37,571 nt of DNA from a virus, in the IMG/VR virus record IMGVR_UViG_3300036906_000079, positions 1 through 37,571 of that record, one strand, 5' to 3'. Of this stretch, positions 1 to 37,571 are shown in pieces. A program made the translations under genes and the position numbers. The stretch's first letter is position 1; the number at the start of each line of letters is the position of its first letter. The notes below the pieces were generated by a model, which worked only from the letters and a program-made list of their open reading frames with translations, was not told the DNA's origin and made no database searches.

Positions 1-47
1 TTGAGCGGCGCACTGTGACATTGTTGCGCTGAAAGAAATGGAAGGAA

Positions 48-127
<80 letters not shown>

Positions 128-156
128 TGATTCTACACTCTTTACAGTTTGCATCG

Positions 157-174
157 TCCCCACAATCCCCACAG
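157..174 (+). promoter_or_regulatory. candidate integrase arm-type sites, left arm
   Basis: Two tandem 9-mers, TCCCCACAA and TCCCCACAG, lie 30 bp inside the attL core. The same motif occurs twice near attR (37356-37364 and 37368-37376). Short direct repeats flanking the core in both arms are what arm-binding tyrosine integrases use. The function here is inferred. Confidence 0.5.
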
Positions 175-175
175 T

Positions 176-184
176 TGCTATAAT
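176..184 (+). promoter_or_regulatory. integrase promoter, extended -10
   Basis: TGCTATAAT is a perfect -10 hexamer with the TGN extension, about 27 bp before the integrase ATG. No good -35 hexamer is visible at the usual distance. GTTGC at 174-178 and GCAAC at 187-191 form an inverted repeat around the -10, a possible regulator site. The arm-type repeats lie just upstream, so integrase could repress its own gene. Confidence 0.5.
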
Positions 185-210
185 TCGCAACGTATTGGAG
201 GGTGGGCGAC

Positions 211-1331
211 ATGGGACAAGTATATCAGCAAGGATCGATACGCAGGGTCAAACGTGCAAAGGGCGGCGAGGTCTGGGAATGGCGCTACCGCGTCCGGGGG
301 AAGATGCGTCAGCAGATGTTTCCCGTCGCTGACTTCCCCACTGAGAAAAAACTACGGCAACACCTTGCCGCGTCCATCGCGCAACTCAACGGCGAGCAAG
401 AGGCCCCGCTCCCAATTGTCACGACCGTGGGTGGCTTGATTAAACGCTACCGCAAAGAGTTCCTACCTGAGCTTGCACGGAGTACGCGTGAAACATACGA
501 GTCCACGTTTACCGCTCAGATCATTCCACAGTGGAGCGATAAACCCATTGCAGACCTACGACCGATGGCCGTGGACAAGTGGCTCAAGAGTCTCACCGTC
601 AGCGCGGCGTCAAAGGCTAAAGCACGGCGGCTACTCAAGCAGTTACTCGACAAAGCAATGTACTGGGAGTACATCCCGATCGGGGAGAACCCGATCAAGT
701 TGGTAAAGGTCAAGGGCTCCACCAAGCGTAAGAAGCGGATCGTCTTGCTGACTCCCGAGCAGGTGATGGATCTCATTGATGCTCTCGACGAGCCCTACTC
801 GCTTGTGATCCTGATCTCTGCCTGCCTCGGTCTCAGGATCGAGGAGACGAGTGCGCTCCAGTGGGAAGATATCAATTTTGGGGCGATGGTGGTGGAGATC
901 AAGAGGGCATGGACCCATGGAGAGATTAAGGAGACCAAGACGCCTGCATCCGAGGCAATAATGCCCATGCCGAAGGAGATGGCTGACGCCATATTGCATT
1001 ACCGCACGCGGCCTGAGAGTAAGTCGGGTAAATGGCTCTTCCCCGCGACGCGGGGGACAAGCCCCGGTGGACCGGGATTATGCTGCAGGACCACATCGCG
1101 CCGGTTGCGAAGAAGCTTGGCATGCCCCACATCGGCTTTCATACGTTCCGGCACTCGTACCGCGCATGGCTGGGCGGAGGCGACGCCACGCTCAGCCAAC
1201 AGAAAGACCTGATGCGTCACTCGTCGATCGGTGTCACGATGCGCTATGGTGGCACACCGGTCGAGGAGATGCGGCCTCTGGTAAACGCCGTGGCGGCGAA
1301 GCTCCGGCTCGCTAGGCGGTCAAGCCGGTGA
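211..1331 (+). pseudogene. int: tyrosine site-specific integrase, frameshifted
   Basis: This is a phage integrase of the tyrosine recombinase family. The ATG at 211 follows GGAGGG by 8 bases. The first frame gives an N-terminal arm-binding-like region (about residues 1-60), a core-binding region (about 70-175) and the catalytic box with CLGLRIEE (Arg codon at 835). Near 1052-1056, a run of five G, the frame is lost. The frame one base back continues with GDKPRWTGIML, HTFRHSYRAW (HxxR) and LMRHSSIGVTMRYGG (His and the Tyr nucleophile), ending at 1331. Inserting one G restores one protein of about 373 residues with all catalytic residues. The break could be a true mutation, a sequencing error in the G run or, less likely, recoding. 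If real, this prophage cannot integrate or excise with its own enzyme. Confidence 0.88.
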
Positions 1332-1332
1332 G

Positions 1333-1668
1333 TCAGATGCGAGATCCAGCGATCCGAGCAGCCTTCTTGGCCGCTGTTCTCTTTTGGACATACTGGCCAT
1401 ACTCGGCAATAACCCGGGAGCGGAACGCCGGTGATACATCGGGTGGTGCGTCCAGGTTGAGCCCCTTGATGCTCTCCATAATGATCCGCTTCGACTTGGG
1501 GAGCAGACCTTCGGAGTACAAAACGTGGTACACCTTAACCCACTTCTCCATCTCTTCGCCGGAGCCGAACTTCGTCTTGCTAAGCACCCGTTTAATGGTT
1601 ATGCGTGACTCCTCTAAAGTTGGGACTAGAGGCGGTGGAGCGTCATAGTTTGGAAGCATTCTTCCCAT
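1333..1668 (-). CDS. hypothetical protein, 111 aa
   Basis: I do not recognise this protein. The ATG at 1668 is chosen over a TTG at 1686 because AAAGGAGA lies 7 bases upstream of it. The product is charged and mostly helical, with a Pro-rich start (APPPLVP) and a Lys/Arg/Ala-rich C-terminus (VQKRTAAKKAARIAG) that could bind nucleic acid. It is the last gene of the leftward operon and converges tail to tail with the integrase, two bases from its stop. Confidence 0.6.
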   Translation of the reverse strand: MGRMLPNYDAPPPLVPTLEESRITIKRVLSKTKFGSGEEMEKWVKVYHVLYSEGLLPKSKRIIMESIKGLNLDAPPDVSPAFRSRVIAEYGQYVQKRTAAKKAARIAGSRI

Positions 1669-1755
1669 GTTAATTTCTCCTTTCAAAATCCTGCTACTAC
1701 CATTCTGTTGGACTGATCGAGGATCGGGAAGTTAAATGCAACGAAAGTTGTGGGG

Positions 1756-1953
1756 CTAGGCGGCCTTGTCGTTGTCGGTGAGCCAGACCTCGATCATCTT
1801 GCGTGAGAAGCGCCAGCGGTTACCGATCTGTCGACCAGGGATAAGGCCTTGGGCGGCTTGCGAGCGGATGGTGGTCGGGTGGACGTGTAGCCAGGTGGCC
1901 AAAGCGGCCACGTCAAGGATGTCAGGCGGTGTAGGAACGAGTTCAGGTTTCAT
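1756..1953 (-). CDS. xis: excisionase-like DNA-binding protein (MerR-type HTH)
   Basis: This 65-residue protein is almost entirely one winged HTH of the excisionase/MerR superfamily. It shows a helix entry LDVAALATWLHVHPTTIRSQ (residues 13-32), then GLIPGRQIGNRWRFSR, the wing motif typical of this family, and a final VWLTD helix. Size, fold and position close to the integrase fit a recombination directionality factor that bends DNA at the att site to drive excision. The Shine-Dalgarno is weak. It could instead be a small transcriptional regulator; proteins of this type are often annotated only as helix-turn-helix domain proteins. Confidence 0.78.
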   Translation of the reverse strand: MKPELVPTPPDILDVAALATWLHVHPTTIRSQAAQGLIPGRQIGNRWRFSRKMIEVWLTDNDKAA

Positions 1954-2006
1954 ACATAGAAGTACCGGAAACGCGATCTCGACACCTTAAACTCGCGAAA
2001 AATAGA

Positions 2007-2213
2007 TCAGGTGGTGGGTGGCTCCAGGGTCCGCCATACCGCACGGGCGTAGAGCTCGCGGCAGTCCTCGCAGTAGGCGTGAGCTGTGTTGGAGGAATCC
2101 GCGAACGTGGTGGTGTCAAGGGTGCGGTGCCCGGCGTGGGCATCATCCAGGATCTGCTCATGCACTCCGCAGTCGATCGGCAGGGGTGTGACGGTGTCGA
2201 CGGTGTGCTCCAT
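2007..2213 (-). CDS. hypothetical protein, 68 aa, possible zinc site
   Basis: This is a small unrecognised protein. The ATG at 2213 follows an AAAAGG ribosome site, two bases after the stop of the membrane protein gene upstream, so the genes are translationally close. The sequence has a DCGVH element near residue 14 and a CEDC element near residue 49, with several His between, which could bind a metal. An overlapping ORF in another frame (2161-1943) has Pro/Arg-rich, non-protein-like composition and was not chosen. Confidence 0.5.
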   Translation of the reverse strand: MEHTVDTVTPLPIDCGVHEQILDDAHAGHRTLDTTTFADSSNTAHAYCEDCRELYARAVWRTLEPPTT

Positions 2214-2215
2214 TT

Positions 2216-2536
2216 TTAACCTTTTCTCAGGCTGGAAATTATTTCGGATACGCTGCCCGAGGCACGATTAACAGTATATGGCGCGGACCCTAATATCACG
2301 AGTGCCCCGATGAGCATGGGCAAATTTGACAGCCAAATCCCGAGCTGAGTCGCGTCAGTGAGTCTACAGACATGTCGGAAAACGCCCCCCAGGATGCAAA
2401 CGACGGCGAGGCTGACGATAAAGCTCAACATTCTGGAGCTGGACGGTTCGCCGCCGTCGCTGAAGACGCCTTTAATGAAGTTGGTGCTGCCGTGCAGGGT
2501 GGTGGTCTCGGTCTCGGTGATGGTGTCGGTCGGCAT
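2216..2536 (-). CDS. small membrane protein with two transmembrane segments
   Basis: The ATG at 2536 has AGGAGA 6 bases upstream. The 106-residue product has a soluble Thr-rich N-terminus (1-34), a first hydrophobic segment MLSFIVSLAVVCILGGVF (about 36-53), a short loop, a second segment LGIWLSNLPMLIGALVILG (about 65-83) and a polar C-terminus. Two membrane spans within 106 residues would suit a holin. However, the gene sits in the early leftward operon, far from the endolysin at 35140, so a role in lysogeny or superinfection immunity is equally possible. Confidence 0.65.
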   Translation of the reverse strand: MPTDTITETETTTLHGSTNFIKGVFSDGGEPSSSRMLSFIVSLAVVCILGGVFRHVCRLTDATQLGIWLSNLPMLIGALVILGSAPYTVNRASGSVSEIISSLRKG

Positions 2537-2545
2537 GGTGGTCTC

Positions 2546-4183
2546 CTACTGAGTGGTTGGAAAGTCCGTTCCCTGCTCGCGCTCATATTGCGCAACGGCC
2601 TGGGCCTCGGTGTATGCGTGCATGGCGAGTGGGATGTGATCGCAATGGATGAGCACGTCGAGCCCGGCGCGGGTGGGATTCCCATCCGGGTCCTCGAATA
2701 CGGGCGGTGTGGCTGACACCAGTACCTCGACGTCAATCTCATCGATCATAGCTTGGCCTAGAATCTCGATCATGCGTCGATACTCCTTCGCGCGGAGGAT
2801 GCGTTCGACCTCCTTGCGGTAGGCTCGCTGTCCAGCGGGGTTGACGCGGGCAACGTCGTGGTCGGCTTTGCGGGTGGCGAACTGAAAAATGGCGGTCAGG
2901 GTGCTGGCTTTAGCCGGGATCGTTTCATACTCCTTAACTTTTATCTCTTCGGACTTTTTTGGCTGCTTAATCTCATCGTTATCTTGGTACTCCGCGACGG
3001 TGCATATGGGCGCTATGTTGCGCGTGAGCTGAGTTGGGTCGTCGAGCCAGACGGGCACGCCGTCGTCCTCATAGTCGAAGGGAAAAATCTTGGCGCAGTC
3101 ATTGAGGTCAGTGGACCAGATTTCGCCAGAGTAGCGTCGTCCTGTCTGCTCATGCAGCTTATTAAGCACGTCGCTGATCGAGGCTACACAGTTCCCCGAC
3201 AGGCATTTGAAACCGAGGCCACTGGGGCCTCCAAGAATCAGGCAGGAGTGTCCCTTGCCTACGCCCTGGTCATGGTGGGGTGCACCTTTCCATGGACAGG
3301 ATGACGTCGAGTAATAGACGAGGTCGCCCTCCTCGGTGATTCCGTCGATCTCTCCGAACTGGTCGGGGAATTCATCAACCAGATCCTCGACGGAAAAATC
3401 GGGATCGAGGCAGGTGGCAAACCTCCGCTGGGTTGGGCGGTTGGCGGTGAGCATACCACCTTCCACGGCGAGACCATAAATTTTGCCCGCGTTCACAGGC
3501 TCCCAGGCCGCCGGGTAGCTGATGATGGAAGATAGGCGACCGGCTTTCTTATTCAAGGTGTGGGGCAGTCGCGCTACGCGTGATTCGTCGAAAACGCCGG
3601 TGTCGAGCTTAACTTCGGCGGTCGAGAACTTGCGGTCGAGATACTCAAGAGCGAGCTTGAGATGACTCCCGTCGGCGGAGCAGTGGTCGCCCTTGTAGAG
3701 CATATGGACGCCATTTCCGCTGCTGAGTAAGACAGGCGCAGGCCAACCCTTTGATGCAAGGTACTCGCGCACCGTGGTGGCCAGTGCAAGGGCGGCGGCC
3801 AGCTCATCGGGGGTTGCAGCGGTGTCATGCTTGGCGGGGTCTACGTCAACTAGGTACAGGTTGCGATGGGCGATCGATTCCTTCTTCGCCGTCTGGCGGG
3901 CGCGGCGGGGAAGGTTGTTGTGCTTAACCGAGGTGGCATACTTTGAGTCGGGCCGGATGGGATTGAGCGCGTAATATACGTTGGCACCGCACTCCATCAT
4001 CTTCATGGCGGCGCGGGCGGCGGTGGGGACGTCGTTAGCAAGCATCCGCATGACGCCGAACTCGGGCGACTCCAGACCACGGATCTCGATCAGATCGCCG
4101 GGCTGGAAAACATAACGGAGGAAGCGCTCTATCTCAGCAATCTGTTGGGGGACGGTAAGTGTAAGGGTCTCGGCTATTTGCAT
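2546..4183 (-). CDS. archaeo-eukaryotic-type DNA primase (AEP superfamily)
   Basis: This is a replication primase or primase-polymerase of 545 residues. The AEP catalytic signatures appear in order: YLVDVDP (DxD, about residues 110-116), SSGNGVHMLY (sGNG-H, about 154-163) and DESRVARLPHTLNKK (about 199-213). A Cys/His stretch, CPWKGAPHH followed by CLILGG and KCLSGNC near residues 295-335, looks like a zinc-binding module. The C-terminal third is charged and unassigned. The ATG at 4183 overlaps the stop of the ATPase gene upstream; an ATG at 4195 is in frame but lies directly against the AAAGG. With the neighbouring DUF3987-type ATPase it likely forms the phage replication pair. Confidence 0.82.
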   Translation of the reverse strand: MQIAETLTLTVPQQIAEIERFLRYVFQPGDLIEIRGLESPEFGVMRMLANDVPTAARAAMKMMECGANVYYALNPIRPDSKYATSVKHNNLPRRARQTAKKESIAHRNLYLVDVDPAKHDTAATPDELAAALALATTVREYLASKGWPAPVLLSSGNGVHMLYKGDHCSADGSHLKLALEYLDRKFSTAEVKLDTGVFDESRVARLPHTLNKKAGRLSSIISYPAAWEPVNAGKIYGLAVEGGMLTANRPTQRRFATCLDPDFSVEDLVDEFPDQFGEIDGITEEGDLVYYSTSSCPWKGAPHHDQGVGKGHSCLILGGPSGLGFKCLSGNCVASISDVLNKLHEQTGRRYSGEIWSTDLNDCAKIFPFDYEDDGVPVWLDDPTQLTRNIAPICTVAEYQDNDEIKQPKKSEEIKVKEYETIPAKASTLTAIFQFATRKADHDVARVNPAGQRAYRKEVERILRAKEYRRMIEILGQAMIDEIDVEVLVSATPPVFEDPDGNPTRAGLDVLIHCDHIPLAMHAYTEAQAVAQYEREQGTDFPTTQ

Positions 4184-5511
4184 ATGTGCACCCATCCTTT
4201 CGGCTTGCGGTAGTCGGGCTCACCATCGTTGCCGGACTCATATTGCATCACAATGAGCTTGTCGTCGATCATGTCTTGCTTGGCCCGGCGTACCAGATTG
4301 CCAAAACGCCGATGCCAGTTTTTTCTCCGCGCGATATCAGACCACTGGATCCAATGTGTGGTCCCCTCTTCGTCCTCAGCCTCGGCCAGATCGTCGGCCT
4401 CGGCCAGATCGTCGAACAAAGCGTTCATGCACTCCGCGCTTGGATTAAGAGCTTGACTGGCGTGGTAATGGCGTTTGACTTTTTCCTGCCATTCGGCGAA
4501 GCGCAGGGCGGCCTGGATGCATTCGGGAGTCAGCACTTTGTCATGGTTCAGGCTGGCAGAGATGAGCGCGATGCGCTCAGCTATCTCACAAATTCTTCCG
4601 CGCTTCACGCCCTCGGGAGGATCGTCGCGCCAGGCCTCAAATTCAAAAATATTGTCGTCGGATATAGTTACCGTCGAGGGATGGCGAATCGCAAGGGTGG
4701 GCCTCCAGGTCTGGGTGTATTTCCAGCCGTTAGGGCCGGGGCAGATCAAGAGGCGTGAGAAGTAGCCCCCGAGGGTTGTGACGCCCATGGTTCGAGAGAA
4801 GTCTGTGCGATCCTTGCAGGCCAGTGCACCCAGCATGCTGATGCGTGCAAAGATCGTCCACGGGTCCTTTTTCACGCCGCCCGACTCCTCATCCTCATCC
4901 CACAGATGGGTCAGGGCTGTAGACAGTGCCAGTCCAGACCCCTGGATCGACATTTTACTTAGGAGGGTGAGCGCCTCGTCCATGACGATGCATTTGCGCG
5001 TCATCTCCCTGATAATAGGATCGCCTTTTTTGTGTTCGGCGGGCAGCGGCTGTGCCAAAATCTCCTCTAGGCCGCGATCGCTTCCTGGGACGCCCCTAAA
5101 AATATTCATGGAGTGCTCCATACCCAGGGTTTTCATTGCCCGCTTGTACGACAGCGACTTACCGTCCTCGGGTGGTCCGACTAGGTCGCAATATAGGGTT
5201 GGGCGGATGACGCTTGTCATCGGAATTGGGCGCGAAGTAAATAGAGTTAAGACTGAGGGGTAGGCCCAATTTAGTGGGCTGTCTAAAGACCGCGCAATCT
5301 CTCCGGCGACTCCATATAGGGCTGAGTCGGGAATTTGCAGGGCGCAGGTGGGCTGCTTGACCGGCAGGCGCGGTGCGGGTGGTGGCGGCGGCGGTAAAGG
5401 TGCTGGTGTGCCTTCCCAAGTCTGGACCTGGGCTTGGTTCAGAGGCTCGGGATCGGCTAGGTCACTAAGGTCATCAACGTCTACGTCTACGACTTGTTCG
5501 ATCGTGCTCAT
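4174..5511 (-). CDS. DUF3987-like P-loop ATPase, replication helicase candidate
   Basis: The 445-residue protein has an acidic start (DVDVDDLSDLAD), a Pro-rich linker (about 36-50), Walker A GPPEDGKS (112-119) and Walker B CIVMDEA (about 174-180). This arrangement, with YPSVLTLF before the P-loop and LGGYFSRLL later, matches the DUF3987/YfjI group of phage and plasmid proteins, which pair with primases. The ATG at 5511 follows AGGAGAG by 7 bases and is preferred to a TTG at 5517. Near the C-terminus an 18-bp tandem duplication (4379-4414) doubles the acidic peptide DDLAEA. The final ~60 residues (WSDIARRKNWHRRFGNLVRRA) look like a winged-helix DNA-binding tail. Confidence 0.75.
   Translation of the reverse strand: MSTIEQVVDVDVDDLSDLADPEPLNQAQVQTWEGTPAPLPPPPPPAPRLPVKQPTCALQIPDSALYGVAGEIARSLDSPLNWAYPSVLTLFTSRPIPMTSVIRPTLYCDLVGPPEDGKSLSYKRAMKTLGMEHSMNIFRGVPGSDRGLEEILAQPLPAEHKKGDPIIREMTRKCIVMDEALTLLSKMSIQGSGLALSTALTHLWDEDEESGGVKKDPWTIFARISMLGALACKDRTDFSRTMGVTTLGGYFSRLLICPGPNGWKYTQTWRPTLAIRHPSTVTISDDNIFEFEAWRDDPPEGVKRGRICEIAERIALISASLNHDKVLTPECIQAALRFAEWQEKVKRHYHASQALNPSAECMNALFDDLAEADDLAEAEDEEGTTHWIQWSDIARRKNWHRRFGNLVRRAKQDMIDDKLIVMQYESGNDGEPDYRKPKGWVHICK
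4379..4414. repeat. 18-bp tandem duplication inside the ATPase gene
   Basis: Two exact copies of an 18-mer (4379-4396 and 4397-4414) lie head to tail in frame. They encode DDLAEA twice in an acidic linker. The change keeps the reading frame and probably alters only linker length. Confidence 0.85.
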
Positions 5512-5530
5512 ATACAACTCTCCTGTCCGC

Positions 5531-5623
5531 TCAAAGAGCGGTGATCTTGGTGCGGGCGGTTAGGCCCTGTGGCGGCGTGAAGAGTATCGGGCTATCGAAC
5601 TTATGGGCTATCGCGGTGTGCAT
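5531..5623 (-). CDS. possible 30-aa peptide gene
   Basis: A short ORF from ATG to TGA fills the otherwise empty space between the flanking leftward genes. The predicted peptide begins MHTAIAHKFDSPILFTPP and is of ordinary composition. There is no clear Shine-Dalgarno before it. It may only be a spacer in the operon. Confidence 0.22.
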   Translation of the reverse strand: MHTAIAHKFDSPILFTPPQGLTARTKITAL

Positions 5624-5646
5624 CTTGGCGGATTTCGCCGGGTTAG

Positions 5647-6297
5647 TTAAAGGTTCGCTGTGCACGGGTCGGTGCGCTGCTCCCAGGTTTTCTTCATCTG
5701 GTCGTAGACCTTGAAGAAAGCATCGGACGTCTCCTCATCGTCAGAGTACCGACGCCAGATCGCGCGGAGTGGCATAAGCTCCAGCTCAAAAGGATGAAGC
5801 TCGCCGCGAGTGAACTTGTTGTCGAGGGTGATGGGCTCGCCCTCCTCCCCGAGATCAAAGCTAAGCGCCAGGTCATGATGCACGAGCTCGTCGAGGATCG
5901 CCAACATCAGGATTGGCGGGAAGCGGGTCTCGGTGACCAGCTCCTGCCCGGAGACAAAGCCACCGCTCTCAGAGTTGTCCAGGGTTACGAGGAGGCGCAG
6001 AATGTGGAGTGATGCTGCGAGTACAATGGTGGCCTCGTCGCCCGGGGTGACTACCTGCCCGCCGACGATCAAGCCAGCGGTGACCTCCTCGTCCACAGAG
6101 ACAATGGAGGCAGCAGCAAGTGAAGCGTGGACCCGATCGACGGTGCGGGCGCGGTCACGGGCAATAATGTCCTCCACGACGTGATCGAGGTTTTGCCCGG
6201 TAGCCTCGGCCTGTTGCTGCCAACTACGGTGGTTCCGGATGGTACTGGCTAGAGCAGCGACGGAAGCGGTAGAGGGACGGTAGGTGGGCTGGGTCAT
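5647..6297 (-). CDS. hypothetical early protein, 216 aa
   Basis: I do not recognise this protein. The ATG at 6297 overlaps the TGA of the upstream winged-helix gene (ATGA), so the two are probably coupled; upstream in-frame extension would run through that gene and reads as Arg/Pro-rich nonsense. The product is acidic and mixed alpha/beta. It has a helical N-terminal part with DHVVEDIIARDRARTVDRVHASL, a central hydrophobic part ATIVLAASLHILRLLVTLD (about residues 94-112) that is likely a buried helix rather than a membrane span, and a C-terminus rich in Glu/Asp (RRYSDDEETSDAFF). Position suggests a role in early control or replication. Confidence 0.65.
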   Translation of the reverse strand: MTQPTYRPSTASVAALASTIRNHRSWQQQAEATGQNLDHVVEDIIARDRARTVDRVHASLAAASIVSVDEEVTAGLIVGGQVVTPGDEATIVLAASLHILRLLVTLDNSESGGFVSGQELVTETRFPPILMLAILDELVHHDLALSFDLGEEGEPITLDNKFTRGELHPFELELMPLRAIWRRYSDDEETSDAFFKVYDQMKKTWEQRTDPCTANL

Positions 6298-6596
6298 TCG
6301 GACACCGCCTGGGTTGGGGCGCATTGCGCGTTGAGCAGAGCCGTCAGGTTTGCATCCACTTCGTATGCCGATGGCAAAATCTCGAAGTGACGGCGGTCGC
6401 CCCACTCTGGGTTCCAGGTTTTCACAAGGTGCTGGCGCACGAGGCGGCGCAACTGTGAAGAGGCGGTTGCACCGCAGCAGCCGACCTGGTCTGCTATCTG
6501 TGTGTGGGTGAGTCTGCACGGGGCAGACGCGAGGACGCGTAGGATCAGGCGGCCATAGGCTGTTACTCTCTGACTCTTTGGATCTGTGGGTGCCAT
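6294..6596 (-). CDS. winged-helix DNA-binding protein
   Basis: This 100-residue protein has an HTH-like core: RLILRVLASAPCRLTHTQIA (about 16-35), then DQVGCCGATASSQLRRLVRQHLV, then a basic strand region WGDRRHFEILPS that resembles a wing. The pattern of a short helix, a tri-helical core and a recognition helix before a wing resembles ArsR/MarR-like regulators or phage replication organisers. GGGAG lies 11 bases before the ATG. It heads the leftward operon next to the control region, so it is a good candidate for the protein that binds the TGACTAT elements. Several Cys (26, 39, 40, 92) are present without a clear metal motif. Confidence 0.65.
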   Translation of the reverse strand: MAPTDPKSQRVTAYGRLILRVLASAPCRLTHTQIADQVGCCGATASSQLRRLVRQHLVKTWNPEWGDRRHFEILPSAYEVDANLTALLNAQCAPTQAVSE

Positions 6597-6610
6597 TATT
6601 TTTTGTCTCC

Positions 6611-6904
6611 CTACTCCTCCGTGACGTAGTCCGCAAATTGCTTAACTGTACTTTTTGCGATGATGCGTGGCAAAGTGCGTAAAACCCGCGTGCTTATTGG
6701 CGATTCCGCATTCTGAGGCCAGATATGACGCGGAGAGCACCCTGTGGAAAACAGTTCAACCCCAACTTTGGTTTCTGCTGTAAGTCGATGAATTGTATAC
6801 AGTTGTAACAAACTTATAACTATTTTTCGGGGCATGATGTGGCTGTAGCACGGGTGAGGCAGATGGCAGGCTGACCAGCGGATTCCCTCGTCCAAAATAG
6901 TCAT
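6611..6904 (-). CDS. doubtful 97-aa ORF at the head of the leftward operon
   Basis: The frame is open from an ATG at 6904 to a TAG whose end forms the GGAGGAG ribosome site of the next gene. A shorter version begins at an internal ATG (MPRKIVISLLQLYTIHRL). The DNA here is much more AT-rich than the neighbouring genes, no family is recognisable and there is no Shine-Dalgarno before the ATG. A TGACTAT element covers the start codon. The stretch may instead be untranslated leader or promoter DNA. Confidence 0.28.
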   Translation of the reverse strand: MTILDEGIRWSACHLPHPCYSHIMPRKIVISLLQLYTIHRLTAETKVGVELFSTGCSPRHIWPQNAESPISTRVLRTLPRIIAKSTVKQFADYVTEE

Positions 6905-7240
6905 ATTCTCAGTGGCTGACTATCGGGTAACCACTTTGCTTTCAGCAACATGCAGGGCAAAATAGTCAGAGCTGACTATCGTATAAGTCATTTAGAATCA
7001 GTAATAAGCAGGATTCTTTGCTGTACTTAAGGAGGAGAGAGAGAGAGATAGATGTGTAAATTAATGCCTTAACATTGGTGTTTCTGCTCCAGAATGGATT
7101 TTTACCAATGTTAAGGCACTTTTCTCAGATGTTTGTCTGTCCCCCCTTAAGGAGAATTTGACTATTTTCCCCCTTTTGCCACCTAACCCCTTTTATATCA
7201 ACACACACCAAATAGTCATTACCCAACACCCTGACTATTT
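6894..7240. promoter_or_regulatory. early control region with seven TGACTAT elements
   Basis: Copies of TGACTAT or its complement ATAGTCA, most with an added A/T tract, lie at 6894-6903, 6917-6923, 6959-6968, 6973-6979, 7159-7168, 7210-7218 and 7232-7240. Six of them form three inward-facing inverted pairs. The first and last pairs have the same 13-base spacer and the middle pair has 4. The array lies between the leftward early operon and the rightward genes from 7374, which suits operators for a divergent switch. Iterons of an origin would also fit, since the DNA is AT-rich and the replication genes are adjacent. No convincing -35/-10 pair could be assigned. Confidence 0.7.
7065..7118. repeat. 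15-bp perfect inverted repeat with 24-base loop
   Basis: TGCCTTAACATTGGT at 7065-7079 is exactly complementary to 7104-7118. CTTTTCT follows, so on the + strand this could act as a terminator or attenuator, though the loop is long. Just upstream are CTTAAGGAGGAG and a six-codon ATG-to-TAA frame (7052-7072) whose stop lies in the left arm. CTTAAGGAG recurs at 7147-7155. The rest of 6905-7373 shows no gene. Confidence 0.75.
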
Positions 7241-7373
7241 CCCCTGCCCGCAACCCTAGAATCAGCAACTTAACCAGCCCTGTGCCAGATTTACCTAGAA
7301 ACTATGCACCCCTCTCAGAATCGATGCAAATAAACAAACCGACTTCCATCTGTTAAGCAGGAGAACAAAAACC

Positions 7374-7736
7374 ATGAACATCATCACCCGTGCTTTTGCC
7401 TATCTGCGATCTCTGCGAACCCGGCCCGCTGCCACCACCTCCAAGAAAGCCGAGACCTTCACCCTGGCCATCCAGGTTGATGCCACCGAGGCCATCGCAA
7501 CACTGGAAGCAGTATCCGCTCGGGTTCGTGACCTCAAGGCCGAGCTGGACACTGCCGCAATCGTCGCGGAGATTCGTGACAGATTCGATCGACTCGACAA
7601 CGTCGCTGACCAGATCCTGGCCACGGTCCATGACATGAAAGATCATGTCGAAGGTCGTCCATCCATGGCTGACACCCTTAACGAGGCTATCGCGCGAATG
7701 CAGGACAACCGTTCTGACGTCGGGGGCACTGCATGA
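7374..7736 (+). CDS. hypothetical protein with coiled coil, 120 aa
   Basis: This is the first gene of the rightward operon, with GCAGGAGA 9 bases before the ATG. Its basic N-terminus (AYLRSLRTRPAATTSKK) is followed by a long helical region from about residue 30 to 110 with heptad-like spacing (ATLEAVSARVRDLKAELDTA and DRFDRLDNVADQILATVHDM). It is probably a dimeric coiled-coil protein. No family is recognised. The stop overlaps the next start (ATGA). Confidence 0.65.
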   Translation: MNIITRAFAYLRSLRTRPAATTSKKAETFTLAIQVDATEAIATLEAVSARVRDLKAELDTAAIVAEIRDRFDRLDNVADQILATVHDMKDHVEGRPSMADTLNEAIARMQDNRSDVGGTA

Positions 7737-7993
7737 GCCCACAGTACGCCCGCAAGGATCTAGACAACAAAATGGGCTACATCAGGCGTCTGACGCCGCA
7801 GCAACGCGCCGCCCAACTTGTAGGATGCCTAAGTCTGTTTCCCGACGCCGAGTCGGTTCGTGACGCATATGTCGATGCAAGTCATCCAGACCATGAGGTC
7901 GCAAAATATGCGATCAACGCCTGGCAGGGTCATTTTCCGGTCGTCCTCGTTGAAACCATTGACGTCAACCCCACGAAAGGTGGCGTGATCTGA
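7733..7993 (+). CDS. hypothetical protein, 86 aa
   Basis: The start overlaps the previous stop (ATGA) and its own stop overlaps the next ATG, so three small genes are translationally chained. The product begins with basic residues (YARKDLDNKMGYIRRLTPQQRA), then has helical sequence with SLFPDAESVRDAYVDASHPDHEVAKYAINAW and a hydrophobic strand (FPVVLVETIDV). I do not recognise it. Confidence 0.6.
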   Translation: MSPQYARKDLDNKMGYIRRLTPQQRAAQLVGCLSLFPDAESVRDAYVDASHPDHEVAKYAINAWQGHFPVVLVETIDVNPTKGGVI

Positions 7994-8127
7994 TGCGCCG
8001 ACTTGTCCGCAAACTTCTCACCCTTGGCTGGCAGCCACGCGAGATATATGCGTTGCTCTCGTTGGTTCGACGCGATCATGTCACGTTCGCGCTCATACGA
8101 GTGCAGTTAAGGCCTTACATTGCCTAG
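7993..8127 (+). CDS. small basic protein, 44 aa
   Basis: An ATG at 7993 overlapping the previous TGA opens a 44-codon frame ending at 8127. The peptide is strongly basic (MRRLVRKLLTLGWQPREIYA, then ALIRVQLRPYIA) and predicted helical. Its coding end overlaps the TTG start of the next gene, so it belongs to the same chain. The function is unknown; a DNA-binding or membrane-binding peptide would fit its composition. Confidence 0.5.
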   Translation: MRRLVRKLLTLGWQPREIYALLSLVRRDHVTFALIRVQLRPYIA

Positions 8128-8896
8128 CTCACCAACCTCAACATGCCGGTTCGGATCATGCAGTTCGCGAGCAACTGCGGATGGCTACTGTGGTCAGCAC
8201 CAATGCGCCAAGAACGAACACAAGCGTCTCTTTGATCGCTTCCGTGCAGACGATCCTGTTCGAGCGTTGTATCGGACAAAGCGCTGGAAGCGCGTTCGTC
8301 TTGTTGTTCTTCGGCGTGACATCTTGTGCCAGTCGTGTGGTCACCAGGCAGCGACTGCATGCGATCACATCCTGTCAGCACGCATCATCATCGACAACTT
8401 CGGCATCGACGCGTTCTACGACATCGATCGCCTGCAAGGTCTATGTCACGACTGCCACAGCAAGAAGACTGCGATGGAGAGCAACTGGCTAGGCAAGCGT
8501 GGAACGAAGATCATCGACGTTGGTGATCGCCACAACACCACCGTCGTCTGTGGTCCTCCTGGTTCAGGCAAGACGACGTACGTCGAGCAGCACAAGGCGG
8601 CGACCGACCTCACCTGGGACTACGACGACATCATGTCCACGATCACCGGATTGCCGTTGCACCAAGAATTACCTGGCGCAGTAGGCAGCGTTCTGGCCAA
8701 CCGGGATGCTTGGGTCGAGGCTACTCGCTACACCAGCAAGCGCTGCTGGTTGATCGTCATGAACCCGGAAGCCACCATCGTGAGCATGATGCGAGACGCT
8801 GGTGCTGAGGTGATCGTCATGAACACACCAGACGACGAGTGTCAGCATCGTCTACAGCTCCGGCGCGTTCAAGATGCAATACAATTACCCCAATAG
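8120..8896 (+). CDS. HNH endonuclease fused to P-loop NTPase/kinase-like domain
   Basis: The TTG at 8120 follows AAGG by 7 bases. The 258-residue protein has three parts. An N-terminal Cys/His knuckle, CRFGSCSS...GYCGQH (9-27), comes first. An HNH nuclease domain (about 50-120) has CQSCG, ACDHILSAR, DRLQGLCHDCHSKKTA, the Cys pairs holding zinc and DH as the catalytic start. A P-loop domain (about 140-250) has Walker A GPPGSGKT (145-152), WDYDDI near 166-171 as the likely acceptor or base region, then alternating strands (CWLIVMNP, AEVIVMNTP) and an Arg-rich end (HRLQLRRV) like a kinase lid. HNH proteins encoded beside terminase genes assist cutting in many cos phages; the fused kinase-like domain could process DNA ends. 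The exact activity is inferred. Confidence 0.82.
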   Translation: MPSSPTSTCRFGSCSSRATADGYCGQHQCAKNEHKRLFDRFRADDPVRALYRTKRWKRVRLVVLRRDILCQSCGHQAATACDHILSARIIIDNFGIDAFYDIDRLQGLCHDCHSKKTAMESNWLGKRGTKIIDVGDRHNTTVVCGPPGSGKTTYVEQHKAATDLTWDYDDIMSTITGLPLHQELPGAVGSVLANRDAWVEATRYTSKRCWLIVMNPEATIVSMMRDAGAEVIVMNTPDDECQHRLQLRRVQDAIQLPQ

Positions 8897-8913
8897 AATC
8901 AATCGTTTGTAAG

Positions 8914-8965
8914 ACCCGGCGGGGGGCGGTGGTCGCCTACACCCTAGACGCCTACCCGGCGGGGG
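8914..8965. repeat. direct repeats upstream of terS, cos candidate
   Basis: The 12-mer ACCCGGCGGGGG occurs at 8914-8925 and again at 8954-8965. Between them the near-repeats GTCGCCTAC and GACGCCTAC occur at 8932 and 8947. AGACCC at 8912 and GGGTCT at 8963 are inverted at the ends. No gene covers 8897-9071. Cohesive-end sites commonly lie just upstream of the small terminase gene, so this is a candidate packaging site. A run of seven T at 9010-9016 follows no clear stem. Confidence 0.45.
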
Positions 8966-9071
8966 TCTCCATCTCTACGACCCATCGCGACGCGCCCCGA
9001 CGCCAGCGGTTTTTTTACACACGGACCACGTTTAAGTTTGAGCTTTCGCAACTAGCTAACCCTTAGCTGAC

Positions 9072-9461
9072 ATGCCAGCACGCACTCCTACCGCAATTCT
9101 GGAGGCACGCGGGAGCTTTATAGCTAAGCCTTCTCGCCGTCGCCCCAACGAGCCCGTCGTCACCAAACCCATCGGCGCGGCTCCTGCCTGCCTGACCAAG
9201 CTTGAGAAGACAAAGTGGAAGGAGCTGGTCAAGCAAGCCCCGCCCGGCGTCCTCAAGTATTCCGACCGCCTCATCTTCACAGTGCTGGTTACCCTGGCCA
9301 GTAAGTTCGAGTCTCGCGTGCCGATGATGGTGATGGAGACGTCTCAGATGATCGCCATCACCAGCAAGTTCGGGATGACGCCCGCCGACCGAAGCAAGAT
9401 TCAAGTCGTGAAACCGAAGGCGTCAGGTTTATCCGCGTTTCTCGCCAAGAAGACAGCGTGA
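9072..9461 (+). CDS. terS: terminase small subunit, P27-like
   Basis: This is the DNA-recognition subunit of the packaging motor. The 129-residue protein has the P27-family plan: a basic N-terminus (PTAILEARGSFIAKPSRRRP), a Pro-rich stretch, a helix with WKELVKQAPPGVLKYSDRLI, and the C-terminal signature KFGMTPADRSKI that is typical of this family. It lies downstream of the HNH gene and upstream of capsid and terL, a packaging context. A perfect inverted repeat AGCTAA-CCC-TTAGCT (9054-9068) ends just before the ATG and leaves no room for a normal Shine-Dalgarno, so translation may be regulated or weak. Confidence 0.85.
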   Translation: MPARTPTAILEARGSFIAKPSRRRPNEPVVTKPIGAAPACLTKLEKTKWKELVKQAPPGVLKYSDRLIFTVLVTLASKFESRVPMMVMETSQMIAITSKFGMTPADRSKIQVVKPKASGLSAFLAKKTA

Positions 9462-9655
9462 CCAGGCACTGGTATGACCCGCCACCAGATCCAGATGACG
9501 CTTCGCCTCGTCCGCCGCACAACTGAGTTACGCATAAATAACCCCTGTGTAGATGCTCTGTCGAGATGGCTCCTATGAGTCCACCCCGGCGGGCCGCGTA
9601 CCTATCCGCTCCCATGAGCGAGTGAGGGTAACACCCACCACAGGATGTATCCACC
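9462..9655. other. intergenic leader of the capsid gene
   Basis: This 194-base gap contains a 22-codon frame starting at a GTG that overlaps the terS stop (9458-9526), rich in Pro and Asp. It is followed by a TAACCCCTG variant of the recurring intergenic motif near 9538, and by two similar short palindrome-like elements (GCTCCTATGAG and GCTCCCATGAGC). I see no promoter I can support. It may form structure in the capsid mRNA leader. Confidence 0.3.
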
Positions 9656-10915
9656 ATGGCACTCAAAGTTTTGAACACCCGCAAGAAAGAGATCCTCGAC
9701 GCGCAGGACAAGATGCTGCGTAACGCTGTGGACACCAAGACCGCCCTGTCCGCCGCCGACGAGACCGCCTTCCAGAACATGACCACCGAGCTGGACGGCA
9801 TCAACACCAACATCACGCGTATGACCGCGATCGAGAATGGTCAGCGTGAAGTCGGCGCACCCCGCGAGAAGGTCGTTATTGCCGATGCCTCCGCCACCAA
9901 GTTTTTTGCAATGGGCGGCTATCGCGCGGCAACCCCGATGGCGAATGCTACTCCCGACTATGTCAAGGGCTTTTGGCAGTCTCTGCGCAGCAAGGCCGAC
10001 CACGAGCGCTTCCTCATCCAGAACGCATCGCTCGGCGAGTCCGGTTCAACCGCCGCCGGTGGAGCACTGGTCCCGATCGAGACGGATCCCAGCATTCCCG
10101 CGATGGCCATCGAGGAAACGATCGCACGCTCGTTGAGCCGCGTCATCACGACCACGATGAATCTGGATCTGCCGTATCAGTCGGCGAAGACGGTCGCGGC
10201 CCTCAAGCCGGAATCGAATTCCACCGGCACCAACGCCTTCGCAATGAACGCGCCCAGCTTCGCAACCACGACCCTGGCTTCATATGTCGTCGGCGACTCC
10301 GTTTACGCTAGCTGGGAGTTGCTCCAGGACTCGAAGGCCGCTTCCGATTTCATCACGATGGACCTCCAGCGCAGCATCCGCGTGAAGGAAGAGAACTACT
10401 TCGTGAATGGCAACGGCTCCGGCCAGCCGCAAGGCTACCTGGGCAACGGCACAACGGCAACCGGCGCATCCATCACGGCAGGTGCAGCCACCCTGGGAAT
10501 TAACCCGATCATCGACGTCATGGGCAGCCTGAACCGGGCCTACTATGTAGGGGCCTCGTTCCTGGTAAATCGCCAGGAATTTAACCGCCTCCTGAAGGCG
10601 CAAATCGCCGCGTCGCAGTTCCAGACGTTCATCACGTTCGGCACTGCCGGTGACGCCCGCCTGTTCGGGTACCCGGTCGCCTTCTCCGCCGAGATGCCGG
10701 TGTACGTTGCGTCTCCCGCCGTCTCCGGCTCGTGGATGTTTGGGGACTTCAAGGCGTTCGCAACCATCGGTGACCGTGACGACAGCAACATCCGCATCAA
10801 GATCCTGGACCAGGTCGCAGCCCTCAACGGCCAGACCGTCATCCTCGGCTACCGCCGCACTGACCAGCGCATCCTGCTCGGCGAGGCCGTCGTCCAGCTC
10901 AACACCACCGCCTAA
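9656..10915 (+). CDS. major capsid protein, HK97 fold
   Basis: The shell-forming protein, 419 residues, has the usual HK97 layout. An N-terminal helical, coiled-coil delta-like domain (about 1-75, with LDAQDKMLRNAVD and TELDGINTNITRM) would be removed by the prohead protease, probably near residues 80-100. The fold proper follows, with AGGALVPIE (about 136-144), SYVVGDSVYASWELLQDS, VKEENYFVNGNGSGQPQGYLG, and the C-terminal FGYPVAFSAEMP and MFGDFKAFATIGDR motifs typical of the family. It sits between the two terminase genes instead of after the protease gene (15395), which is unusual. A strong hairpin follows the stop. Confidence 0.95.
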   Translation: MALKVLNTRKKEILDAQDKMLRNAVDTKTALSAADETAFQNMTTELDGINTNITRMTAIENGQREVGAPREKVVIADASATKFFAMGGYRAATPMANATPDYVKGFWQSLRSKADHERFLIQNASLGESGSTAAGGALVPIETDPSIPAMAIEETIARSLSRVITTTMNLDLPYQSAKTVAALKPESNSTGTNAFAMNAPSFATTTLASYVVGDSVYASWELLQDSKAASDFITMDLQRSIRVKEENYFVNGNGSGQPQGYLGNGTTATGASITAGAATLGINPIIDVMGSLNRAYYVGASFLVNRQEFNRLLKAQIAASQFQTFITFGTAGDARLFGYPVAFSAEMPVYVASPAVSGSWMFGDFKAFATIGDRDDSNIRIKILDQVAALNGQTVILGYRRTDQRILLGEAVVQLNTTA

Positions 10916-10930
10916 TCCGCGCCAAACCCC

Positions 10931-10961
10931 ACGGACCCCACCTTATGCAGGTGGGGTCCGT
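10931..10961 (+). terminator. hairpin after the capsid gene
   Basis: Arms of 13 bp (10931-10943 and 10949-10961) pair perfectly around the loop TATGC. No T tract follows, only TGTGCGTTG, so it may be a partial terminator or an mRNA 3' stabiliser. Either would let capsid transcripts be more abundant than those of downstream genes. Confidence 0.65.
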
Positions 10962-11013
10962 TGTGCGTTGCAAAATACCTGATTTCAGAAAACCGACTAC
11001 GGCCCGTATAGGT

Positions 11014-11634
11014 ATGCACGGTTTTTACGTTTACACATACCTCCGGGAAGATGGCTCACCCTACTACGTCGGCAAGGGCAAGGGGCGTCGCGCGTACCAG
11101 CCACATCACGGCCACCGCGCACCAGAACCCGCTCGGATTCACATCTTCCCGATGGCTGACGAGGCCACAGCTCTCGCATACGAGTGCTACCTCATCGACT
11201 TCTGGGGTCGCAAGGACAACGGCACCGGCATCCTGCGCAACCTGACGGATGGCGGTGAAGGCGTCTCCGGCTTCAAGAATGCGTCGGCAATAGGTAATAA
11301 GTACGGAGCCTTCCCCCGCTCAGAAGCCACCCGGAAGCGAATGAGCGATGCAAGTCCCCGCAGAAAACACACTCCGGAATTTCGGCAGTGGATGAGCGGC
11401 CAAAGAAAAGGAAAGTCGTGGGGCCAGCACACATCAGAGTGGTGCCGAGAAAGAAGCGAAGCGACCAAGGGCAGGGCACACCACCTCTCCGACGAAGCTC
11501 GCGCATCTATTGCCGATTCCAACCGGCGGAGAACGGGACAGAAGCGCCCCTCAGGTAGTAACAACCCCGCCAACCACAACCGCTGGCACGTTACACGCGG
11601 CATCGTCAAAGCGGGGTGCGCACTATGCGCATAA
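11014..11634 (+). CDS. GIY-YIG homing endonuclease
   Basis: The 206-residue protein opens with a GIY-YIG nuclease domain (about 1-90): FYVYTYLRED then YYVGKGKGRRAY, with the conserved Arg, and a Glu in AYECYLIDFWGRKD. Behind it lie several NUMOD3-like DNA-binding repeats (SEATRKRMSDASPRRKHTPE, SEATKGRAHHLSDEARASIA). The C-terminus, HNRWHVTRGIVKAGCALC, has His and Cys placed as in a small zinc knuckle. It is free-standing and inserted between the capsid and terL genes; no intron is apparent. Its stop overlaps the terL start region. Such genes spread by cutting phages that lack them. Confidence 0.87.
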   Translation: MHGFYVYTYLREDGSPYYVGKGKGRRAYQPHHGHRAPEPARIHIFPMADEATALAYECYLIDFWGRKDNGTGILRNLTDGGEGVSGFKNASAIGNKYGAFPRSEATRKRMSDASPRRKHTPEFRQWMSGQRKGKSWGQHTSEWCRERSEATKGRAHHLSDEARASIADSNRRRTGQKRPSGSNNPANHNRWHVTRGIVKAGCALCA

Positions 11635-13343
11635 ACCCCACTGTCGACGCTTACATCACCGGCGTCATGGACGGCAGCGTAGTCGTCGGACCCTGGATAA
11701 AGAAGGCTGTCAAGAGACACCTGGATGACCTCCAGCGCAAGGACATTTACTTCGATCCCGCAGCAGCCAACTACGTCATCGACTTCCTCCAGACGTTCTG
11801 CATCCCCCCGAATCAAGAGACGCCCATCGAGTTATACCCAGCGCAGCAAGCATGGCTGGCGATCGTCTATGGCTGGAAGAAGCCCACCGGTTACCGCCGC
11901 TTCACTCGTACCTTCTGGCTCGTTTCGAAGAAAAACGGGAAGAGTGCACTCTCCGCTGGACTACTTCTATACCACCTCGTTGCCGACGGTGAATTGTCCG
12001 CACGCTGCTTCTGCGCGGCAACTTCGATGAAGCAGGCTCGGACCGTCTTCAAGGAGGCGGTGGCGATGAGGGGCCGCCACCCGGACCTGAAGGCGATGAT
12101 CCACCAGACGGGTAATGAGCCCGTGCTGGCGCTCTACACCGATGACCTCTCACGCCTCTCACCAATGGCGAGGTCCGCCGACTCGGAAGATGGCGCTGTT
12201 GTATCAGCGTGCGTGCTGGACGAGATCCACCGGCTGACCAACATGGGCCTCTGGACAGTCTTGCGTCTTGGCGGTCGTACCCGCAAGCAGCCCCTCATGA
12301 TCTGCATTTCCACCGCTGGCAGCACGGCGGGCGACACATCAATTTGTTGGAACGAGTTCGATTACGGTTGCAAGATCCTCGACGGCTTTTTGCAGGATGA
12401 CGAGGTCATGCCGTGGTTCTGCACCCTCGACGCCAAGGACGACTGGAAAGACTCCAAGAATTGGATCAAGGCCAACCCTGCCATCGGTTACTTGTTCGAT
12501 CTGGAGACCATCCAGAAGGAGTTCAGCGAAGCCCAGGGCAAACCATCCGTCATCGGCGACTTCAAACGGTTCGCACTCAACATATTCAACGACGCATCCG
12601 CCGACCCCGCCCTCGACATCGCCACCTGGGACGCTTGCTGCACTGAGGACATTGCCACCCACCCGGACCCCAAGCGCCTACGCCTCCAGCTCATTGAACT
12701 GCTCAAAGGACGCCCATGTTATGGAGGCATCGATTTAGCGCCAAAAATCGACACTTCTGCCCTCGTTTTACTCTTTCCACCCCTTAAAACAGGTGAAAAG
12801 TGGTCAATTCTCGAATATTTCTGGTGCCCAGCAGACAACATCGCCGAGCGCGTGAAGCGCGACAAGGTGCCGTACAACACATGGGCGAAGGACGGATTCA
12901 TCACGCCAACGCCTGGCAACCTCACCGACGTCCGCTACATCGCGGATCAGATCACTGAGATCAGCAAACTTTTCGAATTAAAAGAAATTGCATACGACCA
13001 AGCGTGGTCATCGGAGCTCGTCCGCATGCTCGACGAGGGCGGCTTCAAGATGTCCAAGCTCGTGGACTACCCCCAGAGCCACCTGAAGATGAATGCGCCC
13101 TGCCAGGAGCTGATGCGCAAGGTACTTCGCTCCGAGTTCATCCATGCGCTCAGCCCCGTGATGCGTTGGCAGATGAGCAACCTGCGTTGGAACACCCAGC
13201 GCGGCACCGGATTTATTAAGCCAGCCCGCGACCGCAAGCGCGAAAAGATCGACGGCTGCGCCTCCCTAATCATGGCTCTCGCGCGAGCAACTGATCCAGA
13301 AAACCAGATTAAAAAGAAAACCGTTTGGATGGTGAGCGCATGA
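11625..13343 (+). CDS. terL: terminase large subunit
   Basis: This is the packaging ATPase and nuclease, 572 residues. The ATPase domain has Walker A SKKNGKS (about 101-107) and Walker B ACVLDEIHR (acidic pair at 199-200). The C-terminal RNase H-like nuclease domain has GGIDLAPKIDTSALVL (Asp near 370 and 376), YDQAWSSEL, and KIDGCASLIMALARA near the end. The pattern is that of HK97-type large terminases (YmfN group). The ATG at 11625 overlaps the end of the endonuclease gene; a GTG three codons earlier is possible. The stop overlaps the next gene (ATGA). Confidence 0.95.
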   Translation: MRINPTVDAYITGVMDGSVVVGPWIKKAVKRHLDDLQRKDIYFDPAAANYVIDFLQTFCIPPNQETPIELYPAQQAWLAIVYGWKKPTGYRRFTRTFWLVSKKNGKSALSAGLLLYHLVADGELSARCFCAATSMKQARTVFKEAVAMRGRHPDLKAMIHQTGNEPVLALYTDDLSRLSPMARSADSEDGAVVSACVLDEIHRLTNMGLWTVLRLGGRTRKQPLMICISTAGSTAGDTSICWNEFDYGCKILDGFLQDDEVMPWFCTLDAKDDWKDSKNWIKANPAIGYLFDLETIQKEFSEAQGKPSVIGDFKRFALNIFNDASADPALDIATWDACCTEDIATHPDPKRLRLQLIELLKGRPCYGGIDLAPKIDTSALVLLFPPLKTGEKWSILEYFWCPADNIAERVKRDKVPYNTWAKDGFITPTPGNLTDVRYIADQITEISKLFELKEIAYDQAWSSELVRMLDEGGFKMSKLVDYPQSHLKMNAPCQELMRKVLRSEFIHALSPVMRWQMSNLRWNTQRGTGFIKPARDRKREKIDGCASLIMALARATDPENQIKKKTVWMVSA

Positions 13344-13696
13344 GCACGATGCCCAAGGGACGTAAACGTAAAGCGGACTACGACGAGGTAGTGGCCTACG
13401 TGGCCGCAAATCCCATCATGCACCAGTCAGAGGTGGCCACGCACTTCGGGATCTCGCAATGCAGGGTGAGTCACATCCTCGCCGCATGTGGTGTCCAGGG
13501 CATACGCCGGGGCAGACCGCTGAAGGCAAAGCCTGGGCAGACCAGCGAGCAAGCCCAGTGGGAGACCATTTTGCACAACGCCGGGCTGGGCATGGAGCGC
13601 GGTCTACGCCTGCATAACCAGCGGATTCTGTACGGCTACGACCCACTCAAGCAGAGCCACAATGACGACTCCGCCACCCTGCAACCGACTAACTAA
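13340..13696 (+). CDS. HTH DNA-binding protein within the head gene cluster
   Basis: The ATG at 13340 overlaps the terL stop. The 118-residue protein begins basic (MPKGRKRKADYDE) and carries a clear helix-turn-helix, HQSEVATHFGISQCRVSHIL (about 32-51), then an AT-hook-like GIRRGRPLKAKPG and a less ordered C-terminus. A regulator between terL and portal is unusual. It might control late transcription or recognise a packaging site. It is not a recognisable small terminase, and a P27-like one is already at 9072. Confidence 0.72.
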   Translation: MSTMPKGRKRKADYDEVVAYVAANPIMHQSEVATHFGISQCRVSHILAACGVQGIRRGRPLKAKPGQTSEQAQWETILHNAGLGMERGLRLHNQRILYGYDPLKQSHNDDSATLQPTN

Positions 13697-13713
13697 CCCT
13701 TAAGCGAGATCAC

Positions 13714-15402
13714 ATGGGCTTCATTAATAACTTCAGAGCGGGCTGGTTAAACGCCTTTCGAAACAGTGGGGAGAGCACCTTTGCGTCTCCCAGCTCCGAG
13801 TTGGTACACGCCCTCGTTGGGCTACCCGCAGCAGCCGGTAAGGTTGTCACCCGCGAGACCGCTCTCCGCGTGTCTGCATTTTTGGGCGGCGTTAAGATGC
13901 TCTCCAACGACCTCGCCAAGATGCCACTTATTCTGCGCGAGACCAAGAGAGTCGATGGCCGCGTTCGCACGCAACCGGCGATCGACAATCCACTCTACAC
14001 ACTGCTCAAGGACTGCCCGAACAGCTACCAGACCTCGTATCAAATGCGTTGGTTCCTCGCGTCCCAGCTCATTATGAACAGCAACTGCTACTGCCAGATT
14101 CTGACAGACCAGGCAGGTGATCCCATCGGTCTCATCCCGCTCAACGCCTGGCACATGACACCACACTGGGACCGAACCACCACGCCACCCACCCTGAAGT
14201 ACCGCTACACAAACTGTGGTCAGGGCGGCACGATGGAATTCACGCAGGACCAGATTTGGCATGTGTCCGCGCTCAACTTCGAGGGCTTCGGCTTGGAAGG
14301 CAGCCCACTTATTCTTTTGGCCAAAGAGGCTTTGTCACTGCTCATGGCTGCGGAGGAAGTGGCCGGGCGCAACTTCGCCAACGGCCTGGGCATGGGTGGT
14401 TTCATCAGCTTCCCCGATGCAGACAATGCGCCCGATGAGAAGGAAGCCCAGAACATAGTTGACCGCTTAAAAAAGGATTTCAGCGGCTCCCAGAATGCGG
14501 GCAAGTTCAGTGCACTACCCGGCGGCGCTACCTGGGTGAAGATGACTTTCAACGCCCAGGAATCCCAGTTACTTGAAAGTCGTAAATGGTCAGAGCAGGA
14601 GGTAGTACGTCTACTTGGCGGTGCACCGCTGATGGTCAAGATGGGGTTGGGCGAGCAGAACAGCACCTATGCATCGAGCTCAGCCTTCTTGGACGAATAC
14701 TTCAACACCTCGCTGCTGCCCTTCACCACGGCGATCGAGCAGAGCATCACGCGCGACCTGATCCCCAAGAAAAAGTGGGGCAAACTCTATGCCAAGCACG
14801 CCGCTGACATTATCCTGCGTGGCTCTCCGAAGGAGCGGGCGCTCACTAATCAGGTGCTCATTAATAGCTGGCAAATGACACCCAACGAGGCACGGTTCCT
14901 TGAGGACCGCGACTCAATTGAAGGTGGAGACTTCATCAGCGGCCCCGCGAATGGTGCGATTTACAACCCGGTCACCGGCGAGTTCTTCATCCCCGGCCAG
15001 AAGCCACCAGATCCTGACGACCCCGATGACGCCAATGAAGAGGCCGACGTTCCCGACCCGAGTGAGGATGAACCCGATGAGGCCGGTGACAGCGATGGCA
15101 ATACCGAGCCCCCCTTCAAGCACACGGTTCCGCCGAAGCCGAAGAAGCAGCCGGTAAAGCAGGTCGTTAAACCCGTACCGGCGAAAAAGACCAATGCACG
15201 CTTGAACGCGCTGGCTGGCAGCATGGCCGATCGTGTGCTGCGCAAAGAGGCCAAAGGCAAAATTGATGCAAAGTTTGTCGCCGAGGTGCTCAACATCTCG
15301 GCTGAACAGGCTGAGGAGTACATCACCAAGCGCAAGGACATGACAGAGGAACAAGCCCGTGCAGAGCTGGTCGCATTGGGCAGAGGAGACAGCGATGACT
15401 AA
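13714..15402 (+). CDS. portal protein, HK97 type
   Basis: This forms the dodecameric DNA gate at one head vertex. The 562-residue protein has the core portal sequence (about 40-410): ETALRVSAFLGGVKMLSNDL, PNSYQTSYQMRWFLASQLIM, YCQILTDQAGDPIGLIPLNA and LGGAPLMVKMGLGEQNSTYA, the last being the well conserved segment of this family. After about residue 425 there is a long tail: a highly acidic Asp/Glu/Pro-rich stretch, then Lys/Pro-rich sequence, then about 80 residues of helix ending EEQARAELVALG. That tail is an extension beyond the normal family length. The stop overlaps the protease start by 8 bases. Confidence 0.94.
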   Translation: MGFINNFRAGWLNAFRNSGESTFASPSSELVHALVGLPAAAGKVVTRETALRVSAFLGGVKMLSNDLAKMPLILRETKRVDGRVRTQPAIDNPLYTLLKDCPNSYQTSYQMRWFLASQLIMNSNCYCQILTDQAGDPIGLIPLNAWHMTPHWDRTTTPPTLKYRYTNCGQGGTMEFTQDQIWHVSALNFEGFGLEGSPLILLAKEALSLLMAAEEVAGRNFANGLGMGGFISFPDADNAPDEKEAQNIVDRLKKDFSGSQNAGKFSALPGGATWVKMTFNAQESQLLESRKWSEQEVVRLLGGAPLMVKMGLGEQNSTYASSSAFLDEYFNTSLLPFTTAIEQSITRDLIPKKKWGKLYAKHAADIILRGSPKERALTNQVLINSWQMTPNEARFLEDRDSIEGGDFISGPANGAIYNPVTGEFFIPGQKPPDPDDPDDANEEADVPDPSEDEPDEAGDSDGNTEPPFKHTVPPKPKKQPVKQVVKPVPAKKTNARLNALAGSMADRVLRKEAKGKIDAKFVAEVLNISAEQAEEYITKRKDMTEEQARAELVALGRGDSDD

Positions 15403-16144
15403 CAAGTTTTTTAACGCCGCGAAGACCGGTGACGTGCTCACACTGAACATCTACGGTGCCATCGGCCCCGACATGTGGGGCGACGGCGGAATCACCACAC
15501 AGACTGTGAGCGATGCCCTCAAGGACCCATGTAAGTCAGTCGCCGTGCACCTCAACAGCCCCGGTGGTAGCGCCTTCGACGGGATCGCCATCTACAACCT
15601 GCTCAAGGCGAGCGCCAAGCCAGTCAGTGTCATTGTCGAGGGAATGGCCGCCAGCGCTGCGAGCATCATCGCCATGGCCGGAGACACCATCACCATGGCC
15701 ACAGGCAGCGTAATGATGATCCACGAGGGTCAGGCGATGGCCTTCGGGTCCGCCGATGACATGCGCAAGATGGCTGACACCTTGACCACGGTGACGAGCG
15801 GAATCGCCGACATCTATGTCGCCCGCACCGGCCTACCTAAGGCCGACGTCCTCACCATGCAAAATGTTGAGACCTGGATGTCCGCTGAGGACGCCGTCGC
15901 CAAGGGCTTCGCAACCTCGGTCAGCAAAACAGCCGCCGTGAAGAACGAATTCAAGCTCGACGTATTCAACAACGTGCCCGAGTCTCTCAAGGTCGGTGTG
16001 GTCAAGGTGGAAGTGCCAATCGTGGAAGAACCCGTGGTGGAAGCGCAGGCCAAGGCAGAGCCGGGATTCGAAGAGTCGGCTCGGTCAGCTCGTGAGTTTT
16101 TGTCGATACTCGCTCACCAACTCGAAATTAACAAGCGCAAGTAA
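15395..16144 (+). CDS. ClpP-like prohead protease (S14 family)
   Basis: This head maturation protease, 249 residues, matures the capsid by cutting its N-terminal scaffold domain. The ClpP fold is visible with HLNSPGGSAFDG (52-63), the nucleophile in EGMAASAASI (Ser87) and the catalytic His in MMIHEG (His110). The C-terminal 50 residues are Val/Glu/Pro-rich with a final helix (ESARSAREFLSILAHQLEI). The ATG has GAGGAG 6-7 bases upstream and lies inside the end of the portal gene. Portal followed by protease is the standard order; the capsid gene that should come next is instead at 9656. Confidence 0.93.
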   Translation: MTNKFFNAAKTGDVLTLNIYGAIGPDMWGDGGITTQTVSDALKDPCKSVAVHLNSPGGSAFDGIAIYNLLKASAKPVSVIVEGMAASAASIIAMAGDTITMATGSVMMIHEGQAMAFGSADDMRKMADTLTTVTSGIADIYVARTGLPKADVLTMQNVETWMSAEDAVAKGFATSVSKTAAVKNEFKLDVFNNVPESLKVGVVKVEVPIVEEPVVEAQAKAEPGFEESARSAREFLSILAHQLEINKRK

Positions 16145-16156
16145 CCCGGAGCCAAG

Positions 16157-16870
16157 ATGTACGAGAAAATCCTAATCCCGCGCACGCAGCCGGTCATCAC
16201 GCCGGGGAGGCTCGCCTCCTTCGGGCGGTTCGACTTGCCGCAGCAGTTTGTGTACGGGCAGTCCCCGGCGGTGCTCACCGACGACTGGCAGCTACTTCTC
16301 ACCATGATCGAGGCGGCCACGGACGAGTGCGAAAGCATGGCCGCAACTGCATGCCTGAACGAACAGGTCCTCTTAACTTTTGATTTCTTCCCAGGTCAGG
16401 CAGATCCACGACAGGAGTGGGCCGCTTTGAACTACGCCTACCTGACCAACCTCTGGTGGTATGGGTTCCCCACTCTCGACTCGATCGAGCTGGTGCGCCG
16501 CCCGGTAGTTGTTCCCTCCGGCTCACCACTCATCAACAACCTAACGGTGACCTACTACGACACCACCGGCACGCTACAGACGATGGATCCGACCACCTAC
16601 ACCGTAGCCTGCGACAAGATCTGCCTCAACGTGGGCTTGGCTTGGCCGCTGACCGATCGGCGACCCGACTGCATCCAGGTAAATTACACCTGCGGCTACT
16701 CTGCCACCGACTCCACGAAGGTCCCCGCCCGCCTCATCATGGCGATCCTCTACCTTGCCAACCACATGTTTAACGTCCGCCAGATCATCACAGTCGAGCC
16801 CACCAGCGAAGTCGGAATGACCCTGTGCCGGATGCTCCGCACCTTCCGCAGCATGAGAATCCCGAGGTAG
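16157..16870 (+). CDS. head-tail connector protein, gp6-like (phiE125 gp8 group)
   Basis: This adaptor binds below the portal. The 237-residue protein has an initial helical part with LTMIEAATDECESMAATACL (about 48-67). A beta-rich middle carries the phrases LVRRPVVVPSGSPLINNLTV and MDPTTYTVACDKICLN, and VNYTCGYSATDSTKVPARLI leads into C-terminal helices. The GYSA...VPARLIMAIL sequence is the hallmark of the gp6/gp8 connector family. It follows the protease by 12 bases with a GGAG site. Confidence 0.85.
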   Translation: MYEKILIPRTQPVITPGRLASFGRFDLPQQFVYGQSPAVLTDDWQLLLTMIEAATDECESMAATACLNEQVLLTFDFFPGQADPRQEWAALNYAYLTNLWWYGFPTLDSIELVRRPVVVPSGSPLINNLTVTYYDTTGTLQTMDPTTYTVACDKICLNVGLAWPLTDRRPDCIQVNYTCGYSATDSTKVPARLIMAILYLANHMFNVRQIITVEPTSEVGMTLCRMLRTFRSMRIPR

Positions 16871-16873
16871 CCC

Positions 16874-17245
16874 ATGAAATTACCCAAACAGGCGTGGGGG
16901 ACTAGGTATTGCGGTAGTACAGATTTTAATACCCGGATCACGGTCACGCAGCCCAACAACGGCAACGCGGCTGACGGCACGCCGCTGCCCGAGGTCGCCG
17001 TGGCCAATCCCTGGGCGAACGTGAGCATGTGGCGCGGAAAACAAGAGGATAAGAACCAGACCCTGCAGGCCGTGTCCAGCTACAAAATAATCATCCGGTA
17101 TCCGCAGACGTGGGCAATCGACGGTGGCATGAACATCCTCGTGCGCGGCCAGCGCCACAACATTGAAAGTTTCTCCGACCCCGACGGCAACCGTCAGGAA
17201 CTGCACATCTGGACATGGTGTGGAGACGACACGGTGAACAAATGA
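16874..17245 (+). CDS. head-tail adaptor / head closure protein
   Basis: The 123-residue product fits the phage head-tail joining family (SPP1 gp16 / HK97 gp7-like). It is a small beta-barrel with FNTRITVTQPNNG near the start, then a central WANVSMWRGKQEDKN and a C-terminal strand pattern IIIRYPQTWAIDGGMNILVR followed by QRHNIESFSDPDGNRQELHI, where the family has its I-R--GR-Y-I--V-D element. Its place after the connector gene supports this. The stop overlaps the next start. Confidence 0.82.
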   Translation: MKLPKQAWGTRYCGSTDFNTRITVTQPNNGNAADGTPLPEVAVANPWANVSMWRGKQEDKNQTLQAVSSYKIIIRYPQTWAIDGGMNILVRGQRHNIESFSDPDGNRQELHIWTWCGDDTVNK

Positions 17246-17664
17246 TCGAAAACGGCCTCTTCCAGCTTGTGACATCGAACCCGGCAATCCAAGCCGCCGT
17301 CGGCGTCGACGCCAACGGCGTCGGTAAGGGCTATTGGATTCTTGCGCCTCAGGGTGCGTCGCTCCCCATGCTTGTGTTCTCCCGTGTCGGAACCACCGAC
17401 TACTACGCCATGGCCGGAGCCACCGGGCTGCGCGAAGGTCTCTTCCAGATCGTTTGCTACTCCACCTCCTACTATGGCAGCCGCGCCGTGGCCGAGACCG
17501 TCCGCAAGTTTCTCCAAGACTACACCGGCACTCTACCCGACACCGACGCGACCGTGGTTAACGCCGTCTTCATCGAGAAGGACTGGGACGATCGGTACGA
17601 GGAGGGTTCAAAGGGCTTCATCTACGGCGCATACCTCCAGGCACGCGTGTGGTTTTACGACTGA
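17242..17664 (+). CDS. tail completion / neck protein, DUF3168-like
   Basis: The 140-residue protein starts at ATG 17242, overlapping the adaptor gene. The N-terminal helix, MIENGLFQLVTSNPAIQAAVG, is followed by LPMLVFSRVGTTDYYAMAGA, then FQIVCYSTSYYGSRAVAETVRKFL. This is the strand-helix pattern of DUF3168 tail terminator proteins that cap the tail and join it to the head. Gene order (connector, adaptor, DUF3168, gp10-like) supports it. Confidence 0.82.
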   Translation: MIENGLFQLVTSNPAIQAAVGVDANGVGKGYWILAPQGASLPMLVFSRVGTTDYYAMAGATGLREGLFQIVCYSTSYYGSRAVAETVRKFLQDYTGTLPDTDATVVNAVFIEKDWDDRYEEGSKGFIYGAYLQARVWFYD

Positions 17665-17683
17665 ATAACCCCTAAGTAACAAG

Positions 17684-17705
17684 GTACGTGACCACAGCAA
17701 GGCGA
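17684..17705 (+). repeat. 22-bp repeat, copy 1
   Basis: The 22 bases at 17684-17705 are identical to 35019-35040. Both copies lie in gaps between late genes and begin 17-18 bases after the start of a TAACCC motif. The motif and repeat together form a composite element of about 40 bases. Confidence 0.8.
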
Positions 17706-17825
17706 CCACCGTAAGGCGAATGACAGCTTTTTCATCGGATTGAAGACCCTCCGTGGTCCTCTCCAGCGCACCGTCCTGGTGCCATCGACCTGTCCCCCTA
17801 CAAGTGTTTGTCTGCTGTGGTCACG
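17687..17825. repeat. 13-bp inverted repeat framing an intergenic gap
   Basis: CGTGACCACAGCA (17687-17699) and TGCTGTGGTCACG (17813-17825) are perfect complements separated by 113 bases. The left arm lies within the 22-bp repeat also found at 35019. The enclosed DNA has no convincing gene. The gap 17665-17846 could fold as an RNA domain or be the relic of a small insertion. Confidence 0.7.
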
Positions 17826-17846
17826 CCTAAAGGTTTTGAGGCGACG

Positions 17847-18260
17847 ATGAGTGATGCCGTACACATTGACGGCTTGGCCGAGCTGAGCGAGATGCTCACA
17901 ACTCTCACTCCGCAGGCCGCCAAGCGTTACCTCAGCAGATGTGCCGAGCCCGCCGCGCAGGTCGTGCTTGACGCTATGGCTGAGACGGTTCCGGTCGGCA
18001 TCGGAATCCTCGAAGAGGAGCTTGGGTGGCAGAAGCATTGGGGTAATGATGGCGACCAGACCACGATGGAGATCGAGATCGGACCATTGAAACCCGCCTT
18101 TTGGGGATCGCTGCAAGAGTTCGGAACCGCTACCCAGCCTGCGCAACATTGGTTCGGGACCGCCTGGATGGGCTGCCGCGATGAAGTTTTGGACGTATTC
18201 ACGACAGAGGTTGACCTACTTTGTGTTGACCTCGAAAACAAGTACGGGGATAGAGAGTAA
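17847..18260 (+). CDS. tail protein, HK97 gp10-like
   Basis: This 137-residue tail-completion protein has the gp10-like features: an N-terminal DGLAELSEMLTTLTPQAAKRYL helix, then AAQVVLDAMAETVPVGIGIL, and the C-terminal signature FWGSLQEFGTATQPAQHWFGTAW, where E-G---QPA-P-F is typical. The ATG at 17847 is preferred; the frame is open to a TTG at 17808 through the intergenic inverted repeat. The ribosome site is weak. The glycosyltransferase gene starts three bases downstream. Confidence 0.82.
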   Translation: MSDAVHIDGLAELSEMLTTLTPQAAKRYLSRCAEPAAQVVLDAMAETVPVGIGILEEELGWQKHWGNDGDQTTMEIEIGPLKPAFWGSLQEFGTATQPAQHWFGTAWMGCRDEVLDVFTTEVDLLCVDLENKYGDRE

Positions 18261-18263
18261 CGC

Positions 18264-19010
18264 ATGAGTGATTTACCCAAGGTTTCCGGGATTCTTCCAG
18301 TCGGGTACGGCGACACCTACTTTCGAGTAGCTGCCGACGCCTTCCTGGCCTCGACTTACGAGGGTGAGCTTGAACTCATCATCCTCGACAACAACGAGCA
18401 GCCGATCGAAAGCCAGATCCCGGATGACCCCCGCGTGAAGTATTACCACTGCGACCGCATGCCAGTGGGTGCGCTCCGCAACCTGGGAACCAGCTACGCC
18501 ACCGGCGACATCTGCATCACGATTGACGAGGACGACTGGAGCCACCCGGAACGAGTAGGTGAGCAGGTGGGACGATTGATCGGCACAGGCAAACAGGTGA
18601 CCGGCTTCCATTCCATCTACTACTTCGACATGTCGAACAGTGGCACCTATAAGTATTGGTTCGAGCCCAACCGACCTCACGTTCCCTACGCGTGTGGATC
18701 GAGCCAGTGCTACAAGCGGTCCTGGTGGGACAAACATAAGTTCCCGGAGACCGGGATCGAAGATTACGCCTTCCAGGGCGAGGCGCTCGCTGCCAACGAG
18801 CTGGACAGCGTTGATGGTGCTGAGCTGCTGGTAGCCCGAGCACACGACAGCAGCGTATGCCATCCGACGCAGCTCGGCACCCACAGGCAGTTTCCCGTAG
18901 TTCCGAAGGAAGAGTTACCCGCCGAATTTTATGCAGCGATCGCTCCGAAGGCCGCTGTTAAACCACAACCAAGAAAGAAAAACAGTAAGGCAGTAGGAGA
19001 CCAACTATGA
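18264..19010 (+). CDS. family 2 (GT-A) glycosyltransferase
   Basis: The 248-residue protein has the GT2 plan. An N-terminal Rossmann strand and helix (VSGILPVGYGDTYFRVAADA) is followed by ELELIILDNN with the nucleotide-binding Asp (about 42), ALRNLGTSYATGDICITIDEDD with the metal-binding acidic cluster at 88-91, and a later GIEDYAF supplying the probable catalytic Glu-Asp (166-167). The C-terminal about 40 residues are Lys/Pro-rich. It is tightly packed between gp10-like and tail tube genes (its stop overlaps the next ATG), so it is co-expressed with virion proteins. It may add sugars to a tail or head protein, or to host surface polysaccharide; the substrate cannot be told. Confidence 0.85.
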   Translation: MSDLPKVSGILPVGYGDTYFRVAADAFLASTYEGELELIILDNNEQPIESQIPDDPRVKYYHCDRMPVGALRNLGTSYATGDICITIDEDDWSHPERVGEQVGRLIGTGKQVTGFHSIYYFDMSNSGTYKYWFEPNRPHVPYACGSSQCYKRSWWDKHKFPETGIEDYAFQGEALAANELDSVDGAELLVARAHDSSVCHPTQLGTHRQFPVVPKEELPAEFYAAIAPKAAVKPQPRKKNSKAVGDQL

Positions 19011-19423
19011 GCACTCCCCTCACCGGCATCGGCGACTCTTTTGAGTTCGCGTCGAGTGCCTCGCCCACCGTCTTCACCCCACTCGCGGGTGTTGACTCCT
19101 TCGCGTTCTCCGGCGACAAAGTCGCGGTCGAGAAAACGACCCTCATGGCAACTACCAATGGCGTGGACACGTTCATCGCCAGCACCCAAGACCCGGGTGG
19201 AGCGGATATTAAATGCTTCTTTCTCCCTGGCGATGTCACGCAGGTTGCGCTCGAAGCCATCCGTCTCGCTGGTACTCCGGTCGCAATGAAGGCGCTCTAT
19301 GGCACCAGCAATAGCTGTTCATTCACGGGAATTGTGGAGTCGATGACCCCATCCTTCCCGCTGGACAAGCCTGCGCGTCTTGACGTGAAGGTAAAAATCA
19401 GCGGCCCTAAGGTGTTTGTCTGA
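19007..19423 (+). CDS. major tail tube protein
   Basis: The 138-residue protein is beta-rich with Thr/Ser/Gly and has the plan of siphovirus tube proteins (lambda gpV-like): an N-terminal arm, then VAVEKTTLMATTNGVDTF, a middle region ALEAIRLAGTPVAMKALYG and a final strand pair SFTGIVESMTPSFPLDKPAR then LDVKVKISGPKVFV. Position before the chaperone pair and tape measure is the classical place. The ATG overlaps the upstream stop. A stable hairpin follows. Confidence 0.83.
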   Translation: MSTPLTGIGDSFEFASSASPTVFTPLAGVDSFAFSGDKVAVEKTTLMATTNGVDTFIASTQDPGGADIKCFFLPGDVTQVALEAIRLAGTPVAMKALYGTSNSCSFTGIVESMTPSFPLDKPARLDVKVKISGPKVFV

Positions 19424-19439
19424 TTAAAACCCCGGACAT

Positions 19440-19461
19440 GGTGGGGGCGCGAGCCCCCACC
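19440..19461 (+). terminator. hairpin after the tail tube gene
   Basis: A 9-bp all-paired stem (GGTGGGGGC with its complement) closes a GCGA tetraloop, a very stable GNRA hairpin. No T run follows, so it is more likely an attenuator or an mRNA end protector than a full terminator. It would help give the tube protein a high dose relative to downstream genes. Confidence 0.62.
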
Positions 19462-19495
19462 TGCACGCCCCCAACCCCATCGCAAGGAGACCATC

Positions 19496-19675
19496 ATGGT
19501 CATCGAAGTCGCTGTCGCTGTATCACTCGCCACCGGATTCGCGCTCGGCTATCTCTATGGCAAGCGTGCAGTCACTGCCGCTAAGGCGGAACTGGACAAG
19601 GTCATTGTCGAGGCCGAGAAACTCGGCAAGCTCGGGATCGCCGAAGTTTTCGGCAAGCTGAAAGCCAAGCTGTAA
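19496..19675 (+). CDS. single-pass membrane microprotein, 59 aa
   Basis: An ATG with AAGGAGA 6 bases upstream opens a 59-codon gene. The peptide has a hydrophobic N-terminal segment (VIEVAVAVSLATGFALGYLYG, residues 2-22) followed by a Lys/Glu-rich amphipathic helix (KRAVTAAKAELDKVIVEAEK). It resembles a type I or III single-pass microprotein. It lies between tube and chaperone genes, an unusual place. It might be a holin-like or inner-membrane factor for tail assembly, but the function is unknown. Confidence 0.62.
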   Translation: MVIEVAVAVSLATGFALGYLYGKRAVTAAKAELDKVIVEAEKLGKLGIAEVFGKLKAKL

Positions 19676-19684
19676 AGGAAACCC

Positions 19685-20095
19685 ATGAACACTGAACCAA
19701 TCAAGATGCGAGTTACTCCGCACTTTAGTTTGATCCTCGACGCAGAGGACGGTACGGAGCCGCGCACGTGGAAGCTCTGCTACACCTACAAGGCCATCGC
19801 CCGAATCGAAGAGGCGATCAAGAAAGACATTAAGAAAATCGCCGACTGGCAGAGTATCTCCTCAGGCAAAGACTTCCCGGTGATCGTGTGGGGTGGGCTG
19901 GAAAAGTTCAATCCCGAGGCGACCTTGGAGCAGGTTATTGAGATCCTCAACCCAGAGTGCCAGCGCCTACTCTCCGACGCCATTTTTGAGCTGATGTTCC
20001 CGGGCGTAACCGAGGCCTACCAGAAGACACTGGCTGAAAAGGGTGCGGGTGCAACTGCCGACCCAAACGTCCCAGCGGTCCCGACGACCGCTTAG
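19685..20095 (+). CDS. tail assembly chaperone, gpG-like
   Basis: The 136-residue product has the usual small acidic alpha-helical plan: a beta N-terminus (IKMRVTPHFSLILDAEDG), then YTYKAIARIEEAIKKDIKKI, VIVWGGLEKFNPEATLEQVI and helical LSDAIFELMFPGVTEAY. It lies directly before a second frame (20131-20550) and the tape measure gene, the classic G/GT arrangement. The C-terminal end is Ala/Pro/Val-rich and contains the slippery heptamer CCCAAAC at 20062-20068, correctly phased. Most ribosomes would make this short form; some would slip to make the fusion. Confidence 0.85.
   Translation: MNTEPIKMRVTPHFSLILDAEDGTEPRTWKLCYTYKAIARIEEAIKKDIKKIADWQSISSGKDFPVIVWGGLEKFNPEATLEQVIEILNPECQRLLSDAIFELMFPGVTEAYQKTLAEKGAGATADPNVPAVPTTA
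20062..20068 (+). promoter_or_regulatory. programmed -1 frameshift site (CCCAAAC)
   Basis: The heptamer is read C CCA AAC in the chaperone frame, exactly the X XXY YYZ form. The -1 frame is open from 20038, just before it, and closed before that by a TGA at 20035. After the slip the frame runs without stop to 20550. The predicted fusion protein is about 288 residues. Confidence 0.78.
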
Positions 20096-20550
20096 AGCAA
20101 CCCCCGGAGACATGGGGCGAGCTTTGGGCTATGGCACGCTACGACTTCCGGCTGTCCTGGGCAGAGTTCGAGGAGATCACCCCCGGAGAGTTCCATGAGC
20201 TGGCCAAGCGCAGGAACGTGGCGATTCGCTACGAACGCTATGCGAGCGCTCTGACCGCCGCTGCCGTGTACAACGTCCACCGGGGCAGCGTAGATGACCA
20301 GGTGGTGGCAGCCTACGACTTCGTGAGACCCGAGGCCGAGGCGATCAAGTTGGAGAAGGTGCGCGAGGGTAAGCGCCACATTAACAAGGTCATCGGCGGA
20401 CTACCGATGACCACTACTCGGGCCAAGTTACTCGATGTTCGGCGTAAGGCCATCATCGATTTAAAGGCCAGTGGCTATCAAGATCCAGAGGCGATGTTCA
20501 ACGAATGCTGGCCACACCTTAAGCCAACCGAAGAAGAGAGCAAAGCATGA
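20068..20550 (+). CDS. tail assembly chaperone, T domain (read by -1 frameshift)
   Basis: Translated after the slip, this segment adds 160 residues to the gpG-like protein; read alone, an ATG at 20131 would give 139. Just after the junction the peptide has QPPETWGELWAMARYDFRLS, with FRLSWAEFEEITPGEFHELA beyond, like T-domain sequences of other phages. A helical Arg/Lys/Glu-rich body follows, ending KPTEEESK. No good ribosome site precedes the ATG at 20131, which supports production mainly as the fusion. The stop overlaps the tape measure start (ATGA), as usual. Confidence 0.82.
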   Translation, partial: RPSGPDDRLEQPPETWGELWAMARYDFRLSWAEFEEITPGEFHELAKRRNVAIRYERYASALTAAAVYNVHRGSVDDQVVAAYDFVRPEAEAIKLEKVREGKRHINKVIGGLPMTTTRAKLLDVRRKAIIDLKASGYQDPEAMFNECWPHLKPTEEESKA

Positions 20551-23012
20551 GTGAAGTCGGCGCACTAATTGTGAAGCTCACCGCTGAGACGGCGCAATTT
20601 AGGGAGGACATGGGGAAGGTCAAGTCTGAACTAGATAGCCTAAAACCATCAGCAGACGGGGCTGGGGGGTCCATCAAGGGCAACATGACATCCTCCCGCG
20701 AGTCTGTCATGTTGCTGGGCGAAGAGGTAGGGGTCCATATGCCCCGAGCCCTGTCTATGTTCGTCTCCAAGCTCCCCGGTGTAGCAGCAGCCATGGAAAT
20801 GGCATTTCCGATTATTGGCATCATAGCCGTCATCGGCATTATCGGTAAGCTGATCGAGCATCAGGGTGCTCTTGCCGCCGCCACCCGTAAAGCGGCGGAA
20901 GAAGCCGAGGATCAGGCCATTAAAGGGGCGGATCAGGTTAAGTCCCTGGAACTCACGAACCTTAAGCTGGACGACCAGATTGCCAAGCTCGAACACAAGC
21001 CCTCCCACAACTATCTGAAAGAAGCCATCCTCGAAACCTCAGAGGAAGTAGACAAACTGGCTGAGGGTTACGCAGGTGACTTCCAAAAAATGGATGGATA
21101 CCTGACGGAGCACACCACCAAGTGGGAACGCCTGAAGCGCGTGTTGGAAGATGCTTGGTCTGGTCAGGGCCAGTCCGAAGGTTATGGTGCGGCCACTCAA
21201 GCAATGTGGGACGTACAAGCCGCGATGGAGAAGGTGACCGATGCGCGCCGGAAGATGGCGGATGCTCCCATGGACCAGGCAAGTCAGACAGCGGCTACAT
21301 CAAATCTGTCAGCAGCCCTGCACGACCAACTAACTGCAATGGATAAGGCGGTAGGGACTGCGGGTCTTTCCACCGAGGCATTGGTCAAACTAAAGAGTTC
21401 AGCCCTGGAAACAGATACTGAGATGAAAGCTCTTTATCTCACCCTTGAGGAGGGTGGTAAGAAGCGAAAAATCGCCGGACTTGAGCAAAGTAATGCCAAC
21501 AACGAACCACTAAAACAGGAAGCCGCTCTTGCCGAGAAAATTGCAGCAATGTATGAGAAACAGGATGCGGCTGTCAGGACTCTCCAGCAAGCTAAGGCAC
21601 AAGCCGCCCTGGCGGCTAAAGGTGGGAACGAGATAGCTTCAATCAACGCTGCGAGAGATGCTGAGATCGCCGCCGTGCAAGCCGAACTCGCGGCTAAGGA
21701 TGCTGCTAACCAAAAGGCAATGGCCGCTGCGGCAGGAGACTCTCACCTGCGTAAAGAAGCGGAAGTACAACATGTGGCGGACGCATACGAAGCCGCGTCC
21801 GCGATCGCCCAGATAAATCAGAGTGCCGATGACAAGGTAGCAGCAGCAGCCCGCACCACCGCCGCCGCGTTACTAAAAATCACCGAAGAAAGTATATCGG
21901 GACAGCTCGCGCTCACCAATAAGTTAGCGGAGCAGCAGGAGAAGACCGCGCAGGAGACCTTGAAATATAGCGAGCAACGGGACAAGCAGGATCTCGCTGC
22001 AAACGAGGCAAGCGTCAACGCTGCTGTTGCTCACGAGACAATGAGCTGGAGACAAGCGCAGGCCGCCAAGATTGGCTTCATAGAAGCGGAGAGGGATGCC
22101 AAGATAAAGGCTCTCAGCGATGAGGAAGCGGCCACGGAGAAATCCAAGCGGGATGAAGCGGCAGCGGCAGCCGCTGCCGCACAAGCTGAACTCGGTGCCA
22201 ATGGGGGTGATAGATCTGACCCCAAGTACCTAGCCTATCTCAACCAGCAGAAGGTGCTACTGGCCGAGATCGATGCTCTTCAAAAGAAGCTCGGGCAGGA
22301 CTCCGTACTGGCCTGGAACGAGGGTGGTGCTGCTATTAAGGCGCAGCAAAATGCCCTCGCTCCACTACAGACCGCGATGAAGAAAGTCCAGAACGAAGTC
22401 AACCAGGACTTCGCCAAGATGGTTGTGGAGGGTAAGAGCTTTGGCGCAGCAATGCGGCAAATGGGAGCGCAGCTCCTAGAGCAGATGATCTCGTTCGAGA
22501 TTAAGCGAATGGAAAACTTCGTCATGGCTCGCATCCGCGAAACAGCCGTAAATGCCGCTACCAAGTCGGCTCAGACGGCTACCAATATATCCGCTGGCAT
22601 GACAGACATCGCAGTCCAGACGACCCAGGATAAGACCTCGCTGCTATCGTCGGCTGAAAAGGCTGCTGGTAAAGCATGGGCGTCTGCACCCAATCCGATC
22701 ATTGGTGCGATCGAGGCCACAGCCGCATTTATCGGGGTAATGGCCTTCGAGACCGGCGGTAAGATCCCCGGTGCCGGAGCGGTGCCGATCATAGGCCATG
22801 GTGGTGAAACTGTAATTCAAAAATCGCTGACTGACCGTGTGGAGCGTGCCGAGTCGTGGGGCGGGGGCAAAGGTTCAGGGGGTCAGCATAACTGGAGTTT
22901 CAGCCCAACCGTTCATGCGATGGACGCAGAGGGTGTGGACCGGGTGCTTGCAAAACACAGCAGCGTATTCCAACGTCACGTGGTGCAAATAATGCGGCGA
23001 ATGAACAAATGA
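20547..23012 (+). CDS. tail tape measure protein
   Basis: The longest helical protein of the tail module (821 residues) sets tail length; at about 0.15 nm per residue it predicts a tail near 120 nm. It has an N-terminal helix (VKLTAETAQFREDMGKVKSE), a hydrophobic segment about 78-103 (FPIIGIIAVIGIIGKLI) for insertion in the host membrane, then a very long Ala/Glu/Lys/Gln-rich coiled-coil region (about 105-640). The C-terminal domain contains the common tape measure motif FETGGKIPGAGAVPIIGHGG followed by ETVI. The ATG overlaps the chaperone stop. Confidence 0.93.
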   Translation: MSEVGALIVKLTAETAQFREDMGKVKSELDSLKPSADGAGGSIKGNMTSSRESVMLLGEEVGVHMPRALSMFVSKLPGVAAAMEMAFPIIGIIAVIGIIGKLIEHQGALAAATRKAAEEAEDQAIKGADQVKSLELTNLKLDDQIAKLEHKPSHNYLKEAILETSEEVDKLAEGYAGDFQKMDGYLTEHTTKWERLKRVLEDAWSGQGQSEGYGAATQAMWDVQAAMEKVTDARRKMADAPMDQASQTAATSNLSAALHDQLTAMDKAVGTAGLSTEALVKLKSSALETDTEMKALYLTLEEGGKKRKIAGLEQSNANNEPLKQEAALAEKIAAMYEKQDAAVRTLQQAKAQAALAAKGGNEIASINAARDAEIAAVQAELAAKDAANQKAMAAAAGDSHLRKEAEVQHVADAYEAASAIAQINQSADDKVAAAARTTAAALLKITEESISGQLALTNKLAEQQEKTAQETLKYSEQRDKQDLAANEASVNAAVAHETMSWRQAQAAKIGFIEAERDAKIKALSDEEAATEKSKRDEAAAAAAAAQAELGANGGDRSDPKYLAYLNQQKVLLAEIDALQKKLGQDSVLAWNEGGAAIKAQQNALAPLQTAMKKVQNEVNQDFAKMVVEGKSFGAAMRQMGAQLLEQMISFEIKRMENFVMARIRETAVNAATKSAQTATNISAGMTDIAVQTTQDKTSLLSSAEKAAGKAWASAPNPIIGAIEATAAFIGVMAFETGGKIPGAGAVPIIGHGGETVIQKSLTDRVERAESWGGGKGSGGQHNWSFSPTVHAMDAEGVDRVLAKHSSVFQRHVVQIMRRMNK

Positions 23013-23039
23013 GCTTCCCAACCCTTAGTAGAGGGCTTT

Positions 23040-23537
23040 ATGGGAATCGAAGCAAACCGCAGGTATTACGAAAAGATGAGGCTGGACCCTGAGTACCGTA
23101 AGCGAAGAGCTGAACATAGTCGCCAGTCACGGCTTCGGCACCTCGAAGAGGCAAAGAAACGCGAACTCGCTTACGGCGCTAAACGCAGACTTGATCCCGC
23201 TTACGTAGAGCGAGAGCGGCAACGGGGCAGGGATAGGGCAGCAGCCCACCCTGAGGAGAATAAGGCCCGACTCAGGGACAGCTTGTATGGAAAGGGCGCT
23301 CACGACTACTTCAAGGAGACCATCGTTGAGCAAAACAACAAGTGTGCAGTTTGCGGAGAGGTTCTTGATATGAGTTACAACACACATCTCGACCACGATC
23401 ATGCGACAGGACAGTGGAGGTCTGTGCTCTGCGGTGGATGTAACGCAGGGTTGGGTAACTTCCGAGAGAACCCGGACTACTTACTGAGAGCGATTGCATA
23501 CCTCTCCAAATGGAAGGCAAGCCCATGTACCCAGTAA
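23040..23537 (+). CDS. endonuclease VII-like HNH nuclease
   Basis: The 165-residue protein has a basic, helical, Arg-rich N-terminus (about 1-85, with YRKRRAEHSRQSRLRHLEEA) and a C-terminal endonuclease VII-type domain: CAVCGEVL (about 99-106), LDHDHATGQWRSVLCGGCN (about 117-135), GLGNFRENPDYLLRAIAYL. The two Cys pairs bind zinc and the D-H-D-H element is the catalytic metal site. A T4 endonuclease VII-like protein could resolve branched DNA before packaging, but placement alone between tape measure and distal tail genes points to a mobile, homing-type gene. Its end overlaps the next start. GAGGG lies 4-8 bases before the ATG. Confidence 0.88.
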   Translation: MGIEANRRYYEKMRLDPEYRKRRAEHSRQSRLRHLEEAKKRELAYGAKRRLDPAYVERERQRGRDRAAAHPEENKARLRDSLYGKGAHDYFKETIVEQNNKCAVCGEVLDMSYNTHLDHDHATGQWRSVLCGGCNAGLGNFRENPDYLLRAIAYLSKWKASPCTQ

Positions 23538-24178
23538 TGCCAACCATGCCACTTAGTATGGCTTCGGGCCTAAAAAAGAGCCCCAGATTTAATACAGTTC
23601 ACCAGAAAGGTCCCGCTGGCGTTAATGCAGCCATTGCCTTGATGCCATTTTGTGTCTGGGACTTCGAGTTCTCGCTGGATCACGTCACCGGCCACGAGCA
23701 CACAGCGGCCTCAGTGGTGGCCCAGTTCCTCGGGATGTTCATGGCAACAGCAGGCGGTGCCGGTTTGTGGCTTTTCACAGATCCCCAAGACAACACCGTG
23801 ACGAGTGCCCAGTTCGGCACCGGCACGGGCTCGGCCACCAAGTTCCAACTCAGCCGCAACATCTGCGGCTACCCAGACATCGTGCAGAATCTGAACGGCA
23901 CACCCAACATTTATGTGAGTGGAACCCTCACCGCCCCGGCCTCCATCTCCGCCACGGGCGTCGTCACCTTCACCACAGCTCCCGCCAGCGGTGCAGTGCT
24001 CACCTGGTCGGGGAGCTTTATGTATGCGGTTCGCTTCACCGAGGACACGCTCGATGCGGTCCGGGAGTTCACCATCAACAACGGGCTCGACCACTGGACA
24101 TTTTCGGGCATTAAGTTTTCGTCAGAATTTCTACCCACGTCCACCTACGGAATCATTGCGGCTCCGGGAGGCGTGTAA
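23525..24178 (+). CDS. distal tail protein, DUF2460 family
   Basis: The 217-residue protein is like gene transfer agent gp12. The family signatures are the segment KSPRFNTVHQKGPAGVNAAI near the start, then WDFEFSLDHVT, LWLFTDPQDNTV, FGTGTGSATKFQLSR, and VRFTEDTLDAVREFTINNGL before the C-terminus. It probably forms the hexameric distal tail ring. The ATG at 23525 follows GGAAGG by 8 bases inside the nuclease gene, evidence that the nuclease gene was inserted without separating tail gene expression. Confidence 0.87.
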   Translation: MYPVMPTMPLSMASGLKKSPRFNTVHQKGPAGVNAAIALMPFCVWDFEFSLDHVTGHEHTAASVVAQFLGMFMATAGGAGLWLFTDPQDNTVTSAQFGTGTGSATKFQLSRNICGYPDIVQNLNGTPNIYVSGTLTAPASISATGVVTFTTAPASGAVLTWSGSFMYAVRFTEDTLDAVREFTINNGLDHWTFSGIKFSSEFLPTSTYGIIAAPGGV

Positions 24179-25093
24179 GTGAAGAGACTCATGCCAAGCG
24201 GGCTGATCGCCTTCCTGATGGCCAACCCCAACTGCGTACGCGCGGACATCTTCACGATCGTCCTCCCCAACGGCGAGTACCTGTTGGCGACGGACGGACA
24301 ATTTGATTTAGAGATTCCAAGCGGCACCCCGGGATGGCTCAACGCCACCACGACATTCTCCTCCTCGCTGTGGGGCAACTGGACCCGAGGAGCCATCACT
24401 TCGGACGCGAGCTTCGACCTGCACTCGAACACGATGGACCTGAATTGCGTCCCGCAGGTGGGCACTACCTATCCAGGCGCACCAACAGGCATCCTTAACG
24501 CCGCATTGAATGGCCTGTTCGATGCTTGCCAGATCATCGTGCAGACGGTCTACATGCCCTTCGGCGAGTATGGCAACGTGAGCAACGGTGTAGAGACAAA
24601 GTTTCGCGGGCAGATCACCAAGATTAACTCCATCAGCCGCAACAAGGTTGTCTTCGAGTGCGCCGACTATCTCTATCTGCTCAACGTAAAGGTCCCGACC
24701 CGCATCATCCAGGCTAATTGTCCATGGGGATTCGCGGATGCCAACTGCAGCTTGGCCGCGTCGAGCTACACCACTAACTTCACCGCCGCCAGTGGAACCA
24801 CAGCCTGGACGATGATTCCCACCACCGCGTTCAGCCAGGCAGCCGGTTACTTCACCCAGGGCGTGGTCAAATGCCTGACCGGTGCAAACATCGGGCTCAG
24901 CCAGTGCGTGAAGCTGCACGCTGATGGCAACCTACAAGGCATGTACCCCTGGCTGTTCACGCCTGCTCCTGGAGATACTTTCTCCGTCATCGCAGGCTGC
25001 GACAAATCGGTTACCACCTGCACCCAGAAGTTTGCCAACCTTGTCCATTTCGGCGGAATGCCGTTCGTACCACCACCCCAGAGCGCGGTGTAA
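24179..25093 (+). CDS. tail protein, DUF2163 / BR0599 family
   Basis: The 304-residue protein begins with GTG directly after the previous stop. The family hallmark is the C-terminal segment FSVIAGCDKSVTTCTQKFAN with LVHFGGMPFVP, preceded by CPWGFADANCSL, all with conserved Cys that bind an iron-sulphur cluster or metal in this family. The N-terminal part is beta-rich. In gene transfer agents the homologue (gp13) forms the hub between distal tail and the megatron protein. The run DUF2460, DUF2163, NlpC/P60, gp15 is collinear here. Confidence 0.9.
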   Translation: MKRLMPSGLIAFLMANPNCVRADIFTIVLPNGEYLLATDGQFDLEIPSGTPGWLNATTTFSSSLWGNWTRGAITSDASFDLHSNTMDLNCVPQVGTTYPGAPTGILNAALNGLFDACQIIVQTVYMPFGEYGNVSNGVETKFRGQITKINSISRNKVVFECADYLYLLNVKVPTRIIQANCPWGFADANCSLAASSYTTNFTAASGTTAWTMIPTTAFSQAAGYFTQGVVKCLTGANIGLSQCVKLHADGNLQGMYPWLFTPAPGDTFSVIAGCDKSVTTCTQKFANLVHFGGMPFVPPPQSAV

Positions 25094-25095
25094 CT

Positions 25096-25548
25096 ATGCT
25101 GACCATCGAACAACGCGAAGCCGTAGTAACCGAGGCACTCACATGGATTCACACTCCTTATCGCGGATGGAGCGCGGTTAAAGGGGCTGGGGTCGACTGC
25201 GGGCAACTTTTATACAAGGTGTACAACAACTGCAACCTCATCCCCGAGATCCCTGACCTACCCAAGGACTACCCGCTCTTCATCGGTCTCCACAGAGCAA
25301 GCACCGAATATGTGGACCTGGTGCTCAAGTTCTTCCGGGAAATCCCAGAGTCCGAAGTCCTGCCCGGTGACCTGGTTGTCTGGAGGCTCACCGGCAGTAA
25401 GTCCTATTGCCACGGGGCCATCATCAAGTCCTGGCCGGACTACTTCATCCATGCCTACGGCGACGCCGTAAAGGCTGGATCGGCTAAGTCTCACCTGCGG
25501 TTCGCGAAGTCGGACAAGCTCTTCTTCACGCTCAAGGATCAGGCATAA
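25096..25548 (+). CDS. NlpC/P60 cell-wall peptidase of the tail tip
   Basis: The 150-residue enzyme cuts peptidoglycan peptides to let DNA enter. The Cys nucleophile lies in AGVDCGQLLYKVY (Cys35), the His in YCHGAIIKSW (His106), and the third residue in YFIHAYGD (about His119). It is similar in size and place to gene transfer agent gp14. There is no signal peptide, as expected for a virion part. It starts two bases after the previous gene and ends next to the following ATG. Confidence 0.9.
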   Translation: MLTIEQREAVVTEALTWIHTPYRGWSAVKGAGVDCGQLLYKVYNNCNLIPEIPDLPKDYPLFIGLHRASTEYVDLVLKFFREIPESEVLPGDLVVWRLTGSKSYCHGAIIKSWPDYFIHAYGDAVKAGSAKSHLRFAKSDKLFFTLKDQA

Positions 25549-28500
25549 ATGGGAAACATCTTCAGTTCGGGCAACGCGACTCCTGAGAAGCTCTTCGGCG
25601 TCAAGATCAACACGTCTGATCTGGGCAAGCCTCTCACGGTCATCCTGGGCACCGTGAAGACCAACCAGCTCATCTTTTGGATCGACGGCTTCACTGCATC
25701 ACCCGATAACAGCGGCAAGAAGGGTGGTGGCAAGGGAGGCGGCAAGGGGAATGGCGAGTATCTGTACTCTGCCAATGTCATCGCCGCCCTCTGTGCAGGC
25801 CCCATCGCCGGTATCGGTGATTGTTGGTCGGGCCAGTCATGGCTGGGTTCACCGAAGGCGGCTGAGAGCTACACCATCGCCGGGCCTTCATACACCTACA
25901 CACCGATCAACGCCGCCGCGCTAACCAACAATTATGGTGTGTCCCCGGTATCGACCTACACCGGTTCCTACAACGACTACTCAGCGCCGGGTGCCACACT
26001 GGTCGGCAACGCAACGGGCAGCCCACTACAGCAGATGATATATGTGCTTGGACAAGTCCTCGCCGCCGGACAATACTCGATCAACCCATCCACCGGAGCC
26101 TACTACTTCTCTTCCGCTGACGTGGGCAAGACCGTGACCGTCGCCTACGGGTTCCTCCTCACCACCATCAACCAGCAGGAGACAGACCTTGTACCATCTG
26201 GGCGCACCATATATGTTGGCGGCAGCTATGCCTTCAATGCCGACCTCGGTGTGGTCTACGGTGGAACAGGCTCCAACGCGGGCAATGCATTCACCCGCGT
26301 GAATGGCACACCCTCTGTCGCCGGAACCTACTCGGTCACAGGGTCAGCCCCCGCCGCCTATCACTTTGCATCGGCTGACATCGGTGCTGAGTTCATCGTC
26401 ACCTTCCAGATCAACAACCCCAACGCGGTGGGGCAGAACGAGTCCACCATGCTGGACTTCACCCTCGCCGAGGGATACATCGGCCAGGCTCCCTTTTCCT
26501 TCTTGTCGGGCAGCTACCCCGGCGCAGCCCTCGGTTACAGTGGCGCGGCCATCCTGCTGTTCGAGCCCATGGATTTTGGCATGGGCGGAGAGCCCCAGCA
26601 GAACAGCTTCGAGGTCATCACTCCCGACATGATGGGCGGGGTCTACGCTGACGGCACACCTATTCTCGACTGCAACGTGGTCCACTGCATGACGCGCGTG
26701 CTTACCGACACCCAATGGGGTCTCGGTGTAGGCGCTCAACCATTCCCTCCGGGCTTCATCGACAATGGGCCAAGTGGCACGTGGGGCACTCCGGGTACGC
26801 CTTCTGTGCAGTCGGTGGGCTCGACAGCTTGGAATTGGTTCGCTGCTAACAACTTCTTCATCAGCCCGGTGCTTGACTCTCAAGACACCGCAGACTCCTC
26901 CATGTCCAAGTGGCTGGAGGCTGGACTATGTGCGGCCTTCGTCAGCGAAGGCTTACTCAAGCTCGTTCCTTACGGCGACACAACCCAGGCTGCGAATGGA
27001 TGCACCTGGACCGCCCCGTCCTCCTTCGTTGTGGCGCTGGATGACACCTGTTTCGTTGCCAAGGAAGGCGTTGACCCGGTATCCATCAAGCGCTCGGCCT
27101 GGCAGGATGCGTTCAACGAAGTCCAGGTCCAGTGGGACAACCGGAACAATCAGTACGCCAAAGAGATTACGTCTGAGAGCGACCAGAGCCTCATCAACCG
27201 ATACGGCTCGCGGATCGAAGATCCTCAGGACTGGGATTTCATCCACACCCTTGCCGCCGCCACTTTTGCGGCAAACATGCGGCTCAAGCACGGCACATAT
27301 ATCCGCAACACGTACGAATTCACACTGCCCTTCACCTACTCCTATTTGGAGCCGATGGACATCGTGACCATCACCACATCATCGGTGTGGGCACAGGGGC
27401 TGAACAACACCAACCTCGGCGTGGTCAATCTCCCGATCCGCATCACCAAGATCGTGGACGATCCGGTCGAGGGTCTCAAGATTGAGGCGGAAGATTATCC
27501 GTTCGGCGCGGGACAACCTACGTTGTACAACAAGGGCCAGTCAGCGGCTGAGATTATCTCTGACCCACTCGCGTCACCGGGCACATCTGAAGTTGTCTTG
27601 TTCGAAGCCACGGGTCGGCTGACCGGATATGCTGGCAACCAGCTCTGGATTGGCGCATGTGGCACGGGCGAGAACTACGGTTCAACCAACGTCTGGGTGA
27701 GTCAGGATGGCATCACCTACGTGAATGCGACCCCCGGCGGCCTCGGCCGGCCCGCGGTGCTGGGGGAGTTGGTCTCCACCTTCGCATCGGGCAGTGACCC
27801 GGACACGGCGAACTCGTTGGTGGTACAGCTTGCAGAGAATTCAGCCCCGCTGGCATCCGGCACAACCGCCGCTGCCGACAATGACACCATGCTCTGCTAC
27901 GTCGATGGCGAAGTCATCAGCTACTCGGCAGCGGAGGTCACCGGGCAGAACACATACACCCTGGGCGGCTACATCCGTCGTGGCCAATTGGGCACCCCGA
28001 TCAGCTCGCACGCTGCCGGTTCCCTGTTCATGCGGTTGGATGGCTCGATCTTCAAGTACACCTACGACCCTTTGTGGCAGGGTAAAACCATCTACTTCAA
28101 GTTCCAGGCGGTCAACGACTTTGGCAACAATCCTCAGCCGCTGAGCAACCTCTCAGCAGTATCGTTCGTCATCGGCTCGACCAACAGTGGCGCAGTGGAT
28201 GCCTCGACCGGACTTCTGATGACAGGAACTCCGGCACACTCGGTTAGCACCATCGACGGCACCGTGAACGTGTTACAAGGTTCCTCGGGTCTCAACAATA
28301 TTCCTCCGGGCTATGCGCTGGTAAACAACACAGGCGCGGCGGCACCACCCGCGTGGGTGCCCATCACGTCCGTACCTGGGGTTGGCGGTGGTGGTGGCTT
28401 CACGGTCCGCAACATCTCTGCAAGCTGGAGCCCGGCGGCGGGTGACTGCGATCTCGTCACGACCACGAGTGGCAACTTGACGGCAACCTTCCCCCCGGCG

Positions 28501-28677
28501 GCGAGCAACGTTAACGGTGAGATCGTGGTGTGCAAGATTTCCGCCGACGCCCACACCATCACCATCGCGGGCAGTGGCAGCGACACGATTCGGAATGGGG
28601 CCAGCCTCACCATTCTGTACCAATATTCGTCCTGCACGTTCGTCAGCAATGGTGTGGATGGCTGGGACTTGATCTAA
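25549..28677 (+). CDS. tail tip hub protein, gp15-like (megatron)
   Basis: The 1042-residue protein forms the tail tip and host recognition hub. Features seen: an N-terminal region with TVILGTVKTNQLIFWIDGF, a Gly/Lys-rich loop (KKGGGKGGGKGNGEYLYSAN, about 52-71), then AALCAGPIAGIG, the usual start of the hub. A large beta-rich middle contains EPMDFGMGGEPQQNSFEVI, then KRSAWQDAFNEVQVQWDNRN (about 520), and a C-terminal part with fibronectin-like and beta segments ending in GSGSDTIRNGASLTILYQYS, a motif shared by many phage spike proteins. Two internal regions (about residues 115-300) look like insertion domains relative to the gp15 family. Confidence 0.86.
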   Translation: MGNIFSSGNATPEKLFGVKINTSDLGKPLTVILGTVKTNQLIFWIDGFTASPDNSGKKGGGKGGGKGNGEYLYSANVIAALCAGPIAGIGDCWSGQSWLGSPKAAESYTIAGPSYTYTPINAAALTNNYGVSPVSTYTGSYNDYSAPGATLVGNATGSPLQQMIYVLGQVLAAGQYSINPSTGAYYFSSADVGKTVTVAYGFLLTTINQQETDLVPSGRTIYVGGSYAFNADLGVVYGGTGSNAGNAFTRVNGTPSVAGTYSVTGSAPAAYHFASADIGAEFIVTFQINNPNAVGQNESTMLDFTLAEGYIGQAPFSFLSGSYPGAALGYSGAAILLFEPMDFGMGGEPQQNSFEVITPDMMGGVYADGTPILDCNVVHCMTRVLTDTQWGLGVGAQPFPPGFIDNGPSGTWGTPGTPSVQSVGSTAWNWFAANNFFISPVLDSQDTADSSMSKWLEAGLCAAFVSEGLLKLVPYGDTTQAANGCTWTAPSSFVVALDDTCFVAKEGVDPVSIKRSAWQDAFNEVQVQWDNRNNQYAKEITSESDQSLINRYGSRIEDPQDWDFIHTLAAATFAANMRLKHGTYIRNTYEFTLPFTYSYLEPMDIVTITTSSVWAQGLNNTNLGVVNLPIRITKIVDDPVEGLKIEAEDYPFGAGQPTLYNKGQSAAEIISDPLASPGTSEVVLFEATGRLTGYAGNQLWIGACGTGENYGSTNVWVSQDGITYVNATPGGLGRPAVLGELVSTFASGSDPDTANSLVVQLAENSAPLASGTTAAADNDTMLCYVDGEVISYSAAEVTGQNTYTLGGYIRRGQLGTPISSHAAGSLFMRLDGSIFKYTYDPLWQGKTIYFKFQAVNDFGNNPQPLSNLSAVSFVIGSTNSGAVDASTGLLMTGTPAHSVSTIDGTVNVLQGSSGLNNIPPGYALVNNTGAAAPPAWVPITSVPGVGGGGGFTVRNISASWSPAAGDCDLVTTTSGNLTATFPPAASNVNGEIVVCKISADAHTITIAGSGSDTIRNGASLTILYQYSSCTFVSNGVDGWDLI

Positions 28678-28713
28678 CGTAGCGACTTTTGAATGCATAG
28701 GTAGGAGAGTTAA

Positions 28714-31392
28714 ATGTCAGTCTTCGAGCAGGTAGCCCAAGGAGCACCGACCACACCAGCCAACGCGTGGCCGGTTGAAGTCACGGATGGAACCAACGTA
28801 TTGGGTACACCTACGCACCCGGTCAGGATTGATCCTACGGGTACTACGACCCAGCCGGTCAGTGGCACGGTTGCCGTGTCCTCGGTTGCGGGCACTGTGG
28901 CCGTCACCGAATCGGGCACATGGAACATCGGTACGGTTACCGCTGTCTCCGGGGTTACCAACCCCGTGACCGTTGCCCAGGCTACTGCTGCCAACCTAAA
29001 GGCTACCGTCCTCAACCAGGATGGCTCGGGGAACACGCTCACGTCTACGTCGGGCGCGTTGGACTCCAACCTGAAGACCATAGCTGGCACGGCCCCCTCG
29101 ACTGGCACGGGTGCATCAGGTGCGGGCATCCCTCGCGTGACGGTCAGCAATGACTCGGCTGTCAAGGTCTGGGATGGCACTCACACCCTGGGAGTTGATG
29201 GTAACGGCAACGCCGGGGTGAGCATCAATGAAGTAGCCGGTTCCGGTATGGGTCAACGACTCATGGCCGCCTCCATACCGGTTGCTATCGCCAGCGACCA
29301 GAGCCTGACAGTGACTGTCGGAGCGGTTTACAACAACCAAGCCGGGACGGCGGCCAGCGGTGCTGTGCCAACAACTGCTGGGAGTTATCTGAGTATCATC
29401 TCAGACCTATTTACGTGGAGCACGCTGCTGCTCACCTATGTACCGGTGTCGGGTTTGCCATCCGCTGGAGGTGTGTTTCAGGTTGAAGGCTCACCGGACG
29501 GCACGAACTGGACACCGATGACGGGGGCGCTGCTGGATGCGACCCCGACGCAGGTTACGGAGTACAGCACAAGCAACTTTGTTGAGGTTTCCGCTCGGTA
29601 TAATCTCGCCGGGTTTCCCTACGTGCGTATCCGCACCCTCACCGCGTTCACCGGAACCATTGATGTTTTCTACTCGCTCACCACTGCACTGTCCGATGAC
29701 ACCGGCTTTTCCCACACGCTGCTGACCACACAGGCGGGGGACCCGGTTATTCCCGTTAACCCGACGCAGTACGGGTCCGGCACTATCCCCCAGGCCCAGT
29801 TCTGCCAAGCTGCGGTAAGCCCAGTGTTCACCACCACGGAAACGAATGGTACGGGAGCATCCTTCAACCATGACGTTCAGCCGGGAAACACAATTATCGT
29901 GACGGTGGTGACCAGTGGCGACGTCGGTGATGTGGCCCACGTCACCGATGATGCCGGGAATCTATACACGATGCTGACGACGTTTGCTGCGGGAACTCCG
30001 CTTTTTCCCACGGCTGGAGAGGGTCCTATCGGAGGGACGATATGGGTCTTCGCCTGCGTTCATCGCAATCTCTATGACCCATCCCCCGTCATCACGGCTA
30101 CGGTTACTCCGGGCGACTTGTTCAGCAGTTTCTACACGGTGCTGAGTGAATACGCTGGTCTTGGTGCATACAGCCTCAGCGGCACACTGCCGTGGTGCTA
30201 CAGCACGAACCAAGGTATGGCCAGTGGCTCTCCTCATTTCGTCGCTGGGGGGACTATCTCCCCTACCGTCCCTTCGATGCTGTTCAACATGCTGCTCTCC
30301 ACTTTCACGGCATCCACCGGCCCACTCACGTACACGGACGGTGACTCTGCTATCTATACTGCCCCCCGGTTTCAAGGGGCCTCTTCCTCTCTGGTTGCCA
30401 CCGGCAGCACCCGGGCCGCTGATGTCGTGATCGGCGACCAGACAGTAGCCCCAGGTACTGGTTTGACCCAGGGTTGGACCGTCTTTCCCCCCTATGGCTA
30501 CAGCTCCAGTTTTGCGGCTGACCAGTTCACCATCGCTTTTCCCATTGGGGCTATCGGCAATGTGGCTCTTGCTAACCGCGCTTCTGACGGAACGCTGCAG
30601 CCGCTTCAGGTGGACAGTTCTAATAACCTCAAGGTGGACATCGCCGCGTCTATGACCGTCCCCGTGTCGATCGCCGCTACGGTTCCGGTGTCGGTAGCCG
30701 CTACGGTTCCGGTGTCGATCGCGGGCACTCTTCCGGTGTCGATCGCGAGTGCGATCACAGCTAGAATTGGGGATAGCGGAGGCAACACCCTGAGCAGCAC
30801 CAGTGGCTCGTTGGACGTCTATGTCACCGGGGGGAGTGCCGCTGGAACTCAGTATACCCAGACCAATGTCACGAGTTCCCCAACGGGGACGGTTGCAATG
30901 GGCATATCCTCCACCAATGAACTACTAGCGCTGCAGACCGATGCTACCGGCCACCTGGACGTCAACGTCGTCAGCACGTCCTCCGTCGCGGTCAGTAGCA
31001 TGCCTTCGGTCACCGTGGGTACGTGGTCAGCAGGGGCCATTCCCGTGACCACGTCCGCCGCTACCTCGGGTGGGTGGTCGGCCTCCGTCACGCAGGCTTT
31101 GTCCACCACCGCAGTCCAGGTTAAAGGCAGCGCCGGGCAGCTCGGCGGCTACGCCATCACAAACTCCAACACCGCGCTGGCCTATGTATTTTTCTACAAC
31201 GCCACCGGCCCAACCGCTGGGTCGACGACCAACCTGGTCTACCAGATCGGGGTTCCCGCCGGTGGTGCTGCCAACATTGAGTTCGCTTGTGGGATCGTCT
31301 TTTCCTCGTGCATCTACGTTGTAGCTTCAACGTCCCCCACAAGTTCGGCAGCCCCGGGGGTCGGCATAACAGTGACGTCGGTGTTCAAGTAA
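28714..31392 (+). CDS. tail fibre/spike protein, 892 aa
   Basis: A beta-rich, Thr/Ser/Val/Gly-rich protein follows the hub gene with AGGAGAG 5 bases before its ATG. The N-terminus has stacked repeats like PVSGTVAVSSVAGTVAVTES (about 48-67), as in fibre shafts. The middle (about residues 385-610) contains a jelly-roll-like domain with VTDDAGNLYTML, shared with the next gene's product. An 8-residue repeat, TVPVSIAA, occurs four times (residues 648-679, from a 24-bp tandem repeat). The C-terminus (WSASVTQALSTTAVQVKGSA and after) is a typical fibre tip. Receptor binding is inferred from context. Confidence 0.75.
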   Translation: MSVFEQVAQGAPTTPANAWPVEVTDGTNVLGTPTHPVRIDPTGTTTQPVSGTVAVSSVAGTVAVTESGTWNIGTVTAVSGVTNPVTVAQATAANLKATVLNQDGSGNTLTSTSGALDSNLKTIAGTAPSTGTGASGAGIPRVTVSNDSAVKVWDGTHTLGVDGNGNAGVSINEVAGSGMGQRLMAASIPVAIASDQSLTVTVGAVYNNQAGTAASGAVPTTAGSYLSIISDLFTWSTLLLTYVPVSGLPSAGGVFQVEGSPDGTNWTPMTGALLDATPTQVTEYSTSNFVEVSARYNLAGFPYVRIRTLTAFTGTIDVFYSLTTALSDDTGFSHTLLTTQAGDPVIPVNPTQYGSGTIPQAQFCQAAVSPVFTTTETNGTGASFNHDVQPGNTIIVTVVTSGDVGDVAHVTDDAGNLYTMLTTFAAGTPLFPTAGEGPIGGTIWVFACVHRNLYDPSPVITATVTPGDLFSSFYTVLSEYAGLGAYSLSGTLPWCYSTNQGMASGSPHFVAGGTISPTVPSMLFNMLLSTFTASTGPLTYTDGDSAIYTAPRFQGASSSLVATGSTRAADVVIGDQTVAPGTGLTQGWTVFPPYGYSSSFAADQFTIAFPIGAIGNVALANRASDGTLQPLQVDSSNNLKVDIAASMTVPVSIAATVPVSVAATVPVSIAGTLPVSIASAITARIGDSGGNTLSSTSGSLDVYVTGGSAAGTQYTQTNVTSSPTGTVAMGISSTNELLALQTDATGHLDVNVVSTSSVAVSSMPSVTVGTWSAGAIPVTTSAATSGGWSASVTQALSTTAVQVKGSAGQLGGYAITNSNTALAYVFFYNATGPTAGSTTNLVYQIGVPAGGAANIEFACGIVFSSCIYVVASTSPTSSAAPGVGITVTSVFK
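30655..30750 (+). repeat. four tandem 24-bp units in the fibre gene
   Basis: Units at 30655, 30679, 30703 and 30727 are similar 24-mers encoding TVPVSIAA variants. The repeat keeps the frame and forms a flexible or beta-helical shaft element. Such repeats change copy number easily, altering shaft length. Confidence 0.85.
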
Positions 31393-32024
31393 TGTCCACA
31401 ACTTTAGTGCACAGTGGTACGGGGACCACCCTTAGCTGGACGCCCACCATCGGAAACCTGCTGGTGGTCGCGGCAACGGCACTGGCTTACACGAGTCTCT
31501 CGATTACCGACAACTACGGCAACACCTGGCATTCTTCAGTCTCGAAAGAAGACCCGAGCGGCAACAGCTTCAACCAGTTCTGGTACTGCACCGTCACCAC
31601 CACTGGCGCGAGCATGACGCTTAGCTCGGGTGGCCACCTCAGCTATGCACACGTGAGCGAATGGTCGGGCAGCCCCATGCCCGGCGGCTCCGTCATCACT
31701 ACAGAGTCAACCAGCGGTACGGGAACCGCCCAGAGCATCACGACTCTCGCACCTGGCTCGGCTCCGGGTGCCTTGTTGCTGTGCATGTACGAGTCGTACA
31801 CGTCGGGCACGTGGAGTGGCCTGTCTTCCGGCTGGACTCACCTAACCAGTAACAACGCATACAGTTACACCGCCTACCAAATTGCGGGGTCTCCTACGAC
31901 ATACGCCGGGTCGATCACGTATAGCGCATCCGCCCAATGGGCTTCACTGGCCATCGCTTTTGGCTGGGTGACACCGACAGCACCTACGCTCCACCTACTG
32001 TGCTGTCTAGGAGTGGGTAGCTAG
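31392..32024 (+). CDS. small beta-rich virion surface protein, 210 aa
   Basis: The ATG shares a base with the fibre stop (TAATG). The protein is Thr/Ser/Gly-rich with many aromatic residues: GNLLVVAATAL, SITDNYGNTWHSS, FNQFWYCTVTTTGAS, AHVSEWSGSP and WASLAIAFGW. This is the strand pattern of jelly-roll domains found in phage fibres and adhesins, and it resembles the middle domain of the preceding fibre (ITDNYGNTW matches VTDDAGNLY). It is probably a second receptor-binding or decoration component. No catalytic motif is visible. Confidence 0.6.
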   Translation: MSTTLVHSGTGTTLSWTPTIGNLLVVAATALAYTSLSITDNYGNTWHSSVSKEDPSGNSFNQFWYCTVTTTGASMTLSSGGHLSYAHVSEWSGSPMPGGSVITTESTSGTGTAQSITTLAPGSAPGALLLCMYESYTSGTWSGLSSGWTHLTSNNAYSYTAYQIAGSPTTYAGSITYSASAQWASLAIAFGWVTPTAPTLHLLCCLGVGS

Positions 32025-32037
32025 GCTCTTTCGAATC

Positions 32038-32050
32038 CCTAACCGTTAGG
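32038..32050 (+). promoter_or_regulatory. intergenic palindrome of the TAACCCTTA type
   Basis: CCTAAC-C-GTTAGG is a perfect inverted repeat in the 64-base gap 32025-32088. Related elements occur at 9054-9068 (AGCTAA-CCC-TTAGCT), 13694-13702, 23020-23028 and 35002-35010, and variants near 9538 and 17666. All lie between late genes. Their role is unknown. Confidence 0.5.
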
Positions 32051-32088
32051 TAGGGAAACCACGAAGTGTGGCAAGGGAGAGAGCACGC

Positions 32089-32478
32089 ATGCTCCAGGAT
32101 ATAGTTTCACCAATCAACCAGTACGGGCCTGCTGTAGGCGCATCCGTCATCTGCGTCGGCCTGTTCGTGGGGTCGCTGATCCAGTCATATCAAACGCGAT
32201 CCGACCTAAAGGTGATCGCCCAGAAGGATGACAAAAATTTTGCGGAGCTAAAGCAGCTCGTCGTCTCCAGCATCGAGACCCAGCGCGTCGTCGCCTCCGG
32301 TCTCGAACGGATCGCTGAGAGTATTCAGCATCAGACCGAGGCACACAACGCGCAATTGGACTTTCTGAAAGAGATGAGCGCGGATCAAAAGGTCATGCTT
32401 GCAAACCAAACCACGGCGCAGGCCGGGTCGCAGCACCTCCTCGAACAGTTGGTTGACAGAATTACAGCGAAGGATTAA
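32089..32478 (+). CDS. single-pass membrane protein with long coiled coil
   Basis: The ATG at 32089 with AAGGGAG 8 bases upstream is preferred to a GTG at 32068. The 129-residue protein has one hydrophobic segment near the N-terminus ([19 protein letters not shown], about 17-35) followed by about 90 residues of amphipathic helix with many Gln/Glu/Lys ([40 protein letters not shown]). This is the layout of several phage lysis accessory and holin-like proteins. It lies between fibre genes, and the endolysin is 2.7 kb downstream, so a lysis role is only plausible. Confidence 0.65.
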
Positions 32479-32480
32479 CG

Positions 32481-34991
32481 ATGGGCACAATTAATTGGAC
32501 AGGCACGTGGGTCAGCACCGCCTCCTACAACGTAGGTGATGCGGTCGCATACCTGGGCTCGTCCTATGTGGCAGCAGCGGCTAACACGGGTGTAATCCCG
32601 TCGTCAGGTAGCCCGGCAACTTGGAATCTGTTGGCCGCCGCTGGGTCGGCGGGGCCGAGCGGGGCTGCGGGGCTGAATGGCCTCTCGGGCGGAACTCCCC
32701 AGGGGCTGTATTGGCGTGGGGCTTACTCTACTCTCACCGCCTACAACAGTTACGACTGTGTTTCATACAACAGCTCAACATACATCTGCACGGCGAATGG
32801 CACCTTGAACCTTGAGCCGGACGACAACCCATCGTATTGGGGCGTCCTCTGCGTGGGTGGATTTCCAGGTCTGACCGGTCCAGCCGGACCGGCAGGGGCG
32901 GCGGGACCAACCGGAGCGATCGGAACGATAGGTGCCACTGGTGCCACCGGACCCGCCAGCACAGTACCAGGGCCGACCGGGCCTCAAGGCATCGCCGGAC
33001 CGACCGGACCGACGGGAACTCAAGGCACCGCCGGTGGGTCAACCAACTGGCGTGGAACCTGGTCCAGCATCACGACCTATGCTGCCAATGATGCGATTGC
33101 CTACAACGGCAGCTCCTACATTGCCCTGCTTGGAGGGTCCAATGAGGAGCCCGATACCCACCCAACCTACTGGAACCTCCTGGCACAGGAGGGCGCGGCT
33201 GGTACGCCCGGTACGCCCGGCGCTGCGGGGACAACTGGCCCTGCTGGCCCAACCGGAGTCGCGGGATCTCAGGGAATTCAGGGCATCACCGGAGCAACAG
33301 GACCCACGGGAGCAACCGGCCCGGCGGGCAGTAACGGTGCAACGGGGGCAATGGGTTCTACCGGAACAGCCGGGGCCACGGGAGTAGCGGGTCCCCCGGG
33401 TACGACCGGGCCAACCGGTGCAACTGGCGCTGCGAGTACCGTGCCTGGACCAACCGGGTCGGCAGGACCTACCGGCGCAACGGGGGCGGACAGCATTGTG
33501 CCTGGACCGACAGGACCAACTGGCGCAATAGGCCTGACGGGCCTGGCAGGCGCAACCGGAGCAACAGGCCTTCAAGGACTGACTGGCCCCACCGGTGCAA
33601 CTGGAACGGCGGGCACCCCTGGTACGTCGGGCACTGCCGGAGCTACCGGACCAACTGGAGCCACGGGGGCCTCGGGCAACACCGTGCTCAACGGCGCGAT
33701 CGACCCAGCCTCCGGCGTCGGCAATAACGGCGACTTCTATCTCAACACCGTCACCGAGAAACTCTTTGGCCCGAAGGCCGCTGGTATATGGCCAGCCGGA
33801 GTAGCTCTGATCGGTCCGACCGGGCCAACAGGATCTACCGGCACCGCTGGGGCTACGGGCACCGCAGGAGCAACCGGAGCCACCGGACCTACCGGGACGG
33901 CTGGAGCTACGGGCACCGTCGGAGCCACTGGTGCTACCGGCACCGCAGGCACCAACGGCAACACCGTCTGGAACGGCACCGGGGTGCCCTCGAACACTCT
34001 GGGAGTGAACGGCGACTTCTACATCGACACTGCCGCCGAGAAGATTTACGGCCCGAAGGCTGCTGGCGTCTACCCTGCTGGCTTGAGCCTGGTGGGACCG
34101 ATCGGTCCGACGGGAGCTACCGGCACGGCAGGCACGACGGGCACCGCAGGAGCCACTGGTGCTACGGGTCCAACAGGCCCCAACTCGGTCAGCACGTCGA
34201 CGACGACCACGATCAGTGGAGTGCTCGCGGGCAACGGCAGCACGATCGCGGCGGCAACCTCCGCCCAGGTGCAGGCTGCAATCGGCAGTAGCGTCTACGC
34301 GGCGTTCGGCGCGGGCGGCGGCGGCGGGCTCGTGAACATTCAAGTCTTGACCTCCGGCACGGCAGCAACCTACACGCCAACCACAGGCACCGGGCACATC
34401 CTGGTTGAAATGCTAGGCGGCGGCGGCGGCGGCGGCGGCACAGCCACTACGTCAGGAAGCGCAGGCGCGTACGCAGGTGGCGGTGGAGCAGGCGCATTCA
34501 TCCGTTACTTCACCGCCATCAGTTCAGGGCAGACGGGCCTATATACCATCGGCGGAGGCGGAGCGGGTGGTGCTGAGGTTACTACGTTAACAGGGTCCAG
34601 TCCCGGCTCAGCCGGTACCGCGACAACTTTCAAGTGGAACGGCGGCTCCACCATTACGGCCAACCCCGGCTCGGGCGGCACGCAGCAGGACATCACATCG
34701 CAGGCCGTAGCCCTCGGTGGAGCTGGCGGCACGGGTTCCGGAGGCACCATCATCACAGCAGGCCAGCCAGGGTTTTCGGGCATGACCATGTCCGGTGCAA
34801 ACGGCGCGAGTGGTGCGGGTGGTAGCACACTTTACGGAACGGGCGGACAAAGCAAGAGCGCGTCCGGCACCGGCAACGCAGGCACGGGCTACGGCGCGGG
34901 TGGCAGCGGTGGTGTTCAGAACTCTGCAAACTTCGGCGGCAACGGTGGGGCAGGTACACCGGGAGTCATCGTTGTGTACGAGTACGCCTGA
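32481..34991 (+). CDS. mosaic tail fibre: CBM5/12-like, collagen-like and polyglycine modules
   Basis: The 836-residue protein is modular. Three copies of a roughly 50-residue carbohydrate-binding-like unit occur at about 5-55, 76-127 and 188-238, each with a W-G-W/Y start, an A-Y-Y-GD/ND-x-V-x-Y core ([32 protein letters not shown]) and a YW or TW-N-L end, as in chitin-type CBM5/12 modules. Collagen-like GXY runs (GPTG, GATG) occupy 128-186, 239-398, 449-491 and 543-567. Two copies of NGDFYLNT...[11 protein letters not shown] lie at about 399-448 and 492-542. The C-terminal 240 residues are glycine-rich (GGGGGGGG, GGGGAGG), like polyglycine adhesin tips. Collagen segments trimerise fibres, and the CBM units would bind glycans. 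The start follows the previous stop by two bases. Confidence 0.83.
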
Positions 34992-35018
34992 TTTTGACCA
35001 GTAACCCTTACTTGTAGC

Positions 35019-35040
35019 GTACGTGACCACAGCAAGGCGA
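35019..35040 (+). repeat. 22-bp repeat, copy 2
   Basis: This is identical to 17684-17705. It lies in the 148-base gap 34992-35139 between fibre and endolysin genes, preceded by CAGTAACCCTTACT. TGTAGCG (35013-35019) and CGCTACA (about 35089) are inverted around it. No gene lies in this gap. Confidence 0.8.
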
Positions 35041-35139
35041 CTTTTAGCGTGTCGTCTAACTTCAATGTGATGACCGCCTCGTCTTACCGCTACATTTGTG
35101 GCATCGCCGCTTTCAAGCACCAATAACGGGGGGAGCAAC

Positions 35140-35721
35140 ATGGCAGACGTAAAAGCAGCGATCGGCTTTGTCCTCCACGAGGAAGACTCCAGAATGACCG
35201 GCGCGGTCACCACTCTCAAGGGTGACTCCGGCGGCGCAACGCGGTACGGCTTGGCTTCCCACGCACATCCCGAGCTGATCGCTTCGGGCTTCTTCGACGA
35301 GGCTAAGACCTCAGCGTCCGCAGCGCTCGTGATCGCGGAGCAGGTCTATGCCAAGTCGTATGCGGCCCCGCTGCACATCGCTGAGATCGCGGACCAGGCT
35401 GTTGCCACCGCAGTCTTGAGCTTCGGCGTGAACTCTGGACTGCGCGGTGACGCGGAGCTGATTCAGCGGGCCTGCACCAACACGGGTAGAGCGGTCTCCG
35501 CCGACGGCCACATCGGACCAGGAACACTGGCCACAATCAACTCGATCAAGCCGGGTGTCCTGCTCAGTGCATTCAGCTCTCTGGTGGATACGTTCTATGT
35601 TGAGACTGTGGCGGCCCATCCCGAGGATGCTGGCTTCCTCAAGGGCTGGACGAACCGAGTGGCTGAGTGGGCTACCAGCGCGGCAGCGGCACATGCATGC
35701 GGGTTGGTCATGGCTGGATGA
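35140..35721 (+). CDS. endolysin, GH108-type muramidase
   Basis: This is a peptidoglycan-degrading lysis enzyme of 193 residues. The GH108 N-terminal domain has FVLHEEDSRMTG with the probable catalytic Glu (14 or 15), then LKGDSGGATRYGLASHAHPE, the D-GG-T-YG signature. The C-terminal PG_binding_3-like part has AVATAVLSFGVNSGLRGDAE, LIQRACTNTGRAVSADGHIG, PGTLATINSI. No signal peptide or membrane segment is visible, so a holin or other export is needed; the candidates are at 32089 and 2216. The ATG at 35140 has a GGGGGGAG site. An upstream in-frame start at 35098 is less likely. Confidence 0.88.
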   Translation: MADVKAAIGFVLHEEDSRMTGAVTTLKGDSGGATRYGLASHAHPELIASGFFDEAKTSASAALVIAEQVYAKSYAAPLHIAEIADQAVATAVLSFGVNSGLRGDAELIQRACTNTGRAVSADGHIGPGTLATINSIKPGVLLSAFSSLVDTFYVETVAAHPEDAGFLKGWTNRVAEWATSAAAAHACGLVMAG

Positions 35722-35768
35722 CGCGGGCGGCTCGCACAATAACTCTGACTTTCCAGGTCGGGCTTGTC

Positions 35769-36215
35769 TTAGGGGACGACTCTCACATCGACAGGCTTCG
35801 TATCGCACGTCAAGGTGCCGTCTTGATGAATGGTATATCCGTATTCAGTATTACAATTTACTAAGACACTACTCTCTCCTGAGTAATGTCCCGGTGCCTG
35901 TCCAACCTGCCAATCAGGCCTCCCGTTGTTGGGATGTTGAGTGGGAGGAGTGGCAGCAGCAGCCGGAGTAGTAGTCGTCTGCGGCGGCGCAGTTCCGGCT
36001 TCGCTGTTGCTTCCGTCTTGGAAGCGTACTGCAAGAACGAATACCAGGATTATTGCACCGGCAAACAGGAGTCCGACCACCAGTATGGGTACCTCCGGGT
36101 TCGGGTCGCCGGTTCGCTCGATCCTATTTTCTTCCAGCAGGCGTTTGCCGCAGTGGGAACAGAAAAGCTCACCGGAACGATTGGGATACTGACAGGCACT
36201 ACAAAGAGTTTCCAC
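35769..36215 (-). CDS. zinc-ribbon single-pass membrane protein, cargo gene
   Basis: The GTG at 36215 has AAAGGAG 5 bases upstream. The 148-residue product has an N-terminal zinc ribbon (CSACQYPNRSGELFCSHCGK, residues 5-24), a short charged linker, one membrane segment (VPILVVGLLFAGAIILVFVLAV, about 42-63) and a Thr/Pro/Ala-rich linker followed by a short outer domain with two Cys (LVNCNTEYGYTIHQDG and DTKPVD). This architecture is common for bacterial sensors or envelope factors, not virion parts. Orientation is opposite to the late genes, so it may be expressed from the lysogen, for example for superinfection exclusion. Confidence 0.7.
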   Translation of the reverse strand: METLCSACQYPNRSGELFCSHCGKRLLEENRIERTGDPNPEVPILVVGLLFAGAIILVFVLAVRFQDGSNSEAGTAPPQTTTTPAAAATPPTQHPNNGRPDWQVGQAPGHYSGESSVLVNCNTEYGYTIHQDGTLTCDTKPVDVRVVP

Positions 36216-36291
36216 GCTTCTCCTTTGGAGTTACGGCTAAACCCGGCACACCGACTCTGGCATGCTGGTGCTTGTATATCTTGGCATGTGG

Positions 36292-36972
36292 CTAATGAGA
36301 GCAAAGATTCACCGTCACACGCAAATCAATATCGGAAGAGTCGAGATGTGCAAGGTCAAAACCCCCGGTATGTGTAGCATCGTCGGGATCAGTGTCATCA
36401 GTTACACCGATGGCATCACACGGTTCAACCGCGCGGGTCTTCCAAATCGTCATAGTCCCATGTCCGACCGCCACGGGGCGTGAGTATGTAAGAGGTCCGT
36501 AGGTCATGGTCACTGCATTTAGATAATCGTTAATGTATGAGGGATCAAAGCCGAACGCCAGATCCTGCAGCCGACTATGTTTGAACCACACGTTCATTCT
36601 AGAGATGCCTGCCTCTGGGTTCTCATTCGCCGTGTATCTATTGAGCCCGTTGTTTTCCCATGTGAGATAGCCAAATTCCTTAAGCTTTGCCATTACTTTT
36701 GCTTGAGATTCGCCTAGCTCAATACCCCTGTATGAATAGGAATTGTGATGGACTGGAAGCCCGATCAAGGCCTCCGGAGTGGGTCTGATCGTCTTCGGGG
36801 TCGCTCCCGTTGTCTGGGATGCCTGCTCCGTTGCGGGTCCGGCTCCGTTGCTCGCACTTCCATGCATGGACATACCAATTGCTACTGCCAGGATTACCGC
36901 ACCGACCAAGACAAGTCCGATCGCGAGCGGCCTGTTGTTACGCCTTTTAGGCGACGTTCCGAGGTCTTCCAC
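36292..36972 (-). CDS. single-pass membrane protein, cargo gene
   Basis: The 226-residue product has a basic cytoplasmic start (SPKRRNNRPL), one membrane segment (AIGLVLVGAVILAVAIGM, about 17-34), a Ser/Thr/Pro-rich linker (about 36-70) and an outer domain (about 70-226) with SYSYRGIELGESQAKVMAKL, FGYLTWENNGL, WFKHSRLQDLAFGFD and a Thr/Asp-rich end. No family is recognised. The GTG has AGGAG 5 bases upstream. It shares the plan of the neighbouring zinc-ribbon gene, 76 bases downstream in the same direction. The outer domain resembles small periplasmic beta domains but no catalytic motif is visible. Confidence 0.66.
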   Translation of the reverse strand: MEDLGTSPKRRNNRPLAIGLVLVGAVILAVAIGMSMHGSASNGAGPATEQASQTTGATPKTIRPTPEALIGLPVHHNSYSYRGIELGESQAKVMAKLKEFGYLTWENNGLNRYTANENPEAGISRMNVWFKHSRLQDLAFGFDPSYINDYLNAVTMTYGPLTYSRPVAVGHGTMTIWKTRAVEPCDAIGVTDDTDPDDATHTGGFDLAHLDSSDIDLRVTVNLCSH

Positions 36973-36995
36973 TCTTCACTCCTAAATTAGGACGC

Positions 36996-37015
36996 AGTTC
37001 AGGCACACCTGAACT
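36996..37015. promoter_or_regulatory. 20-bp palindromic operator
   Basis: AGTTCAGG and CCTGAACT are perfect complements separated by CACA. It lies in the 74-bp space between the divergent cargo gene (start 36972) and XRE gene (start 37047). The site is well placed to regulate both, most simply by the XRE protein itself. Confidence 0.68.
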
Positions 37016-37046
37016 TTCATCTGCAGAATAGTCCGATGCTTGGAGG

Positions 37047-37268
37047 ATGGCAACAAACATCTCCATCCGCCTTGGTCGAAAGATCCGCGACCTGCGTCGT
37101 CAGCGGGGGTGGAGACAGATTGACTTGGCAGCACACGCGGAACTGAGCAAGACCCACATTTGCGAGTTGGAGCTGGGGAAGCGGGAAGTTGGCCTTAAGA
37201 CACTTGAGCGCATAGCACAGGCGCTGGACATGAAGATTTCCGACCTGATGAAGTTGATAGGCCGGTGA
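37047..37268 (+). CDS. XRE-family transcriptional regulator
   Basis: The 73-residue protein is a Cro/C1-type helix-turn-helix: LGRKIRDLRRQRGWRQIDLA, then AHAELSKTHICELELGKREV, then LKTLERIAQALDMKISDLMK, all canonical for the fold. It lacks a C-terminal oligomerisation or protease domain, so it is a small Cro-like or SinR-like regulator. The GGAGG lies directly against the ATG, with no spacer and no other in-frame start before a TAG, so translation may be weak. It is the only XRE gene in the window and may be the lysogeny repressor. In the excised circle it would lie upstream of int. Confidence 0.83.
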   Translation: MATNISIRLGRKIRDLRRQRGWRQIDLAAHAELSKTHICELELGKREVGLKTLERIAQALDMKISDLMKLIGR

Positions 37269-37355
37269 GGGTGAGAGAATCGAGCCAGTCGCTCGTCCTC
37301 GGTCATGGCTGCCACTTTGGCGGTTAGAATGGTATCAATGTCCATCGCGAAAAGA

Positions 37356-37376
37356 TCCCCACAAACGTCCCCACTC
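37356..37376 (+). promoter_or_regulatory. candidate integrase arm-type sites, right arm
   Basis: TCCCCACAA (37356-37364) and TCCCCACTC (37368-37376) repeat the motif of the left arm (157-174) in the same orientation, 68 bp inside the attR core. The rest of 37269-37444 shows no gene I can support. Confidence 0.5.
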
Positions 37377-37444
37377 GACCCCCAAAATAGGCCATATTTG
37401 CTGGCATCGGGACGGCACTAAGTGGCTCATTCTGCATGGGGTGG

Positions 37445-37491
37445 ACGGTTTACGAAACCGTTGCTCTACCAACTGAGCTACATCGGCCTGC
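37445..37491. repeat. attR core (47-bp direct repeat) with 5' tRNA-Thr fragment
   Basis: This is an exact copy of 81-127. It holds the tRNA-Thr 5' half (37445-37487) up to the anticodon stem; what continues inward is phage DNA, so it is not a functional tRNA. Read on the minus strand, TTGCGC and TAGAAT with a 17-base spacer lie just outside (about 37504-37532), which looks like the original host promoter, now driving only the fragment. Confidence 0.9.
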
Positions 37492-37571
37492 CAGCCTCAT
37501 TCTACCGGCTCTGCCCGCATCGCGCAAAGTCCGTGGACGCATTCGTAGCAACCCAGTCTGAATCTGTTTTG

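Follow-up and report, generated by a model that had tools for sequence, protein, structure and literature searches.

A candidate two-sided iteron origin beside the operon of a predicted MCM-like helicase in a soil prophage

Here, we report that a seven-copy TGACTAT array in an integrated soil prophage is probably the replication origin of the phage, with iterons that would be bound by the C-terminal winged helix of the phage's own helicase; this reading combines sequence comparison, structural modelling and analogy with known initiators. The window (the whole stretch of DNA analysed, 37,571 bp and 58% GC overall) is the IMG/VR virus record IMGVR_UViG_3300036906_000079. Because a 47-bp direct repeat is found at both ends (81–127 and 37445–37491, both inside the tRNA-Thr gene) with an integrase adjoining it (att site and integrase at 81–1212), the window is a complete integrated soil prophage of ~37.4 kb, with these repeats as the prophage ends. 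The small terminase subunit was identified by Pfam and PHROG, the large terminase matches 2,214 phage records, and the capsid, portal, protease and tape-measure-like ORFs were assigned by reading the sequence. No match to the array region was returned by a DNA similarity search against known phages, and the genome contigs scanned with the terminase and the helicase held no relatives.

All seven exact copies of TGACTAT in the window, both strands counted, lie within 6897–7238 (Table 1), which bears out the copy number given in a first-pass annotation of this DNA. The expected count for the whole window is 2.4, and dinucleotide shuffles of the 777-bp intergenic region averaged 0.11 copies and never exceeded 3 (2,000 trials). 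A 7-mer of any kind reached seven copies in 0 of 1,000 shuffles of the same region, and in 1 of 2,000 under a looser criterion by which overlapping copies were also counted. Local 7-mer clusters as large as this are otherwise confined to coding repeats of a tail-fibre-like gene near 33.8–34.4 kb. The array is confirmed as real and far above chance. It lies between divergent genes, as annotated earlier, and adjoins a leftward replication operon on the operon's 5' side.

The copies are arranged in two clusters, four on the left (6897–6979) and three on the right (7159–7238), around a low-GC core that contains a perfect 15-bp hairpin; both the two-sided layout and the hairpin were missing from the first-pass annotation. 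What had been described there as three inward-facing inverted pairs, two of them with identical 13-base spacers, is partly correct: there are three pairs, spaced by 13, 4 and 13 bp, but the partners face away from each other when read 5' to 3' as TGACTAT, and the two 13-bp spacers (TATTCTCAGTGGC and TTACCCAACACCC) are equal in length and different in sequence. Five of the seven copies share the extension TGACTATTT and the other two have a different 3' extension (TGACTATCG). Site spacing is irregular across the seven copies, and TRF found no tandem array in the region. When viral contigs were scanned for exact copies of the 13-bp-spaced pair, 39 matches came up, with at most three TGACTAT per 600 bp and mostly on AT-rich contigs, which we attribute to chance.

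Table 1. Positions of the array elements and of the genes considered with them
Feature	Positions	Strand	Description	Basis
Iteron 1 (TGACTATTTT)	6897–6903	-	left cluster	exact match
Iteron 2 (TGACTATCGG)	6917–6923	+	left cluster; partner of iteron 1, 13-bp spacer	exact match
Iteron 3 (TGACTATTTT)	6962–6968	-	left cluster	exact match
Iteron 4 (TGACTATCGT)	6973–6979	+	left cluster; partner of iteron 3, 4-bp spacer	exact match
Iteron 5 (TGACTATTTT)	7159–7165	+	right cluster	exact match
Iteron 6 (TGACTATTTG)	7212–7218	-	right cluster	exact match
Iteron 7 (TGACTATTTC)	7232–7238	+	right cluster; partner of iteron 6, 13-bp spacer	exact match
Core between clusters	6980–7158	.	candidate DNA-unwinding region	37% GC
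Perfect 15-bp inverted repeat, 24-nt loop	7065–7118	.	inside core	DNA fold z -5.2
100-aa winged-helix protein	6294–6596	-	first operon gene	weak Pfam winged-helix matches
216-aa protein, function unassigned	5647–6297	-	same operon	ORF
Predicted MCM-like AAA+ helicase with C-terminal winged helix	4174–5517	-	proposed iteron-binding initiator	Walker motifs, AlphaFold2, structural aligner
Primase, putatively of archaeo-eukaryotic type	2546–4195	-		motifs VDVDP and SGNGxH, conserved with L023
Excisionase-like ORF	1756–1953
XRE gene	37047–37268

Candidate roles of the core hairpin are a priming site, a terminator or a second regulator site. The related locus L023 likewise has an inverted repeat beside its core (6097–6160; 11 bp, 42-nt loop). 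Rfam placed one sub-threshold match, to a microRNA family, on the core hairpin, and this was taken as chance. DnaA boxes are represented in the window by a single site with one mismatch, with no cluster. A GC-skew switch near 7200 was dropped as origin evidence because it coincides with the change of gene direction.

The adjoining operon runs leftward from 6596 to 2546 and encodes, in order, the 100-aa winged-helix protein, the 216-aa protein, a 447-aa helicase and a 549-aa primase. The 216-aa protein matched nothing in Pfam or PHROG. The primase, which has no Pfam match either, was tentatively assigned to the archaeo-eukaryotic type, which is marked by hhDhD and SxH catalytic motifs, from VDVDP and SGNGxH as read by eye; a Prim-Pol Pfam match is found in the relative L014. 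Just upstream of the winged-helix gene, a stretch (TTGTCA-TAATAA ... GGGGTGTAAC) is conserved in L069 (near 5750) and L023 (near 5225), and is a candidate operator for the winged-helix protein, distinct from the iterons.

The helicase carries the Walker A motif GPPEDGKS and the Walker B motif IVMDE, and its C-terminal third is similar to phrog_5311, a helicase family of PHROG (E 8e-4). AlphaFold2 models built from four or six sequences were poor (mean pLDDT 42.5 and 49.3), with most residues of the AAA+ core under 50; the best-modelled part is the C-terminal segment (residues about 358–447; ten-residue mean pLDDT 59–81), where the modelled order of helices and wing is that of a winged helix. 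With the structural aligner (VIA), MCM helicases came out on top for the helicase model (Z 8.5–10.5, up to 176 residues aligned over 69–446), and the structural neighbours of the C-terminus were winged-helix domains, including that of a plasmid Rep-DNA complex, 5kbj (Z 6.6, 79 residues, rmsd 3.5). Foldseek gave no match to the model below E 0.001. Taken at the quality of the models, these results support, but do not prove, an AAA+ helicase with a C-terminal winged helix. Neither the helicase nor its relatives had a match among 50,697 phage records, and the window helicase had none among 72,556 plasmid records.

Relatives were gathered via terminase relatives plus primase or helicase alignments, which yielded four lineages besides the window, i.e., five with a homologous helicase, where L014 and L075 (helicase regions 80% identical) are counted as one. 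Wherever a contig carried a homologous helicase with sufficient flanking sequence, an array adjoined the helicase gene. L069 and L073, which are 100% identical over the origin region, have 13 copies of TGACATG around a 35%-GC core and keep the gene order of the window. L071 has seven copies of TGACAAC (core GC 0.37), and L014 and L075 have 11 copies of GTAACGC each (core GC 0.25 and 0.24). The observed count was reached in 0 of 1,000 shuffles each for L069, L071, L014 and L075. The array of L023, a locus that also keeps the window gene order, surrounds a TA-rich core and is weak: the exact 7-mer count of its CCCGTTT was reached by 126 of 1,000 shuffles, and by 1 of 40 with one mismatch allowed.

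The two-cluster layout around a core is shared by the window, L069, L071, L014 and L075, and the cores of the relatives (24–37% GC) hold the same position relative to the clusters as in the window; those of L071, L014 and L075 are rich in ATATAT. L014 and L075 are identical at 68 of 77 iteron positions and at 220 of 409 positions elsewhere (Fisher p 2e-9), and their site spacings agree within 1 bp (8, 130, 12, 11, 16, 46, 8, 8 vs 8, 129, 12, 11, 15, 46, 8, 8). The first-pass annotation had suggested one dimeric regulator or an iteron initiator; these arrays of the same layout beside helicase homologues (weak in L023) speak for the iteron and origin half of that suggestion.

The other half, namely that the array is only a transcriptional operator, on whose inverted pairs a dimeric phage regulator (the 100-aa winged-helix protein, the XRE protein or the excisionase) would sit to control divergent early promoters, we consider unlikely. 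Such an operator would suit the position between divergent genes, the inverted pairs, two of them with equal 13-bp spacers, and the place of the winged-helix gene as first in the adjoining operon. However, in L071, L014 and L075 the helicase is fused to the primase and the array lies just 3' of the gene, so that it is not a divergent promoter there, and a profile of the 100-aa protein, run against the loci, picked out homologues in the window, L023 and L069 alone (and tblastn one in L073), none being detectable in these three loci although arrays and helicases are present. In addition, an exact scan of the window found no TGACTAT near the XRE gene or the excisionase-like ORF, the copy nearest to the start codon of the 100-aa protein lies at a distance of 300 bp, on the upstream side, and a low-GC core is flanked by clusters in all families.

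The same loci bear on the earlier proposal of the 100-aa protein as the partner of the array, which they do not support. An origin at which this protein, and not the helicase, binds the iterons as initiator and recruits the helicase would fit with the place of its gene in the replication operon, beside the array, and with its conservation in L023 and L069, each with an array; we regard this as improbable, given that arrays persist in L071, L014 and L075 without a detectable homologue, that the only component shared by all array loci is the helicase, and that the helicase has a predicted C-terminal winged helix of its own. That domain appears, from the model, to be a better candidate for the iteron binder, and the 100-aa protein is more likely a regulator of the operon.

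Comparison with phages of the same group that have other replication genes indicates what the array travels with. L008 is close to the window in its structural genes (protein identity 59% for the small terminase, 73% for the large terminase and 95% for the capsid) and also shares homologous p120, p86 and HNH genes. In place of the window operon, L008 encodes an HTH_36 protein and a DnaC/IstB-like ATPase, and in the slot of the window array (L008 4769–4850) there are seven tandem iterons of 11 bp (CTGACTTGGTC / CTGAGCTGGTC) and then AT-rich DNA, which we read as a different origin type despite the 95% identical capsid protein. In L016, five identical 21-bp repeats (2323–2427) are found inside an initiator-like gene with a DnaC-like gene adjoining, and resemble a lambda-O type origin. 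Since L008 and L016 swap in other iterons, the array belongs to the replication module and not to the structural genes; L008 and the window share a conserved sequence immediately upstream of p120, which places the exchange junction right of the array. Short repeated motifs can act as arm-type or terminase sites, and yet a role of the array in recombination or packaging (as integrase arm sites or pac/cos) is hardly credible, because the att site and integrase are about 6 kb from the array and an entirely different array lies beside the similar terminases and capsid of L008, i.e., the array does not follow the packaging genes.

For the array as a helicase-bound origin, we propose the following course by analogy with SaPI Rep, Cch2 (PMC7581432) and PICI origins (PMC6092414). 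The C-terminal winged helix of the AAA+ MCM-like helicase would read TGACTAT, and helicase subunits would dock on the four sites of the left cluster and the three of the right. The docked helicase may then assemble as rings, one on either side of the core, which would melt the AT-rich DNA between them, after which the partner primase would prime both strands. With the sites upstream of the operon, helicase bound there might also act as a repressor of operon transcription, i.e., by autoregulation. Helicase binding to the sites, the start of replication at the array and the order of these events are what we infer. Several points count against the origin reading: the independent relatives are few (five lineages including the window) and the array of L023 is weak; there are only seven sites, with irregular spacing and two with a different 3' extension; the window array lies between divergent genes, where operators are expected; and the helicase model is of low confidence, with only its C-terminal third moderate.

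Among the closest known systems are the PICIs, at whose origins an AT-rich region lies between two iteron sets (PMC6092414), and SaPI Rep and Cch2, whose C-terminal domain binds the origin iterons (PMC7581432). As in the SaPI/PICI origin, two sets of short iterons in the window flank an AT-rich region next to an initiator-helicase gene, and as the SaPI/PICI initiator has a C-terminal DNA-binding domain (PMC6092414, PMC7581432), the window helicase has a predicted winged helix at about 358–447. A PICI is a helper-dependent satellite, whereas the window carries the head and tail genes of a complete temperate phage. The SaPI/PICI origin lies 3' of rep, as do the candidate origins of L071, L014 and L075 relative to their helicase genes, whereas the candidate origin of the window is 5' of the operon. 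The window primase also differs in being, as far as its motifs show, of the archaeo-eukaryotic type, and the window helicase profile matched no solved chain of SaPI Rep or Cch: both were absent from the profile search of PDB sequences at E<=1 and from the structural neighbours listed for the model. SCCmec Cch2 is an active helicase whose C-terminal domain alone binds AAGTG iterons beside its own gene (PMC7581432); it has three direct repeats of 5 nt as sites, placed after the operon, compared with seven 7-mers in both orientations and two clusters in the window.

In phage P4, the alpha protein is a primase-helicase whose winged-helix domain binds origin repeats (as summarised in PMC4234260), in which a bacterial-type (Toprim) primase is fused to the helicase (PMC4234260). 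Compared by description, the window is like alpha and its ori/crr repeats in placing a helicase winged helix on origin repeats, which for the window is predicted only, and unlike it in having a primase that is not fused to the helicase and that appears to be archaeo-eukaryotic. Proteins of the DUF3987/PrimQH type, as described in PMC5862659, combine a primase, a DUF3987-like AAA+ domain and a C-terminal winged helix on mobile elements, and are predicted helicases that may recognise an origin; the window likewise has a primase, an AAA+ helicase and a predicted C-terminal winged helix. The window helicase, however, has no match to Pfam DUF3987 (PF13148), for which L069 scores 26.7 bits, just under the cut-off of 27.0, and L023 16.4. 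We found no origin sites described for DUF3987-like primase-helicases in the passages of PMC5862659 consulted. Lambda-type and tandem-iteron origins, such as those of L008 and L016, likewise place their iterons beside AT-rich DNA or within replication genes, but these are tandem direct repeats in one block with DnaC-like loader genes. In the window, sites of either orientation are present to the left and to the right of the core, and the phage brings a helicase of its own.

These loci provide candidate origin sites from five lineages; as nearly each lineage pairs its own motif with its own helicase, recognition by the C-terminal domain is directly testable. If the helicase-bound origin is true, it would explain how a phage helicase family without a known target finds its origin. 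Complete phages would then also possess the two-sided type of iteron origin that has been described as unique to PICIs, and this would bear on where satellites got their replicons. More broadly, we put forward as a tentative possibility that a group of as yet uncultured complete temperate phages carries self-sufficient MCM-like initiator helicases, of which the C-terminal winged helix reads a lineage-specific 7-bp iteron at a PICI-type two-sided origin; in that case the layout would be a general property of such helicases, one that whole phages share.

Two further observations were made. The ORF at 10945–11634, between the capsid and large terminase genes, resembles a GIY-YIG homing endonuclease (GFYVYTY...YYVGKGKGRR); it is absent in L008 and L014 and present at the same place in L018. 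A second shared element, AGAATCAG(C/T)AA, occurs at 6993–7004 and 7257–7268 in the window and once in the origin region of L069 near 5475, and could be chance or the site of another protein.
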